A DNA stretch of 64,000 nucleotides from Gammaproteobacteria bacterium (lineage in GTDB: Bacteria > Pseudomonadota > Gammaproteobacteria > Steroidobacterales > GCA-2729495): assembly GCA_015709695.1 (NCBI GenBank), contig CP054183.1, forward strand, positions 2,902,992-2,966,991, written 5' to 3'. The translations under genes and the position numbers were made by a program. The notes under the pieces are model-generated. The model did no database searches. It was not told the origin of the DNA and was given only the letters and a program-made list of their open reading frames with translations. Shown here one piece after another: positions 1-64,000 of this stretch. How positions within the stretch are numbered: the stretch's first letter is position 1; each line of letters starts with the position of its first letter.

Positions 1-568
1 AGCGCTGCTCCGGCCAGGAGGCCTGGCGACCCAGCAGGCAATGCCGGTCATGGTGCACCAGCACGATGATGGCCGGGTCCAGCCGCGGGAAGCTGCGGTG
101 GCCGCAGGCCTCCACCGTGCAGCGGAGCACGAAGCCACCTTCGTCGAGGCGGACGGCTGCGCCACAGGCTCCGCAGTAGCGGTGCTGGCGATGCCAGTTC
201 ACCATGGCCCGCGCATAGGCGAGCAAGGCCGCATCGCGCGCCGGCACCATGCTGATCAGGTCACGCAGGCCGCCGAAATGGCCGAGGTCCGCCGGCATCT
301 CCCGTGAAGCGAGCTGCACGGCGAAGCGCGGGGCGCCGGCCTCGAGCCCGAGGAAAACCGCCTGTTCCGGGGGCGGCAGGCGGGCGCCGAGTTCCGTCGC
401 GGTGAGCCGCCCGGCCGCTCCGTCACGGATCAGGCACTGGGCCTCCCAGACCGGCAGGAAGCGCGCCGCCGGGTCCTGCCAGGCAGTGGCGAGCGCCGCG
501 GCATCGTGGCGCATGCCGGTGGCCCGGTCGATGTCGGCGCCAGCGAAGAGGGTTTCGATCTCGGCCAT
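1..568 (-). CDS. nudC: NAD(P)H pyrophosphatase NudC (3' end cut by window edge)
   Basis: Nudix hydrolase that cleaves NADH or NAD-capped RNA to the nicotinamide mononucleotide form plus AMP. Reading from the ATG at 568, the visible 189 residues cover the N-terminal domain and the zinc ribbon (CGAC ... C...C pattern, with the segment HRYCGACGAAVRLDEGGF), followed by FPRLDPAIIVLV, which is typical of the entry into the Nudix domain of NudC. The Nudix box itself lies beyond position 1. The start is the first in-frame ATG after the 3' end of the preceding regulator gene, with an 18-nt gap, so the two genes may be co-transcribed. The family call is firm; the C-terminus is not visible. Confidence 0.92.
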   Translation of the reverse strand, partial: MAEIETLFAGADIDRATGMRHDAAALATAWQDPAARFLPVWEAQCLIRDGAAGRLTATELGARLPPPEQAVFLGLEAGAPRFAVQLASREMPADLGHFGGLRDLISMVPARDAALLAYARAMVNWHRQHRYCGACGAAVRLDEGGFVLRCTVEACGHRSFPRLDPAIIVLVHHDRHCLLGRQASWPEQR

Positions 569-586
569 CGTGCTCCGGGCGGGGGC

Positions 587-1159
587 TCAGGCGCTGGGCA
601 GGGCGCGGTGGTCCTTCATTTCGCAGAAAGGGCAGCGATGGTAGTCGAGCGCATACGCATCCTGGACGTAGCGACCCCCGCAGGCATCACAGGGCGCAAG
701 GTAGAGCTCATGGCTGTCCACCAGTGAATGGTACAGATTCCAGGCCCACTCGAACGACAGCCGCGGGTCCGGGTGCAGGCCGCGGTAGGCTTCGAAAGCC
801 TGGCAGAGGCGCTGGCCGAGGCCGACCCGGTCCGCGCCGCGGGCGCGGCTGACCTTGCCGCCGCTGTCGATCTCTCCCGCTTCGCAGAGCAGGAACAGGC
901 CGGCCAGCACCGTGGCTTCCAGCTGCCGCGGCGTGGAGTTGACGAACTGGTGGATGCGCTTCGGGGACTTGCCGCGGCGGCGGCGCACGCCGCCCGCGCC
1001 GCTGCCCTTGAAGTAGGCGCCGTATATCTTGCGGATGCGGTCCTCGCTGAAGCCGGTGCAGGCGCGGATGGTGCCCGTCCTGGCCTCGTGCTGGATCATC
1101 CGCACGGCGAGATCGAACTTGTCGAGCTCGGCCGAGTAACGATGGTCGGTGATGCGCAT
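587..1159 (-). CDS. FlhC-like transcriptional regulator
   Basis: A 190-residue protein resembling FlhC, the zinc-binding subunit of the FlhD4C2 master activator of flagellar genes. Visible features are an N-terminal helical region (about 10-50, ending RIRKIYGAYF, comparable with RLIKLYKELR of enteric FlhC), a central helical region, and four cysteines in a C-X2-C...C-X2-C pattern (C157, C160, C176, C179) that match the FlhC zinc site near the C-terminus. The ATG at 1159 was chosen because GGAGG lies 8 nt upstream; a longer frame to 1273 would run through the palindromic control region. It is divergent from an FlhD-like gene, whereas usual flhDC is an flhD-flhC operon. No flagellar gene is in the window, so the regulon is unknown. 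Confidence 0.8.
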   Translation of the reverse strand: MRITDHRYSAELDKFDLAVRMIQHEARTGTIRACTGFSEDRIRKIYGAYFKGSGAGGVRRRRGKSPKRIHQFVNSTPRQLEATVLAGLFLLCEAGEIDSGGKVSRARGADRVGLGQRLCQAFEAYRGLHPDPRLSFEWAWNLYHSLVDSHELYLAPCDACGGRYVQDAYALDYHRCPFCEMKDHRALPSA

Positions 1160-1218
1160 CGTGAATTCCTCCGCTATCGCCGGAAAGGGTCCTGGCGGCC
1201 TGAACCTGGCGTTTTTTG

Positions 1219-1248
1219 CCATATATGGGAAAAAAATCCCATATACGG
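1219..1248. promoter_or_regulatory. AT-rich palindrome between divergent regulators
   Basis: Two 12-bp arms with one mismatch (core ATATGGGA and TCCCATAT) flank a run of six A. The element lies centrally in the 133-bp gap between the FlhC-like and FlhD-like genes, in a stretch far richer in A/T than its surroundings. A TATACT box at 1253-1258 could serve the plus-strand gene. The position fits an operator shared by both genes. The binding protein is unknown; autoregulation by the pair is an inference. Confidence 0.55.
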
Positions 1249-1292
1249 TAAATATACTACCTCCATGCAGCATGGCCGCGAGGAGGGCGCAA

Positions 1293-1919
1293 ATGGAGCG
1301 GGAAGCACCGGATAAGCATTTCTACGCCGAAATGCGTGATCTGAACCTTGAGTTCCTCACCCTCCTTGGCCATTGCCGCCACCGTCCGCCGGGCGCCCCG
1401 CTGTTCGGTCTCGATGCGGCCGTTCTGGAGCCGCTGGGCCGCCTGGGCGCGGCCCAGCTCGAGGCCATGGCTGCGACGCCCTGCCTGCTGGCGGGTTTCA
1501 GGAGCACGCCAGCCCGCGGCCTGGCACGCGTGGCCGAGCCGCCACCCGGCGATGAGCCGGGCTGCGGCGGGGACGCCCGGGTATTTGCCGCCGGTCTGCT
1601 CACCTATGTCTGGCAGATGGCGCGTCGCGACCCGCTGCGAGCCGCCCTCTGCGCCGGCCCACCGCTGGAAGGGCCGGCCGCTGGCCTGTGTTTTCGCGAC
1701 ATTCCCGGCTACGCGAGCCGCGCGATGCTGCACATCGAGGCGCGCTTCTGCCGGCACACGCGGTTCTGGCCCGACCTCGTGCGCGCCGCCCGGGACGGCC
1801 AGCCGCAGCGCATGGATCTGGTCCGCCTGACCGCCATTCAGCTCGCCGTGGCGGAGAGCGGTTCGCCCCGCCGGCTGGCCGGCATCGCGCCGCAGGCCCG
1901 CACCGCCGCCATGCGGTAG
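1293..1919 (+). CDS. FlhD-like regulator with C-terminal extension
   Basis: A 208-residue protein whose first 70 residues resemble FlhD: a helix beginning FYAEMRDLNLEFLTLLG, then APLFGLDAAVLEPLGRLG and a segment ending LLAGFR, which parallels the SAMFRLG ... LVCHFR stretch of enteric FlhD. FlhD is normally about 115 residues, so residues 75-208 are an additional helical domain that I do not recognise. The ATG at 1293 has GGAGG 7 nt upstream. The gene is divergent from the FlhC-like gene, and the two products probably form a heteromeric regulator (inference). The FlhD assignment rests on short similarity and genomic pairing, so it is less secure than the FlhC one. Confidence 0.65.
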   Translation: MEREAPDKHFYAEMRDLNLEFLTLLGHCRHRPPGAPLFGLDAAVLEPLGRLGAAQLEAMAATPCLLAGFRSTPARGLARVAEPPPGDEPGCGGDARVFAAGLLTYVWQMARRDPLRAALCAGPPLEGPAAGLCFRDIPGYASRAMLHIEARFCRHTRFWPDLVRAARDGQPQRMDLVRLTAIQLAVAESGSPRRLAGIAPQARTAAMR

Positions 1920-1970
1920 CCGCTCGCGCCGGAGTGGCATGTAGGCGGTGCCTGTGCACAATGGCGCGCC

Positions 1971-2894
1971 ATGCTCGCGCTTGCTGTCCGCAATCTCGTC
2001 AAGACCTATCCGAACGGCGTGCAGGCGCTGCGCGGCGTGGACCTGGAGGTGCCGGAGGGAGATTTCTTCGCCCTGCTCGGCCCGAACGGTGCGGGCAAGA
2101 CCACCCTGATCGGCATCATCACCTCGCTGGTCAACAAGACCTCAGGCGAGGTGCGCGTCTTCGGCCATGACCTCGACAGCGAGCTCGCGCTCGCCAAGGC
2201 GGCCATCGGCGTGGTGCCGCAGGAGATCAACATCAACTACTGGGATTCGGTCATGAACATCGTGACCACCCAGGCCGGCTTCTACGGCATGGGACTGCGC
2301 GAGGCCAGGACGCGCGCGGAGGAATGCCTGCGGCAGCTGCAGCTCTGGGACAGGCGCCGCGAGACCGGGCGCAACCTGTCCGGAGGCATGAAGCGCCGGC
2401 TGATGATCGCGCGGGCGCTGATGCACCGGCCGCGGCTGCTGATCCTCGACGAACCGACGGCCGGCGTGGACATCGAGATCCGCCGCTCCATGTGGGAGTT
2501 TCTCCGCGACATCAACCAGGCCGGCACCACCATCATCCTCACCACGCATTACCTGGAGGAGGCCGAGAACCTGTGCCGCAACGTCGCCATCATCGACCAC
2601 GGGCAGATCGTCGAGCGCAACGACATGGCCAGCGTGCTGCGCAAGCTGGGTGCCGAGACCTTCGTGCTCAACCTGCGCGAGTCGCTGGCCGCGGCGCCGG
2701 TGCTGCCGGGCCATGCGGTGGTGCGGACCGGCGACCACGAGATCGAGGTGCAGGTGACCAAGGACCGGAGCCTCAACGAGGTGTTCGCGGCGCTGTCCGC
2801 CGCGGGGCTGCACGTGATCAGCATGCGCAACAAGTCGAACCGCCTGGAGGAGCTGTTCGTGCGGCTCACGGCGCGTTCGGTGCGGCCAGGATGA
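1971..2894 (+). CDS. yadG: ABC exporter ATP-binding protein, YadG type
   Basis: Nucleotide-binding subunit of an ABC-2 type exporter, 307 residues. It shows a Walker A (GPNGAGKTT), the signature LSGGMKRRLMIARAL, Walker B with LLILDEPTAGVD, and the H-loop (TTHYLEEAE), plus the YadG-specific C-terminal segment ending RLEELFVRLT. It closely matches the length and order of enteric YadG. The permease gene follows after 13 nt, and together they form a two-subunit transporter in the inner membrane. The substrate of YadGH transporters is not established. Confidence 0.95.
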   Translation: MLALAVRNLVKTYPNGVQALRGVDLEVPEGDFFALLGPNGAGKTTLIGIITSLVNKTSGEVRVFGHDLDSELALAKAAIGVVPQEININYWDSVMNIVTTQAGFYGMGLREARTRAEECLRQLQLWDRRRETGRNLSGGMKRRLMIARALMHRPRLLILDEPTAGVDIEIRRSMWEFLRDINQAGTTIILTTHYLEEAENLCRNVAIIDHGQIVERNDMASVLRKLGAETFVLNLRESLAAAPVLPGHAVVRTGDHEIEVQVTKDRSLNEVFAALSAAGLHVISMRNKSNRLEELFVRLTARSVRPG

Positions 2895-2907
2895 TGGAGC
2901 GGTGCCG

Positions 2908-3681
2908 ATGAGCGCGGGCACGCAACTGGTGGCGTTGCAGACCCTGGTCCGCAAGGAATGCACGCGCGTGTTCCGCATCTGGCTGCAGACCATCCTGCCG
3001 CCGGCGATGACCACGGCCCTGTACTTCCTCATCTTCGGCAACCTGATCGGTCGCCGCATCGGCCAGATGGACGGCTTCGACTACGCGCAGTACATCGCCC
3101 CCGGCCTCATCATGATGCAGGTCATCACCACGTCCTACGGCAACGTCGTGTCGTCGTTCTTCTCGGCGAAGATGCAGCGTCACCTGGAGGAAATGCTGGT
3201 GGCGCCGATGGCCGACTGGGCCATCGTCCTCGGGCACGCGCTCGGCGGCATGGTGCGCGGCATGGCGGTGGCGGCCGCGGTCACCGTGGTGGCGCTGCTG
3301 TTCACCCGCCTGCAGGTGGCGCATGTGCTGGTGACGCTCTCGGTGGTGGTGCTGACGGCCTTCGTCTTCGCGCTGGGCGGTCTCATCAATGCCATCCTCG
3401 CGAAGAATTTCGACGATGTCTCCGTCATCCCGTCGTTCGTCCTGGCGCCGCTGAGCTACCTGGGCGGCGTGTTCTACTCGATCTCGCTGCTGCCGGAGTT
3501 CGCCCAGCACCTCTCGCGGCTGAACCCGATCCTCTACATGGTCAACGCCTTCCGCTACGGCATGCTGGGTGTCTCCGACATCGACATCGGCCTGGCCTAC
3601 GCCATCATCCTGGGATTCGGCGCCGGGCTGTTCGCGGTCTGCCTGCTGCTGATCCGCCGCGGTACGGGCATCCGCAGCTAG
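2908..3681 (+). CDS. yadH: ABC-2 type permease, YadH type
   Basis: Integral membrane partner of the preceding ATPase, 257 residues, with about six hydrophobic segments and the ABC-2 permease signature region (YIAPGLIMMQVITTSYGNV, then a late segment beginning LSRLNPILYMVNAFRYG). The ATG at 2908 is preceded at proper spacing by GGAGCGG; a GTG two codons earlier (2902) is possible. It is co-transcribed with the ATPase gene. Its role is export of an unidentified compound, with YadH as the family relative. Confidence 0.93.
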   Translation: MSAGTQLVALQTLVRKECTRVFRIWLQTILPPAMTTALYFLIFGNLIGRRIGQMDGFDYAQYIAPGLIMMQVITTSYGNVVSSFFSAKMQRHLEEMLVAPMADWAIVLGHALGGMVRGMAVAAAVTVVALLFTRLQVAHVLVTLSVVVLTAFVFALGGLINAILAKNFDDVSVIPSFVLAPLSYLGGVFYSISLLPEFAQHLSRLNPILYMVNAFRYGMLGVSDIDIGLAYAIILGFGAGLFAVCLLLIRRGTGIRS

Positions 3682-3716
3682 CGGAAGCGCACGCGGCCAG
3701 GCGGCTTCGGGCCGGG

Positions 3717-5543
3717 TCACACCGGCGGGCGCAGGGACTCGGGTGGCTGGTACTCCAGCGCGGCGACACCCAGCGCGCCCGGACCGGCATGGACGCTGGC
3801 GGCGGGCCCGAGTTCGACCAGGTGGATGGCATCGGCCCCGGGCCAGGCGGCCGCCAGCGCCGCGCGCAGCCGGGCGGCCTGCTCCGGGCAGCCGGCGTGG
3901 GCGATGGCGAAGCAGTAGCGCCGGGAGTGATGCGCGTGGCGCAACACCTGGCGCAGCAGTGCCGGAACCGGGTCGCCGCCGCGGCGCAGGAGGCCGGCGA
4001 TGCCGATGCGGCCGCCGCCGATGCGCAGCACCGGCAGCACGGGCAGTACCGTAGCCAGCCAGGCCGCCAGGCGCGGCAGGCGTCCGCCGCGGATGGCGTA
4101 GTCGAGGTCGGCGACCGTGGCCCAGAGGCGCGTGGTGGCAGCGGCGCGCTCCACCGCGGCGAGGATCACCGGCAGGGGAAGCTGCGCGCGGGCGCATTCG
4201 GCGGCGTACATGACGATCAGCCCCTGGCCCACGGAGAGGTTGCGGCTGTCGATCACCGTGATGCGTGCCGCATCGCTGCTGCGCTGCGCGGCCGTGCGCG
4301 AGGCCTGCAGCGTCCCGCTGACCCTCCCGAGCAGGGTGAGCGAAAGGACGTGCCCGTAGTGGCTGGCGAGGAAGTCATAGCTGCGGCGCAGATCCCCGGG
4401 CGCGGGTTGCGAGGTCTTCGGGTGCACGCTGCTGGTGGCGACCTCGCGCAGGAACTCCGCCGGCGTCATGCCCAGCTTGTCGAGGAAGCTGCGCTCGCCG
4501 AAGTGCAGGCGCAGTGGCACGGTGTGGATGCCCAGCTCGTCCAGAACATCCTCGGGCAGGTCGGCGCCGGTGTCGGTCACTACCACCACCTGCTGGCGCT
4601 GTTTGCCCAGGACCTGGGCCTGCCGGCCCATGTCGTCGGCCTTCTGCCGGGTGACGAGGCCGTGACGGGCTGCCAGTGCGAACACCACTGCCGGCGTGTC
4701 GCTGTGGATGTGGATCCGCAGCTTGTCGCGGCTGCCGGCGACGACGAGGCTGTCTCCCAGCGCGGCCAGGGCTTCCCGCAGGCGCTGCCGGTCGATGCCC
4801 GTGCCGCTGATCACGCACTCGGTGCAATAGCGGTAAGCGCCCGGGGTCTCCTCCACGGGCCATGGCGCGGGGACGGCTTGCGTCCTGCCGGCATCGATCG
4901 GCGCGGCCGCCACCGGTCGGCGCAGCGCTGCATCGACGGCGCCTTCCAGCAACAGGAGGTAGCCCCGCGCGCCCGCATCTTCGACCCCGGCCCGGCGCAG
5001 GACGGGCAGCAGGTCCGGGCCGTGGGCCACGGCCTCGCGCGTCGCCGCCAGGACGGCCGGCAGGATGACCCGCAGGTCCGCATGCCGATCGCCCGCGGCA
5101 TCGGCCAGCGCCCGCGCCGTGGCCGAGATGGCCGAGAGGATGGTGCCTTCCTCGGGCGCTTCGAGGGCGGCACGGGCAAGGTGGTCGGCGTTGGCGAAAG
5201 CCGCGGCCAGTTGCACGGCGTCGATGCGCCGCGCCCCGGCCGTGGCGTCGGCGAGCCCCTGCAGGAACGCCGCCAGGATCGCGCCGGAGTTGCCGCGCGC
5301 GCCGTCCAGGGCGGCATCGGCGGCCAGCGCCAGCACTTCGCCGGCGACGCGGCTGGTGCATCCGGCCAGCACCTCGTCCACGGCCGACAGGGTCATGGCC
5401 AGGTTGGTGCCGGTGTCGCCGTCGGCAACGGGATAGACGTTGATGCGGTTGAGCAGCCCGGTGGCCGCCTCGACGCGCGTGATGCCGACGCGCAGCGCCA
5501 GGCGCAGCTGCAGTCCGTCGATCCGCCTCAGGCGTCCAGGCAT
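3717..5543 (-). CDS. DAK2-DegV fusion (FakA-FakB-like fatty acid kinase)
   Basis: A 608-residue fusion. The N-terminal half has the DAK2/FakA nucleotide-binding hallmarks (NVYPVADGDTGTNLAMTL, then GARGNSGAIL), and the middle resembles the FakA C-terminal domain. The C-terminal 290 residues form a DegV/FakB fatty-acid-binding domain beginning VVVVTDTGADLP, with the late motif AIRGGRLPR. In Firmicutes FakA and FakB are separate proteins that phosphorylate exogenous fatty acids; here the kinase and lipid-carrier modules are one polypeptide. The ATG at 5543 was chosen; an in-frame GTG at 5576 would add 11 residues. It stands alone between convergent yadH and gspB. The substrate is inferred from the domains. 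Confidence 0.88.
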   Translation of the reverse strand: MPGRLRRIDGLQLRLALRVGITRVEAATGLLNRINVYPVADGDTGTNLAMTLSAVDEVLAGCTSRVAGEVLALAADAALDGARGNSGAILAAFLQGLADATAGARRIDAVQLAAAFANADHLARAALEAPEEGTILSAISATARALADAAGDRHADLRVILPAVLAATREAVAHGPDLLPVLRRAGVEDAGARGYLLLLEGAVDAALRRPVAAAPIDAGRTQAVPAPWPVEETPGAYRYCTECVISGTGIDRQRLREALAALGDSLVVAGSRDKLRIHIHSDTPAVVFALAARHGLVTRQKADDMGRQAQVLGKQRQQVVVVTDTGADLPEDVLDELGIHTVPLRLHFGERSFLDKLGMTPAEFLREVATSSVHPKTSQPAPGDLRRSYDFLASHYGHVLSLTLLGRVSGTLQASRTAAQRSSDAARITVIDSRNLSVGQGLIVMYAAECARAQLPLPVILAAVERAAATTRLWATVADLDYAIRGGRLPRLAAWLATVLPVLPVLRIGGGRIGIAGLLRRGGDPVPALLRQVLRHAHHSRRYCFAIAHAGCPEQAARLRAALAAAWPGADAIHLVELGPAASVHAGPGALGVAALEYQPPESLRPPV

Positions 5544-5585
5544 GGTGCCGGGCCTTCGGGCCGGGGTCCCGGCCACGCATCGGTC

Positions 5586-6275
5586 TCAGTCGCGGTTGAG
5601 GATGAAGCGCCGGCCATTCTGGCTGAGCACGGCGCCCTCGCGGGTGATCTCTTCCAGCCTCGGGCCCTCGGTGAGCAGTGCGCCCTCGGTGTACTTGCGC
5701 ATGTTGATGAAGACGAACCGGCCGGCGGGATCCGCCGTGAACACGTGGATGTCGAGGTGCAGGGCGGGGGTGCTGATGGCTCCGCTGGCGATGAGTTCGC
5801 CAGCGGTCGGCAGGCCCTCCTGGATCACTGCGCCCGCTGCCGCCTGCTGGCCGTCGGCGGCGGCATTCGGCGGCGGCTGCAGCACTTCCGTGGTGGCCCC
5901 GGCGGTCGTCTCCAGCGCAGGCATGTCGGCCGTGGTGGCGTAAGCCGCCTCGTTGTCGGCGGCGGCGACGGCGGCTCCAGGCACCACCGTCGGTGCCGGC
6001 GCGGCATCGGCGGCGGCCGGGCTGCCGGCGGAACGCGCGGCGTCGGGCAGTGCGACGGGCTGCGTCTGCACGGCCTGCGGGGAAGGCTGCGCCGGTTGCC
6101 GCAGCCAGAGGAAGGCCATCACCGCGAGGTTGGCAGCCAGCACCAGCACCAGCACCGGCAGCCACAGCGCCCGGCGGGAGGCAGGCGGGCGATGCCCGGC
6201 ATCGATGAGGCCGGGGCCGGACTGGCGCTGCCTCTCGGTTTCGCTCTTGCGCAATGCGTCGAGGATGAATGACAT
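5586..6275 (-). CDS. gspB: GspB-like type II secretion accessory protein
   Basis: A 229-residue bitopic membrane protein. It begins MSFILDALRKSETERQRQ, the characteristic GspB N-terminus, followed by a single transmembrane segment (about residues 35-56), an Ala/Pro-rich periplasmic linker, and a compact C-terminal domain (about 165-229) typical of the GspB family. GspB works with GspA in placing the secretin in the outer membrane. The gene starts 12 nt after gspA ends, so the two form an operon. No other type II secretion gene is in the window. Confidence 0.88.
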   Translation of the reverse strand: MSFILDALRKSETERQRQSGPGLIDAGHRPPASRRALWLPVLVLVLAANLAVMAFLWLRQPAQPSPQAVQTQPVALPDAARSAGSPAAADAAPAPTVVPGAAVAAADNEAAYATTADMPALETTAGATTEVLQPPPNAAADGQQAAAGAVIQEGLPTAGELIASGAISTPALHLDIHVFTADPAGRFVFINMRKYTEGALLTEGPRLEEITREGAVLSQNGRRFILNRD

Positions 6276-6287
6276 GCCGTCGTGTCC

Positions 6288-7913
6288 TCAGTCGACCCGC
6301 GCCAGGCGCGGCGTGCCGGCGGCGCCCAGCTCGGCGATGATGGCGATCTGGGTCTGGTGGCTCACCAGCCCGTCCGCGGCGAGGTGGCGTTCGCGCTGGT
6401 ATTGCCTGACGCGTGCCTCGAGATTGGCGTCGTAGAGGTCCGACTGCATCGGCTCGACGGGCTTGCCCTGGATCGTGGCGAGGCTGGCGCGCAGCCAGAG
6501 GATGTCCGGATCGCGCATGCCGGGCACGAAGGCCTTCACGTCCCGGGTCTGGGGCTTCCACAGCAGCAGGTACTCGCCCTGCCAGAAGTTGGCGATCTCG
6601 CCGGCGGCGACCTGGTAATCATGGCCGGCGATGCTCAGGTCCCCCGTCCGGTCGTCGAGCGCGGTGAGCACGGCCTGGTGCTCGATGCCCTTGTGGCTGC
6701 GCAGGCTGAGTATCACCGGCGTATCGAGTGCCGCCACGTCATCGAGCGTGCCGTGCTGGAGCAGGCAGCGCAGCCCGCTGGCCTCGGCCTGCTGGCAGGC
6801 GCCGTCCGGTCCCGGCTGGTAGCTGGCGTTCCAGAGCGTGAACAGCCGCGTGTAGGCGGCATCCGCATCGGCGGTCGCCGGCAGGGCATCGAGCGCCTCG
6901 CCCAGCGAATCGAGTCCCGGGCTGCGCTCGATGGTACCCGCCGCGGTCGGTGTCGCCGTCGTCGCCAGGGCCGGGGCATCCGCCGGTGCCTGGCCGCCAT
7001 CCCGTCCGGGCAGCCACCACGCGGCGACCAGCAAGGCCACGAGGCCTGCCGCCGGCAGGATCCCGAGGCCGAGCCAGCGGATCCACGGCGGCAGCGCCAC
7101 CCCTGGCCGGTCGTAGACCTCCGCCGCCGCGCGCCGGACGATGGCTGGCGTCACCTGGCTGGACTCGGCGGTGAACGCGCCCAGCAGGGCACGGTCGGCG
7201 ATCACGTTGATCATGCGCGGGATGCCGCGGCCGAGCCGGTAGATTTCGCCACGCGCGCCGCGGGCGAAGATGCGCCCGACGCCGCCCGCGACCTTCACCC
7301 GGTGGTCGATGTAGGCCTCGGCCTCGGGTCGTGACAGCGGCTCGAGGTGATAGCGCCCGGTGATGCGCTGCGCCAGCTGCCGCATGTCGTTGCGCGCCAG
7401 CAGCACCCGCAGCTCCGGCTGGCCGATGAGGATGATCTGCAGCAGCTTCTGCTTGGTGGTCTCCAGGTTGGTCAGCAGGCGCACCTGTTCGAGCACGTCG
7501 GGCTTGAGGTTCTGCGCCTCGTCGACGATCAGGATGGTGCGGCGGCCGCGGCTGTGGTTCTCGAGCAGGAAGCGGTTGAGCGCATCGGTGAGCGCCTTGA
7601 TGCTGCCACGGGCTTCCGGCAGCGGCACCCCGAGTTCCTCGCAGATGGCGCAGAGGAACTCGATGCGCGTCAGCTGCGGGTTGAGCACCAGCGCCACGTC
7701 GGCGGTGTCGGGCAGCTGCTGCAGCAGGCTGCGCACCAGCGTGGTCTTGCCGGTGCCGACCTCGCCGGTCAGCTGGATGAAGCCGCCTGCTTCCCTGACC
7801 CCGTAGAGCAGGTGCGCGAGCGCCTCGGCGTGGCGCTCGCTCATGAAGAGGTAGCGCGGATCCGGGGTGATCGAGAACGGCTTTTCGTGCAGGCCGAAGA
7901 AGCTGGTGTACAT
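6288..7913 (-). CDS. gspA: GspA/ExeA ATPase with peptidoglycan-binding domain
   Basis: A 541-residue membrane AAA ATPase. It has the ExeA N-terminus (MYTSFFGLHEKPFSITPDP), Walker A GEVGTGKT (50-57), Walker B ILIVDEAQN (about 127-135), a transmembrane segment near 280-305, a periplasmic C39-peptidase-like region without an obvious catalytic site (about 350-450), and a C-terminal peptidoglycan-binding module (ARVRQYQRERHLAADGL). GspA couples ATP hydrolysis to secretin assembly through the cell wall. The start at 7913 fits the family N-terminus exactly; the frame extends 54 codons further upstream without support. It is co-transcribed with gspB. Confidence 0.93.
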   Translation of the reverse strand: MYTSFFGLHEKPFSITPDPRYLFMSERHAEALAHLLYGVREAGGFIQLTGEVGTGKTTLVRSLLQQLPDTADVALVLNPQLTRIEFLCAICEELGVPLPEARGSIKALTDALNRFLLENHSRGRRTILIVDEAQNLKPDVLEQVRLLTNLETTKQKLLQIILIGQPELRVLLARNDMRQLAQRITGRYHLEPLSRPEAEAYIDHRVKVAGGVGRIFARGARGEIYRLGRGIPRMINVIADRALLGAFTAESSQVTPAIVRRAAAEVYDRPGVALPPWIRWLGLGILPAAGLVALLVAAWWLPGRDGGQAPADAPALATTATPTAAGTIERSPGLDSLGEALDALPATADADAAYTRLFTLWNASYQPGPDGACQQAEASGLRCLLQHGTLDDVAALDTPVILSLRSHKGIEHQAVLTALDDRTGDLSIAGHDYQVAAGEIANFWQGEYLLLWKPQTRDVKAFVPGMRDPDILWLRASLATIQGKPVEPMQSDLYDANLEARVRQYQRERHLAADGLVSHQTQIAIIAELGAAGTPRLARVD

Positions 7914-7986
7914 CGCCACCCATTCTAGCCCTGCGCTGGCCCGCGGGGCGCTGCCGCCTGTGACCGGGGTCTCGTGCCGGCCGTGC

Positions 7987-8865
7987 CTACTCGCTGCGCA
8001 GCATGGTGTAGCGGGCCATCCAGCGCAGGCCCTCGGCACGCTCGCCCAGGTCGGCGATGGCCGCGATGGCGACATCGAGGAGCTGGTCGGTCCTGGCCTG
8101 CGCCTGCTCGAGGCCGAACAGGCCGGGGTAGGTCGCCTTGGCCTTCACCGCATCCGAGCTCGGATCCGCGCCGGGCAGCGTGCAGTCCAGGATGTCGTCG
8201 CGGATCTGGTAGGCGATGCCCAGGGCGTCGGCGAAAATTTCCAGCTGGTGCAGCTGCGTCGTGGAGACCTGCGGCGAGCAGTGCGCCGCCAGCAGTACGC
8301 TGGCGCGCAACAGCCGTCCGGTCTTGAGGCGGAACATGTGCTCGAGCTCGGCCGGGTCCAGGCGACGGCGCTCGGCCTCCAGGTCCATGGCCTGGCCACC
8401 GGCAATCCCGTTGGGACCGCAGGACTCGCTGAGCAGTGCCACCAACCGCAGCTGCATCTCCGGTTCGGTCGCCAGCGGTGGAGCGGTCGCCAGCACCTCG
8501 AAGGCCAGCGGCTGCAGGGCGTCGGCGGCGAGGATGGCGGTGGCCTCGTCGAAGGCGCGATGGGTGGACGGCCGGCCGCGGCGCAGGTCGTCGTCATCCA
8601 TCGCCGGCAGGTCATCGTGGATCAGCGAGAAGGCGTGCATCAGCTCGATGGCCACGGCCGGGGCGTCGAGCCGGTCGGGCTGCACCGCGAACGCTTCGCC
8701 GGTGGCGTAGACCAGCAGCGGCCGCAGCCGCTTGCCGCCACCGAGCACCGAGTAGCGCATGGCCTCGTGCAGCTTGCGCGGTGATCGCGAGCTGTCGGGC
8801 AGCGCGCGTTCCAGCGCCTGCTCCGTCCGCTCGAGGTAGGCCGGTATGCGATCGGCGAATGTCAC
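7987..8865 (-). CDS. ispA: Farnesyl diphosphate synthase-type polyprenyl synthetase
   Basis: Condenses IPP with allylic diphosphates to make farnesyl diphosphate in the cytoplasm. Visible are GGGKRLRPLLVYATG, the first aspartate-rich motif DDLPAMD, GRPSTH, GGQAMDLE, and the second motif DDILD. The GTG at 8865 gives 292 residues and about 42 residues before the GGGKRLRP block, as in characterised IspA; the frame extends 14 codons further up without a better signal. It is divergent from mvaD across a 65-bp gap, which links prenyl chain synthesis with IPP supply. Confidence 0.93.
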   Translation of the reverse strand: MTFADRIPAYLERTEQALERALPDSSRSPRKLHEAMRYSVLGGGKRLRPLLVYATGEAFAVQPDRLDAPAVAIELMHAFSLIHDDLPAMDDDDLRRGRPSTHRAFDEATAILAADALQPLAFEVLATAPPLATEPEMQLRLVALLSESCGPNGIAGGQAMDLEAERRRLDPAELEHMFRLKTGRLLRASVLLAAHCSPQVSTTQLHQLEIFADALGIAYQIRDDILDCTLPGADPSSDAVKAKATYPGLFGLEQAQARTDQLLDVAIAAIADLGERAEGLRWMARYTMLRSE

Positions 8866-8915
8866 GAGACCTGCGCGGGGTTGCCGCCATCGCCCAAAGG
8901 CCCACAAGGATAGAC

Positions 8916-8921
8916 GATAAT
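8916..8921 (+). promoter_or_regulatory. Possible -10 box for mvaD
   Basis: GATAAT lies 9 bp before the mvaD ATG. If used, transcription would start at or within a few bases of the ATG, giving a leaderless message; this agrees with the absence of a Shine-Dalgarno sequence at the expected position. No convincing -35 was found. Confidence 0.35.
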
Positions 8922-8930
8922 CCCGCCACC

Positions 8931-9911
8931 ATGCCTGCGCCGCTCACCGCCACGGCCATCGCGCATCCGAACATTGCCCTGGTGAAGTACTGGGGCAAGC
9001 GTGACGATGCCGCGAACCTGCCGGCCACGGGGTCGCTGTCCGTGACGCTGGATGCCATGCGCTCGCGTACCCGGGTGCGGTTCGAGCCCGGCCGCAGCGG
9101 CGACAGCGTGCGGCTCGACGGCCGCGAGGATGCCGGCACCAGCCGGCGCGTCAGTGCCTGCCTCGACCTGCTGCGCCGGCGGGCGGGCGTGCGCCACGGT
9201 GCGGTGGTCGACAGCGACAACGATTTTCCGACGGGAGCGGGCCTGGCTTCCTCGGCCTCGGGTTTCGCCGCGCTGGTCACGGCGGCTGCAGCGGCACTGG
9301 GCCTCGACCTCCCGCTCGACGAGCTGGCCCGCGTGGCGCGCCTCGGCTCCGGCTCGGCGCCGCGCTCGCTGTTCGGCGGCTTCGCGCTGCTGCGCAACCG
9401 GGCCGATGGCGAAGTGGCGGTCGGGCCGTTGCTGGCGGCTGAAGCCTGGCCGCTGCGCGTGGTCATCGCCATCACGTCGGCGGCGCACAAGGAAGTGAGC
9501 TCGCGTGACGGCATGGCAGCCAGCAGGGAGACCTCGCCCTACTACGGTGAGTGGCTGCACAGCCATGCCGCGGATCTCGACGCCGGCGTGCGCCATGTGC
9601 AGGGCCGGGACTTCACGGCGCTGGCGACGCTCGCCGAGCACAGCTGCCTGAAGATGCACGCCGTGATGATGACGACGCGCCCGCCGCTGCTCTACTGGAT
9701 GCCGGCCACGCTGGGCTGCCTGCAGGCGGTGCAGGCGTTGCGGCGCGCGGGGACCCCGGTGTTCTTCACCATCGATGCCGGGCCGCAGGTCAAGGCGGTA
9801 TGCGAGCCGGCCGCGGTGCCGGCCGTGCGCGAGGCGCTGGCCGCGGTGCCGGGCGTCATCCGGGTCGTCGACAGCGGCCTCGGGCCGGGAGCGTACTGCC
9901 TCGATGCCTGA
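8931..9911 (+). CDS. mvaD: Diphosphomevalonate decarboxylase
   Basis: A 326-residue GHMP-family enzyme converting mevalonate diphosphate to isopentenyl diphosphate, the last step of the classical mevalonate pathway. It has family hallmarks: NIALVKYWGKRD near the N-terminus, GLASSASGFAALVTA, SGSAPRSLFGGF, and the late FTIDAGPQVK. The ATG at 8931 lacks a clear Shine-Dalgarno site. It overlaps the downstream phosphomevalonate kinase gene by 8 bp, indicating translational coupling. Most Gammaproteobacteria make IPP through the MEP pathway, so this is notable. Confidence 0.95.
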   Translation: MPAPLTATAIAHPNIALVKYWGKRDDAANLPATGSLSVTLDAMRSRTRVRFEPGRSGDSVRLDGREDAGTSRRVSACLDLLRRRAGVRHGAVVDSDNDFPTGAGLASSASGFAALVTAAAAALGLDLPLDELARVARLGSGSAPRSLFGGFALLRNRADGEVAVGPLLAAEAWPLRVVIAITSAAHKEVSSRDGMAASRETSPYYGEWLHSHAADLDAGVRHVQGRDFTALATLAEHSCLKMHAVMMTTRPPLLYWMPATLGCLQAVQALRRAGTPVFFTIDAGPQVKAVCEPAAVPAVREALAAVPGVIRVVDSGLGPGAYCLDA

Positions 9912-10914
9912 AGCCGATGCCCCCGGCAAGCTCGTCATCTGCGGCGAGTACGCGGTGCTGGCGGGTGCGCCTGCCATTGCCGTCGCCGTCGATGTCCGGG
10001 CGCGTGCCCGGGCGACCGCCGCTGCCGGACCCTGCCGCCTCGTCCTGCCTGGCGCAGGGAGCTGGGAGTTCGACTGGGACGCCGATGGCCGGCCGCGCTG
10101 GCGTGATGTGCCCGATGCCGGCCAGGGTGCGCTGCTGGATGCCGTGGCGGCCACGCTCGCCGAGGCCGGGAGCGGGCTGCGACAGCCGCTGGCCGTCGAA
10201 CTGGACACCCGCAGCTTCCATAGCGCCGGCGGCGACAAGCTCGGCCTCGGCTCCAGCTCTGCCCTCACCGTGGCGCTGACCGCCGTCCTGGCCGCCGCGG
10301 CCGGCCGTCAGCTGCCGGGGTCAGAGGCCCTGTTCCAGCTTGCCCATGCCGCGCACCGCCGCCTTCAGTCTGGCGGCGGCAGCGGCATCGACGTGGCGGC
10401 CGCGGTGTACGGTGGTGTGCTCGCGCTGCTGCCGGATGCCCGGGTCGAAGTGCTGGGATGGCCGTCGGGGCTGCACTGGCTCGCGGCCTGGTCGGGCCGA
10501 GGCGCGCCGACGCAACCCCTGGTCAGGCGCTTCATGACCTACCGGGAGGGCGCCAGCCCTGCCGGCGGGGCGTTGCTCGAGCGCCTGCGGGCGGCAGCGG
10601 ATGCCACGCTCGCTGCCTGGCGTCACGGGACCGCGGTGCCGGTGCTTGCGGCCCTGGCCGATTATCGTCAGGCGCTGGAAGAACTGGATGCCGATGCCGG
10701 TATCGGCATCGCCACGCCCGCGCACCGGCAGCTGGCGGCGCTCGCCGCGGATGCCGGCTGCCTCTACAAGACTTCCGGCGCGGGCGGCGGCGACTTCGGC
10801 CTGCTGCTGTCCGATGACCCGGCAGCAATCGGGCGCGCGGCCCGGCGGCTGGCCGAGGCCGGGGTCATGACCATCACAGGCGGGGCAGGAGTCGGCGGCG
10901 TCGCACGCGGCTGA
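9904..10914 (+). CDS. mvaK2: Phosphomevalonate kinase
   Basis: A 336-residue GHMP kinase that phosphorylates mevalonate-5-phosphate. It shows PGKLVICGEYAVLAG at the N-terminus, the ATP-binding GLGSSSALTVALTAVL, GGGSGIDVAAAVYGG, and the C-terminal KTSGAGGGDFGLLL, which matches the SSGAGGGD motif of phosphomevalonate kinases rather than mevalonate kinases. The start overlaps the mvaD stop by 8 bp. Mevalonate kinase and the upstream HMG-CoA enzymes are not in the window and must lie elsewhere if the pathway is complete. Confidence 0.88.
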   Translation: MPEADAPGKLVICGEYAVLAGAPAIAVAVDVRARARATAAAGPCRLVLPGAGSWEFDWDADGRPRWRDVPDAGQGALLDAVAATLAEAGSGLRQPLAVELDTRSFHSAGGDKLGLGSSSALTVALTAVLAAAAGRQLPGSEALFQLAHAAHRRLQSGGGSGIDVAAAVYGGVLALLPDARVEVLGWPSGLHWLAAWSGRGAPTQPLVRRFMTYREGASPAGGALLERLRAAADATLAAWRHGTAVPVLAALADYRQALEELDADAGIGIATPAHRQLAALAADAGCLYKTSGAGGGDFGLLLSDDPAAIGRAARRLAEAGVMTITGGAGVGGVARG

Positions 10915-10968
10915 CGGGGCAGCCGCTCACCGCGACGCCCGCAGGCGCCGCGGTGAGGGCGTACGCGG

Positions 10969-11472
10969 TCACTCCACCGTGATGGTGATCTTCTCCGAAG
11001 CGACCGGCGGGTCGTGGGGCACGTGGTGGGCGTCGCCCAGCAGCAGCTGCAGCGTATGCTGGCCCGGAGGCAGCTGGATCTCGGCCTCCGTCTGTGCCTT
11101 GCCGAAGTGCAGGTGATTGGCGTCGGTCGGAATGGGCTGGTCGAGCGGCGGCATGTCGGTGTCGATCAGCAGGTGATGATGGCCGCTGTCCGGAGTGGTA
11201 TCGCCGGCCGGCGCGAGCGTCATGCCCTCGATGCCGAAGGTCACCTTCACCGGCGACTTCACCGTGGCGCCGTTGGCCGGGCTGGTGATGCTCACCCTGG
11301 CGCCGGCGGGCGAGGGCGTGCGCGGCAGGGTTGCCGGTGCGGCCTCGGCGGGCGCGGATGCAGTTTGCGCGGGGGGCGGTGGAGGTGCGGTCTCCGGCGC
11401 GGGCTTGCCGCCGCAGGCGGCGAGGGCCAGGGCCAGCGTGAACAGGGTGGTGGCGTGCAAGCAGGTCTTCAT
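10969..11472 (-). CDS. DUF4399 lipoprotein
   Basis: A 167-residue predicted lipoprotein. A signal peptide ends in a lipobox (LALAAC, residues about 15-20), followed by a Pro/Ala-rich linker and a beta-rich domain starting at RVSITSPANGATVKSP. His-rich segments (DSGHHHLLIDTD, NHLHFGKAQ, DAHHVPH) are characteristic of DUF4399, whose function is not known. The ATG at 11472 has GGGAG upstream at good spacing. The histidines suggest metal binding, but this is an inference. Confidence 0.85.
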   Translation of the reverse strand: MKTCLHATTLFTLALALAACGGKPAPETAPPPPPAQTASAPAEAAPATLPRTPSPAGARVSITSPANGATVKSPVKVTFGIEGMTLAPAGDTTPDSGHHHLLIDTDMPPLDQPIPTDANHLHFGKAQTEAEIQLPPGQHTLQLLLGDAHHVPHDPPVASEKITITVE

Positions 11473-11680
11473 GATGTGCTCCCGGAAAGTGGGGGGGCAC
11501 ATGTTACCGGAGAAGGAGCCTGCGGCCGGCGGGCGTTCGCCCGGCCCCGTGCTGAGGCGGGACCATGCCGGTCCCTGAAGGGAGCGGGCGGCGAACCGTG
11601 ACGCGGTTCACGTCGGCAATGCTTACAGATCGGCGCGAAAAACCCGTTGCGACAGTGCCAAGTTCCTGAAAGAATTCGGC

Positions 11681-11696
11681 TGGCACGGCACTTGCA
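11681..11696 (+). promoter_or_regulatory. Sigma-54 (-24/-12) promoter
   Basis: TGGCAC-N5-TTGCA matches the RpoN consensus perfectly, with the GG and GC dinucleotides 10 bp apart. It sits 43 bp upstream of the ATG of an exported PEP-CTERM protein. PEP-CTERM genes in several proteobacteria are known to be under RpoN with the PrsK/PrsR two-component system, which fits this location. Confidence 0.85.
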
Positions 11697-11738
11697 GTTA
11701 CCCACCCGGACAAGATTGCCCTGCTTCCACAAAACATA

Positions 11739-12500
11739 ATGAAAGTGCGCCGCATGATGACCCAGATCCGCCGCTTCGCCCGCCTGACCCCGCTGCTCCT
11801 GGCTGCCGTGGCCCTGCCGGCCAATGCCAGCCTCATCGTGGACTCGGCGGTGACTTCGTTCTTCATTCCGCACGCGACGACCACCGATACGGTGGGCAAC
11901 GACATGCCGCTGCCCCGGCCGAGCACCCTGTACTTTGGCCAGGTGCGTGCGACCGGCACGGGAGTTGTCGATTTCTTTTACATCGGCAAGGAAGCGGGCT
12001 TCACCAACAAGTTCTATGTGAAGGACAACCTGCTGGCCTCCACGGCCAGCCAGCCCGACAGCTTCAATGCGCCTTTCCCGCTGATCGGTTCGCTGGCGGT
12101 TTCGGCCGGGCAGCTGCTCGACTTCGGCTTCTGCACCGATGGCGGCGACAAGGTTCTCGGCTCGCGCTGTGTCTGGAACGACAGCGCCCTGTCGATCGTC
12201 AGCCAGTACAACCATGACCGCGTCGGCGGCTATCGCAGCATCGGCTATGCCACGGCCGACATCTTCGATCCGGCGACGGGTGCGCGCAGCTTCGGCAGCG
12301 GCCTCGGGCCCAGCGACAACCTGTTCGCCTTCTGGGATGATTCCGGTGCCCGCAACGATGACAACCACGACGACATGATCATCGGCATGCGCTTCACCCG
12401 GGTGGACGAGCCCACCTCGCTGGCTCTGGCCGCGACCGGCCTGCTGGGCCTGCTCTGGGTCGGCAGCCGCCGCAACCGTGGTGCCTCCCGCGCCGCCTGA
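11739..12500 (+). CDS. PEP-CTERM-type exported protein
   Basis: A 253-residue secreted protein. An N-terminal signal peptide ends near PANA (about residue 30), followed by a beta-rich domain rich in Asp/Gly/Ser with two cysteines, then a C-terminal sorting signal: DEPTSLALAATGLLGLL, a short hydrophobic helix, and a basic tail (SRRNRG). The EPTS core is a variant of the PEP motif recognised by exosortase. Starts at 11739 or 11754 are both possible; neither has a good Shine-Dalgarno site. It is a single-gene unit between a sigma-54 promoter and a strong terminator. The function of the mature domain is not recognised. Confidence 0.82.
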   Translation: MKVRRMMTQIRRFARLTPLLLAAVALPANASLIVDSAVTSFFIPHATTTDTVGNDMPLPRPSTLYFGQVRATGTGVVDFFYIGKEAGFTNKFYVKDNLLASTASQPDSFNAPFPLIGSLAVSAGQLLDFGFCTDGGDKVLGSRCVWNDSALSIVSQYNHDRVGGYRSIGYATADIFDPATGARSFGSGLGPSDNLFAFWDDSGARNDDNHDDMIIGMRFTRVDEPTSLALAATGLLGLLWVGSRRNRGASRAA

Positions 12501-12520
12501 CGCGACACCTCGATAACGAA

Positions 12521-12551
12521 AAAAGCGGCGCCTTCGGGCGCCGTTTTTTTT
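12521..12551 (+). terminator. Rho-independent terminator after PEP-CTERM gene
   Basis: A 7-bp GC stem (CGGCGCC/GGCGCCG) with a TTCG tetraloop is followed by eight T. The upstream A run makes it potentially active on the minus strand as well, where it would end the fadE transcript. Confidence 0.92.
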
Positions 12552-12553
12552 GC

Positions 12554-15034
12554 TCAGCCGGCGGTCGTCCCGGGCAGCGGATAGCCCCGTGCCGGCTCGC
12601 GTCCGATGCCATCCGGCGCGAAGTCATCGACACCGGTGATTTCCATGACCAGCGCATCCTGGCGGCGCATCTGCTCGGCCTCGCTGGCGTTGAGGATGCC
12701 CTGGCGTTCGGCGGAGTCGATCTGTTCCAGCGGATGGTCCTCGAGGATCAGGCCGCTGCGCACGGCGTCGCGCAGGCGCTGCTCGAGCGGCACCAGCGCC
12801 TCGGCGGTCTCCAGCGCCCGTTGCAGGGCACCGAGCGGGCTGCCGGGCTCGTCGGCCGCGTAGATGCAGGAACACAGGCGTTCGCGGGTCTCGGTCGGGT
12901 GGGTGACCAGCGCGACGATCTCCTGGCCAAGCTCGTCGGAGGGCGCGGAGAACATGCGGCCGCGGGGGAAGATCAGCGAGCGCAGGCCGGCCGCCACCCA
13001 GCGGTTCGGCAGGTTGCGCAGGAAGCCGTGCAGCTGCTCCTGGGCGTGGTAGAGCAGCGTACGGCAGCTCCACTCCACCAGCGGCAGGTCCGCCGCCTGG
13101 CGGCCCTGGTTCTCGTAGTGCTTCAGCACCATGCTGGCGAGGTACATGGCGCTGAAGACGTCGCCCAGGCGCGCGGACAGCAGCTCGCGCCGCTTCAGGC
13201 CGCCACCGAGGGTCAGCATGGCGACGTCGGCTGCCAGCGCGAAGGCGGCGCTGTAGCGGTTGATGTGCTGGTAGTACCGGGCGGTGGGTCCGTCGGCGGG
13301 CACATTGCTGTAGCGGGCGTTGGTCAGCGCCAGCCAGAACGAGCGGGCGGCATTGCTCACCGCATAGCCGATGTGGCCGAACAGGTGGCGGTCGAACTCG
13401 ATCAGTGCCTGCTCGAAATCCGGGTCCTTGGCCGCTTCCATCTCCTTCAGCACGAACGGGTGGCAGCGGATGGCGCCCTGGCCGAAGATGATCAGGCTGC
13501 GGGTGAGGATGTTGGCACCTTCCACGGTGATGGCCACCGGCAGCACCTCGTAGTTGCGCGCCAGGTAGTTCTTCGGCCCCAGCATGATGCCCTTGCCGCC
13601 GTGCACGTCCATGGCATCGTTGGCGATCCTGCGCGCCAGCTCCGTGCAGTGGTACTTGAGGATGGCCGAGGGCACGGAGGGCTTCTCGCCGCGGCCGAGC
13701 ACGGTGCAGGTCACCGTCACGGCGGCATTGATGATGTAGGTGTGGCCGGCGATGCGTGCCAGCGCCTCGCCCACGCCCTCGAACTGGCCGATGGGCAGGT
13801 TGAACTGCCGGCGGATGCGGGCATACGCGCCGGTGGCGTGCACCGCCGCGCGGCCGCCGCCCATGGCATTGGCCGGCAGCGTCACGCCACGGCCGGCGGA
13901 GAGCTGCTCCACCAGCATGCGCCAGCCCTGGCCGGCCCGCTCACGGCCGCCGATGATGTAATCCACCGGCACGAACACATCGCGGCCCTGCGTCGGCCCG
14001 TTCTGGAAGGGGATGTTGATCGGGAAATGCCGGCGGCCGATGTCGATGCCGGGCAGGTCGGTGGGGATGAGCGCCGCGGTGATGCCGTATTCGTCGCGGT
14101 CGCCGATCAGGTGCTCGGGGTCATGGAGCTTGAAGGCCAGGCCCAGCACCGTGGCGATGGGGGCGAGCGTGATGTAGCGCTTGTCCCAGTTGAGCCGGAT
14201 ACCGATCATCTCCTCGTCACGGAAGCTGCCGCGGCAGACGACGCCGGTATCGAGGATCGACGAGGCATCCGAGCCGACACGCGGGCTGGTGAGCGCGAAG
14301 CAGGGAATCTCCTCGCCCCGGGCCAGGCGCGGCAGGTAGTGGTCCTTCTGCGCGTCGGTGCCGTAGTGGAGCAGCAGCTCCGCGGGCCCCAGGGAGTTCG
14401 GCACGCCGATGGTGGAGGAGAGGACGGCGCTGCGGCTCGCCAGCTTCGACAGCACCATGGCGACGGCGAGTGGCGAGAACTCCAGGCCGCCGTAGCGGCG
14501 CGGGATGATCATCGCGAAGAAGCGCTGCTCGATGATGTATTCCCAGATTTCCCGCGGCAGGTCGCCGATCTCGTGGGTGACCTGCCAGTCATCGACGCGG
14601 CGGCAGAGTTCCTCGGTGGGCCCATCGAGGAAGGCGCGCTCCGCGTCGGAGAGCCGTGGCGGTGGCAGCGCCTCCAGCTTCGACCAGTCGGGCAGCCCGG
14701 TGAACAGCTCGCCGTCCCACCACACCGTGCCGGCCTCGAGGGCCTCGCGCTCGGTCTGCGAGATGCTCGGCACCAGCGTGCGGTAGAAGCGCAGCAGCGG
14801 TGCGGTCACGTGCTCGCGCCGCAGCTCACCGAGGTTCAGCACGGCCAGCGCGGCCCAGCCCGCCAGCAGCAGCAGGTTCCACCACCACCAGGCCTCGCCC
14901 AGCGCCATGTACGCCAGCAGCGCCAGGCCCAGCGTCACGGTGGACGTGCGCAGGTCCACGCGCCGGTAGGCCAGCGCCAGGGCTACCCCGGCCAGCGCCA
15001 GGGTCCAGAACAGCCAGGTGATGAAATCCAGCAC
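12554..15034 (-). CDS. fadE: Acyl-CoA dehydrogenase FadE
   Basis: An 826-residue flavoprotein catalysing the first oxidation of beta-oxidation. Two or three N-terminal hydrophobic segments (residues 1-65) anchor it to the inner membrane, as in enteric FadE. The central acyl-CoA dehydrogenase fold is clear (CFALTSPRVGSDAS, NWDKRYITLAP, ERAGQGWRMLVEQLSAGR, AMDVHGGKGIMLGPKNYLA), followed by the long FadE-specific C-terminal domain. The start is GTG at 15034, with GGAGGAC at good spacing. It lies downstream of mdh, separated by a terminator. Confidence 0.96.
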   Translation of the reverse strand: MLDFITWLFWTLALAGVALALAYRRVDLRTSTVTLGLALLAYMALGEAWWWWNLLLLAGWAALAVLNLGELRREHVTAPLLRFYRTLVPSISQTEREALEAGTVWWDGELFTGLPDWSKLEALPPPRLSDAERAFLDGPTEELCRRVDDWQVTHEIGDLPREIWEYIIEQRFFAMIIPRRYGGLEFSPLAVAMVLSKLASRSAVLSSTIGVPNSLGPAELLLHYGTDAQKDHYLPRLARGEEIPCFALTSPRVGSDASSILDTGVVCRGSFRDEEMIGIRLNWDKRYITLAPIATVLGLAFKLHDPEHLIGDRDEYGITAALIPTDLPGIDIGRRHFPINIPFQNGPTQGRDVFVPVDYIIGGRERAGQGWRMLVEQLSAGRGVTLPANAMGGGRAAVHATGAYARIRRQFNLPIGQFEGVGEALARIAGHTYIINAAVTVTCTVLGRGEKPSVPSAILKYHCTELARRIANDAMDVHGGKGIMLGPKNYLARNYEVLPVAITVEGANILTRSLIIFGQGAIRCHPFVLKEMEAAKDPDFEQALIEFDRHLFGHIGYAVSNAARSFWLALTNARYSNVPADGPTARYYQHINRYSAAFALAADVAMLTLGGGLKRRELLSARLGDVFSAMYLASMVLKHYENQGRQAADLPLVEWSCRTLLYHAQEQLHGFLRNLPNRWVAAGLRSLIFPRGRMFSAPSDELGQEIVALVTHPTETRERLCSCIYAADEPGSPLGALQRALETAEALVPLEQRLRDAVRSGLILEDHPLEQIDSAERQGILNASEAEQMRRQDALVMEITGVDDFAPDGIGREPARGYPLPGTTAG

Positions 15035-15082
15035 GGCGGGGTCCTCCGGGGGGATGGGCCGGGCACCTGCCGGATATTAACG

Positions 15083-15106
15083 AAAAGGCCGGGCCTGGGC
15101 CCGGCC
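15083..15106 (-). terminator. Terminator downstream of mdh
   Basis: On the minus strand a 9-bp stem GGCCGGGCC/GGCCCGGCC is followed by TTTT. It lies 15 bp after the mdh stop and before fadE. Confidence 0.75.
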
Positions 15107-15120
15107 CCGGCCGGCGCTGC

Positions 15121-16104
15121 CTAGCGAGGCAGCAGCTCGGCGATGGCGGCGCGCTCCTCGCGCAGTTCCTTCTCGGTGGCGTCCATGCGCGCGCGGCTGA
15201 AATCGCTGACCGGCAGGCCCTGGACGATCTCGTACTTGCCCTTGGCGCAGCGGCAGGGATAGGAGTAGATGATTCCTTCCTTGATGCCGTAGCTGCCGTC
15301 CGACGGCACGGCCATGCTGACCCAGTCATCGCCCGGAGTGCCGAGTGCCCAGTCGCGGATGTGATCGATCGCCGCCGAGGCGGCCGAGGCCGCGCTGGAG
15401 AGGCCCCGCGCCTTGATGATCGCCGCACCACGCTGCTGCACGGTCGGGATGAATTCGTTCGTCACCCACTCCTGCGGCACCAGGTCCCTGGCGGCGCGAT
15501 CGTTGACCAGTGCCTGGCTGATGTCCGGGTACTGCGTGGAGGAGTGGTTGCCCCAGATCGTCATGCGCTTGATCTGGTTGACGTGGGTGGTGGTCCGGGC
15601 GGCTAGCTGTGCCAGGGCGCGGTTGTGGTCGAGGCGAGTCATCGCGGTGAAATTCGCCGGATTGAGGTCGGGCGCGTTGCGCTGGGCGATCAGTGCATTG
15701 GTGTTGGCCGGGTTGCCGACCACCAGCACGCGCAGGTTGCGGCTGGCATGCTCGTTCATCGCCTTGCCCTGCGCGGAGAAGATCCGGGCGTTCTCTTTCA
15801 GCAGGTCGGCGCGTTCCATGCCCGGGCCGCGGGGCTTGGCGCCCACCAGCAGCGCATAGTCGGCATCGCGGAAGGCTTCCTCTGCCTTGTCCGTGGCCAC
15901 CACGCCCTGCAGGGCGGGGAAGGCGCAATCCTCGAGTTCCATCACCACGCCGCGCAGCGCGTTGAGCGCCGGGGTGATCTCCAGCAGCTGCAGGATCACC
16001 GGCTGGCTGGTGCCCAGCAACTGGCCCGAAGCGATGCGGAACGCAAGCTGGTAGCCGATCTGGCCGGCGGCGCCCGTAATGGTGACTCTGGCGGCTTGGG
16101 TCAT
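15121..16104 (-). CDS. mdh: Malate dehydrogenase
   Basis: A 327-residue NAD-dependent malate dehydrogenase of the cytosolic-like (type 2) group, interconverting malate and oxaloacetate in the TCA cycle. The dinucleotide-binding motif [38 protein letters not shown] (catalytic Asp/Arg region) and [12 protein letters not shown] (catalytic His) are all present. The ATG at 16104 has AGGAAGG upstream; the upstream in-frame extension to 16167 is not supported. Confidence 0.96.
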
Positions 16105-16253
16105 GGGAAGCCTTCCTTCATGAAACTGGGGGTGATCGGCGATCCGTGGCCTCCGTGCCTGCCGCACGCGGCACCCCGGACCCTCGACGGGGCGGGGATT
16201 CTACCACCGAAAAAACACGGGACGGGAGGCGTACTTCCCGCAGTCCCGGGGGG

Positions 16254-16598
16254 CTACTTGGCGGTCTTCTTCTTGTAGATCTGCAGCTGCTCGTTGTAGC
16301 GGCCGGCCACGGCATTGAGGGCATCCACCGCGGCATTGTGCCGCTGCGTGTGCACCTTCTTCTGCTCCTCGGTGACCGTATCGCCCAGCGCCTTCTCTTC
16401 TTCATCGAGGCAGGCCAGGTAGCTCTCCACGGACGCCATGTACTGCTTCACCGACTGGTTGGCGGCCTTCATCTCGGCCTCGGTGGCGCTGGCGCCGCTC
16501 GGCAGGGTGATCTCGCCCGGGTACTCGCAGGCAGCCATGGCCGGCTGCAGGGCGATTGCGGCCAGGACGCTCAGCAGGATGGCGGATGACCTCATCAT
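16254..16598 (-). CDS. Small periplasmic protein of unknown function
   Basis: A 114-residue protein with a signal peptide cleaved near QPAMA (about residue 22), then a helical, charged region with two cysteines (about C24 and C63) that could pair in the periplasm, and a basic lysine-rich C-terminus. The start has AGAGG upstream. Family not recognised. It is a single gene between mdh and the GGDEF/EAL gene. Confidence 0.7.
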   Translation of the reverse strand: MMRSSAILLSVLAAIALQPAMAACEYPGEITLPSGASATEAEMKAANQSVKQYMASVESYLACLDEEEKALGDTVTEEQKKVHTQRHNAAVDALNAVAGRYNEQLQIYKKKTAK

Positions 16599-16656
16599 GG
16601 CAGTGCCTCTCGGGTTGGCGGCGCCGGTCGATTATGCCGCAGCGCCGGGGCGGTGC

Positions 16657-19122
16657 TCAACCGAACAGGCCGTGGAAGGCGGCCGGGCCGTGACGCTGCG
16701 CCACCAGCAGGTCCATGAACTGCGGGGCATTCATCGGCTCGCCGAACAGCAGGCCCTGGACGAAGTCGCAGCCGGTGGAGCGCAGGAATGCCAGCTGGTG
16801 GGGCGACTCCACGCCCTCGGCGATGACATCGAGCTTCAGGCCATGGCCCATCTGGATGATGGTGGCGACGATGGTGGCGTCATCGGCGTCGGTGGCGGCG
16901 TCGCGGACGAAGGACTGGTCGATCTTCAGCGTGTTGATCGGGAATTTCTGCAGGGCACTCAGCGAGGAATAGCCGGTGCCGAAATCGTCGATGGCGAGCG
17001 AGAGGCCCATGGCGTAGAGCTCGTCGAGGATCTTCACCGTGCGTTCCGGATCCTCCATGAGCGTGCTCTCGGTGATCTCCAGCTCGAGGCTGGCCGGCGG
17101 CACGCCATGGCGCTTGCAGATGGCGGCCACGCGCTGCGCGAAGTTGGGCTGGCGCAGCTGCTTCAGGGAGAGGTTCACGGCGATCTTGCCGGGGAAGGCC
17201 ATCTGCGCCTGCCAGGCGTGGAAGTCGCGGCAGACACGATCCAGGACCCATTCGCCGATATCGAGGATGAGGTTGCTCTCCTCCGCCAGCGGGATGAACT
17301 CCGAGGGCAGGACGATGCCGCGGTCGGACATCTCCCAGCGCACCAGTGCCTCGCCGCCGGCGACACGGCCGCTGCGCAGGTCCACCTTGGGCTGGTACTG
17401 CAGCAGCAGCTCCTCGCGCTGGTAGGCCCGGCGCAGCTTGCTCTTCAGCATCAGCCGCTCGGTTGCGGCGGCGTTCATCTCCGGGTCGAAGAACTCGAAG
17501 CTGTCGCCGCCGGTGCGCTTGGCGTGGTACAGGGCCGAGTCGGCGCTGCGCACCAGATCGATCACGTTGCGGGCATCGACGGGGTAGGTGGCGATGCCGA
17601 TGCTGACCGTCATGTAGATCTGGTGGCCGTGGTACGGCAGCATCCGCGCCAGTTCCGCGAGGATGGCGCGGGCCGTGTCCGCCAGATGCAGGCTCGCCGC
17701 CACCGCGTCGGCCGGGTTCTCGAGGATGATGCCGAACTCGTCCCCGGCGAAGCGGCCGATGATGGTGCCTGAGGGCAGCAGGCGGCCCAGCCTCTCGGTC
17801 AGCGTCTCCAGGCACAGGTCACCGGCGCTGTGGCCGTAGATGTCATTGATGTCCTTGAAGCGGTCGACGTCCAGGTACAGCAGCGCGAAGCCGCGCCCCT
17901 GGCGGCTGGCGCGCGCAATCGACCGCTGCAGCAGGTGCTGGAACTGCATGCGGTTGGGAACCTTGGTCAGGGCATCGATGCGCGCCAGGTAGCGGATGCG
18001 CTGCTCGGCGAGCTTGCGCTCGGCGATGTTGCGGGCGGCGATGATGAAACCGCGAAAGGCCGGGTCCGCATCGTGGATCGCCGAAATGGTGAAGGACACC
18101 GGCACCTCGCGCTGCGCCTGGTTGACCAGCGCGCCTTCGCGCGCGCTCGCGCCGGTGTCGCCCAGCGCGAACTGCCCGCTGTGCGCGGGCGCCACCAGCG
18201 AGGCGATCGGCCTGCCCACCAGCGCCGGTTCCGGCAGCTCCAGCAGGCGGCAGGCGGCGGCATTGACCCGGGTGACGACACCTTCCTGGCTGACGATGAA
18301 CAGCGCCTCGCTCATGCTGCCGAGTACCTTGTCGAGGTAATCCCGGGAGATGGTGGTGGTCTGCAGTCTCCGGCGCAGTTCATCGAAGCTGGTGGCCAGG
18401 CGGCCCAGTTCGTCCTGGCGCGGCAGGACGATGGCGCCATCGTAATCGCCGGCACTCATGCGCTCGGCGCCGCGGGTGAGCAGGCGGATGTCGCCGACCT
18501 GGCGCCTGGCGAACACCACCAGCAGGGAGAAGATGCCGATCATCACCAGCAGGGCCAGGGCGAAGGCCCAGGTGACGGTGTCGCGGCCGAACTTCAGCAC
18601 CAGCGCCGCGAGCAGGCTGCGCAGCACGCTGGCATCGGCGTTGGTCATGGTGGTGTCGAAGACCTGGCCCAGCGAGCCGGCGCCGTCGCCGCCGGGCAGC
18701 GGCATGCGCGCCACGATGAAGCTGTCACGGGTTTCCACCTCGCCGACACCGATATCGGCGAAGCGCTCCATCAGCGCCGGGTCACCGGAATGATGGATGG
18801 CATTCCCTGCCGCGTCGAACATCACGATCAGGCTGGCGCCGTCGAGCCTCGACAGGCGCCGCAGGGTGGTGTCCAACTCGGCCGGGCTGGCGTTGCGCGT
18901 CAGGGTGCCGACACGTTCGGCGACGATGCGCGTGGTGCTGTGCGCATGCTCCGCGATGCGCGCCACCATCTGGTCCTGGAACACCAGGGCGCTCTGGCTG
19001 AGCGCCGTGTCGAGCGAGGAGCGGAAGGCCACGTAGAGGCTGAGGCCGGTGAGCGCGATCGCCACGGCGCAGATGGCCGCGGTGATCAGCAGGTACTTCG
19101 GCAGCAGGCTGAGTGGCTTCAT
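16657..19122 (-). CDS. Membrane GGDEF-EAL cyclic-di-GMP enzyme
   Basis: An 821-residue sensor protein. Two transmembrane segments (about 8-32 and 165-190) enclose a periplasmic sensory region, followed by HAMP (about 190-245), a PAS domain (about 255-365), GGDEF (about 375-540) and EAL (about 555-800). The GGDEF signature is RFAGDEFGI, that is AGDEF, a variant that may retain activity. The EAL domain keeps GGEALVRWE, ITEST, IDDFGTGYSS and the late AEGVES, so phosphodiesterase activity is likely. The ATG at 19122 gives the first hydrophobic segment directly; upstream in-frame sequence enters an inverted repeat. The signal sensed is unknown. Confidence 0.93.
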   Translation of the reverse strand: MKPLSLLPKYLLITAAICAVAIALTGLSLYVAFRSSLDTALSQSALVFQDQMVARIAEHAHSTTRIVAERVGTLTRNASPAELDTTLRRLSRLDGASLIVMFDAAGNAIHHSGDPALMERFADIGVGEVETRDSFIVARMPLPGGDGAGSLGQVFDTTMTNADASVLRSLLAALVLKFGRDTVTWAFALALLVMIGIFSLLVVFARRQVGDIRLLTRGAERMSAGDYDGAIVLPRQDELGRLATSFDELRRRLQTTTISRDYLDKVLGSMSEALFIVSQEGVVTRVNAAACRLLELPEPALVGRPIASLVAPAHSGQFALGDTGASAREGALVNQAQREVPVSFTISAIHDADPAFRGFIIAARNIAERKLAEQRIRYLARIDALTKVPNRMQFQHLLQRSIARASRQGRGFALLYLDVDRFKDINDIYGHSAGDLCLETLTERLGRLLPSGTIIGRFAGDEFGIILENPADAVAASLHLADTARAILAELARMLPYHGHQIYMTVSIGIATYPVDARNVIDLVRSADSALYHAKRTGGDSFEFFDPEMNAAATERLMLKSKLRRAYQREELLLQYQPKVDLRSGRVAGGEALVRWEMSDRGIVLPSEFIPLAEESNLILDIGEWVLDRVCRDFHAWQAQMAFPGKIAVNLSLKQLRQPNFAQRVAAICKRHGVPPASLELEITESTLMEDPERTVKILDELYAMGLSLAIDDFGTGYSSLSALQKFPINTLKIDQSFVRDAATDADDATIVATIIQMGHGLKLDVIAEGVESPHQLAFLRSTGCDFVQGLLFGEPMNAPQFMDLLVAQRHGPAAFHGLFG

Positions 19123-19227
19123 TGGCTGGCTCGCGATGCGTCCGCTCGCGCTTGTTGTTGTGCCGGTGCCCCGGGTCGGCTTGCAGCTGATTCTAGCAGC
19201 GGCGGGGCCGGGCGGCCGACAGCGCGA

Positions 19228-19368
19228 AAGGGACTGCCGGTGGGGGACCCGGTGCTGCCGTTCAGCCGCACATCCCTGTGCGGCCTCACTGCCTGTCGGG
19301 CTCGCTTTCGCTGTCCCTGCGCCGCTCGCCCTCCAGGCGCGCACCGGGTCCCCCACCGGCAGTCCCTT
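19228..19368. repeat. Long inverted repeat with inner hairpin (MITE-like)
   Basis: Perfect 28-bp inverted arms (19228-19255 and 19341-19368, beginning AAGGGACTGCCGGTG) flank an 85-bp centre that holds another hairpin with 8-bp arms (GCCGCACA/TGTGCGGC, 19265-19284). No open frame with coding character and no transposase were seen. The element fills most of the 316-bp gap between the divergent GGDEF/EAL and receiver-protein genes. It may be a miniature transposable element or a strong cruciform/transcript structure. No target-site duplication was identified. Confidence 0.8.
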
Positions 19369-19439
19369 CCCCCCTGCGCCGCGGGCTCTCCATCGCAGTG
19401 CGAACTCGCGCAGAAAAATCCGGCCGGGCCGGGGCTACA

Positions 19440-20837
19440 ATGGCCGCGCACCGGGTTGTGTCGAGCGTGGTTACCCCCCTGACCATCGTGTCCAAGAGTG
19501 CGCTGATCGTCGATGACAGCCGGACCGCCCGCCAGGCGCTGGGCACCGTGCTGGAAGCCAACCGCCTGCGGGTGGAGACGGCGGCGTCCGCGGAGGAGGC
19601 GCTCGAATTCCTGAGCCACAGCCGCCCCGACGTGATCTTCATGGATCACCTGATGCCGGGCATGGACGGCCTCCAGGCCGTCAAGGCCATCAAGACCAAC
19701 CCGGCCACCGCCACCATCCCGATCATGATGTACACCTCCCAGGGCGGCGAGCTCTATGTCGGGCAGGCGCGCGCATTGGGCGCCCTCGGCGTGCTGCCCA
19801 AGCAGATCAAGCCGGTGGAAGTTTCCGAGCTGCTGAAGTCGCTGCATCTCGTGGAAGCCGCCGCCGACGGGCGCCACGCCGCGGATGAGCCGGTACCGGC
19901 AGCCGGGGCTGATCCGGCCCCTGTCCCGGCCCAGGCTCAGACCCAGGCCCAGGTCCAGGCCCAGGCCCAGGCAAACCCCCGCGGCGATCTCGAACTCTGG
20001 GTGCAGTCGTTGCTGGCACACCAGTCGCAGGAGATCCGTGCCGATGTGCAGGCCGCGGTGAGCCGGGCCCTGCGCGAGCATGAGGCGGCGCGCGAGGCTG
20101 CCGCGGCAGTACCGCCGCCTGCCCGCCGCCGGGCCGCACCGCTGCTGCTGGTGTTGCTGGCGCTGGTCGCGGTGTCTGCCACGTTCTTCATGCTCAACCT
20201 CGATGCGCAGCGCAAGTGGCGCAGCGCCGTGCAGCAGAACGCAAGCCTGGTGGATGCGCTCAACGAACGCCGCAACGCCACGGCGGCCGCTGTCGATGAC
20301 AGCACCCTGAAGGTGGCGGCAGCGCGCGATGCGGCGGCCGGCCGCTATGCCGACTTCATCGCTGCAGTGGAATGGGGCGTCAACCAGGCGGCGCTGTTTC
20401 CGCCGGGTGGCGAGCCATTCGCCGGCCAGAGGCTGGAGGTCCTGCGCGGCCTGGTGGACCGGCTGACGGCCCTGGGTTTCACCGGCACCGTGCGCCTCGA
20501 TGGCCATGTCGGTGACTTCTGCTACGTGCCTGGCGCGGACGGGACGCTGCTGCTCGCCGCGGACGACCTGCCGGTGGAGCGCTGCGCGCGCATGGGGCTC
20601 GGCACGGAGGAGGCGCGCACGGCATCGGCCCGCCAGTCGGTCGCCTTCGCCAATTACCTCGGCAGCCGTGCAGCCGATCCGGCGTTGCGGATCGAGGTCG
20701 TGGCCCATGGCAACGCGCAGCCGGCGGTGCCGTATCCGGCGTTGCTGGCCGGCCTCACCGCCGGCGAATGGAACGCCGTGGCCAGGCAGAACAACCGCGT
20801 CAGCATCACGCTTCTTCCGGGCCAGCCGCAGCGCTAG
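19440..20837 (+). CDS. Receiver-domain protein with membrane anchor and periplasmic domain
   Basis: A 465-residue protein (if the ATG at 19440 is used; in-frame GTG codons at 19458 and 19488 are alternatives and lie closer to the domain). Its N-terminal CheY-like receiver domain has ALIVDDSR, the phospho-acceptor in VIFMDHLMPG, the Thr in MYTSQGG and the conserved Lys in LPKQIKP. A linker with repeated Gln-Ala units follows, then a helical segment, a transmembrane helix (PLLLVLLALVAVSATFFML) and a C-terminal domain of about 200 residues that should be periplasmic. No DNA-binding or enzymatic output domain is recognised. An unusual architecture for a response regulator. Confidence 0.85.
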   Translation: MAAHRVVSSVVTPLTIVSKSALIVDDSRTARQALGTVLEANRLRVETAASAEEALEFLSHSRPDVIFMDHLMPGMDGLQAVKAIKTNPATATIPIMMYTSQGGELYVGQARALGALGVLPKQIKPVEVSELLKSLHLVEAAADGRHAADEPVPAAGADPAPVPAQAQTQAQVQAQAQANPRGDLELWVQSLLAHQSQEIRADVQAAVSRALREHEAAREAAAAVPPPARRRAAPLLLVLLALVAVSATFFMLNLDAQRKWRSAVQQNASLVDALNERRNATAAAVDDSTLKVAAARDAAAGRYADFIAAVEWGVNQAALFPPGGEPFAGQRLEVLRGLVDRLTALGFTGTVRLDGHVGDFCYVPGADGTLLLAADDLPVERCARMGLGTEEARTASARQSVAFANYLGSRAADPALRIEVVAHGNAQPAVPYPALLAGLTAGEWNAVARQNNRVSITLLPGQPQR

Positions 20838-20840
20838 GCT

Positions 20841-21839
20841 GTGGCATTCCGGCTACCGCAGCGAAACCACGTGATCTACCAGGCTCCCCCCGGCCTGCGG
20901 GGCGCACACCTGCAGTCGCTGCTCGCGACCCTGCCATTGCGCCGGCACCTGGTGTGGCGGCGCGTGGGCGCTTCCCTGGGCGGCACCCGCAGCGAGGTGC
21001 TCGATGCCGGCGCCGGGGTGCGCCTGCTCGCGGAGCACACGCCGCCGCCAGTGGCCGGGTCGGGGCGGCTCGCCGTGCTGATCCACGGCTGGGAGGGCAG
21101 CGCGGCTTCGCTCTACATGGTCTCCCTGGCGGCGCGACTGGTACAGGACGGCTTCCGCGTGGTGCGCCTCAACCTGCGCGACCATGGCGATTCGCATCAC
21201 CTGAACCCGGGCATCTTCCATTCCTGCCGCCTCGACGAAGTGCTGGGCGCGCTGGCGACCTTGCAGGACCGTTTTGCCGGCGAGCGCCTGCACCTCGCGG
21301 GCTTCTCGCTGGGCGGCAACTTCGCGCTGCGCGTGGCGGCGCTTGCGCCGGCAGCCGGCCTGCGGCTGGTGAAAGTGGTGGCCGTCTGCCCGGTGCTCGA
21401 TCCGCGGCACACGCTGGAGGCACTCGACGGCGGCCTGCCGATGTATCGCCTGTACTTCCTGCGCAAGTGGCGCCGCTCGCTGGAGCGCAAGCGGCGTGCC
21501 TTTCCCGATCTCTACGAGTTCGGCCGGCTCGGCCGCTTCCGCAGCCTGCGCGAGATGACGGGATACTTCGTCAGCCATTTCACCGGGTTCCCGGACCTGG
21601 ATGCCTACTTGCGGGGCTATGCCATCACCGGTGACCGGCTGGCGGGGCTGGAGATCCCGGCCGACGTGCTGCTGGCCGATGACGACCCGGTGATTCCGGT
21701 CGCGGACGTGGCCGCGCTCGCGCCAGCGGCTGCGCTGACCGTGCATCGCAGTGCCCATGGCGGCCATTGCGGGTTCATGCAGGGATACCGCCTGCAGAGC
21801 TGGCTCGACGACTTCGTCGCCCGGGCCTTCGACACCTGA
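20841..21839 (+). CDS. YheT-family alpha/beta hydrolase
   Basis: A 332-residue hydrolase related to YheT. The nucleophile elbow GFSLGGN, the acid in LLADDDPVIP and the histidine in HGGHCGF form the expected triad; HGWEGSAASLYM supplies the oxyanion region. The GTG at 20841 follows the previous stop by 3 bp; another GTG at 20871 is possible. Substrate unknown. The close spacing suggests co-transcription with the receiver protein, though no functional link is evident. Confidence 0.9.
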   Translation: MAFRLPQRNHVIYQAPPGLRGAHLQSLLATLPLRRHLVWRRVGASLGGTRSEVLDAGAGVRLLAEHTPPPVAGSGRLAVLIHGWEGSAASLYMVSLAARLVQDGFRVVRLNLRDHGDSHHLNPGIFHSCRLDEVLGALATLQDRFAGERLHLAGFSLGGNFALRVAALAPAAGLRLVKVVAVCPVLDPRHTLEALDGGLPMYRLYFLRKWRRSLERKRRAFPDLYEFGRLGRFRSLREMTGYFVSHFTGFPDLDAYLRGYAITGDRLAGLEIPADVLLADDDPVIPVADVAALAPAAALTVHRSAHGGHCGFMQGYRLQSWLDDFVARAFDT

Positions 21840-21941
21840 CGCCCATGCAGCGAACAGCCTGCCCCGCGTCGCGGTACATGGGTACTGCAGAGGTCGCGGG
21901 CCGTGTAACCTTGCACGGATGAGCCAGGGGACAAACCAGCC

Positions 21942-23501
21942 GTGACGCGCCGCTTCGACAAGCGCCTGGCGGCGCTGGCCACGCTGGCGCAGCCGGAGCT
22001 GCTGCGTGGCGGGCTGCGCGGCGTGGAGAAGGAATGCCTGCGCGTCACGCCGGACGGGCTGGTGGCGCAGACGGGGCACCCGGTGGCACTGGGTTCGGCA
22101 CTGACCAACCGCCACATCACCACGGATTACTCCGAGGCCCTCATCGAGTTCATCACGCCCCCGGAACGCAACACGCCGGCCACCCTGTCCTTCCTCGGCG
22201 ACATCCATCAGTTCGCCTGGCCGGCAATCGGCGAAGAACTCTTCTGGCCGCTGTCCATGCCCTGCCGGCTGCGCGGCGAGCAGGACATCCCGATCGCCCG
22301 CTACGGCCGCTCCAACGTCGGCCGGATGAAGAGCGTGTACCGGCAAGGCCTGGGGTATCGCTACGGACGCTTCATGCAGGCGATTGCCGGCGTGCACTTC
22401 AACTTCTCGCTGCCCGGCGGCTTCTGGCCGGCGTACGCGCAACTGGAGCGCTCGCGGGCCGGCGCCGTCGAGCTGAAGTCGGCGGCCTACCTCGATGCGG
22501 TGCGCAACGTGCGGCGCATGGACTGGCTGCTGTTCTACCTGTTTGGCGCCTCACCCGCGGTGTGCCGCTGCTTCCTGCCGCAGGGTGGCCCGGGATTGGC
22601 GGAATTCGGCCCGGACACCTGGTTCGCACCCCATGCCACCTCGCTGCGCATGAGCGACATCGGCTACAAGAATGCCAGCCAGGACGGCATCTGGATTTCT
22701 GCCAACAGCCTGGAGGAGTACATCGCCGACCTGACCCGGGCCATCCGCACACCCAGCCCGGCCTTCGAGCGCATCGGCGTGCACGTCGATGGTGAATGGC
22801 GGCAGCTGAATCCGCACCAGCTGCAGATCGAGAACGAGTACTACAGCACCATCCGTCCGAAGCGCTCGGCGCTGAGCGGCGAACGCCCGACGATGGCCCT
22901 GCGTCGCGGCGGTATCGAATACCTGGAATTGCGTGCCCTGGACCTGGACCCGTTCGCGCCCACCGGCGTCAACCTGCGCGAGCTGCTGTTCGCCGAGGTG
23001 TTCCTGGTCTACTGCCTGCTGTGCGACAGTCCCGGCATCGACGCGGCGGAGCAGGGCGAGATCGATTTCAACCATCGCGCCGTCGCCCGGCGCGGACGCG
23101 AGCCGGGCCTGGTGTTGCGGCGCCGGGGCCGCGAAGTGGCCATGCGTGACTGGGCCGGCGAGATCCTCCAGTCCATGCAGGGTGTGGCCGAACTGCTCGA
23201 TGGGGGTGACGGCGCCTGCCTGGCTGCCCTGCGCGAGTGCGCGATGCTGCTCGGCGAGCCGGAGGCGACCCCCTCGGCACGCGTGCTTCGCGAACTGCGG
23301 GCCAGCGGACAGCAGCTCTCCGGCTACGGACTGAGCCTCGCGGCCGGTTACCGGGAGCACTTCCTCTCCATGGCAGACGAGGCGAACACCCACTACCGCG
23401 TGCTGGAGACCGAGGCCCTCGCCTCGCTGGACCGCCAGTGCTGGATCGAGGAGCACGACACCCTGCCCTTCGACGAGTACCTCCGCGCCTACTACGCCTG
23501 A
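21942..23501 (+). CDS. gshA: Glutamate-cysteine ligase
   Basis: A 519-residue class I glutamate-cysteine ligase, which makes gamma-glutamylcysteine, the first step of glutathione synthesis. Visible are GGLRGVEKECLRVTPDG, ITTDYSEALIEFITPP, GRSNVGRMKSVYRQGLGYRYG, GVHFNFS and IENEYYSTIRPKR. The start is GTG at 21942 with AGGGGA upstream. Length and order match E. coli GshA. It is followed by two small membrane-protein genes. Confidence 0.96.
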   Translation: MTRRFDKRLAALATLAQPELLRGGLRGVEKECLRVTPDGLVAQTGHPVALGSALTNRHITTDYSEALIEFITPPERNTPATLSFLGDIHQFAWPAIGEELFWPLSMPCRLRGEQDIPIARYGRSNVGRMKSVYRQGLGYRYGRFMQAIAGVHFNFSLPGGFWPAYAQLERSRAGAVELKSAAYLDAVRNVRRMDWLLFYLFGASPAVCRCFLPQGGPGLAEFGPDTWFAPHATSLRMSDIGYKNASQDGIWISANSLEEYIADLTRAIRTPSPAFERIGVHVDGEWRQLNPHQLQIENEYYSTIRPKRSALSGERPTMALRRGGIEYLELRALDLDPFAPTGVNLRELLFAEVFLVYCLLCDSPGIDAAEQGEIDFNHRAVARRGREPGLVLRRRGREVAMRDWAGEILQSMQGVAELLDGGDGACLAALRECAMLLGEPEATPSARVLRELRASGQQLSGYGLSLAAGYREHFLSMADEANTHYRVLETEALASLDRQCWIEEHDTLPFDEYLRAYYA

Positions 23502-23563
23502 GCTGGTCCCGCCGGGGCCGTGATTTGCTATGCTGCGGGCCATTCTTCGCGGAGTCTGATTGC

Positions 23564-24151
23564 TTGGCGCGACTCTTCTACGTGTGCGTCCTCGTGGGCG
23601 TCGTGCTCACCGTGCTGCTGGCCGGCGTCTACCCGTTGCCGCAGCACACGCGCTACCGCTCGATCGTCAGCGTGATACCCGATGGCGGCCGCGAGGAGCG
23701 GTTCATCATGCGCTGGCCCGAGGACCGCGTGCAGCCGCTGCAGGCTGGACGTGCCGGATCCATCGTGCTGGCGGCGGGCGGCGCCTCGTTCCTGTCCGCG
23801 GCAGACGGCGGCAGCGCCAGCGTCGAGGTCTTCCGCATGCGGGATGCGGCCGGCAACGTGATCGGCCTTGCGAGCCGCAGCACCACGGCCAATGCGGGCG
23901 GCACGCAGGACGCCAGCTGGGCATTGCTGATCCCGAGCCGCGGCACCCTGTTCCTGTCCCGGCAGCAGGGCGGTGGTGCCACGCCGGAAGGCGGCAGCAC
24001 AGGCGGGTCCGGCCGGGTCACCGGCGGCACCGGCGAGTTCGCGGCGCTGATCGGCAGCTACGATGAGGCCCGGGAAGCCGGCAAGCCGGCGGCAGATGGC
24101 AGCACGAGCGGCCAGATCACGCTCGTCACCCGCGTGCAGGCTGCACCCTGA
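23564..24151 (+). CDS. Membrane-anchored protein of unknown function (1 of 2)
   Basis: A 195-residue protein starting at a TTG (GGAG 9 nt upstream). An N-terminal hydrophobic helix (about residues 4-24) anchors it, and the rest should face the periplasm. The body is beta-rich with a Gly/Ser/Thr-rich, low-complexity section near residues 145-165. The stop overlaps the next start by one base (TGATG), so the two products are made together. No family recognised. Confidence 0.68.
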   Translation: MARLFYVCVLVGVVLTVLLAGVYPLPQHTRYRSIVSVIPDGGREERFIMRWPEDRVQPLQAGRAGSIVLAAGGASFLSAADGGSASVEVFRMRDAAGNVIGLASRSTTANAGGTQDASWALLIPSRGTLFLSRQQGGGATPEGGSTGGSGRVTGGTGEFAALIGSYDEAREAGKPAADGSTSGQITLVTRVQAAP

Positions 24152-24804
24152 TGCGCATCCTGGTCGCCACGCTCGGCTTGCTGGCAGGCATCTTCCTCGG
24201 TGCCGTCCTGCTCATGCTCAATCCCATCAGTCTCGTGCAGGGCACCCCGGCGGCGCTGTCCGGTGCGGTGCGCGTGCTCGCCTGGGAATCCGGTGGCGGC
24301 TTCCGCGGCTTCGAGCTCACGCCCGGTGGCTTGCTGGGCCTGCGCAGCGCCGCGGGTCGTGCAGCGGCCTTCGGTGATCCGGCCCTGGAGCATGCGCGCG
24401 TGGAGATCGTCGCACTCAGCGACGACAGCGGCGGCCCGCCGGTGCTGGGCGTGCGGCTGAGTGCGATCGGCACCGGCAACTCGCTGCTGCAGGCGCGTCT
24501 TGGCACGGTGGTGGCATGGAGCCTGGCGTGGCCAGGCCAGGGCAGCGTCATGCTGGCGGGCTCGGAGAACTACTGGGCGCCTTTTCGCGATGGGCTGTGG
24601 TCGGCGATGCGCGGCCGCGGCTACCAGCCAGGTCGTGCACATTACCTGCTGCCGCCACTGCCACGCCTCGGTGCGCCATGGCTCGTTTCCGGCACCGGAG
24701 CCTTTGCCGGGGTCCATGGCAGCTTCCGCGAGGAATTCACGCCTGTCGCCGCCAGGCCGGGCGATCTCACCGGTTCGCGCCAGCTGAGCCTCGCCACCGA
24801 GTGA
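24151..24804 (+). CDS. Membrane-anchored protein of unknown function (2 of 2)
   Basis: A 217-residue protein with an N-terminal transmembrane or uncleaved signal segment (MRILVATLGLLAGIFLGAV) and a periplasmic remainder without recognisable motifs. It is coupled by a TGATG overlap to the preceding gene, also single-pass at the N-terminus. The pair probably forms an envelope complex (inference). It is convergent with the FAD reductase gene, 15 bp away. Confidence 0.68.
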   Translation: MRILVATLGLLAGIFLGAVLLMLNPISLVQGTPAALSGAVRVLAWESGGGFRGFELTPGGLLGLRSAAGRAAAFGDPALEHARVEIVALSDDSGGPPVLGVRLSAIGTGNSLLQARLGTVVAWSLAWPGQGSVMLAGSENYWAPFRDGLWSAMRGRGYQPGRAHYLLPPLPRLGAPWLVSGTGAFAGVHGSFREEFTPVAARPGDLTGSRQLSLATE

Positions 24805-24819
24805 GCGCCGCCGAGGCGG

Positions 24820-26049
24820 TCAGTGGCCGAGGGCCGCTTCCGCCAGTGCCTTGAACGGCACGCTGCTGTCGGCGACGGCGGCGGGATCGAGCCGGGCACC
24901 ATCGGCGATCAGCTTCTTCGACAGCATGAATTCCCGCGGACTGTTGACGGCATGGACGGCGATGAGTCGTCCGCCGGCGAAGTAGAACACCGCGAAGCTG
25001 CGGCTGGCAGGTTCGCCGCGCAGGACCAGGGAGCTGTAGTTGTCGGCGATGCCCGTCATCTGCAGCTTGAGGTCGTACTGGTCCGACCAGAACCATGGCA
25101 CCTGGGCGTAGGGTTCGGCCCGCCCCAGGATGTCGAGCGCCGCGGTCTTGCCCTGTTCGGTGGCGTTGTGCACCGATTCCAGCCGCAGGCGCCGGCCAAG
25201 CAGGCGGTTGGGGTGGCTGGTGCAGTCGCCGGCGGCGTAGATGTCCGGGTCGCTGCTGCGGCAGAACTCGTCGACGACGATGCCATTGCTGCACTCCAGG
25301 CCAGCGTCCTCGGCCAGCTGCGTGGCGGGCAGGATGCCGACACCCACCACCACCAGGTCGGCCGGCAGTTCGGCGCCGCTGGTGCAGATCACCCTGACGC
25401 CCTCGCCGTCGCTGCGGATTTCGGCGACGCCGGCGCCAAGGTGGAACTGCACGCCCGCTTCCTGGTGAGCCTGCAGGTAGAACTGCGAGACCGGTGGGGC
25501 TACCACGCGCGCCATGATGCGGTCGGCAATCTCCACCACGCAGACATCGAGGCCCGCGGTGACCGCCACCGCCGCCACCTCGAGGCCGATGTAGCCGCCG
25601 CCGATCACCACCATGCGCCGGCCCGGCCTGAATGCCGCCTGGATGCCGCGCACATCATCGATGGTCCGCAGGTAATGCACCTGGGGAAGATCCTGCCCCG
25701 GGATCGGCACGCGGCGCACCTGGCTGCCGGTGGCGAGGATCAGCTTGTCATAGCCGACTGCCTGGCCATCGATGGATACCGTGCGCCGCCGGCGGTCGAT
25801 GGCCTCGACGCGGGTGCCGAGCCGCAGCTGCACGTCATGGTCCCGGTAGAACTGCTCCGGCCGCAGGTGGAGCCGCTCCTGCTCCAGTTCCCCGGCGAGG
25901 AATTTCTTCGACAATGGCGGGCGCTGGTAGGGCAGGTACGGCTCGTCGCCGGCCATGAGGATGGCCCCGCCGTAGCCACCGTGGCGGAGCGAGATGACGG
26001 CCTGGGCAGCCGCCTGGCCGGCCCCGGCAATGACAACGGTATCGCGCAT
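24820..26049 (-). CDS. FAD-dependent ferredoxin/rubredoxin reductase
   Basis: A 409-residue flavoprotein of the ferredoxin/rubredoxin reductase type, passing electrons from NAD(P)H to a small iron-sulphur protein. The N-terminal FAD site reads VVIAGAGQAAAQAV, the second nucleotide site VVIGGGYIGLEVAAV, and the late FAD motif DIYAAGDCTSHPN. YLPYQRPPLSKKFL near residue 40 is typical of this subgroup (as with dioxygenase ferredoxin reductases). The ATG at 26049 fits the domain start; it has no Shine-Dalgarno site. Its partner ferredoxin is not in the window. Confidence 0.9.
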   Translation of the reverse strand: MRDTVVIAGAGQAAAQAVISLRHGGYGGAILMAGDEPYLPYQRPPLSKKFLAGELEQERLHLRPEQFYRDHDVQLRLGTRVEAIDRRRRTVSIDGQAVGYDKLILATGSQVRRVPIPGQDLPQVHYLRTIDDVRGIQAAFRPGRRMVVIGGGYIGLEVAAVAVTAGLDVCVVEIADRIMARVVAPPVSQFYLQAHQEAGVQFHLGAGVAEIRSDGEGVRVICTSGAELPADLVVVGVGILPATQLAEDAGLECSNGIVVDEFCRSSDPDIYAAGDCTSHPNRLLGRRLRLESVHNATEQGKTAALDILGRAEPYAQVPWFWSDQYDLKLQMTGIADNYSSLVLRGEPASRSFAVFYFAGGRLIAVHAVNSPREFMLSKKLIADGARLDPAAVADSSVPFKALAEAALGH

Positions 26050-26076
26050 GAAGGAGGCTTTCGGACTGTTGCCCTG

Positions 26077-26082
26077 ATTATA
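26077..26082 (-). promoter_or_regulatory. -10 box for the FAD reductase
   Basis: A perfect TATAAT on the minus strand, about 28 bp upstream of the start codon, in the 99-bp gap between divergent oxidoreductase genes. No good -35 was found. Confidence 0.4.
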
Positions 26083-26148
26083 CTGACTGGCGTGGACGGC
26101 CATGCCGGCCGCCACCTTCCCCCGGCTTCAGTACAGGACCAGTCATTC

Positions 26149-27120
26149 ATGAAGGCGATCCAGATCAACCGCTGCGGTGGCCCGGAAGTGCTCGAGTACG
26201 TGGATGTGCCGGAGCCGGTGGCCGCGCCAGGCCAGGCCGTGGTGCGCCAGACGGCGATCGGCCTCAACTTCATCGACACCTACCATCGCTCGGGACTCTA
26301 TCCGCTGGCGTTTCCCGCCGGCCTCGGCATGGAGGCCGCGGGTGTGGTCGAAGCAGTGGGGCCGGGCGTGGCCAGCTGCGCACCGGGCGACCGCGTCGCC
26401 TACTGCACCCCGCCGCCCGGAGCCTATGCCGCAAAGCGCGCCATGGCCGCCGACCGGCTGGTGAAACTGCCTGCCGGCGTGGACGACCGCATGGCCGCAG
26501 CCGCGATGCTCAAGGGCCTGACGGCCTGGTATCTCCTGCGGCGAAGCTATCCGGTACGCAGCGGGGACACGGTGCTGGCATACGCGGCGGCCGGCGGCGT
26601 CGGCCTGATCCTCGGCCAGTGGGCGCGCAGCCTCGGCGTGCGCGCCATCGGCGTCGCCGGTACGCCGGAGAAGGCGGAACTGGCCAGGGCGCATGGCTAC
26701 GCGGAGGTGATCCTCGCCGACGCGCCGGATTTCGTCGCCAGGGTGCGCGGGCTGACGGGGGGTGCGGGGGTTGCGGCGGTCTACGATTCGGTCGGCAAGG
26801 CCAGCTTCACGCAGTCGCTGGATTGCCTGCGCAAGCACGGCGTCATGGTCAGCTACGGCAATGCCTCCGGGCCCGTTGAGCCGTTCACGCCGCTGGAACT
26901 TGCGCGTCGCGGTTCGTTGTACCTGACGCGGCCCTCGCTGTTCGACTTCATCGCCGAGCGCGCCGAACTGGAGGCGGGCACGGCGGAGCTGTTCGCGCTG
27001 ATCACCGGCGGCGGGCTGAAGCTGCACATCGGCCAGACCTACCCGCTGGCCGATGTGGCGCGCGCCCACCGCGACCTCGAGGCGCGCCGCACCACCGGCT
27101 CGACGCTGTTGCTGCCGTAA
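26149..27120 (+). CDS. qor: NADPH:quinone oxidoreductase
   Basis: A 323-residue zinc-free medium-chain dehydrogenase of the quinone reductase group. Its N-terminal GroES-like domain includes GLNFIDTYHRSGLYP and GMEAAGVVEAVGPGV, and the nucleotide domain has AAAGGVGLILGQWA. KGLTAWYLL and the late GSTLLLP are also typical. It catalyses NADPH-dependent reduction of quinones. It is divergent from the FAD reductase. Confidence 0.94.
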   Translation: MKAIQINRCGGPEVLEYVDVPEPVAAPGQAVVRQTAIGLNFIDTYHRSGLYPLAFPAGLGMEAAGVVEAVGPGVASCAPGDRVAYCTPPPGAYAAKRAMAADRLVKLPAGVDDRMAAAAMLKGLTAWYLLRRSYPVRSGDTVLAYAAAGGVGLILGQWARSLGVRAIGVAGTPEKAELARAHGYAEVILADAPDFVARVRGLTGGAGVAAVYDSVGKASFTQSLDCLRKHGVMVSYGNASGPVEPFTPLELARRGSLYLTRPSLFDFIAERAELEAGTAELFALITGGGLKLHIGQTYPLADVARAHRDLEARRTTGSTLLLP

Positions 27121-27131
27121 CCGCTGGCGGT

Positions 27132-29492
27132 TCAGGGCCCGACGGGCCAGAACAGCCGCAGCAGCACCATGACCGCCAGCAGTACCACCAGCGTGAGCGG
27201 CAGGCCGAGGCGCAGGTAGTCGCTGAACCGGTAGCCGCCAGGGCCCATCACCAGCAGGTTGGCCGGATGGGCAATGGGCGTGGCGAACGCCGATGACGCC
27301 GCCATGGCCAGGCCCATCAGCGCGGTCTGCGGCGCGATGCCGAGTTCGCGCGATGCGGTGATGCAGATGGGCGCCATCAGCACCACCAGCGCCGGGGTCG
27401 GGATCACCAGCGTGGCGGCCGCGGTGATGACGTAGAGGCCGAGGATGATGGGCCACGGCCCCAGGCCGGCGAGCAGCGCCATGAGGTGCACGGCCAGATA
27501 CTGCGCCGTGCCGGTGTGCACCATGGCCACGCCGAGTGGCAGGGTGCCGGCGATGACGAACACCGCGTGCCAGTCGATGGAGCGGTAGGCCTGTTCCATG
27601 GTCAGGCAGCGCGACAGCACCATGAGGGCCGCGCCGAGTACCGCGGCAATGCCGATCGACAGCCAGCCGAGGATCACGCTGCCCACCACGCCGAGCATGA
27701 TCAGTGCCGCCGCCGGGGCGCGGCGGCTGTCGGTCACCGCCAGCCTCACCGGCGTCAGCACCAGGAAGTCCGGGTTGTCGCTGAGGAGCGCGAGCTTCTG
27801 TCGCGGTCCGACCAGCAGCAGCGCGTCACCGAACTGCAGCGTGACCTTCTCGAGGTCGCTGCGCCGGGCCTTCCCGGAGCGCCAGACCGCCACCAGCTCC
27901 AGGCCATAGCGGTCGTGGAAGTTCACCTCGGCCGTGGTCTTGCCGGCCAGCGGTGATTGCGGCGCCAGCGTCGCTTCCAGTGTCGCCAGCCGGTCGGACT
28001 CGAAGACATCGAGATTCGGCGAAATGCGTTCGCCGATCTTCAGTTCCTGCAGGCCGCGCAGCACATCGAGGTCCTCGGGGCGGCCCTGGATCAGCAGCAG
28101 GTCGCCGCCGAGGATCACTTCCCCGGGTGGCGGCATGATGTGCAGCACGCCCTCGCGAAAGGTCGCCAGCAGGCGGAAGTCGAAGGCATCGCCGAGCCGG
28201 CTGCGACCCAGCGTCGCGCCGCCCAGGCGTGAGTCCCGCGGCACCCGCACCACGAACAGCCGCTCCTGCAGCCGGTAGGTATCGCGCAGGTCGGCCTCGG
28301 TGATGTCGCGGATGTCGGCAAATTCCCGGGTCGCCGCCAGCGCCGCCAGCGCCGCCGGGTCACCCTGCAGCAGCAGCTGGTCGCCGGCGCGCAGCGGGAC
28401 GGAAGCGAGCTTGACCCGCCGCACCAGGTCTCGGCGCCGCACCGCGAGCACGTTGACGTTGAAGCGACGGCGAAACTCGGCATGGTGGAGCAGGTCTTTC
28501 GCCAGCGCGGAGTTCTCCGCCACGGTTGCCTCGGCCAGGTGGACCTGCTCCGACATCAGGCCCTGCAGCACCGGCGCCTCGCGCTCGATCACCAGTTCGC
28601 TCCAGTGCCGAAGTTCCTCGAAGCGTTCCGGACGGCCCTGCAGCAGCAGACGGTCACCCCCCTGGAGCACCGTGGTGCGCGAGGGCAGCGCCTCGACCCG
28701 GTTGCGCCGTTCCAGGGCGATGACGATCATCCCGGCGGCCGATGCCAGCCGGCTGTCCGCCAGCGTCTTGCCGACCAGGACCGAGCCCTCGGGCACGTGC
28801 ATCATGAAGCTGCGGTCCTGCAGCCCGTACTGCGCCCGCAGGTTGCGCTGGCTGCGCTGCTGCGCTTCCAGGCCCGGATCCTGCCGTGGCAGCAGCCGGC
28901 GACCGGCCAGTGCCACGAAGACCGTGCCCGCCAGCAGCGCGCCGATGCCCACCGGCGCGAAGTCGAACATGGAGAAGGGCACCACGCCGGCCGCGGTCAT
29001 GGCGCTGCCGATCAGCAGGTTGGCGGGTGTGCCGATGAGCGTGGTGGTGCCGCCCAGCAGGGCGGCGAAGGACAGCGGCATGAGCAGGCGGGAGGCCGGC
29101 ACCTCGGAGCGCCGGGCGATATCCACCGCCACCGGCAGCATGAGCGCGGCGACGCCGACGTTCGGCATGAAGGCGGAGAGTGCACCGCCGGCCAGCATGA
29201 GCGCCCCGACTACCGCCGGCTCGCTGTGCCCGGCAATCTGCAGCAGGCGACGGCTGACGATCTGCGCGCTGCCGCTGCGGGCCAGTCCCTCGCTGAGGAT
29301 GAACATGGCCCAGACCGTGACCACGGCCTCGTCGCTGAAGCCGGCGAGGGCCTCGGGCGGGGAGACGATGCCGGTGATCGCCAGCGCGCACATGACCAGC
29401 AGCGCCACGAGGTCCATGCGCAGCACCTCGGTGACGAAGCAGACCACCGAGACGATGAGGATGGCGAGGCAGAGGGCGATGTCCTGAGTCAA
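27132..29492 (-). CDS. SLC13-type anion permease with four RCK_C domains
   Basis: A 786-residue inner-membrane transporter. The N-terminal half and last 230 residues carry the transmembrane helices of the divalent anion:sodium symporter family (FMPNVGVAALMLPVA, GTTTLIGTPANLLIG, and late AFATPIAHPANLLVMGPGGY). The cytosolic insert contains four successive TrkA-C/RCK_C-like modules, seen as repeated LLLQG/LLLIQG/LLLVG strand ends; two is the more common number in this family. The TTG at 29492 is the most plausible start; another TTG is at 29510. The substrate may be sulfate, a dicarboxylate or another anion. Confidence 0.88.
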   Translation of the reverse strand: MTQDIALCLAILIVSVVCFVTEVLRMDLVALLVMCALAITGIVSPPEALAGFSDEAVVTVWAMFILSEGLARSGSAQIVSRRLLQIAGHSEPAVVGALMLAGGALSAFMPNVGVAALMLPVAVDIARRSEVPASRLLMPLSFAALLGGTTTLIGTPANLLIGSAMTAAGVVPFSMFDFAPVGIGALLAGTVFVALAGRRLLPRQDPGLEAQQRSQRNLRAQYGLQDRSFMMHVPEGSVLVGKTLADSRLASAAGMIVIALERRNRVEALPSRTTVLQGGDRLLLQGRPERFEELRHWSELVIEREAPVLQGLMSEQVHLAEATVAENSALAKDLLHHAEFRRRFNVNVLAVRRRDLVRRVKLASVPLRAGDQLLLQGDPAALAALAATREFADIRDITEADLRDTYRLQERLFVVRVPRDSRLGGATLGRSRLGDAFDFRLLATFREGVLHIMPPPGEVILGGDLLLIQGRPEDLDVLRGLQELKIGERISPNLDVFESDRLATLEATLAPQSPLAGKTTAEVNFHDRYGLELVAVWRSGKARRSDLEKVTLQFGDALLLVGPRQKLALLSDNPDFLVLTPVRLAVTDSRRAPAAALIMLGVVGSVILGWLSIGIAAVLGAALMVLSRCLTMEQAYRSIDWHAVFVIAGTLPLGVAMVHTGTAQYLAVHLMALLAGLGPWPIILGLYVITAAATLVIPTPALVVLMAPICITASRELGIAPQTALMGLAMAASSAFATPIAHPANLLVMGPGGYRFSDYLRLGLPLTLVVLLAVMVLLRLFWPVGP

Positions 29493-29592
29493 GCATGGAC
29501 CATACTGCAAGCGGTCGGGTGCGGGAAGCCGGGCCGCTGCCAGGTCATGGCAGGCCCTGCGGCCGCGAATGCCGATGGTTCATACTCGACGC

Positions 29593-30156
29593 ATGGCGAA
29601 CCGGCACCGCGTTCAGGATCCCGGGATGGCGGCGCGATACCGGCGCATCCATGCCGTCGTGGCAGCCATTCCCGCGGGCGCGGTCGCCAGCTATGGGCAG
29701 GTGGCCTTGCGGGCCGGCCTGCCACGCGGCGCGCGCCAGGTGGGCCGGGCGCTCGCGCAATGCCCGGCGCAGCTACCCTGGCACCGGGTGGTGAACGCCG
29801 CCGGCCGCATCGCCCTGCCGCCGGCTTCGGCCGGCTTCAGGGAGCAGGTGCGCCGGCTGCGTGCCGAGGGCATCGAGGTGCGTGACGGCCGCGTCCCCCG
29901 CCGTCTCCTCGATGGAGGCATCCAGCTCGATGCGCTGCTGTGGGGGCCAGCGGCACACGGGGAGGCAGGCAATGATGAACATGGCATGGGGAATCCTCCT
30001 GGCCGCGACGCTGGTGCTGGCGGCCTGCGGCGGGCCGTCGGCGGACCAGGACGCAACGCCCGCCGCCAGAGAAGCGCCGGCGGAGAACCGGCAACTGCTG
30101 GACGCGGTGCAGGCCCCGCTCGAGCGCGCGAAGTCCGTCGAGCAGATCGAAGCTGA
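29593..30156 (+). CDS. atl: Alkyltransferase-like (Atl) protein with run-on C-terminus
   Basis: MGMT-family DNA-binding protein that recognises O6-alkylguanine but cannot transfer the alkyl group: the active-site motif reads PWHRVV in place of PCHRVV. Preceding motifs IPAGAVASYGQVA and RGARQVGRAL fit the family. Atl proteins are about 100-130 residues and end near the LDALLWGP seen here; this frame continues about 70 residues more, across the start of the downstream lipoprotein gene (185-bp overlap). The extension has no recognisable content and probably follows loss of the original stop. The start is uncertain: 29593 or 29626. Confidence 0.8.
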   Translation: MANRHRVQDPGMAARYRRIHAVVAAIPAGAVASYGQVALRAGLPRGARQVGRALAQCPAQLPWHRVVNAAGRIALPPASAGFREQVRRLRAEGIEVRDGRVPRRLLDGGIQLDALLWGPAAHGEAGNDEHGMGNPPGRDAGAGGLRRAVGGPGRNARRQRSAGGEPATAGRGAGPARAREVRRADRS

Positions 30157-30202
30157 GCAGAAGCGCGCGATGGACGCGCAGATCGACGAGCAGGGCCGCT
30201 AG
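29972..30202 (+). CDS. Small lipoprotein
   Basis: A 76-residue predicted lipoprotein: signal peptide with lipobox LAAC (cysteine about residue 19), then a charged, helical, Gln/Glu-rich region (SVEQIEAEQKRAMDAQ). The start has GGGGAGG 6 nt upstream, and codon third positions are almost all G/C, which supports real coding although the first 185 bp overlap the run-on end of the Atl frame. Its stop overlaps the glk stop by 4 bp (convergent). Confidence 0.72.
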   Translation: MMNMAWGILLAATLVLAACGGPSADQDATPAAREAPAENRQLLDAVQAPLERAKSVEQIEAEQKRAMDAQIDEQGR

Positions 30203-31143
30203 CCGGCCGGCTTGGGGCGCGCATCCCTGGCGAGGGCGACAAGGCCCTTGAGCGCGGGATAGGGGTCGACGATCACCCAGGCGGGGATGGCCCGCAGGTA
30301 ATCGCGGTAGCGACCCTTGGCCTCGAAGCGCTCGCGGAACGGCGAGCGCAGGAAGGCGTCGAGGTAGCGGGGCACGATGCCGCCGCCGATGTAGACGCCG
30401 CCGAAGGCACCCAGCGTGAGCGCGACGTTGGCCGCCATGCCGCCGAGCAGGCCGAAGAACATCGACAGCGTCTCGGCGGCATCGCGTTCGCCGGCGGCGA
30501 AGCGCGCGCCGATCGCCTCCGGCGTCAGCGGTGTCCCGCCGTGCAGGGTTTCGTGCAGGAACGCCAGGCCATGGCCGGACAGCAGGCGCTCGGCCGAGCA
30601 ATGCCCGTAGCGCTGGCGAGCGGCGCGCAGGATGACTTCCTCCCGGTCGTCGGCGGCGCCCAGCGTGGCATGACCGCCTTCGCCCGGAAGCGTGAGCCAG
30701 CCACTGCCGATGGGCAGCAGGCCGGCCACGCCGAGGCCGGTGCCCGGACCGATGGCGATGCGTGGGGCCGTCGCCACGGCCGTGCCGCCGCCTGCGGCGA
30801 CCAGATCTGCGGCGCCGAGTTCGGGCAGCGAGCGGGCCAGGGCGGAGAAGTCATTGGCGACCAGCAGCTCGTCCAGGACCAGCGCCTGGCGCAGCCCGGC
30901 GCGCGAAAAGTGCCAGTCGATGTTCGACATGCGCACCTCGTCACCGCGGATCGGGGCGGCCACCGACAGGGCACCGGCCCGCGGCCGCTCTGCCGCAGGC
31001 TGGGTAGCGAGATAGTGCCCGAGGAGGCTGCCCAGATCCGGGAAGCCGGCATTGCGGAATGCCGTGACCGGGCCGATGCCCGCGCCGGATGCCAGCGCGA
31101 CGCGGGTGTTGGTGCCACCGATATCCGCCACCAGCAGGGACAT
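30199..31143 (-). CDS. glk: Glucokinase
   Basis: A 314-residue ROK-independent glucokinase (E. coli Glk type), phosphorylating glucose with ATP. LVADIGGTNTRVAL (phosphate-binding), MSNIDWHFS, LLVANDFSALARSLP with the catalytic Asp, IGPGTGLGVAGLLP, and GGVYIGGGIVPRYLDAF are all present. The upstream region holds a terminator and a putative small RNA on the same strand, so glk expression may depend on its own promoter or on read-through. Confidence 0.95.
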   Translation of the reverse strand: MSLLVADIGGTNTRVALASGAGIGPVTAFRNAGFPDLGSLLGHYLATQPAAERPRAGALSVAAPIRGDEVRMSNIDWHFSRAGLRQALVLDELLVANDFSALARSLPELGAADLVAAGGGTAVATAPRIAIGPGTGLGVAGLLPIGSGWLTLPGEGGHATLGAADDREEVILRAARQRYGHCSAERLLSGHGLAFLHETLHGGTPLTPEAIGARFAAGERDAAETLSMFFGLLGGMAANVALTLGAFGGVYIGGGIVPRYLDAFLRSPFRERFEAKGRYRDYLRAIPAWVIVDPYPALKGLVALARDARPKPAG

Positions 31144-31177
31144 GCCGACAGTCTACGCAGCGGGCTTTCCGCGAGGC

Positions 31178-31203
31178 AAAAAAAACCGCCCCGTGGGGGG
31201 CGG
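31178..31203 (-). terminator. Rho-independent terminator of the putative small RNA
   Basis: On the minus strand a 7-bp stem CCGCCCC/GGGGCGG is followed directly by eight T. It lies 35 bp upstream of the glk start and in the same direction, so it must end a transcript that begins further upstream. Confidence 0.92.
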
Positions 31204-31350
31204 TAGGGATGGGCGCGGAAATTGTCGGTCTTGTTCTTCTTCTTGTTGTGCGGCCTGTTTCTTCTTGTTCTTGTCAGGCCTCGGGTTGTGCGTTGTGTTG
31301 TCTGCGTTGCGTTGGGGTTGTGTGCGAGAGCAATGGCTGTCTTGCGTCTC
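31178..31350 (-). ncRNA. Putative sigma-54-dependent Hfq/Crc-type small RNA
   Basis: A predicted minus-strand transcript of about 173 nt between a -24/-12 promoter and a strong terminator, with no convincing reading frame. It contains A-rich repeats of the AAN type: one at 31258-31275 (AACAAGAAGAAA and neighbours) and another at 31231-31250 (AACAAGAAGAAGAACAAG). The first sits in the loop of a 6-bp stem (GGCCTG/CAGGCC, 31252-31280). Such motifs bind the distal face of Hfq and resemble the catabolite-activity motifs of CrcZ-type RNAs in Pseudomonas, which are also RpoN-dependent. Function is inferred, not shown. Confidence 0.6.
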
Positions 31351-31361
31351 GGGGATATCAA

Positions 31362-31377
31362 TGCACCCCACGTGCCA
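31362..31377 (-). promoter_or_regulatory. Sigma-54 (-24/-12) promoter for the small RNA
   Basis: On the minus strand TGGCAC-N5-GTGCA matches the RpoN consensus except for one base; the essential GG and GC pairs are 10 bp apart. Transcription should begin near 31350. Confidence 0.65.
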
Positions 31378-31386
31378 GGCATGCCG

Positions 31387-31418
31387 CCGGCGTCTCGCGA
31401 CTTGACCTAAGACGCCGG
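31387..31418. promoter_or_regulatory. Inverted repeat upstream of the -24/-12 promoter
   Basis: Perfect 9-bp arms CCGGCGTCT/AGACGCCGG separated by 14 bp, centred about 52 bp upstream of the predicted transcription start. It could be a binding site for an enhancer-binding protein. The rest of the gap to 31673 shows no gene that I can support. Confidence 0.45.
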
Positions 31419-31673
31419 TGCACGGCCGTTGTGTGAGCGGGATCACCCATTTCGGCCTCGCCGCTGCCCGCTCCGGCCTGCCGGTGCCCGGGCGATCCGG
31501 CGTGAGCCGTGGCAGTTGTCAGGACAGCCGACAGGCCGGGCCAGGCGAGGCGGCGACCGGCATCACGGATTATCCTGGAATGGCTTTCGAATCAGCAGCT
31601 TGGGCATGAAGCCCTGCTGTCAAGCTCACCGACGCTGCGGCGGTCGGCGGCACCGGGGAAGTGCCGGATTGGC

Positions 31674-31892
31674 TCAGGCGTTGAGGTCGGGAATCAGCTG
31701 GCTCTCCAGCTTGCTGATCATGTCCTTCAGCCGCAGTTTCTGCTTCTTGAGGCGGCTGACGCGCAGCTGGTCGGCGTGCGGGTTCCTGGCAAGTTCCGCG
31801 ATCGCGACGTCGAGATCGCGGTGCTGGACACGCAACTCCTTGAGGCGGACGCGGTTTTCGAAAGTGCCTGTATCGACGTTGGTGGTGCTCAT
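31674..31892 (-). CDS. DUF465 (YdcH-like) protein
   Basis: A 72-residue highly charged helical protein of the YdcH/DUF465 family: LKELRVQHRDLDVAIAEL near the N-terminus, then DQLRVSRLKKQKLRLKD and a C-terminal LESQLIPDLNA. Function is not known; family members are small coiled-coil cytoplasmic proteins. The ATG at 31892 fits the family start. It lies 84 bp upstream of cysQ on the opposite side of a gap and in the same direction as the small RNA. Confidence 0.88.
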   Translation of the reverse strand: MSTTNVDTGTFENRVRLKELRVQHRDLDVAIAELARNPHADQLRVSRLKKQKLRLKDMISKLESQLIPDLNA

Positions 31893-31976
31893 CACGCTCT
31901 TCGCCCGAGCCCCCTGATCCTGCCCCGGCACGCTTCTCGTTGTTGCTCCGTGCGCGCCGCGTTGGAGGCCCATATT

Positions 31977-32804
31977 CTAATCCAAATCCCGGCGGCCGGC
32001 GGCATGGGCCAGCAGGCTGGCGAAGGATGCTGCGGTGTCCCCGCAGGCCAGGAAATCGGGGTTCAGCACCTGCTCCCTCGTGTTGTAGCGCAGGGGATGG
32101 CCGCGGGCGTCCACGACCTGGCCGCCGGCACCCTCGACGATGGCCTGGCCGGCAGCGGTGTCCCACTCCGAGGTCGGGCCGAGGCGGGGGTAGAGATCGG
32201 CGTTGCCTTCGGCGACGAGGCAGAACTTGAGCGAGCTGCCCATGGAGAGCAGTTCGTGCGGGCCGAGCGCGGCGAGGAAGCGGGCCAGGGCATCGCCACC
32301 GTGGGATCGGCTGCCGGCGACCCGCAGGGGCTGGGCTGGCGGGCGGCGTACGCGGATGCTGCGGGGTGATCCCACGCCGTCGCCGCGCCAGGCGCCGAGA
32401 TCCGGGCCGCCCCAGTAGTCGCGGTCGAGCACCGGCACATGGATGATGCCCAGGGCCGGCTGCTGTCCCCTGACCAGCGCGATGTTCACGGTGAACTCGC
32501 CGTTGCGGCCGATGAACTCGCGGGTGCCGTCCAGCGGGTCCACCAGCCAGAACCAGGGCCACTGGCTGCGCTGCGCCAGTGGAACCGCAGCACCCTCCTC
32601 GGACCACACCGGCATGCCGGGCGTGAGCAGGCCCAGTTCGCGCACGATGAGGCTGTGGGCGGCGCGATCCGCCGCCGTGAGCGGCGTGTGGTCGGCCTTG
32701 GTTTCGACGGCGAATTCCGCCTGGTACACCTCGAGGATGCGCAGCCCGGCCTCGCGGGCGATGGCTCGCACCGGCTGCATCAGGCGACTCGGATCGGGGT
32801 TCAT
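31977..32804 (-). CDS. cysQ: 3'(2'),5'-bisphosphate nucleotidase CysQ
   Basis: A 275-residue inositol-monophosphatase-fold enzyme that removes the 3'-phosphate of PAP, recycling a by-product of sulfate assimilation. Metal-binding motifs are VWSEEG, WLVDPLDGTREFIGRNGEFTV (split here as DPLDGT with the following GEFTVNIAL), and SEWDTAAGQAIVEGAGG. The ATG at 32804 fits the domain start. It is divergent from yrfG, a neighbourhood also seen in other Gammaproteobacteria around nudE. Confidence 0.94.
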   Translation of the reverse strand: MNPDPSRLMQPVRAIAREAGLRILEVYQAEFAVETKADHTPLTAADRAAHSLIVRELGLLTPGMPVWSEEGAAVPLAQRSQWPWFWLVDPLDGTREFIGRNGEFTVNIALVRGQQPALGIIHVPVLDRDYWGGPDLGAWRGDGVGSPRSIRVRRPPAQPLRVAGSRSHGGDALARFLAALGPHELLSMGSSLKFCLVAEGNADLYPRLGPTSEWDTAAGQAIVEGAGGQVVDARGHPLRYNTREQVLNPDFLACGDTAASFASLLAHAAGRRDLD

Positions 32805-32880
32805 GCGGGTGGCCGGGTGGCAGGGCGGAATCGGGCTAGAATGAACGCATGGGCGCGCATCCGGCAGCAGAGTATAGGCC

Positions 32881-33564
32881 ATGAGCGCGGCACTCCCGGC
32901 CCGGCCTGCGGCCCGTTTCTGGCGCGAGTGCGACACCGTCCTGCTGGACATGGACGGCACGCTGCTCGATCTCTCGTTCGACAACTGGTTCTGGCGCGAA
33001 GCCGTGCCGCGTTGCCTGGCACGGGCCAGCGGCGGCCCTGCGCCGGAGGTGCGCGAGCGGTTGTTCGCGCACTTCGCCCGCAAGCAGGGCAGTCTGGACT
33101 GGTATTGCCTCGATTACTGGACCCGCGAACTCGGCCTGGACCTGCGGGCACTCAAGGAAGCCAGCAGCCATCGCATCCGCTACCTGCCCGGGGCGCGGGA
33201 GTTCCTGCAGCAGGCACGCGTGTCGGGCAAGCGGCTGGTGCTGGTCACCAATGCCCATGCCGAGACCCTGGAAGTGAAGCAAGGCGTATCGGGCCTCGGG
33301 CGGTTCTTCGAGGCATGCGTGAGCTCCCACGCCCTCGGTTCACCGAAGGAGGCCGCGGATTTCTGGCCGCGGCTCCAGGCCGTGATCGGGTTCGACCCAG
33401 CCCGTACCCTGTTCGTCGACGACAGCCTGCCGGTTCTGGATGCGGCAGCGCATTTCGGCATCGCGGGCGTCGTCGGTGTCAGCCGGCCGGACAGCCGGGC
33501 GCCAGCGCGTCCGGTCGAGCGGCACCACAGCGTCGAGGGCGTGGCGGGCCTGCTGGAGGCCTGA
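32881..33564 (+). CDS. yrfG: GMP/IMP nucleotidase YrfG (HAD family)
   Basis: A 227-residue HAD hydrolase that dephosphorylates purine nucleoside monophosphates. Motif I is VLLDMDGTLLDLSFDN, with NWFWREAVP typical of YrfG; motif II is LVTNAHAET; motif III/IV includes SPKEAADFW and TLFVDDSLPVL. It ends 3 bp from the convergent rhlB stop. Confidence 0.92.
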   Translation: MSAALPARPAARFWRECDTVLLDMDGTLLDLSFDNWFWREAVPRCLARASGGPAPEVRERLFAHFARKQGSLDWYCLDYWTRELGLDLRALKEASSHRIRYLPGAREFLQQARVSGKRLVLVTNAHAETLEVKQGVSGLGRFFEACVSSHALGSPKEAADFWPRLQAVIGFDPARTLFVDDSLPVLDAAAHFGIAGVVGVSRPDSRAPARPVERHHSVEGVAGLLEA

Positions 33565-33567
33565 TCC

Positions 33568-34878
33568 TCAGCCGCGACCGGGCCGATGCCGGCTGCGGCT
33601 TCCGCCACTGCGGCCGCGGCCGCCGCCGCTGCCACCACCACTCCCGGGCCGGCCGCGGGCTCCACCACGGCCTGGAAAGCGCGGTCGTGCCTCGCGGGGT
33701 GGAATCTTCACTTCCACCAGCAGGCCGGGATCGATCTGCCCGACGGGAATACGGTGGCCGATATAGGCCTCGATCTCGGGCAGCGTGACCGCATAGGACT
33801 CGCAGGCAAAGCTGACCGAATCGCCGCTGGCGCCGGCGCGCGCCGTGCGGCCGATGCGGTGGACGTAGTCTTCGGGATCCTGCGGCAGGTCGTAGTTCAC
33901 CACGTGGCTGACGTCGGGGACGTGCAGGCCGCGCGAGGCGACATCCGTGGCGACCAGCACCGGGAGCGAACCCTCCTGGAAGTTCTTGAGCATCTTCAGT
34001 CGCTTGGGCTGTGGCACATCGCCGGAGATCGCCGCGGCGCCGATGGCGTTGGCATTGAGGATGTCGGCCACATGGTCCGCTTCGCGCTTGGTGTTGACGA
34101 ACACCATGGTCCGCGAGGCCTGCATGCGCTTCATGATGGAGATCAGCAGGCCGGGCTTCTCGTGGTTGGCGGGGAAGTAGACCACCTGGGTCACCTTGTC
34201 GACCGTCTTTTTGTCCGGCTCGATCTGCACCAGGTGCGGGTTGTTCATGTGCTCGTAGGCCAGCTCCAGCACCCGGTAGCTCAGGGTGGCGGAGAACAGC
34301 AGGTTCAGCCGCCGGTCGAAGGGCGGCAGCCGGCGCAGCACGAAGCGGATGTCCTTGATGAAGCCGAGGTCGAACATGCGGTCCGCCTCGTCGAGCACCA
34401 TCACCTGCACGTGGCGCAGGGAGAAGATGTGCTGCTTGAAGAAGTCGATCAGCCGGCCCGGGGTGCCGATCAGCACGTCGACACCGGCGGCGAGCTGGTC
34501 GCGCTGCTTGTCGTAGTCCGTGCCGCCGAAGACCACCGCGATGCGCAGCCCGGTGGCGGCGCCCAGTACCAGCGCGTCGGCGTGGATCTGCACCGCCAGT
34601 TCGCGCGTCGGCGCCAGGATCACGGCGCGGGGGCCGTCGAGCCGGTCCGCGCCGGGCGGCGCATGGCGCAACAGCCGGTTGAAGGTGGCGATGAGGAAAG
34701 CGGCGGTCTTGCCGGTGCCCGTCTGCGCCTGGCCGGCGATGTCCTGGCCGCCGAGGGCGAGCGGCAGGGTCTGGCTCTGGATCGGGGTGCAGGCCTGGAA
34801 GCCGGCACGGCGTATGCCCTCGAGGATGGGCTCGGGCAGCCCGAGTTCTGAAAACAAGAGGTTCCTGGGTCCGTTCAT
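33568..34878 (-). CDS. rhlB: ATP-dependent RNA helicase RhlB
   Basis: A 436-residue DEAD-box helicase. Q-motif region FQACTPIQSQTLPLAL, motif I AQTGTGKTAAF, motif II VLDEADRMFDLG, motif III LLFSATLS, and motif VI HRIGRTARAG are present. The C-terminus is a Gly/Arg/Ser-rich tail (from about residue 400), which binds RNA non-specifically. RhlB acts with the RNA degradosome. Its divergent placement to trxA-rho is conserved in Gammaproteobacteria. Confidence 0.93.
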   Translation of the reverse strand: MNGPRNLLFSELGLPEPILEGIRRAGFQACTPIQSQTLPLALGGQDIAGQAQTGTGKTAAFLIATFNRLLRHAPPGADRLDGPRAVILAPTRELAVQIHADALVLGAATGLRIAVVFGGTDYDKQRDQLAAGVDVLIGTPGRLIDFFKQHIFSLRHVQVMVLDEADRMFDLGFIKDIRFVLRRLPPFDRRLNLLFSATLSYRVLELAYEHMNNPHLVQIEPDKKTVDKVTQVVYFPANHEKPGLLISIMKRMQASRTMVFVNTKREADHVADILNANAIGAAAISGDVPQPKRLKMLKNFQEGSLPVLVATDVASRGLHVPDVSHVVNYDLPQDPEDYVHRIGRTARAGASGDSVSFACESYAVTLPEIEAYIGHRIPVGQIDPGLLVEVKIPPREARPRFPGRGGARGRPGSGGGSGGGRGRSGGSRSRHRPGRG

Positions 34879-34903
34879 GGGGCGCTAACGATAGCCGAAA
34901 ATG

Positions 34904-34919
34904 TGGCGTGGTACTTGCA
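34904..34919 (+). promoter_or_regulatory. -24/-12-like motif upstream of trxA
   Basis: TGGCGT-N5-TTGCA keeps the GG and GC pairs at the required spacing but has two mismatches in the -24 box. It lies in the 288-bp gap between rhlB and trxA, which shows no gene. It is far (about 250 bp) from trxA. Weak evidence. Confidence 0.25.
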
Positions 34920-35166
34920 AATTGACCGGCGACAGGTTCAAATTGGACTCGTTCGCCGCGGTCCAGTACCGCACCTGCCCAGGTCAACGCCACCACGCTG
35001 ACTGACTCGGTCGAAGGAAGCTTCGCACTTCATCCCAGCATTGTGCCTGATCGGGCCGGCCGCTTCGCCACGGGCTGAAGCCGCCCAATTTCGAATGTTG
35101 CCTGCCGCCGTCCTGGGGGGCGCGGCCAACGCCAATCCAAACCATCCACAAGGCTGATCACGAGAC

Positions 35167-35487
35167 ATGAGTATCGTTCATATCACCGATGGCACCTTCG
35201 ATTCCGAAGTGCTGAAGTCCTCCATCCCGGTGCTGGTGGACTTCTGGGCCGAATGGTGCGGCCCCTGCAAGATGATCGCTCCGGTGCTGGAGCAGATATC
35301 CAGCGAATACGCCGGCCGGTTGCGCGTCGCCAAGGTGGACGTGGATTCCAACCAGGGCACCGCCATGCGCTACGGCATACGCAGCATCCCGACGCTCCTT
35401 CTCTTCAGGGACGGGGCCGTCCAGGCCCAGCAGGTCGGCATGCTCTCCAAGGACACCCTCAAGAAACTACTGGATTCAAAACTGTGA
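35167..35487 (+). CDS. trxA: Thioredoxin
   Basis: A 106-residue thioredoxin with the active site WCGPCK (C31, C34), the preceding DFWAE, and the cis-proline loop RSIPTL. It is a general protein disulfide reductant in the cytoplasm. The stop overlaps the GTG start of rho (GTGA), so the two are translationally coupled, as the trxA-rho order suggests. Confidence 0.97.
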
Positions 35488-36953
35488 GAGGCTATCTCGG
35501 CAACGCGGCCCGCGGCCGCGGCAAGCAGCAGGGCAACCGCAACAAGGGCGGCGGCAACGGCAATGTCGCCGATCCGATGATGCGGCAGCAGCACCAGAAC
35601 CAGCGGATGCGGCGCGGCCACGAGGAGGACGCCCCGACCTTCAGCGAGGACGACGTCATCTCCCGCAGCGAGCTCGACCTCGCCAACCGCAACGTCATGA
35701 ATCTCACCGAGCTGAAGAACAAGCCGGTGAGCGCGCTGGTGAACATGGCCGAGTCCATGGGGCTCGAGAACATGGCACGCTCGCGCAAGCAGGACATCAT
35801 CTTCGCGGTCCTGAAGGCGCACGCGCAGAGCGGCCAGGACATCTTCGGCGATGGCGTGCTGGAAATCCTGCAGGATGGCTTCGGCTTCCTGCGCTCCGCC
35901 GATGGTTCCTACCTCGCCGGGCCAGACGACATCTACGTCTCGCCGAGCCAGATCCGCCGCTTCAACCTGCGCACCGGCGACACCGTCGCCGGGCTGATCC
36001 GTCCGCCCAAGGAGAGCGAGCGCTACTTCGCGCTGCTGAAGGTCAGCGAGATCAATTACGACGCGCCGGACTCCTCGCGCAGCAAGGTGCTGTTCGAGAA
36101 CCTGACGCCGCTGTTCCCCAAGAAGCGCCTCAAGCTCGAGCAGGGCAACGGCAGCAAGGAAGACATGACCGCGCGGATCATCGACCTGGTGGCGCCCATC
36201 GGGCTCGGCCAGCGCGGGCTCATCGTCTCGCCGCCCAAGGCCGGCAAGACCATGCTGCTGCAGAACATCGCGCTGTCGATCACCGCCAATTTCCCGGATG
36301 CCTACCTCATCGTGCTGCTCATCGACGAGCGGCCGGAGGAGGTCACGGAAATGCAGCGCTCGGTGCGCGGCGAGGTGGTGTCCAGCACCTTCGACGAACC
36401 TGCCAGCCGCCATGTGCAGGTGGCCGAGATGGTCATCGAGAAGGCCAAGCGCCTGGTCGAGCACAAGCGCGACGTGGTGATCCTGCTCGATTCCATCACC
36501 CGCCTCGCGCGCGCCTACAACACCGTGGCGCCGTCATCCGGCAAGGTGCTGACCGGCGGCGTGGACGCCAATGCCCTGCAGCGGCCGAAGCGTTTCTTCG
36601 GCGCGGCGCGCAACATCGAGGAGGGCGGCAGCCTGACCATCCTCGCCACCGCGCTGATCGACACCGGCTCGAAGATGGACGACGTCATCTACGAGGAGTT
36701 CAAGGGCACCGGCAACAGCGAGATCCACCTCGACCGGCGCATTGCCGAGAAGCGCGTGTTCCCGGCGATCAACATCAACCGCTCGGGCACCCGCAAGGAA
36801 GAGTTGCTGACCCAGCCCGACGAACTGCAGAAGATGTGGGTGCTGCGCAAGGTGCTGCATCCCATGGATGAACTCGCCGCCATCGAGTTCCTCATCGGCA
36901 AGATGGAAGACACCAAGACCAATGCCGAGTTCTTCGATTCGATGAAGCGCTGA
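35484..36953 (+). CDS. rho: Transcription termination factor Rho with N-terminal extension
   Basis: A 489-residue hexameric RNA helicase that terminates transcription. From MNLTELKNK (35697) on it aligns along its length with E. coli Rho: RNA-binding [15 protein letters not shown], Walker [20 protein letters not shown], Walker [16 protein letters not shown] and the secondary-site region GGVDANAL. Upstream is an in-frame stretch of about 71 codons rich in Gly, Asn, Arg, Gln and later acidic residues. Its codon third positions are nearly all G/C and it starts at a GTG overlapping the trxA stop, so it is probably translated. A start at 35697 cannot be excluded. Confidence 0.95.
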
Positions 36954-36961
36954 GGCGGGGC

Positions 36962-37381
36962 ATGAAGCCCTGGTGGAACGGTGGGGTTCGCTTCGCCTGC
37001 CAGGGATCGGGCAGGTGCTGCGTTTCCCGGGGTGCCTACGGCTACGTCTACCTGACGCTCGCCGATCGCCGGCGGCTGGCCACCGCGCTGGGCCTGCCGA
37101 CGCGCCGCTTCACGCAGCTGCACTGCCGGAAAACCGACGGCTATTTTCACCTCAGGGACGACGGCCCCGACTGCCGCTTCCTGGTGGATCATCGCTGCTC
37201 GGTCTACGAGGACCGGCCGACCCAGTGCCGTACCTGGCCGTTCTGGCCCGAGAACATGCCGGCCCGCGCCTGGACAGCCATCGCCGCGTTCTGTCCCGGC
37301 GTCGGCCAAGGGCGCGTCGTCCCCGCCTCACGGATCGAAGCCATGCTCGACGAGCAGCAGCGCTCCACCGCGGAATTGTAA
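36962..37381 (+). CDS. YkgJ-family cysteine-cluster protein
   Basis: A 139-residue protein with the CxxCxxCC-like metal-chelating pattern of the YkgJ family: FACQGSGRCCVSRGAYGYV at the N-terminus, CRFLVDHRCSVYEDRPTQCRTWPFWP in order with single gaps, and a later FCPGVGQG. The function is unknown; zinc or iron binding is assumed from the family. It starts 9 bp after rho. Its last codons and stop lie in the first copy of a 20-bp tandem repeat. Confidence 0.88.
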   Translation: MKPWWNGGVRFACQGSGRCCVSRGAYGYVYLTLADRRRLATALGLPTRRFTQLHCRKTDGYFHLRDDGPDCRFLVDHRCSVYEDRPTQCRTWPFWPENMPARAWTAIAAFCPGVGQGRVVPASRIEAMLDEQQRSTAEL

Positions 37382-37408
37382 TGGTGCCCGCGGAATTGTA
37401 ATGGTGCC
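37369..37408. repeat. 20-bp perfect tandem duplication
   Basis: Two adjacent copies of CGCGGAATTGTAATGGTGCC (37369-37388 and 37389-37408). The first contains the stop codon of the YkgJ-type gene. The second runs into the left arm of the hairpin that follows. Confidence 0.9.
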
Positions 37409-37467
37409 GGTCGGGCTTTTCGGGCTTATGGATGTCCATAAGCCCGAAAAGCCCGACCTGGCACCAT
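37401..37467. repeat. Large hairpin between convergent genes (REP-like)
   Basis: Arms of 32 and 33 nt, identical apart from one extra base, separated by a 2-nt loop; the outer ends read ATGGTGCC and GGCACCAT. It fills the gap between the YkgJ-type gene and purD and could act as a bidirectional terminator or transcript stabiliser, although no T run follows. The arm ends resemble those of the repeat after groEL. Confidence 0.85.
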
Positions 37468-37468
37468 G

Positions 37469-38755
37469 CTATTCGCGGGCGATGGCGCGGTGGCCGATGT
37501 CGTGGCGGTACTGGGCGCCTTCCCAGTGGATCTGGCTGACGAGGCGGTAGGCTTCGCGCTGGGCGGCAGCGACGGTGGCGCCGCGACCGACGACGCAGAG
37601 CACGCGACCACCGCGGGTGACGATGCGATCGCTGGCATCGCGTCCGGTACCGGCATGGAAGACCTTGGCGTCGGGCAGTTCGCCTGTGGGCAGGCCGGTG
37701 ATCTCGTCACCGCTGCGGTACTTGCCCGGGTAGCCTCCCGCGGCCATGACCACGCCGACCGCGGGACGCGGATCCCAGTCGGCATGGCTGCTGCCGAGCC
37801 GGCCGTCGAGCGCGGCATCGAGCAGGTCCACCAGATCCGAGCGCAAGCGGAAGAGAATCGGCTGCGTCTCGGGGTCGCCGAAACGGCAGTTGAACTCCAG
37901 GACACGTGCCGTGCCGTCGGGCCCGATCATCAACCCGGCATACAGGAAGCCGAAGTAGCGCACGCCTTCCTTCCGCATGCCTTCCACCACGGGCTGCATG
38001 ACCTCCGCCATCACCCGCGAGGCGATGGCTTCGGTCACCACGGGTGCGGGGGAGTAGGCGCCCATGCCGCCGGTGTTCGGGCCACGGTCGCCGTCGTCCC
38101 TGGTCTTGTGGTCCTGCGAGGTGGCCAGCGGCAGGATCGCGCCATCCACACCCACCATGGCGATGAAGCTGGCCTCCTCGCCGGACAGGAAGTCCTCGGC
38201 CACGACCACGTTGCCCGCAGCACCGAACTCGTTGCCCTCCAGCATGGCCTGGCCCGCCGCCAGCGCCTCTTCCACGCTCTGCGCGACCACCACGCCCTTG
38301 CCCGCCGCCAGCCCGTCGGCCTTGATGACGATGGGCGCGCCATGGGCTTCCACGTAGGCCTGGAACTCGCCGAAGTCGGTGAAGGATTCGTGGCGCGCCG
38401 TGGGGATGCCGTGGCGCTGCATGAATTCCTTGGCGAAGCGCTTCGAGCTCTCGAGCTGCGCCGCGGCCTTGCGTGGCCCGAAGCAGCGCAGGCCGTTGGC
38501 GATGAAGCGGTCGACGATGCCGGCGGCGAGCGGCGCCTCGGGACCGACCACGGTGAGCCCGACATGTTCCTCGCGGGCGAGCCGCAGCAGGACCTCGACG
38601 TCGTCGGCCGCCACCGGCGCATTGCGTACCTTCGGCTCGAGCGCGGTGCCGGCATTGCCGGGCGCGACGATGACGGTCTCCACGCGGCGGGACTGGGCAA
38701 TCTTCCAGGCCAGCGCATGTTCGCGCCCGCCGCCGCCGACCACGAGGACCTTCAC
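37469..38755 (-). CDS. purD: Phosphoribosylamine-glycine ligase
   Basis: A 428-residue ATP-grasp enzyme of purine synthesis that joins glycine to phosphoribosylamine. N-terminal VLVVGGGGREHALAWK, KADGLAAGKGVVVA (ATP-grasp), DHKTRDDGDRGPNTGGMGA and EFNCRFGDPETQ are all present. It starts 8 bp after purH ends and belongs to the fis-purH-purD unit. Confidence 0.97.
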   Translation of the reverse strand: MKVLVVGGGGREHALAWKIAQSRRVETVIVAPGNAGTALEPKVRNAPVAADDVEVLLRLAREEHVGLTVVGPEAPLAAGIVDRFIANGLRCFGPRKAAAQLESSKRFAKEFMQRHGIPTARHESFTDFGEFQAYVEAHGAPIVIKADGLAAGKGVVVAQSVEEALAAGQAMLEGNEFGAAGNVVVAEDFLSGEEASFIAMVGVDGAILPLATSQDHKTRDDGDRGPNTGGMGAYSPAPVVTEAIASRVMAEVMQPVVEGMRKEGVRYFGFLYAGLMIGPDGTARVLEFNCRFGDPETQPILFRLRSDLVDLLDAALDGRLGSSHADWDPRPAVGVVMAAGGYPGKYRSGDEITGLPTGELPDAKVFHAGTGRDASDRIVTRGGRVLCVVGRGATVAAAQREAYRLVSQIHWEGAQYRHDIGHRAIARE

Positions 38756-38763
38756 CGCGGTTC

Positions 38764-40344
<1,581 letters not shown>

Positions 40345-40401
40345 GCCAACCCGCCTGTCACCCGGCTCGTCGGTCGCGGGCCCGGGGCCCCGCAGCCTGC
40401 C

Positions 40402-40707
40402 CTAGCCGAGCAGCTCGTACTGCCTGAGCTTCTTGCGCAGCGTGGCGCGGTTCAGCCCGAGGATCTCCGCCGCGCGGCTCTGGTTGCCACCCGTGTAGTC
40501 GAGCACCGCCTCGAACAGCGGCGGCTCCACCTCGCCCAGCACCAGCTCGTAGAGGGCGTTGGGCTTGTGGCCGTTCAGGTCGCGGAAGTAAGTGCGCAGC
40601 GCATCGCCGGTCAGGTCGCGCAGCGGCTTGTTGCGCAGCTGGACGACGCTGTCGCGGTGGCGGGAGGGAGACTTGCGGGTGGCGGAATTCTTCTTCGCAT
40701 TGACCAC
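40402..40707 (-). CDS. fis: Nucleoid protein Fis
   Basis: A 101-residue DNA-bending and regulatory protein. The C-terminal helix-turn-helix (GNQSRAAEILGLNRATLRKKL) is preceded by the dimerisation helices (PPLFEAVLDYTGG). The start is GTG at 40707 with GGGAG upstream, giving the usual Fis length; a longer frame to 40812 is not supported. In many Gammaproteobacteria dusB precedes fis; it is missing here, while purH-purD follow as in Pseudomonas. Confidence 0.93.
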   Translation of the reverse strand: MVNAKKNSATRKSPSRHRDSVVQLRNKPLRDLTGDALRTYFRDLNGHKPNALYELVLGEVEPPLFEAVLDYTGGNQSRAAEILGLNRATLRKKLRQYELLG

Positions 40708-41073
40708 GGTCTGGCTGCTCCCGCAATGACTCCCGGCTCTCCGGCGATGGCATCGGGCTCGCAGGAACCCCGCGCCGGATGCCGGACGACGATGAATGAC
40801 CGCAGGGCGCATGCCGTGCGAGGCGTGGTTCTTGGCGCCGATCCCGCGCGCCCTTGTCGTGCCTCGCTGCGACAGCGGCGACGTTGTCGTCGCCCTCCTC
40901 CTTCTGCGGGGGCGGAATCATAACACGCGATGCCGACATGCCAACCACGGTACCGCGGGAAACTAGATTGCTGTTGGCGTGACGTCCACAAGTGCATGAA
41001 CCCGAAAGCCTGCGCGCGAGTGTGGCCGCCGACGCGATGTCGGCGCAGGCTGGACTCGGTCCGGGGTCTGCGC
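40708..41073. other. Intergenic region upstream of fis
   Basis: A 366-bp gap at the place where dusB usually stands. Apart from the promoter noted separately and short GC hairpins (for example GGCGAC/GTCGCC around 40878-40895 and GCCGAC/GTCGGC near 41030-41047), I see no gene and no dusB remnant. The predicted fis leader would be about 200 nt long. Confidence 0.7.
40917..40944 (-). promoter_or_regulatory. Sigma-70 promoter for fis-purH-purD
   Basis: On the minus strand TTGGCA (-35), 16 bp, TATGAT (-10). It is the best promoter match in the gap and lies about 200 bp upstream of the fis start. Confidence 0.6.
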
Positions 41074-42453
41074 TCAGCGCTGGAAGGGATCGCGCGCCTT
41101 CTTGCAGCGAAGGCCGGCATGGCGGTTCGGCATGCAGACGTCGAGATCCCAGCCCGTGGCGTTGTCGCCCGGATCCTCGAGGCTGATGGCGACCGGGATC
41201 AGCGCGCCCGGCGGATACACCGACGAAGACGGCGGCGTTTCGGCCAGGTATTCGGCCGGACCAAACTCGCCGCTGGCGATGATGTTCGACCAGCGATCGA
41301 GCAACACCACCCGCAGCACCGGCAGGCCGACCGGATAGCTGCTGGTCACGGCGATCTCGGCGGCGATATCGAGCGTGCCCTGCGCCGATTTCCTGACCTG
41401 CGCCTTGCGGCTGCGGATCTCGTAGGCATCGAGCGGCCAGTCCGGATCGAGCGGCAGGCCGAGCCGGGCGTAGACGCCGCGCACCGCAGCGCCGTAGGCC
41501 GGGCTGGCGGCCAGTTCGTCGCGGAACTGGTGCAGCAGCTGTGCGGCCAGCAGCAGTGCCGCGACCAGGCTCGCGGCGAACCAGCGTCCGGCATGGCTCC
41601 CGCGGGCCGGCTGCCGTGTGCCGAAGGAGGGCGGGGGGCCCCAGTCCAGCACGGTCTCCGGGGCGGCAGCGGCAGCCATGACGCCGGCCACCTGGCCTGC
41701 GCCGGCGGCGTCGTCCGCCGGTTCGATCTCCGCCTCGACCTGCCCGGCCCAGACGTCAGCCGGATCTTCCGCCACCGTGGCGGGCTCGTCCTTCGGGCCG
41801 GCGTCGGCCTCACCGGGACGGTGGAGCATGACCAGCGTCGACTCCGCATGGTTGGCCTCGTCGCCGAGGACGAACAGGGGCTCGGCATCGTCCTCGGCTT
41901 CTTCCGCCAGGTCCGCTTCCGGGATGGCGGGTACTTCGGGCTCGACCTCGTTCAGGAACCCTTTCCAGGTATCGGTGTCGGCGGTTTCCCGATCCAGCAA
42001 GCCGCCCGTGTCCGGCCAGGGCTCCCTGTCATCGCCCTCCGTCTCCGCATCGTCGACGGTTGCCGCGACTTGCTCCGCGTCGTCCACCGGTTCCTGGAAG
42101 GTGTCGCCGAGTGCCGGCTCCGGTCGCGGGTTCACCAGGGACGGGTTCTCCGGCGGGCTCAGGAAAAACCGCTGCCACTCGTTCTCGGGAACATTGAACT
42201 CGAGCGCGTCCTCGGCTGTCCCGCCGTCAGCCGGCATCGGCTCCGGCTCGGGTGCGGATGGTGAATTGTCGGGGTGCGTCAGGCGGGGCGCACCAGGCAG
42301 CAGCAGGTCGGAGCCGGTCCAGTCGTCCACCAGCGTATCGAGGGCATTGAATACGCCGCCGCAGGCGCCGCAACGCACCTCGCCGGCGGCCATCTGCAGG
42401 ATGGCCGCGGTGACGCGGAACGTGGAGCTACAACTCGGGCAGCGGGTGTACAT
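41074..42453 (-). CDS. Zinc-ribbon and DUF3426 membrane protein
   Basis: A 459-residue protein. The N-terminus is an MJ0042-type zinc ribbon (C5, C8, C28, C31; MYTRCPSCSSTFRVT). A long acidic, low-complexity region (about 45-290) follows, then a transmembrane helix (about residues 300-322, FAASLVAALLLAAQLL) and a DUF3426 domain that ends the protein. Function unknown. Position directly after prmA is conserved in Pseudomonas and relatives. The ATG at 42453 fits the zinc ribbon start. Confidence 0.9.
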   Translation of the reverse strand: MYTRCPSCSSTFRVTAAILQMAAGEVRCGACGGVFNALDTLVDDWTGSDLLLPGAPRLTHPDNSPSAPEPEPMPADGGTAEDALEFNVPENEWQRFFLSPPENPSLVNPRPEPALGDTFQEPVDDAEQVAATVDDAETEGDDREPWPDTGGLLDRETADTDTWKGFLNEVEPEVPAIPEADLAEEAEDDAEPLFVLGDEANHAESTLVMLHRPGEADAGPKDEPATVAEDPADVWAGQVEAEIEPADDAAGAGQVAGVMAAAAAPETVLDWGPPPSFGTRQPARGSHAGRWFAASLVAALLLAAQLLHQFRDELAASPAYGAAVRGVYARLGLPLDPDWPLDAYEIRSRKAQVRKSAQGTLDIAAEIAVTSSYPVGLPVLRVVLLDRWSNIIASGEFGPAEYLAETPPSSSVYPPGALIPVAISLEDPGDNATGWDLDVCMPNRHAGLRCKKARDPFQR

Positions 42454-42484
42454 GATCCTGGGACAAGGGTGGCCTGTTCCCGGC

Positions 42485-43375
42485 TCAACGGTGCGGCAGC
42501 GGGGCACCGCTGAGCAGCGCCCAGCCGTCGAGTTCGGCGGCGAGGTGCAGGTCGAGCCACGGTGCGCAAGCCTCCTGCACCCGGTTCGCCTGCCCGGTGA
42601 GAATACCGCTCAGCGCCACGCGGGCGCCAGCCTGGCAGTGAAGTGCCAGCGTCGGCGCCAGCGCGATCAGGGTATCGGCGAGGATGTTCGCCACCACCAC
42701 CCCGAAGCGTGCCTCGGCTGCCAGGCCGGCGGGATCGACGACCCGCAGGCGTGCATCGCAGCCGTTGCGCAGGGCATTGTCGCGGGAGGCACGCAGTGCC
42801 TGCGGATCCAGGTCGAGTGCCGTGGCGCTCCGCGCGCCCAGCACCAGCGCGGCGATGGCCAGGATGCCGGAGCCACAGCCGAAATCGAGCACCTGGCGGC
42901 CCGCGAGATCCATGCCGGCCAGCCACTCCAGGCACAGCCGCGTGGTCGGATGCGAGCCGGAGCCGAACGCCAGGCCCGGGTCCAGGTGGATCACGGCGGC
43001 GGCCGGATCGGGGCAGGTGCTGCCCTCGGGACAGACCCAGAGACGGGAGCCGAAGCGCAGGGGCTTCAGGTTCTCGCGGAATTCGCCGATCCAGTCGCGC
43101 TCCTCGACGATGCAGGCGGACAGCCCCGCCAGCGCCGCGCCCGCCGCGGCCTCGATGGCCCGTCGCAGCGGCGCCTCCGCCGTGCCCTCGGGCATGAGGG
43201 CCGTCACCACCACGCTGTCCCAGAGCGGAGTCGCGCCGGGGGCCGGCTCCAGTATCGGCTCGCCTCCCGGATCGCCGAGCGAGACGGCGAGCGCGCCGGC
43301 CGCGTCCAGCACGGCGCTGACCTGGTCGACGGCGCCGACGGGCACCGTGAACTCCAGTTGCAGCCAGCGGTTCAG
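42485..43375 (-). CDS. prmA: Ribosomal protein L11 methyltransferase
   Basis: A 296-residue SAM-dependent methyltransferase for ribosomal protein L11. The N-terminal substrate domain begins [11 protein letters not shown], and the catalytic domain has [21 protein letters not shown], the SAM motif [16 protein letters not shown] and [11 protein letters not shown]. No ATG, GTG or TTG precedes the conserved N-terminus after the upstream stop; the likely start is a CTG at 43375 that overlaps the accC stop (CTGA), implying coupled translation. A GTG 10 codons later is an alternative but would remove conserved residues. Confidence 0.93.
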
Positions 43376-44712
43376 AGGCCCAGGCGCTTTTCGAGGTAGT
43401 GGATGTCGGTGCCGCCGTTCTTGAAGGCGGAGTGCTGGATGATCTCCAGGTGCAGCGGGATATTGGTCTTGATGCCGTCCACCACCATCTCGGTCAGCGC
43501 CACGTGCATGCGGGCAATGGCCGAGGCGCGCGTGTCCCCGTGGGCGATGATCTTGGCGACCATGGAATCGTAATAGGGCGGTACCGTGTAGCCGCTGTAG
43601 AGGTGGCTGTCCACCCGCACCCCGGGGCCACCGGGCGGGTGCCAGAGATCCACCCGGCCCGGCGAGGGCATGAAGGTCTTCGGGTCCTCGGCATTGATGC
43701 GGCATTCCACGGCGTGGCCGTTGATGCGCAGGTCCTCCTGGCGGAAGGAGAGTTTCTCGCCGGCGGCGATGCGCAGCTGCTCGCGCACGATGTCCACGCC
43801 GGTGATCATCTCCGTGACCGGGTGTTCCACCTGCAGGCGGGTGTTCATCTCGATGAAGAAGAACTGCCCGTCCTGGAACAGGAATTCGAAGGTGCCGGCA
43901 CTGCGGTAGCCGACCTCCAGGCAGGCCCTGACGCAGCGCTCGCCCATGCTCCGGCGCAGCTCCTCGCTGATGCCGGGCGCCGGGGCTTCCTCGAGCACCT
44001 TCTGGTGGCGCCGCTGCATCGAGCAGTCGCGCTCGAACAGGTAGACGCAGTTCCCATGGCCATCGGCCAGCAGCTGGAACTCGATGTGCCGTGGCCTGGC
44101 GAGGAATTTCTCCATGTACACCACGTCGCTGCCGAAAGCGGCCCGGGCTTCGACCTTGGTCACGGAGATGGCGTTGGCCAGAGAGGCCTCGGTGTAGACG
44201 ACCCGCATGCCGCGGCCACCGCCGCCGGCTGCCGCCTTGATGATCACCGGATAGCCGATGTCCTTGGCCAGCCGCTGGTTCTCCTCCAGCTCGTCGCCGA
44301 GCGGGCCATCGGAGCCCGGCACGGTGGGTACGCCGGCCTTGCGCATGGCGTCCTTGGCCGAGATCTTGTCACCCATCATGCGGATGACTTCCGGCGGCGG
44401 GCCGATGAACACGAAGCCGGAATTCTCCACGCGCTCGGCGAAGTCCGCATTCTCGGAGAGGAAGCCGAAACCCGGATGGATGGCCTGGGCGTCGGTGACC
44501 TCGGCGGCGCTGATGATGGCCGGCATGTTGAGGTAGCTGCCCACGGACGGCGGCGGGCCGATGCAGACCGTCTCGTCGGCCAGCAGCACGTGCTTGAGGC
44601 TGGTGTCGGCCGTCGAGTGCACGGCGACGGTCTTGATGCCGAGCTCGCGGCAGGCCCGCTGGATCCGCAGCGCGACCTCGCCGCGATTGGCGATGAGCAC
44701 CTTGTCGAGCAT
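43372..44712 (-). CDS. accC: Acetyl-CoA carboxylase biotin carboxylase subunit
   Basis: A 446-residue ATP-grasp enzyme that carboxylates biotin on AccB. It begins [17 protein letters not shown] and contains [26 protein letters not shown], the [13 protein letters not shown] segment and the terminal YLEKRLGL. The start overlaps the accB stop (TAATG). Together with AccB and the carboxyltransferase (not in the window) it makes malonyl-CoA for fatty acid synthesis. Confidence 0.97.
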
Positions 44713-45188
44713 TACTGGATCACGAACAGGGTCTGGCCGTATTCCACCGGCTCGCCGTTGGTGGCCATGATGGCGGCGATCCGGCCGCCCTTGTCGGCCT
44801 CGATCTGGTTCATCATCTTCATGGCCTCGATGATGCACAGCGTGTCGCCGGCCTTAACCTCGCTGCCGACCTTCACGAACGGATCCGCGCCCGGCGCAGG
44901 TCCTTCATAGAAGGTGCCGACCATGGGCGATACCACCTTGTGCCCGGGGATCTCGGCCTCCGCAGCGGCTGCGGCGGCCTTGCCGGCCAGCCCCGGGGCC
45001 GCGGCAGGCGCTGCCGGTGCGGCCACAGGCGGGGCGGCTGCCGGTGGCGCCACGGCGTAGTGCTGCACCGCACCCCCCGGCGGATAGCGACTGATGCGGA
45101 CGGATTCCTCGCCCTCGGAGATCTCGAGTTCGGCGATCCCGGATTCCTCCAGCAACTCGATCAGCTTCTTGACCTTGCGGATATCCAT
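44712..45188 (-). CDS. accB: Biotin carboxyl carrier protein
   Basis: A 158-residue biotin carrier. It has the N-terminal [17 protein letters not shown], an Ala/Pro-rich linker (about 45-80) and the biotinyl domain with [13 protein letters not shown], lysine 124 being the modified residue. It is coupled to accC by overlapping stop and start codons. Confidence 0.97.
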
Positions 45189-45213
45189 GTTGCGGTTGCT
45201 CCTCCGGCGGGGA

Positions 45214-45660
45214 TCACTTCACGGGATGGCGCAGGCGCTCGTCGGCGGCCCGCAGGGCCAGCTCGTAGCCGATGGGCCCGAGCCCGGTGATGGTCCCGAC
45301 CGCGATGTCGGAAAAATACGAATGCCGGCGGAATGCCTCCCGCGCATGCACGTTGCTGATGTGGATCTCGATGCAGGGGATGCCGACGGCGAGGATGGCG
45401 TCGCGCAGCGCGACGCTGGTATGCGTCAGCGCCCCGGGGTTGATGAGGATGAAATCTGCCTGTCCGGCGGCAGCCTGCACGCGGTCGACGAGGGCGGCCT
45501 CGGCGTTGCTCTGGAAGGCCTCGAGCTGGTGGCCGAGCGACTGGGCGAGTGACGCGGTGGCGCGCTCGATGTCAGCGAGGCTGCTGCGCCCGTAGACACC
45601 CGGCTCGCGGGTACCGAGCAGATTGAGATTGGGCCCATTGAGAAGCAGGATGCGGGCCAT
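45214..45660 (-). CDS. aroQ: Type II 3-dehydroquinate dehydratase
   Basis: A 148-residue shikimate-pathway enzyme. Hallmarks are [21 protein letters not shown] (active-site loop with the catalytic Tyr), [20 protein letters not shown] and [15 protein letters not shown] with the catalytic His. The aroQ-accB-accC order is conserved in Gammaproteobacteria; the gap to accB is 25 bp. Confidence 0.97.
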
Positions 45661-45734
45661 CCGCGAGCACCCCCTGGCTGACGGCAGATGGCGGCAAGTT
45701 TAATGACTTTGGGAGCAAATAGAAGCTTTTTGTC

Positions 45735-46337
45735 TCAGCGCAGCTTGAGCGCCTCCCGCGCCTGGGTCAGCGTCATGCCCTGCCCGGCCAGCGCGTCGAC
45801 GACCTCCACGATGCGGGCGAGATCCTGTGGATGCAACTCTCCCATGTGCATGGCGAGGATCTCGCCACCCGGCGCCGCGACCACCGACAGCGGCAGGCCG
45901 ACGAAAGAGGGGCCGAAGGCTTCGGCGACCGCCATGGCATCTTCCTGGCCGACCAGTATGGGGTAGGTGACGCCTGTTTCGCCGACGAAGCTGCGCACCG
46001 GCTCCTCGCGGTCGATGGCGATGCCGATCACCGCCGGCCCGCGCGCGCCACGGTCCTGGTGCAGCTGCTCCAGCAACGGCATCTCCTTGCGGCAGGGTGC
46101 ACACCAGGTTGCCCAGAAGTTGAGCAGCACGGCCTGGCCGCGCCAGTCGCCGATGGATCGCTGCTGGCCGCTGGCGAGATCCCGCAGATGGAAATCCGGC
46201 AACGTCGTCGGCGCAGGCCGGGCTGGCGGTGCCGGCGGCGGGGCCGACTGTGGTGCGGGCCAGAACGCACGTCCTGCCAGGTAGCCGGCAGCCGCGAAGA
46301 CCACCAGCAGGACAAGCAGGCGCGGTGTGCGATGCAT
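45735..46337 (-). CDS. TlpA-like thiol:disulfide protein
   Basis: A 200-residue membrane-anchored thioredoxin-like protein. N-terminal transmembrane segment (about 7-24), proline-rich linker, then the fold with LLNFWATWCAPCRKEMP (C79, C82). It probably acts as a periplasmic reductant. It starts 9 bp after dsbD, which can supply its electrons from the cytoplasm. Confidence 0.9.
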   Translation of the reverse strand: MHRTPRLLVLLVVFAAAGYLAGRAFWPAPQSAPPPAPPARPAPTTLPDFHLRDLASGQQRSIGDWRGQAVLLNFWATWCAPCRKEMPLLEQLHQDRGARGPAVIGIAIDREEPVRSFVGETGVTYPILVGQEDAMAVAEAFGPSFVGLPLSVVAAPGGEILAMHMGELHPQDLARIVEVVDALAGQGMTLTQAREALKLR

Positions 46338-46346
46338 CGCGCTGCT

Positions 46347-48563
46347 TCAGCGGCCGATGGCGCTGCGGACGTGGCTGGCGAAGGCGGTCGCGTCCTTGAA
46401 GCCGACGACGCGATAGTCCTGGCGCTCCTGTCCGTCGGCACCGAAGAAAATGATGCTCGGCGGACCGAAGATGCCGAAGTGCCGGAGCAGGGCCTGGTCC
46501 TCGGCGTCGTTGGCGGTGACGTCGGCCTGCACCAGGATGGCGCCCGACAGGGCGGCCTGTACCGCGGGGTCGCTGAAGGTGTAGCGCTCCATCTCGATGC
46601 AGGAGGTGCACCAGTCGGCATAGAAATCGAGCATCAGCGGCTTGCCGGCCTGGCCGGCCGCGGCGAGGGTTTGCTCGAGGTCGGCGACCGTCTTGATGCG
46701 CTGGAAGGCGGGCTGGACCTCCGCAGGCCGTGCCGCGCCGGCCTGCAGCGTGCCGAGCGGCTGCAGTGGATCGCGCCCGCCGGCGAGCGCACCGACCAGC
46801 AGCACCGCGCCATAGAGCGCGGCGAGGAGCCCGAGACCCTTGGCGAGCTTGCGTGCCGGCTCCGCATCGGCCTCCAGACCCTGGAAGGCGCCGAGGAAGA
46901 CGCCGGCCATGAACACCAGCACGGCCCAGAGCACCATGGTCACGCCATCGGGCAGCAGCCGGCCGAGCATCCACACCGCGAGGCCCAGCATCATGAAGCC
47001 GAAGGCACCCTTCACGGCGATCATCCACGCGCCGGCCTTCGGCAGCAGCTTGCCGGCCGAGGTGCCGACCACCAGCAGCGGCAGGCCCATCCCCAGGGAC
47101 AGCGCGAACAGCGCCAGGGCGCCCCGCAGCATGTCGCCGGTCTGGGCGATGACGGTGAGTGCCGCGACCAGTGGCGGTGCCACGCAGGTGGTGACCACCA
47201 GCGCCGAGAGGGCGCCCATGGCCGCGGTGCCGATGAAGGTGCCGCCCCGCTGGCGGCCGCTCGCGGCATGGACACGATTCATGAGCGCGGCGGGAATCTG
47301 CAATTCGTAGAGCCCGAACATCGACAGTGCCAGCGCCACGAACAGCAGGGCCATGCCGATGATGATCCAGGGCTGCTGGAGGGCCGCCTGGATCTGGCTG
47401 CCCGCGGCGGCGAAGGCGGCACCGGCGATGGTGTAGGTGAGCGCCATGCCGAGCACGTAGGTGAGCGAGAGGGCAAAGGCGCGGCCGGTGGTCACGTCCT
47501 TGCCCTGGCCGACGATGATGCCGGAGAGGATGGGCACCATCGGCAGGCAGCAGGGCGTGAAGGAGAGCAGCAGGCCGAGGCCGCCGAAGGTCAGCATCAC
47601 CAGGGCGAGGTTGGCGCTGCCGACCATGGCGGCGAGGCGATCCTGCTCGGACACCATCGGTGCCGCGGCCGGTGCCGCAGCGGCGACGCCGGCAACGGCT
47701 GCTGCGCCGCTGGCGGCCGGGCCCGCCGTCAGGATCCGCGTCTGCGGCGGATAGCAGATGCTGTCCTCCTTGCAGCCCTGGTACGAGACTTCGATCTCCA
47801 CGGCGCCGGGGCCGGCGCCGGACAGGGCGGCCTCGGCCACGGCCTGGCCGTAGTACACCTGGGTCTTGCCCCAGTACTCGTCTTCCTTGTCCTTGCCCTG
47901 TGGCAGGCTCGGCGGACCCAGCGTGACGCCCGGCGACAGGCTCCTGGCCTTGATGCTGTCGCGGTAGAGGTAGTAGCCGGGCAGGATGTCCCAGGTCAGT
48001 CGCAAGCCGTTGTCACCGATGCGTTCGGCGCCCGGCTGGAAGACCTGCTCCGCGGGCAGTGGCGCGTCGGGGTGATCACCGGCCAGCAGGGTCGCGAGGC
48101 CCTTGCCCGGTCCGGGCGTGGCGCCTGCCGCGGCCAGTGTCACCGAGGCCTGCCAGTTCTGCGGCGGATAGCAGAGGCCGATGTCGGCGCAGCCCTGCGA
48201 CTTGATGCTGAACTCCACCGGCCCGTCCGCCGCTCGGGTCACGGGGATGCGCACCACCGCCTCGCCGCGATAGACGTGCATGTCGCCGAAGAACTCGTCC
48301 TTGTAGGGCTGTCCCTCGGGCATGGCCGGCGTGCCCAGCTCGGTGCCCGCGCTGCGCGGCGCGAAGCTCATGCGCTCGCGATAGAGGTAGTAGCCCGGCT
48401 CGATGCGCCAGTGGACAACGATGTCGCGCCCCTCGGCGGCCACCGTGTAGCGGAAGGCCTGCTCGGGGCGCAGCGGTTCCTCGGCACCGGGGGCGGAACC
48501 GGCCAGCGCCAGCCAGGCCAGGGCCGCGAGGAGCAGCCGGCGGGATACCGTCGAAATGCTCAC
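46347..48563 (-). CDS. dsbD: Thiol:disulfide interchange protein DsbD with duplicated N-terminal domain
   Basis: A 738-residue reductase passing electrons from cytoplasmic thioredoxin to the periplasm. After a signal peptide there are two DsbD-alpha-type domains in tandem, each with GYYLYR and a Cys pair before YPPQ (C125/C131 and C264/C270); E. coli DsbD has one such domain and is about 565 residues. The transmembrane core has LLSFTPCCLPMVP and TTCVAPPLVAAL. The C-terminal thioredoxin domain reads DWCTSCIEME. The GTG start overlaps the cutA stop (GTGA). Confidence 0.94.
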   Translation of the reverse strand: MSISTVSRRLLLAALAWLALAGSAPGAEEPLRPEQAFRYTVAAEGRDIVVHWRIEPGYYLYRERMSFAPRSAGTELGTPAMPEGQPYKDEFFGDMHVYRGEAVVRIPVTRAADGPVEFSIKSQGCADIGLCYPPQNWQASVTLAAAGATPGPGKGLATLLAGDHPDAPLPAEQVFQPGAERIGDNGLRLTWDILPGYYLYRDSIKARSLSPGVTLGPPSLPQGKDKEDEYWGKTQVYYGQAVAEAALSGAGPGAVEIEVSYQGCKEDSICYPPQTRILTAGPAASGAAAVAGVAAAAPAAAPMVSEQDRLAAMVGSANLALVMLTFGGLGLLLSFTPCCLPMVPILSGIIVGQGKDVTTGRAFALSLTYVLGMALTYTIAGAAFAAAGSQIQAALQQPWIIIGMALLFVALALSMFGLYELQIPAALMNRVHAASGRQRGGTFIGTAAMGALSALVVTTCVAPPLVAALTVIAQTGDMLRGALALFALSLGMGLPLLVVGTSAGKLLPKAGAWMIAVKGAFGFMMLGLAVWMLGRLLPDGVTMVLWAVLVFMAGVFLGAFQGLEADAEPARKLAKGLGLLAALYGAVLLVGALAGGRDPLQPLGTLQAGAARPAEVQPAFQRIKTVADLEQTLAAAGQAGKPLMLDFYADWCTSCIEMERYTFSDPAVQAALSGAILVQADVTANDAEDQALLRHFGIFGPPSIIFFGADGQERQDYRVVGFKDATAFASHVRSAIGR

Positions 48564-48883
48564 GGCGCGGTGCTCCCGCGGATCCAGTCCAGGTAGGCGG
48601 CCGAACCGGCGGTGATGGGCAGGGCGATGATCTCGGGCAGCTCGTTGGGGTGGAGGGTGCGGATGGCGGCTTCCAGCCGGTCGTACCGCGCCCGAGTGGT
48701 CTTGATCAGCAACAGCACTTCGTCTTCCTGCTGGAGATGGCCTTGCCAGCGGAACCAGGACTTGACGCCGGTGATGCGGTTGACGCAGGCGGCCAGTTCC
48801 TGGTCGATCACCGCCGTGGCGATTTCCGCCGCGATCGTGTGGCCGGGGCAGGTGGTCAGCACCAGCAAACAGTCTTCAGCCAT
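48560..48883 (-). CDS. cutA: Divalent-cation tolerance protein CutA
   Basis: A 107-residue CutA1-family trimer, originally linked to copper tolerance, with role still unclear. ELAACVNRITGVKSWFRWQG, EVLLLIKTT and HPNELPEIIALPI are typical. It overlaps dsbD by 4 bp; cutA-dsbD order is as in enteric bacteria. It is divergent from groES. Confidence 0.95.
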   Translation of the reverse strand: MAEDCLLVLTTCPGHTIAAEIATAVIDQELAACVNRITGVKSWFRWQGHLQQEDEVLLLIKTTRARYDRLEAAIRTLHPNELPEIIALPITAGSAAYLDWIRGSTAP

Positions 48884-48968
48884 GGCTGCACCGCAATAAC
48901 CCGTATCCCGTGCCGGGCGCAAGGATACCCGCCACCGCCATGGCCTGCATGCGGACTGGTGCCGGGGC

Positions 48969-48996
48969 TTGCAAACGGCGGATTCCTGAATACCAT
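48969..48996 (+). promoter_or_regulatory. Sigma-70 promoter of groES-groEL
   Basis: TTGCAA (-35), 16 bp, TACCAT (-10), immediately upstream of and abutting the CIRCE element. A sigma-32 promoter was not convincing. Confidence 0.55.
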
Positions 48997-49022
48997 TAGC
49001 ACTCACTTTTTGAGAGTGCTAA
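48996..49022. promoter_or_regulatory. CIRCE operator (HrcA site)
   Basis: TTAGCACTC-N9-GAGTGCTAA is a perfect match to the CIRCE consensus. HrcA bound here represses groES-groEL until heat shock. hrcA itself is not in the window. Confidence 0.97.
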
Positions 49023-49079
49023 CAATGCCGGGACCCCCAGGTATCCGGCCTAGTCTTTGAATTCAAAGGAGATTGTCAC

Positions 49080-49370
49080 ATGAAGCTGCGTCCCCTTCAT
49101 GATCGCGTGGTCATCAAGCGGCTCGAGGAAGAGCGCACGTCGCCGGGCGGCATCGTGATCCCCGACACCGCAACCGAGAAGCCCATCCGCGGCAAGGTCA
49201 TTGCCGTCGGCACGGGCCGGATTACCGAGAAGGGCGAGATCCGCCCGCTGGACATCAAGAAGGGCGACACGGTGCTGTTCGGCAAGTACAGCGGCACCGA
49301 GGTCAAGCTGGACGGTGACGAGCTGGTCGTGATGCGCGAAGACGACATCATGGCCGTCATCGAGGGCTGA
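49080..49370 (+). CDS. groES: Co-chaperonin GroES
   Basis: A 96-residue lid of the GroEL chaperonin. [17 protein letters not shown], the mobile loop [10 protein letters not shown] and [18 protein letters not shown] are typical. AAGGAG lies upstream at ideal spacing. It is the first gene of the CIRCE-controlled operon. Confidence 0.98.
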
Positions 49371-49414
49371 TCGCCCCTTCCCCTGCATCGCAAGACATTT
49401 CATTCGAGAGGTAA

Positions 49415-51052
<1,638 letters not shown>

Positions 51053-51061
51053 GGCAGCGGG

Positions 51062-51091
51062 AATGGTGACAGGCTTCCGCCTGTCACCATT
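51062..51091. repeat. REP-like palindrome after groEL
   Basis: 13-bp perfect arms (AATGGTGACAGGC/GCCTGTCACCATT) with a 4-nt loop, 9 bp after the groEL stop. The AATGGTG ends resemble those of the hairpin at 37401-37467, so both may belong to one dispersed family. Confidence 0.7.
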
Positions 51092-51108
51092 TCGTCTGCG
51101 TCAGATGG

Positions 51109-51137
51109 AGAGCCCCGCTTCGGCGGGGCTCTTTCTT
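51109..51137 (+). terminator. Terminator of the groES-groEL operon
   Basis: 10-bp stem AGAGCCCCGC/GCGGGGCTCT with TTCG loop, followed by a T-rich stretch (TTCTTT). Confidence 0.9.
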
Positions 51138-51342
51138 TGTGGCTTCGGTGCAGATTCTCGTCGCGCGCCTTTTGCAACGCTCGCGCAGAAAAGCCGGCTG
51201 GTGATCTGCCAGCCTGGCTGGCGAGGCTGCTGGCAGGCAAACCGGCCGGCGGCGACGCAGGGCCGGCACGCCAGTTTCCTGGTCGGGGCCCGCCCCCCTG
51301 GCGCCGGGTCCCGGTGCCGACCTGCTCCATCGATCAGCTTCC

Positions 51343-51369
51343 TTGACCAGCCACCAACTGGTCTATAGT
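51343..51369 (+). promoter_or_regulatory. Promoter/operator of the toxin-antitoxin module
   Basis: TTGACC (-35) and TATAGT (-10) with a 15-bp spacer. The palindrome GACCAG-N7-CTGGTC (51345-51363) lies between and over them, with a further CTGGTC-like half site just after the -10. This fits autorepression by the antitoxin. Confidence 0.6.
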
Positions 51370-51396
51370 CTGGTCTGAACACATGGGAGACTTGGC

Positions 51397-51642
51397 ATGA
51401 AGAACGAAATTGGCGCTTATGAGGCCAAGACGCGTCTGCCCGAGTTGCTGCGGGCAGTGAAAGCCGGCCAGCGCTTCACCATCACCAATCGCGGCCAGGC
51501 CATTGCAGACCTGGTGCCGAGTGAGGATGTGGGCGCCACCGACCCGCGGGCGGCGATCGAGCGATTCCAGAGTTTCATGCAGGCCAACCCGGTGAAGGGC
51601 CGGACAAAAATCCGCGCGCTGATCGTCGAGGGTCGTGAGTGA
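51397..51642 (+). CDS. Phd/YefM-type antitoxin
   Basis: An 81-residue antitoxin. The N-terminal domain (IGAYEAKTRLPELLRAVKAG, then FTITNRGQAIADLVPSE) is the Phd/YefM DNA-binding fold; the C-terminus should wrap the toxin. It overlaps the toxin start by 4 bp (GTGA), usual for type II modules. Confidence 0.92.
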   Translation: MKNEIGAYEAKTRLPELLRAVKAGQRFTITNRGQAIADLVPSEDVGATDPRAAIERFQSFMQANPVKGRTKIRALIVEGRE

Positions 51643-52076
51643 GACTGGTGCTGGATGCCTCGGTTACGCTGTCCTGGCTGCTGATTGACGGCCGTGCCGC
51701 CGAGCGCCGATACGCGCACTCCGTTCTGGAGGCGATGAAGGCCCAGGATACCGTGGCTGAAGTGCCGGTGACCTGGGGACTGGAAGTTGCGAACGTCCTC
51801 GCGAAGGCCGAGGCGAGGAAACTCATCACCGAGGCTCAGAGCGAGGCGTTCCTGGAGATGCTGGCGGGGATCCGCATTCGCGCGGATGAGCGGACCTTTC
51901 CGCAGTCCCTGACGGACGTGCTGCAGCTGGCTCGTCGCTATCGCCTGTCATCCTACGACGCGTCCTACCTCGAACTCGCGCTGCGCAATGGCTTGCCGCT
52001 CGCCACGCTCGACATCGCGCTGGCAAAGGCCACAGAAAAAGCCGGAATCCGCCGCTTCAACCCGACCAGCCGGTGA
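51639..52076 (+). CDS. vapC: VapC-type PIN-domain toxin
   Basis: A 145-residue PIN-domain ribonuclease toxin. The four acidic residues expected for metal binding are D6 (LVLDAS), E49 (WGLEVANVL), D107 (SSYDASYLELA) and D125 (LATLDIAL). The start is GTG overlapping the antitoxin stop. The target RNA is unknown. The stop lies just before a REP-like repeat. Confidence 0.92.
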   Translation: MRLVLDASVTLSWLLIDGRAAERRYAHSVLEAMKAQDTVAEVPVTWGLEVANVLAKAEARKLITEAQSEAFLEMLAGIRIRADERTFPQSLTDVLQLARRYRLSSYDASYLELALRNGLPLATLDIALAKATEKAGIRRFNPTSR

Positions 52077-52087
52077 TGGGGAAGACG

Positions 52088-52112
52088 GTGCCGGTGTTAC
52101 GGTTTCGGTAAC
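52088..52112 (+). repeat. REP-like unit, single copy
   Basis: Starts GTGCCGGTGTTACGGTTTCG and is identical over 21 bp to the two arms at 54015-54094. It lies 12 bp after the vapC stop, without an inverted partner close by. Confidence 0.85.
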
Positions 52113-52225
52113 TCGACGAACGCCGGCGCGAACCGCCAAGCCGCAGGCCATCAGCGTGAGAAGGTCGAGCGACTGTGTCGCCGACCTGTTCCCCGCGACT
52201 AGTACGCCCTGCTCCGGAGGGCCGG

Positions 52226-52558
52226 CTAGCCCGCCGCAACCGGCTGCCATTCGTGGACCCAGACCTTGGCCTTGGGAACCCAGGGCATGCCGGGATGCAG
52301 GGCGAGGATGCTCTCGCGGTAGGCCTCCATCGAGGGATAGCCTTCGGCCCGGGCCTGGGCCTCGGTCATCTCGCCGAGCAGCTGCGGGTAGACGGCCGTG
52401 ATCCGGAACGTCCTGCCACCGAGTTCCCAGGTCTCGCCGACGTCGGCGTAGCGACCATTGCGGCGTTGCGCGGTCTTCCGGCCGGCAAGGACCTGGGCCA
52501 CGCCTTCCTCGTTGGTGACCAGGCGATCGATGGTGCAGGTCTTCGGGGGAAGTTCCAC
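52226..52558 (-). CDS. ASCH-domain protein
   Basis: A 110-residue protein of the ASCH fold (beta-barrel, RNA/nucleotide-binding relatives). VLAGRKTAQRRNGRYADVGE, FRITAVYPQLLGEMTEAQA and KVWVHEWQP are characteristic. The start is GTG with AAAGGA upstream. Function unknown; it is a single gene between repeats. Confidence 0.82.
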   Translation of the reverse strand: MELPPKTCTIDRLVTNEEGVAQVLAGRKTAQRRNGRYADVGETWELGGRTFRITAVYPQLLGEMTEAQARAEGYPSMEAYRESILALHPGMPWVPKAKVWVHEWQPVAAG

Positions 52559-52737
52559 GGGAAATCCTTTCGCTCATGAGCTGTTCCGCGGATGGTACTG
52601 CAACGATGAGTGGCGGGTGTGAAGCACAGCCACGCCGGGATGGCGTTTGCCGGGGTCCGTGCCGGGTACAGCTGGCGATTGGGTGGCTTCCGGCATCCCT
52701 TCTAGAATGGCTGCCAGGGTCTGGCGGGAGTATCCGG

Positions 52738-54003
52738 ATGAAGACGCTTCGCTACTTCATGCTTGCGTTGGGAATGGCACTCGCGCTGGCGGCCAGGGCG
52801 GATACCCCGGCAGTCGATCTCTCCGGCGAGTGGTATTTCGAGGTGCAGTCGCCCAACGGGCCAGGCTGGCGCGAACTCCTCTTCCGCCAGGAGGGCAGTC
52901 GCGTGATCGGCTTCATCAGCAGCGACTCGGCGAGCGGGCGCTTCGTCGGCCACCTCGACGGCAACGAACTGGAGTTCACGGCCGTGCTCGAGTTCGGCGG
53001 CCAGCCCATGGCAGCGGTCTACCGGGCAAAGGTGGACGGAGACCACATGAGCGGCAGCATCGAGTACGGCGACTACGGCAAGGCGACCTTCAGCGGACGA
53101 CGCGGGCGACGGCCCGCGCCGGCGGGTCCGCCCCAGCCCATCGTGGGCTCGGCGGCAGCGGCGGGCATCGCCGCGGCGGCGGACGGTGACCGCTTCGGCG
53201 TGCTGCAAAAGGGCGTGCTGCTGCCCGAAGTGCTGGCCATTCCCGGCGGGCACTTCCGCATGGGCAACAACGGCCCCGCGGTGAACCCGACGACCAGCGA
53301 AGACTTCGCCTACGTACACGAGGTGACGCTTTCGCCCTTTCGCATGAGCCGCTTCCTCGTTACCAATGCGCAGTACCTCGCCTTCACCAGCGCGACCCGG
53401 CGCGAGCCGCCCCTGCCACCACGGGGCTGGGACGGCTACCTGGACCGCTACCCGAACCACCCGGTGGTGAACGTGAGCTACGAGGATGCCGTCGCCTACA
53501 CGCGCTGGCTGTCCGGGGTGACTGGCAATCGCTACCGGCTGCCGACCGAGGCGGAATGGGAGTTTGCCGCGCGCGGTGGCAAGGACGGGCAGGACTACGT
53601 GTTCGGCGACGCCTGGCGGGTCGACGGGGCGAACACGGCAACCTGGCACATCAGCCACGCCATCACGCGCAAGCAGTGGAAGGACTGGTGGGATCGCGAC
53701 GGCGAGCGGCTCTCGCGGTCGCAGCCGATGACGACGCGCGTCGGCCAGTTCCCGCCCAATGCCTTCGGCCTCTACGACATGGTCGGCAACGTCTGGGAAT
53801 GGACGCAGGACTGGTACCAGGAAGACTACTACCGGGTCTCGCCCCCGAAGGATCCGCAGGGGCCAGCGACTGGCGCGGAAAAGGTGTTGCGCGGCTGCTC
53901 CTGGTACAACCAGCCCGATGTCTGCTTCATCGCCACCCGCGACCGCTACGCGCCGGACCGGCGGCTCTACTACACCGGCTTTCGCGTGGTCGCCGAGGAC
54001 TGA
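52738..54003 (+). CDS. Exported SUMF1/FGE-domain protein
   Basis: A 421-residue protein with a signal peptide (1-21, ending AARA), a beta-rich domain (about 25-125, LSGEWYFEVQSPNG) and a C-terminal sulfatase-modifying-factor domain (about 170-421: LAIPGGHFRMGNN, LPTEAEWEFAARGG, DMVGNVWEWTQDW, VLRGCSWYN). The two late cysteines are 10 residues apart (GCSW and DVCF), unlike the C-X4-C of genuine formylglycine-generating enzymes, so that activity is doubtful. The ATG has GGGAG upstream. A REP pair follows 11 bp after the stop. Confidence 0.85.
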   Translation: MKTLRYFMLALGMALALAARADTPAVDLSGEWYFEVQSPNGPGWRELLFRQEGSRVIGFISSDSASGRFVGHLDGNELEFTAVLEFGGQPMAAVYRAKVDGDHMSGSIEYGDYGKATFSGRRGRRPAPAGPPQPIVGSAAAAGIAAAADGDRFGVLQKGVLLPEVLAIPGGHFRMGNNGPAVNPTTSEDFAYVHEVTLSPFRMSRFLVTNAQYLAFTSATRREPPLPPRGWDGYLDRYPNHPVVNVSYEDAVAYTRWLSGVTGNRYRLPTEAEWEFAARGGKDGQDYVFGDAWRVDGANTATWHISHAITRKQWKDWWDRDGERLSRSQPMTTRVGQFPPNAFGLYDMVGNVWEWTQDWYQEDYYRVSPPKDPQGPATGAEKVLRGCSWYNQPDVCFIATRDRYAPDRRLYYTGFRVVAED

Positions 54004-54014
54004 GGCAGTCCGGG

Positions 54015-54094
54015 GTGCCGGTGTTACGGTTTCGGTTACGATCGAGATGACCGGCAGGCACCCGGCGAACTTGCCGAAACCGTAACACCGGCAC
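54015..54094. repeat. Inverted REP pair (REPIN-like)
   Basis: Two perfect 21-bp inverted arms (54015-54035 and 54074-54094) with a 38-bp centre. Each arm matches the single unit at 52088. No transposase was seen in the window. The element overlaps the 3' end of the minus-strand PEP-CTERM gene. Confidence 0.88.
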
Positions 54095-54926
54095 TTTGCA
54101 CACGCAGGCGCGGCAGGCAGGCACCGAGACAGGCCAGCGCCAGCCATAGGGACGCCGGCAACGGCACTTCGGCGGCCGGCAGGATGCCCGGGCTGAACTG
54201 CAGCCCGAAGGCGTCACGCAACGCGAAGTCGCTGGCGATGCGGAACGTCGGATCGATGAAGGCGTGCGCCTCGGCACCCCCGGTTATCGGCAGGAATGCG
54301 CGCGGATTGATCTCCCCGTAGGCGAGCATCGTCACGGTGATGGCGCTGTCCGGCGCCGCGTCGATTACGGCATCAATGGCAAAACCGTCCTCGTCATCGA
54401 GGGATGACAGGGAGAACGGGACCACGGCGTTGGCCGATTCGCCCAGGGTGCCACCGACGGAGACCCCGGCGAGCATTTGCGCCGAATACTCCCCGCTCTT
54501 GCTCACCCACACATTGCCAAACGCATGGATGTTTACCGGCACGAATTCGACGACGGGTGCTCCCGGCAGCGGAACCACGGCGAATTCGTAGACGATCTCG
54601 ACCCGGCCTTCCGCACCCGTCCTGGCCGAGGCGGCCAGGTCGAGGACGATAGACGGCGTGGCCCCGCCGGTGGTGCGTGCGTGGCCGGAGGAGAATCCGT
54701 CGGCTGCCGGGCAGTTCCTGTCGATCGTATCCGGCGCGAATATCGAGCTGCCACCGACACCGGCCGGGCAGTCGCCGCTGGTGCCACCGGATATGCTCTC
54801 GGTGAATGTCGCTGCCCGGAGTGTTGCGGCCTCCACCGGCGCCGTCAGGAACAGGACCGTGCCGACCGCCAGCAGCAGCTTGCGAACCAGTCGTCTGTAC
54901 GCCAGGAATCCGGGATCGACGTGCAT
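54036..54926 (-). CDS. VPLPA/PEP-CTERM exported protein with repeat-derived tail
   Basis: A 296-residue secreted protein. Signal peptide (about 12-34, cleaved near APVEA), beta-rich domain with two cysteines, then the sorting signal VPLPASLWLALACLGACLP and a basic stretch RLRVQ. Such proteins normally end a few residues later; here a further 19 codons and the stop come from the REP pair. The ATG at 54926 has GGGAGG at good spacing. Presumably processed by an exosortase encoded elsewhere. Mature function not recognised. Confidence 0.82.
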   Translation of the reverse strand: MHVDPGFLAYRRLVRKLLLAVGTVLFLTAPVEAATLRAATFTESISGGTSGDCPAGVGGSSIFAPDTIDRNCPAADGFSSGHARTTGGATPSIVLDLAASARTGAEGRVEIVYEFAVVPLPGAPVVEFVPVNIHAFGNVWVSKSGEYSAQMLAGVSVGGTLGESANAVVPFSLSSLDDEDGFAIDAVIDAAPDSAITVTMLAYGEINPRAFLPITGGAEAHAFIDPTFRIASDFALRDAFGLQFSPGILPAAEVPLPASLWLALACLGACLPRLRVQSAGVTVSASSPGACRSSRS

Positions 54927-55090
54927 GACGTACCTCCCCCGGGCGTCGCGCGGGCCGCTGGCCCGAAGAGGCCAGGCGGCGGCAACCCCGCCCGGCTCGC
55001 ATCGCCCGATGTTATCGTTTGTCCCAACGCTGGACCCGGGCCAGAAGGCTGTCAAGCGGTCTGGTCAGGTGCGAGGCCGAGGCCACAGGC

Positions 55091-55762
55091 ATGTCATTCG
55101 ACCCCTATTTCTGGCTGGTCACCCTGCATGTGGTGCTGTTCGCCTACTGGCTGGGCGGTGACTTCGGCGTCTATGTCTGTTCGCGCTATATCGTGCGTGC
55201 CGACCTGCCGCTGGCGACGCGGGAGCGATTCCTCGAGGCGCTGATGGCGATCGACATCCTGCCGCGGACGGCGATCGTGCTGCTGCCCGTCGTCGGCCTG
55301 CAGATGGCGGTGATGCGTGGCGCGATCGACATGGGTGCTGCCGGGCGGCTACTCGGCGTGGTGATCGGCCTCGCCTGGCTGGCCGTGGTCTGGATGGCGT
55401 ATCGCACACTGCGTCGGCCGTCAGCCATACCCTGGCAGCAGATCGACGTCGGCTGGCGGGTGGTGCTCATCGCCGGCCTGCTGGTGATCGGCGTGCAGTC
55501 GCTGCGAAGCGGTGAGCCGGTCCATGGCAACTGGCTCGCGGCGAAGATCCTCGGCTACGCCTTGCTGCTGGTCATCGGCCTGTACCTGCGCATCAGTATC
55601 CGCGGCTGGCGGGATGGATTCCGGCGCCTGCGGGCCGGCGAGCATGGCGCGCAGGTCGATGCGCTGTTCACCGATGCCTACCGGCGCGCCCGGCGCACGG
55701 CCTGGCTGTACTGGACGCTGATCATCTCCGTGGCCTGGCTGGGGCTGACGAAGCCGTTCTGA
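55091..55762 (+). CDS. Integral membrane protein of unknown function
   Basis: A 223-residue protein with about five or six transmembrane helices (first: PYFWLVTLHVVLFAYWLGG; last at the C-terminus: LYWTLIISVAWLGLTKPF) and a His/Asp near the first helices that could bind haem or metal, as in CopD-like proteins. No family can be named with confidence. The ATG at 55091 gives the first helix directly. It is convergent with the NERD helicase gene. Confidence 0.72.
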   Translation: MSFDPYFWLVTLHVVLFAYWLGGDFGVYVCSRYIVRADLPLATRERFLEALMAIDILPRTAIVLLPVVGLQMAVMRGAIDMGAAGRLLGVVIGLAWLAVVWMAYRTLRRPSAIPWQQIDVGWRVVLIAGLLVIGVQSLRSGEPVHGNWLAAKILGYALLLVIGLYLRISIRGWRDGFRRLRAGEHGAQVDALFTDAYRRARRTAWLYWTLIISVAWLGLTKPF

Positions 55763-55776
55763 GGGCCTGCCCGACT

Positions 55777-57603
55777 TCAGGCCGCCGCGCGCTCACACCA
55801 CGTTCTGACCCGTTCGCTGAACGCGCTGGCCTTGCAGCTGGTCATGACGAGCTCATGAGTGGCCCGTGTCATTCCCACATAGAGAAGCCGTGCCTCATCG
55901 GCTTCCGCACGGAATGGCCAGAACCCGAGGCCGGCGATGAGCACGACACGGAACTGCAAGCCCTTGCTGCTATGCGGAGTCATGAGCTTTACGCTGACTC
56001 TGGTTGGGTCGAACGACTTCGTCTTCGCATCCCTGAGCCAATCGAATGGCACCGATATGCGTGACATCGCCGAGGCCAGCTCGTCGGCGACAAATGGCGC
56101 CGTGTAGAGAACCCCAATCTCACTCCATGAGATCCCGCGTGTGTGGAACGCCAGCAACTGCTTGCCGATGTAGTCCGCCTCTGCTTTCAGAGATGCCAGT
56201 TGTGCGAATCGCGGCGGGACTCCCGTTCGCCCACCCGACTCGGGGCTGATCAGCGGCACGCCATCGTCATCGGCATCTACCGGGGAGAGAAGTTGTGCCG
56301 CGAAGCTGCGCGCGCACGCGAGTATCTCGTCAGTGTTGCGGTAGTTTCGCCTGAGGATCTTCGTGCGGCCGGTCGCGGCGATGCCTACGCTACGGAAGGA
56401 AAACGACCGGGGCCGGTTCGCCCCGTAGATTGACTGTGCATCGTCGTACAGGAGCAATAGTGAGTTGCTTTCCGGGTCCAGCATCTGTACGGCGAGCTGC
56501 AACCACTCCGGCGCGAAATCGTGGCCCTCATCGATCATCAGCGCGCCGTACTGCGCCCGCGGAATCTGCCCTCTGTCGACCGCCCTGATTACGGTGCGCA
56601 CCAGTTCATCGTAGCTACCATCCGACGCGCCTGACACGTGATAGAGACGAAGCTGTTCGGCACACCAGGCATGAAAGGTGTGCACGGTGACCTGCTCGCC
56701 CACGCCTTGCAGGGCGAGATGATGGCGCAGCCATGAGGCGAGCGAGCGATTGAATACCAGGACGAGGATGGGCTTGTGGAGCGTGCGCGCCAGGTGCAGG
56801 CAGCGATAGGCAAGGATCAGTGTCTTTCCCGAGCCTGCGACACCGTGGATCACGCGATGTCCCTCGCCGATGCTTCTGGCGATTTCCTCCTGCGCAAGGT
56901 CCATGACCTGAAGCAGGTCGGCAGCGCGGGTTGAACCGCTGTCCGGCCGCGTACCTGTCAGGTCGAGAGCGGGTTGATGGATGCGCAGCTCCGGAAACAG
57001 GTGCCAGCGGACGCGCTCCACCTGCGGCATGGTGAGCCGGCTCTCGAAGTGGACGTTGAACATCGCCCACAGACGTGATTGGAATGCTTCGGGATCAGCG
57101 GCTTCGGTCATCTCGTCCTTGCAGATGACCAGATGTGACTGCAGGATGTCCTCGAGTCCGGAGCTTTCGAACTGATGGCGTGTAATGTTCGTCAGCACGA
57201 CTCCATATCCGTAGGGAAAATTGAGCCTCCCCTCGAAAGCCGAGCCGGGTGGTTCGACGAGTTGTGGATCCCGCCTCAACAGGTCCACTACCGCATGGGC
57301 GTACTGTCGCGCCTGTTCCAGCGGGCTGGGGACGACCTTGTGCCCACTGCCGGTGTCGATCGTGAAGCGCACGGGGTCCGCATCGCGGATTGTCTCGAGG
57401 CGCCAGTCCTTCACCTCCAGGACCAGCAGGCCCCTGCCCGGATGCAGCACCAGGAAATCCGGGTGCCGGTGCTGGGCACCGACCGGAACGTTGAACCAGC
57501 AGAGGTAGTCATCTTCCAGCAGGCCCCTCAGGCGTTCGGCGAACCGGCGTTCGCCGGGCGTAGCGGGATTGCCGGCACCGGGGCTGGAGAGGAAGGTCGC
57601 CAC
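55777..57603 (-). CDS. NERD-domain superfamily 1 DNA helicase
   Basis: A 608-residue protein. The N-terminal NERD (nuclease-related) domain has a PD-(D/E)xK-like core: PDFLVL with D49 and LVLEVKDW with E63 and K65. The C-terminal UvrD/Rep-type helicase has Walker A GVAGSGKT (254-261), LMIDEGHDF (355-363), YDDAQSIYG, and the late GLQFRVVLIAG and RLLYVGMTRATHELV. It starts at GTG 57603 without a Shine-Dalgarno site. Codon choice is somewhat less GC-biased than in the neighbours, compatible with acquisition. Related proteins occur in defence islands and in DNA repair; the role here is unknown. Confidence 0.9.
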   Translation of the reverse strand: MATFLSSPGAGNPATPGERRFAERLRGLLEDDYLCWFNVPVGAQHRHPDFLVLHPGRGLLVLEVKDWRLETIRDADPVRFTIDTGSGHKVVPSPLEQARQYAHAVVDLLRRDPQLVEPPGSAFEGRLNFPYGYGVVLTNITRHQFESSGLEDILQSHLVICKDEMTEAADPEAFQSRLWAMFNVHFESRLTMPQVERVRWHLFPELRIHQPALDLTGTRPDSGSTRAADLLQVMDLAQEEIARSIGEGHRVIHGVAGSGKTLILAYRCLHLARTLHKPILVLVFNRSLASWLRHHLALQGVGEQVTVHTFHAWCAEQLRLYHVSGASDGSYDELVRTVIRAVDRGQIPRAQYGALMIDEGHDFAPEWLQLAVQMLDPESNSLLLLYDDAQSIYGANRPRSFSFRSVGIAATGRTKILRRNYRNTDEILACARSFAAQLLSPVDADDDGVPLISPESGGRTGVPPRFAQLASLKAEADYIGKQLLAFHTRGISWSEIGVLYTAPFVADELASAMSRISVPFDWLRDAKTKSFDPTRVSVKLMTPHSSKGLQFRVVLIAGLGFWPFRAEADEARLLYVGMTRATHELVMTSCKASAFSERVRTWCERAAA

Positions 57604-57738
57604 GGTCTGATCATACTGAAAGATGGGGGGCTGACGATGCCGGGCCGATCACGTTGTCGTGTGCCGGGAATGGATCAGTTGCGTATTGGTTCCCGGCTCC
57701 TGTGCGATCTGACCGGCGCGGGCGACCACTAGACCCAC

Positions 57739-60267
57739 TCAGCTGCACGAAGCGAGGCTGTCGATCCAGTCGGTGATCAGCTGCACGCCCTGGGTATCGA
57801 CGCGATTCGAACCGAAGGGCGGCATCATGTCGGCGCTGCCACGCTGATCCATGCGCTCGAGCAGCACCGAGCTGCCGGGTGCCCCGGGCGCAACGATGCG
57901 TGCATTGGGCAGGCCGAGGTCACCGGCCTGCGGCAGGGCGTTGCAGGTGTTCGTGGCGGTGAGCGAGGTGGTATAGCGCAGGTCCATGCTGCTTGGAGTG
58001 GGCCCGCCGGGCTGATGACAGAAGGCGCAGTTGGTGTGCAGCCAGGCGCGGGCGCGCTCGGTGAGGGTGCCGGCGGTACCCTCTGGATCCGGAATCACCG
58101 GCAGCGCCGATGGCGCCGCGGTGATCGGCGGCGAGAGCATCTGGATGGCATTCAGCGTCACCACCTGGTTCGCGGTACGTCCGGTCGCGGGAAACAGCAG
58201 GTTGCCATTGAGCTGGGCCGTTTCCAGACCCAGGCTGCGGCCCGCAGCCGCGGTGTGGCAGCCGAGGCACTGCGCCTCGCTCGGGAAGATCCAGTTCTGG
58301 CCGCTGATCGCCACCGTCTTGCCGCCGACGACGCGGGTCGCGTCGGTACCGGCGGCATTCCACTCGTAGGTGTAGCCGGCCCAGTTGCCGTTCGTGTGGC
58401 GCATGAACAGGCGCGTTTCCACCAGCCGCGTGCCGATGCGGAAGTCCTTGCGCAGCACGGTGCCGTTGGGGAAATCCCAGTCATGGTCCGCGGCGCTGGT
58501 GTCGATGTTCTGGCCATCCGGCAGCGCCAGCCAGCGCGCCTTCGCGGCTCCGTCCGACCAGAAGCCGGCATTCGGCGCGTAGGGGATGAGGCCGGGTGCA
58601 GGCTGCGACGGGTTGCCGCTGGCGCCACAGCCGGTGGCCGAGAACTGCGTCGGGACGCTGCCGCCGCCCGTACCCTGCACGATCCGGTGGAGACCGCCGC
58701 CGTTGATGTCGACGACGTACAGCTCGCCATCCAGCGCCTCGCCGAAAGAGGAGATCCCGAGTCCGGTCGAAATGCCCTGCGAGCCCGTGACCGTCACGGT
58801 TGGCTGCGAAGCCGAGGGAATGTGCCAGATCCGCCCGCTGCCGTAATCGCCGAACACGTAGCGGCCGACCAGCGCCGGGATCGCCGTGCCGCGGTACACG
58901 TAGCCGCCGGTGATGGAGAATCCCGCGCTGCGGCCGTACTCGGCGACCGGATCCAGCCGTGGCTGCAGGCTGCCGCAGCTGAGGTTGTAGTCGTGCGCAC
59001 CTTCGCGGCAGCGCCAGCCGTAGTTGCCGCCGGAGACGACGCGGTCGACTTCCTCCCATGCCGACTGGCCGACATCGCCCACCCAGAGCGCATGGCTGCC
59101 GCCGCGATCGAAGCTCCAGCGCCAGGGGTTGCGAAAGCCGTAGGCATGGATCTCCCGACACTGGGCCGCGGTGGTCGTGCCCGTCGTGCAGGCTCCACCG
59201 GTGCCGGCGAACGGGTTGCCCGCCGGGATGCTGTACGCGGTCGCCGCAGGGCCGCCGACATCGATGCGCAGCATCTTGCCGAGCACGGTCTGCAGGTTCT
59301 GGCCGTTGCCGATCGCGCCGTGCGGGTCACCGCCGCTGCCGCCGTCACCGAAGCCGATGTACAGGTAGCCGTCCGGGCCGAAGGCGATATGGCCGCCATT
59401 GTGGTTCGATTCCGGTTGCTCGACGGTCAGCAGGATGGTTTCGCTGCCCGGGTCGAGCGTCGTGTTGTCGCCCGCGAGCCGGAACGAGGAGATGCGCGAG
59501 GTCAGTGGCCCTGGGTCGGTGGTCGTGTACGAGAGGAAGACCCGCGGGTCGGTCGGGAAATCCGGATGGAAGGCCATGCCGAGGAGGCCGCGCTCACCCC
59601 CCGAGGTCACGCGGCCGCTGATATCGACGAAGGTCGATGTCGAACCCGCATTCGGCGCATTGTCGAACATCCGCACGCGCCCGGCCTGTTCCACGACGTA
59701 CCAGCGGGATGGGTCGGCCGGCGCCTGCAGCATCGCGACGGGCGAGCTGAAGGTCAGTGCCGGGAACACGCGGCTCACCGCCAGGCTTGCGGTGGGCTCC
59801 GCGCCGGCGAGGCAGCTGCTGTTCCCCGGCCGGGTGTCGAGGCCGGACAGCGGCACCGCCGGCGTGGTGACACTGATTGCGGCCGATTGCGCCGACTCGT
59901 TGGCGGGCGTTGCCGCATCGATCGCGCTGACCCGGTAGGTGTACGGGGTGCCTGCGGTAACCGAGTTGTCGGTGTAGCGGTTGGTCGTGGGCGAGGCGAG
60001 CGGGCTCGCGCTGCCATTTCGGTAGACGCGGTAGCCGGCAAGCCCTGCGCCGCCGGTATCCGTCGAGGCGCTCCAGCTGAGCTGAACCTGTGTCGGCTGT
60101 GGTGCGGTTGCCTGGAGATTTGCCGGGACCGAGGGTGGTGTCGCATCGGCTGGCGATGGATCGGGCGTGTCTCCGGGCGGGCCGCCGCCCCCACTGCCGC
60201 CGCAGGCCGCGAGACTTGCCATCGCGGCCCCGAGGAGAATCCATGTCTGCCACTTCATGCGAACCAT
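57739..60267 (-). CDS. PQQ-type sugar dehydrogenase/di-haem cytochrome lipoprotein
   Basis: An 842-residue lipoprotein (lipobox LAAC at about C22). After a Gly/Pro-rich linker comes a fibronectin type III domain (about 45-140), then a beta-propeller of the soluble glucose dehydrogenase type (GLLGMAFHPDF, NHNGGHIAFGPDGYLYIG, YGFRNPWRW, WVGDVGQSAWEEVDRV). The C-terminal 250 residues carry two haem-binding CXXCH motifs (CLGCH, encoded at 58255-58269, and CAFCH at 58015-58029). The layout suggests an envelope-bound oxidase that passes electrons to its own cytochrome. The sugar or other substrate is unknown. The ATG at 60267 was chosen; 60258 is also possible. Confidence 0.88.
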   Translation of the reverse strand: MVRMKWQTWILLGAAMASLAACGGSGGGGPPGDTPDPSPADATPPSVPANLQATAPQPTQVQLSWSASTDTGGAGLAGYRVYRNGSASPLASPTTNRYTDNSVTAGTPYTYRVSAIDAATPANESAQSAAISVTTPAVPLSGLDTRPGNSSCLAGAEPTASLAVSRVFPALTFSSPVAMLQAPADPSRWYVVEQAGRVRMFDNAPNAGSTSTFVDISGRVTSGGERGLLGMAFHPDFPTDPRVFLSYTTTDPGPLTSRISSFRLAGDNTTLDPGSETILLTVEQPESNHNGGHIAFGPDGYLYIGFGDGGSGGDPHGAIGNGQNLQTVLGKMLRIDVGGPAATAYSIPAGNPFAGTGGACTTGTTTAAQCREIHAYGFRNPWRWSFDRGGSHALWVGDVGQSAWEEVDRVVSGGNYGWRCREGAHDYNLSCGSLQPRLDPVAEYGRSAGFSITGGYVYRGTAIPALVGRYVFGDYGSGRIWHIPSASQPTVTVTGSQGISTGLGISSFGEALDGELYVVDINGGGLHRIVQGTGGGSVPTQFSATGCGASGNPSQPAPGLIPYAPNAGFWSDGAAKARWLALPDGQNIDTSAADHDWDFPNGTVLRKDFRIGTRLVETRLFMRHTNGNWAGYTYEWNAAGTDATRVVGGKTVAISGQNWIFPSEAQCLGCHTAAAGRSLGLETAQLNGNLLFPATGRTANQVVTLNAIQMLSPPITAAPSALPVIPDPEGTAGTLTERARAWLHTNCAFCHQPGGPTPSSMDLRYTTSLTATNTCNALPQAGDLGLPNARIVAPGAPGSSVLLERMDQRGSADMMPPFGSNRVDTQGVQLITDWIDSLASCS

Positions 60268-60361
60268 ATGGCACCCCCACCCGGGCATCCTGCCCGCAGG
60301 CGATCCGCTTGCATAGGGTGTTTGCGGGCACCAGGCCCTCCTCGCCGACGTGGTGTCTGGC

Positions 60362-60889
60362 TCAACGGCCGGCGAGGTGGTCGATCTTGCTCTCAAGGCG
60401 GCTGAACAGGGCCTCCAGCTGCCGCATGCGGATGTCGTCGACCTTCTCGTGCAGGCTCATGATCTCGAGTTCCGCCTTGAGGTTGACCTCGTAGTCGTGG
60501 GCGGCCCCGATGCGATCCTTCGCCGCCTGCCTGTTCTGCGACATCATGATGACGGGGGCCTGGACGGCGGCCACCATCGACAGGATCAGGTTCAGGAAGA
60601 CGAATGGGTAGGGATCGGGTGGCCGGCTCAGCAGCCAGGCATTCGTCAGGACCCAGATGACGATCGAGGCGGCAAACAGGAAGATGAAGGCCCACGATCC
60701 GCCGAATGCGGCGACGCGATCCGCCACCCGGTCGCCGAAGGTCAGCTCGTCGCGAAAGGCATCGTTGACGTTGCGCGAGATGGCCGTCCGCTCCGCGATG
60801 CGCCGCAATACCCGCTGCTCGCGCGGTGGCAGGTCGTCGAAGCCCTTGCTGAGCAGCCGCTGCGCCAACTCCCTTACCCGGTCGTTCAT
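60362..60889 (-). CDS. DUF1003 membrane protein
   Basis: A 175-residue protein of the DUF1003 family. Two transmembrane helices (about 63-82 and 93-112; GSWAFIFLFAASIVIWVL and the following FLNLILSMVAAVQAPVIMMSQNRQ region) are followed by a cytoplasmic coiled-coil. DR..A...GSW and IMMSQNRQ are typical. Function unknown. AAGGAGCAGG upstream supports the ATG at 60889. Confidence 0.92.
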   Translation of the reverse strand: MNDRVRELAQRLLSKGFDDLPPREQRVLRRIAERTAISRNVNDAFRDELTFGDRVADRVAAFGGSWAFIFLFAASIVIWVLTNAWLLSRPPDPYPFVFLNLILSMVAAVQAPVIMMSQNRQAAKDRIGAAHDYEVNLKAELEIMSLHEKVDDIRMRQLEALFSRLESKIDHLAGR

Positions 60890-60980
60890 TACCTGCTCCT
60901 TCGCCGAAACCTGGCCATGACAGCATAGGGCGCCTCGAGGTCGCCCTGGAAGTGAAGGTGCCACGCCGACCGGCTGCGGA

Positions 60981-62201
60981 TCAGGATCGCTTCTGCTCTT
61001 CCTCGGGTGGCATGACGGCGCGGAAATCGCGATACAGCAGCAGGTCATAGACGATCTTCAATGTCCCGCTGATGAAAAAGGGCACGCTCAGCAGGGCGGG
61101 TGCCCCGAACAGGAGGCCCGCCAGGGCGGGTGAGAGGGAAGCGCCCAGGGACCGCGCAATGGAGGTCACGCCCGAGGCGGCCGACCGTTCGTCCGGCGCG
61201 ACGACCGCCATCGTATACGACTGCCGTGTCGGCACGTCCATCTGCGAGATGGCGAAGCGGAGCAGAAGCAGGCCGATGGCCAGGGGCAGCGTCGGCATCA
61301 ACGGAATGCAGATCAGCAGGACATTCGACGGGATGTGCGTGAAGACCATCGTGTTGACCAGGCCAATGCGGCTCGCGAGCCTGACCGCCAGCAGGGCGGA
61401 GATGCCGGCCAGCAGGTTGGCAAGGAAGAATACCGACCCGAGCACGGCGATATCCGCGCCGAAGCGCAGGTGAAACCAGTAGGCCAGCATGCTCTGGACG
61501 ATCAGCCCGCCGGCAAATGCATCCAGGGCGAACAGACCGCTGAGCCTGAAAACCACATGCCGCGAACGATGCAGGCCCAGGATGCGCGGCCTGTCGCGTG
61601 AGGGCAGCGCCGTGCTGGCCTCTATGGCAGGCGACAGGCGGGCGAACAGGACCAGCAGTGCCAGACCACCCAATGCATAGGCAGCGAGGACCATGCGGTA
61701 CGACTCGAGTGCCGCCCAGCCGTGGGCTTGCAGCAGTCGCGCAAGCCATCCCCCGGCCAGCGCGCCGAGCGCGGTAGCGAACGAACCGGCGAGGTTGTAC
61801 CAGGCGAACAGCCGCGTGCGCCGTTCATCTGCGACCAGCTGGCTGAGGCTGGCCTGCTCGACAGAGAGGAACGGACCAATCTCGTTCCCGCTCGGGCTGA
61901 TGACACCCACGATGGCCGCGATAACCAGCAGGGTATAGTCCCGGGTCAGTGCAAAGCTGATTCCCGCCGCCGTCATCAGCATGGCGCCGCAGAGCAGGAC
62001 CCGCTTTCGACCCACGCGGTCGGCGGATGTGGTCAGCCAGAGCGAGATGGCGGCGTCGCCGATGAGCGTGCAGGTGAACAGCAGCCCGATCTGGGGGCCA
62101 GTCAGGCCTGCAGCGGCAAGATAGATGGCGAGCACGACCGACAGCAAGCCGTAGCAGAACAGGCGGATGATGCGCGTGGAAAAGAGGAGGAGGGCGTCCA
62201 T
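60981..62201 (-). CDS. MFS transporter
   Basis: A 406-residue major facilitator protein with about 12 transmembrane helices. The inter-helix motif TTSADRVGRKRVLL is a clear version of the family A-loop. The substrate is not predictable. The ATG at 62201 has AGAGGAGGAGG upstream. It is divergent from yceH. Confidence 0.9.
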   Translation of the reverse strand: MDALLLFSTRIIRLFCYGLLSVVLAIYLAAAGLTGPQIGLLFTCTLIGDAAISLWLTTSADRVGRKRVLLCGAMLMTAAGISFALTRDYTLLVIAAIVGVISPSGNEIGPFLSVEQASLSQLVADERRTRLFAWYNLAGSFATALGALAGGWLARLLQAHGWAALESYRMVLAAYALGGLALLVLFARLSPAIEASTALPSRDRPRILGLHRSRHVVFRLSGLFALDAFAGGLIVQSMLAYWFHLRFGADIAVLGSVFFLANLLAGISALLAVRLASRIGLVNTMVFTHIPSNVLLICIPLMPTLPLAIGLLLLRFAISQMDVPTRQSYTMAVVAPDERSAASGVTSIARSLGASLSPALAGLLFGAPALLSVPFFISGTLKIVYDLLLYRDFRAVMPPEEEQKRS

Positions 62202-62285
62202 TCCGGCGATTGATGTGCTTCCGGGCGGTGCTGCGGGGCCAGGCTCACGCACCGAGACTGGAGTGTACTGGCATAATCCGCAACC

Positions 62286-62939
62286 ATGAAAGCCGCACTC
62301 AGCGACCTCGAAGCCCGCGTCCTCGGCTGCTTCCTCGAGAAGGAGGTGACGACACCCGAGCAGTACCCGCTGTCCATCAATGCCTTGACCAATGCCTGCA
62401 ACCAGAAGAGCAACCGCGATCCGGTTCTGGAGCTGGACGAGGCAACGGTGCAACAGGTGATCGATGGCCTGCTGAGGGAACGGATCGTGAGCGACCGCTC
62501 ACCCTATGGCGGCCGTGTGCCGAAGTACAAGCAGGTGTTCTGCAACACGGAGTTCGGGCCCCTGCAGTTCACCGAGCTGGAGCGGGCCATTCTCTGCGAA
62601 CTGCTGCTGCGGGGCCCGCAGAGCGCGGGAGAGCTGCGCACCCGCAGCCAGCGGATGGCACCGCGTGCAGAGGTGGCTGATGTCGAGGCGGCACTCCAGG
62701 CCCTGGCCGTTCATGAGCAGGGGCCATTCGTCGTGCTGCTGCCGAGGCAGGCGGGCCAGCGGGACCCGCGCTGGGCGCATCTGTTGAGTGGCGAGGTCAG
62801 GGTCGAACCGGTGGCGGTCACAGCTGGCCCGGCCGCCGGAGCATCACGCGCCGGCCTGGCGGAACGCGTCGAGCGCCTCGAGGCGCAGGTGGTCGAGCTG
62901 CAGGCGGAATTGGCAGCGCTGCGCAATCAGCCGCGCTGA
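62286..62939 (+). CDS. yceH: YceH-family (DUF480) protein
   Basis: A 217-residue protein with tandem winged-helix domains. ARVLGCFLEKEVTTPEQYPL, CNQKSNRDPVLELDE and LRGPQSAGELRTR are typical of YceH. A C-terminal coiled-coil (about 185-214) follows. Function is not established. Confidence 0.93.
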   Translation: MKAALSDLEARVLGCFLEKEVTTPEQYPLSINALTNACNQKSNRDPVLELDEATVQQVIDGLLRERIVSDRSPYGGRVPKYKQVFCNTEFGPLQFTELERAILCELLLRGPQSAGELRTRSQRMAPRAEVADVEAALQALAVHEQGPFVVLLPRQAGQRDPRWAHLLSGEVRVEPVAVTAGPAAGASRAGLAERVERLEAQVVELQAELAALRNQPR

Positions 62940-62962
62940 CCAGAGCCCATCCCGGTCGGGCG

Positions 62963-63535
62963 TCAATCGGCCGCGTGCAGCTGCATGACGATGATGCGGT
63001 TGCCGTCGTGGTCCGTGATCGGGAACTCGCGGCGCGAGGGGTTGGTCAGCTCGAGGATCGGCCCGACGTCGGGATACTTCGGCTCTGCGGCGAGGATCTT
63101 CGAGCGCACCGATTCGATACGCTTCTGCACCTCGACGATCAGCACGCTCGGGTAGGGGCGGCTGCGCACCGGGGCCAGCGCCACGCCCTTGACCTCCGTC
63201 ATGCCGATGGCGCCGAAGCGTCCGCCGGGACTGCGCAGGAAGGCGATGCGCAGCCTGGCTTCGTGCGGGATACCGAAGAAATCGTAGAGGAAGCTCTCGG
63301 GCTTCACCGGCATCGCCACCGCGACCTCGAAGCCGAGGATGTCACGGTAGAGGCCGAACGCCCGCTCGAGATCGGCGACGACGAAGTTCGAGCGGTGCGC
63401 ATACGGGTCGAACTCCGCAGGCTTCCCCTGCAGACCTGGCGGCTGGGCCGGTTGCGGGGCGGTCTGGGCGATCGTGCCCGGCGCTGCCAGGAACAGCGCC
63501 GCAAGGGCGGCGAACATCGCATGGATTCGGTTCAT
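62963..63535 (-). CDS. Exported VOC-fold (glyoxalase-like) protein
   Basis: A 190-residue protein with a signal peptide (cleaved near TIAQ, about residue 23) and one VOC domain in two half-repeats (NFVVADLERAFGLYRDILGFEV, and a late EFPITDHDGNRIIVMQ). Periplasmic location is unusual for the family. Its start overlaps the upstream stop (TGATG), so it is made with the metallo-hydrolase and may act on the same compound. Metal ligands are not certain. Confidence 0.85.
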   Translation of the reverse strand: MNRIHAMFAALAALFLAAPGTIAQTAPQPAQPPGLQGKPAEFDPYAHRSNFVVADLERAFGLYRDILGFEVAVAMPVKPESFLYDFFGIPHEARLRIAFLRSPGGRFGAIGMTEVKGVALAPVRSRPYPSVLIVEVQKRIESVRSKILAAEPKYPDVGPILELTNPSRREFPITDHDGNRIIVMQLHAAD

Positions 63536-64000
63536 CACGGTCTCCCTGCCTGCAGATAGGATGCGACCACGCGATAGAGGATGGCCATCTCGTCGCGGTC
63601 GTAGTCGGCTATCCGGCTCTCGATGGGAGAGCCCGCGAGCTTCTCGGCCATGAGATCGCCGGGTGTGCCCTGGGCGAGCTGGTCACGCACCGCGGCAATC
63701 ACGGTCTCCCAGAACTCGCGCCGCTCGGTGACAGCGCTGATCGGGCCGGCGGCGGGCTGCAGGAACGGCTTGCCATCGGTGCCCCGGCCGAGCGAGATGT
63801 GGCCGCCGACGACCGTCGTCACGCCGTTGTCGGCGGCGAGCTTCTCCACCGAGCGCAGGTAGGGAACCATGTTGTGGAGGTAGGTGTCCGGCACGGTGGG
63901 GTTGTACTCCTTCATCCACCCCGACGGCGGGTTGGCGATATCGACGATGAAAATCACGTTGGCCGGGCGAGCCAGCATCACCGACAGGCAGTTGCTGTGG
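63535..64000 (-). CDS. Metallo-beta-lactamase-fold hydrolase, partial
   Basis: The C-terminal 154 residues of a protein that begins beyond the window edge. HSNCLSVMLARPANVIFIVDIANPP and, later, VVGGHISLGRGTD fit the C-terminal metal-binding part of the metallo-beta-lactamase fold (a His in GGH and an Asp in VDI). Substrate unknown. It is translationally coupled to the exported VOC protein. Confidence 0.72.
   Translation of the reverse strand, partial: HSNCLSVMLARPANVIFIVDIANPPSGWMKEYNPTVPDTYLHNMVPYLRSVEKLAADNGVTTVVGGHISLGRGTDGKPFLQPAAGPISAVTERREFWETVIAAVRDQLAQGTPGDLMAEKLAGSPIESRIADYDRDEMAILYRVVASYLQAGRP

Follow-up and report, generated by a model that had tools for sequence, protein, structure and literature searches.

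The window, that is, the whole 64-kb stretch of DNA analysed here, contains a gene-free gap (31144-31673) between a glucokinase-like gene (30199..31143) and a small DUF465-like ORF (31674..31973); these genes and all window features given below are on the minus strand. We take the downstream gene to be glk, following the preliminary description of this locus and the MSLLVADIGGTNTR start, and the upstream ORF is presumably a member of the DUF465 family. All the parts that had been described in the gap were found there on the minus strand and, as judged from promoter, terminator, fold and homologues, they make up a real, conserved, free-standing small-RNA gene. The predicted RNA, referred to as type 1, is about 174 nt long (31178..31351) and non-coding; its start was placed at about 31351 from the position of the sigma-54 promoter (31362-31377), and its end was derived from the terminator. 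The transcript folds more stably than shuffled sequences (z = −3.1). There is no reading frame common to the homologues: the frames of the A-rich arrays in the RNA differ irregularly among them and seldom include a start codon inside the transcript.

The upstream neighbours, cysQ and the DUF465-like ORF, are constant among the genomes with this RNA; the downstream glk is not conserved as such and is replaced by an otsB-like gene or by other genes in other genera (the names cysQ, otsB-like and glk were read by eye from the translations). The connection with carbon metabolism that had been drawn from the adjacency of glucokinase is not borne out by this comparison and, because the adjacency is not conserved, only the CRP-type site and analogy now point to a link with carbon supply. 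The same comparison bears on the possibility that the RNA is an untranslated 5' leader of glk, in which the terminator would act as an attenuator and tune glucokinase. Such a leader would fit the short distance, only about 35 nt, from the end of the terminator to the glk start, but the RNA is kept where the next gene is otsB-like or another one, and a −10-like word stands ahead of most downstream starts. In the window, this hexamer is TAGACT (31150..31155), just before the glk start. Most homologues that have an adjacent gene show TANNNT-like words at the same place ahead of glk or otsB, which suggests a separate promoter for glk. We also identified no antiterminator by which glk could be freed, and regard a leader function as very improbable.

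Promoter and upstream elements

The −24/−12 promoter of the preliminary description is present as TGGCACGTGGGGTGCA (31362..31377), and its TGGCA and TGCA are invariant, at the same spacing, in 27 homologues. In the whole genome, the pattern TGGCAYN6TGCW has 46 sites, compared to 19 for the reversed control pattern. Clusters of AANAANAA words occur within about 250 nt downstream of only two of these 46 sigma-54-like sites, with seven words each, the count being zero for the other 44. The two AAN-bearing sites are the window locus and G000:C1:3073946.

Upstream of the promoter, two conserved elements, GTGA-N6-TCAC and TTNTGTCAAA (the latter also written CTTNTGTCAAA), are located at fixed spacing. 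Nearly all readable members show the same geometry, namely GTGA-N6-TCAC, 21 bp, CTTNTGTCAAA, 23 bp, TGGCACG-N5-TGCA. Within CTTNTGTCAAA, the TT, GT and AA are invariant or nearly so in the 27 homologues. The window version, CTTAGGTCAAG (31401..31411, about −60 to −50), departs from the conserved form at two places and is a candidate activator site. The more distal element is a CRP-type palindrome, GTGATCCCGCTCAC in the window (31433..31446), with its centre at about −88. The distance from the centre of the palindrome to TTNTGT is 32 bp, the same as in class II CRP promoters, and because this spacing fits, we considered such a promoter at the pair of elements; that TTNTGT makes a poor −10 counts against it.

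The 9-bp inverted repeat reported previously (31387..31418), with the arms CCGGCGTCT (31418-31410) and AGACGCCGG (31395-31387), is indeed exact, but it is not conserved past the nearest relative (L003), in which the arms are changed. The repeats found upstream in other members differ in position and sequence. As the repeat is kept in the nearest relative only and complementarity around its symmetry axis is near background over the 27 homologues, we rejected it as an operator.

Conserved parts of the RNA and their distribution

Both AAN blocks of the preliminary description were located. Array 1, AAGAACAAGAAGAA (31259..31272), is displayed in the loop of a hairpin formed by the 5' arm GGCCTG (31275..31280) and the 3' arm CAGGCC (31252..31257), and array 2, AACAAGAAGAAGAACAA (31231..31247), is single-stranded. 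The word AANAANAANAANAA occurs three times in the 64 kb, every time within the arrays of this transcript (0.00 expected), and words of this type number 69 in 21 homologues, compared to 1.5 in dinucleotide shuffles. Column identity is 95% for AA and 62% for N in array 1, and 86% and 43%, respectively, in array 2; all four letters occur as the third base of the triplets. AA thus appears to be under selection while the third base drifts, as would be expected for ARN binding by the distal face of Hfq. The arms of the array-1 hairpin show paired changes among members: counted by script across 27 members, a stem of 5-7 bp encloses array 1 in 13, with positions changed yet paired (variants GGCCTG, GCCCG, GCCTGC, TGCCCG and ACCTGAT). 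RNAalifold, applied to alignment A1, missed this hairpin because the stems are offset by one base between members. In some other genera, the arrays are on other hairpins or on none.

The period of three is also what a short gene for a Lys/Asn-rich peptide would produce, the AAN triplets being codons for Lys or Asn. Such a gene is most improbable, however: within the transcript, the frames of the arrays mostly lack a start codon, the two arrays are not separated by a constant multiple of 3 among homologues, and the third base takes all four letters.

The strong terminator that had been claimed is present at 31204-31178. This intrinsic terminator (31178..31204), ACCGCCCC-CCAC-GGGGCGGT followed by eight U in the RNA, has its stem at 31204-31185, and the stem is kept by paired changes, such as CCGCCTC/GAGGCGG and CCGCCCT/AGGGCGG in homologues. 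Rfam matches to Hrs1 in the terminator region were far below threshold and were rejected.

The terminator is preceded by a C-rich box, UCCGCGCCCAUCC (31207..31219), which is single-stranded, nearly invariant over very divergent homologues, and possibly a base-pairing seed. Because of this near-invariance, the main rival to the Hfq decoy that we favour is a trans-acting class II sRNA, in which the arrays would anchor the molecule on the distal face of Hfq and UCCGCGCCCAUCC would pair with G-rich, SD-like stretches of mRNAs. Binding to two sites on Hfq does not keep class II sRNAs, for example MgrR, from base-pairing with their targets (PMC6239178), and a terminator with eight U is usual for Hfq sRNAs. 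Our RNA resembles those of enterics (ChiX, MgrR) in its ARN motifs, U-rich 3' end and possible seed, but differs from them in the sigma-54 promoter, in the longer and repeated arrays, and in being without a known target. Furthermore, at least two arrays per RNA, together with a second RNA that has three or four, suggest a supply of binding sites, and part of the box is also able to pair with the 3' arm of the terminator, so that its conservation may be structural. On balance, a base-pairing sRNA appears possible but rather doubtful as the explanation; the decoy and base-pairing roles could also coexist.

With respect to distribution, 25 of 60 relatives were matched in a DNA search; of the weakest matches, some reflect chance similarity to the terminator. 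R1, a covariance model for the 3' portion of the type 1 RNA, recovered members outside its training set at E-values of 1e-6 to 1e-12, which are rough, as the model is home-made. In an order-wide search, R1 matched 31 of the 40 genomes of the window's GTDB family; one of these matches (G019) is the locus of a second RNA, type 2, so that about 30 of the 40 carry type 1. In the relatives, in which a covariance search had been proposed by the preliminary description, promoter, arrays and terminator are conserved together. Among 369 genomes sampled from the class, R1 had no convincing match in other families, its two matches both belonging to the window's family. A type 1 copy was undetected in genus g7 of the family and in some further members. 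Among named genomes, a terminator-based pattern scan gave 120 rows, mostly chance GC-rich matches, of which only L082 (MAG Gammaproteobacteria J054) and L134 (MAG KLAP199) are true members. We rejected one weak order-level match of R1 (L190), which seems to be the end of a PEP-CTERM gene.

Trans-acting factors and comparison with known RNAs

The genome encodes both rpoN and hfq, on which the preliminary description depended, as well as a CRP/Vfr-like regulator; the Hfq core is closest to that of other gammaproteobacteria, including Pseudomonas. Hfq is the predicted binding partner of the RNA and no Crc-type partner was found in the genome, which would leave room for a decoy that holds another A-rich RNA binder. 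Nevertheless, the strict AAN periodicity fits the tripartite A-R-N pocket of Hfq, a protein that this genome encodes with its core conserved; a target other than Hfq accordingly seems quite unlikely.

We found eight clear sigma-54 activators: NtrC, NtrX, PilR, one of the FlrC type, PrsR, one of the NorR type, and two orphans. NtrC and PrsR scored above curated cut-offs; the other names come from neighbours and domain make-up, read by eye (a pilin gene by PilR, a fliF-like gene by the FlrC type, a nitrite reductase-like gene by the NorR type). None of these eight is a response regulator that could still be CbrB, so the earlier suggestion of CbrB control could not be upheld. The PrsR at L030 (G000:C1:823834-827331), a PEP-CTERM-box response regulator, exceeded its cut-off with 714 bits, which indicates that the genome has a PEP-CTERM/exosortase system. 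Crc is an exonuclease-like protein without catalytic residues. Its closest relative here scored 305 bits to the exonuclease PDB 2jc5 versus 232 bits to Crc (4f1r), and keeps the GDWN and SDH that are replaced in Crc. Thus, no Crc partner was found in this genome, the nearest protein being an apparently intact exonuclease.

The best-studied point of comparison is CrcZ of P. aeruginosa, an RpoN- and CbrB-dependent RNA of 407 nt with six A-rich stretches, which titrates Hfq via the distal face, shown to be necessary for binding; one Hfq hexamer per A-rich stretch has been proposed (PMC4063720). The CbrAB-CrcZ system has been described for Pseudomonadaceae only (PMC8871633). In the literature that we found, descriptions of Hfq titration by a dedicated sigma-54 RNA come from Pseudomonas and Azotobacter, and there the titration is CbrAB- and Crc-dependent. 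Like CrcZ, CrcY and CrcX of Pseudomonadaceae, the type 1 RNA has a predicted sigma-54 promoter and several AANAANAA A-rich motifs, and Hfq is encoded in the genome; also as in several species with these RNAs, more than one such RNA is present per genome, for which the CrcZ/CrcY pairs are a precedent (PMC4063720, PMC8871633). Unlike CrcZ, it is about 174 rather than 407 nt long, with two arrays rather than six, and has different neighbours (glk, DUF465), not being located downstream of cbrB, in a genome where no CbrB-type activator or Crc was found. Further differences are the nearly invariant C-rich box and the two elements at fixed spacing, TTNTGTCAAA and the CRP-type site.

At the gathering score, no match to the CrcZ family (Rfam RF01675) was found in the window, contrary to the homology that had been suggested, and in 18 loci of type 1 and its relatives this model had no match up to E = 5. 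Two related RNAs of another family gave sub-threshold matches (E = 0.015 and 0.24, with 24 and 20 of 95 bits). We therefore classify the RNA as CrcZ-like in its working and not as a member of the family, because the promoter and motif class and the two-RNA arrangement are common to both, whereas the sequence, the activator and Crc are not. Thus, of the original proposal of a distant counterpart or a convergent Hfq decoy, the functional part persists as the best reading, backed by the second AAN RNA, but membership in the CrcZ family is not demonstrable.

CsrB and RsmZ are protein-sequestering RNAs with repeated binding motifs in loops and a dedicated regulator for their transcription. The type 1 RNA would be similar in principle, but its motifs are AAN, not GGA, and the proposed target is Hfq, not CsrA.

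Putative Hfq decoys in this genome and in the order

The other AAN-bearing sigma-54 site of the genome, outside the window, belongs to the predicted type 2 RNA (G000:C1:3073696-3073946, minus strand; L246:7697-7947), which measures some 250 nt when counted from its promoter box. Type 2 was detected in 32 of the 40 genomes of the family and in 25 of the 28 high-quality ones, a few matches being short and partial. Every full member examined has three or four AAN arrays (three at L246), along with long invariant blocks and a long-range stem in which several pairs are kept via changes on both sides. The RNA has no Rfam family, and we found no publication on either type 1 or type 2 in the open-access literature. 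In the window's genome, type 2 adjoins an ABC transporter gene. Further downstream is a cobalamin riboswitch (L246:6614-6843, minus strand, 92 bits), and type 2 at L027 likewise has one downstream of it.

Taking these lines of evidence together, we consider it fairly probable that the type 1 RNA is an Hfq decoy, a free-standing sRNA working like CrcZ and CrcY. The sequences themselves show the features, their conservation and the absence of a common reading frame; from these we infer that the gene is transcribed, that a sigma-54 activator and a physiological signal govern it, that the RNA binds Hfq, and that titration is its main function. Under this model, the activator would switch the gene on, probably with the input of a CRP-type protein at GTGA-N6-TCAC. 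The RNA would then offer two AAN arrays, each of about the length that would occupy most of the distal face of one Hfq, and, when abundant, would hold Hfq, such that A-rich mRNAs otherwise repressed by Hfq would be released, as is the case with CrcZ and CrcY. The longer type 2 of this genome, with its three or four arrays, shares this building principle. In favour of a decoy, promoter, arrays and terminator are conserved as a set, and neighbouring families again have such arrays, there on different scaffolds. Against it, two arrays per molecule are few for a sponge when compared to the six of CrcZ, the UCCGCGCCCAUCC box shows more conservation than a pure sponge would need, neither CbrB nor Crc was found in the genome, and g7 and some other members appear to be without a type 1 copy.

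A pattern search for a sigma-54 box followed by AAN words matched 35 of 296 genomes of the order, and the reversed control had none among the matches listed. Outside the window's family, f7 contributes about 21 matched genomes and family f4 a single one; two other matches (L282, L283) are inside coding genes and were rejected. The f7 RNA (L284, L286, L290, L295 and others) is a conserved sigma-54 AAN RNA that contains the blocks CCCAAGCGAAGTGTAACTGC and GACGCCAGAAGA. The type 2 model matched f7 RNAs at E-values down to 1e-5 over the full model length, which is suggestive only of homology because the loci were picked for the promoter, which adds to the score; the f7 RNA is possibly a distant relative of type 2.

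A conserved RNA with two rows of AAN triplets, together with a second RNA of this design in its genome, implies that bacteria remote from Pseudomonas may control Hfq by decoys without Cbr and Crc. Whether sigma-54-driven Hfq decoys are more than a Pseudomonas invention, existing across the order as unrelated or barely related RNAs with AAN arrays on different scaffolds, under activators other than CbrB and without Crc, is a proposition for which we see roughly even chances. If it is correct, the core of the mechanism would consist of sigma-54, AAN arrays and Hfq, with CbrB and Crc dispensable. Two RNA families absent from Rfam would be added, and one could test in other gammaproteobacteria whether nutrient status acts on global translation control by the route presumed here.

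Some further loci can be mentioned. At L187 and L188 (family f16) and L270 (family f4), AAN-rich RNAs of different sequence precede strong terminators, with a sigma-54-like promoter seen at L187 and L270. Finally, in the window's genome, L247 (G000:C1:2269717, plus strand) has a sigma-54-like promoter that follows the palindrome TTGTTTGTAAACACAA and is oriented divergently from the gene of a PAS-PAS sigma-54 activator (L028).
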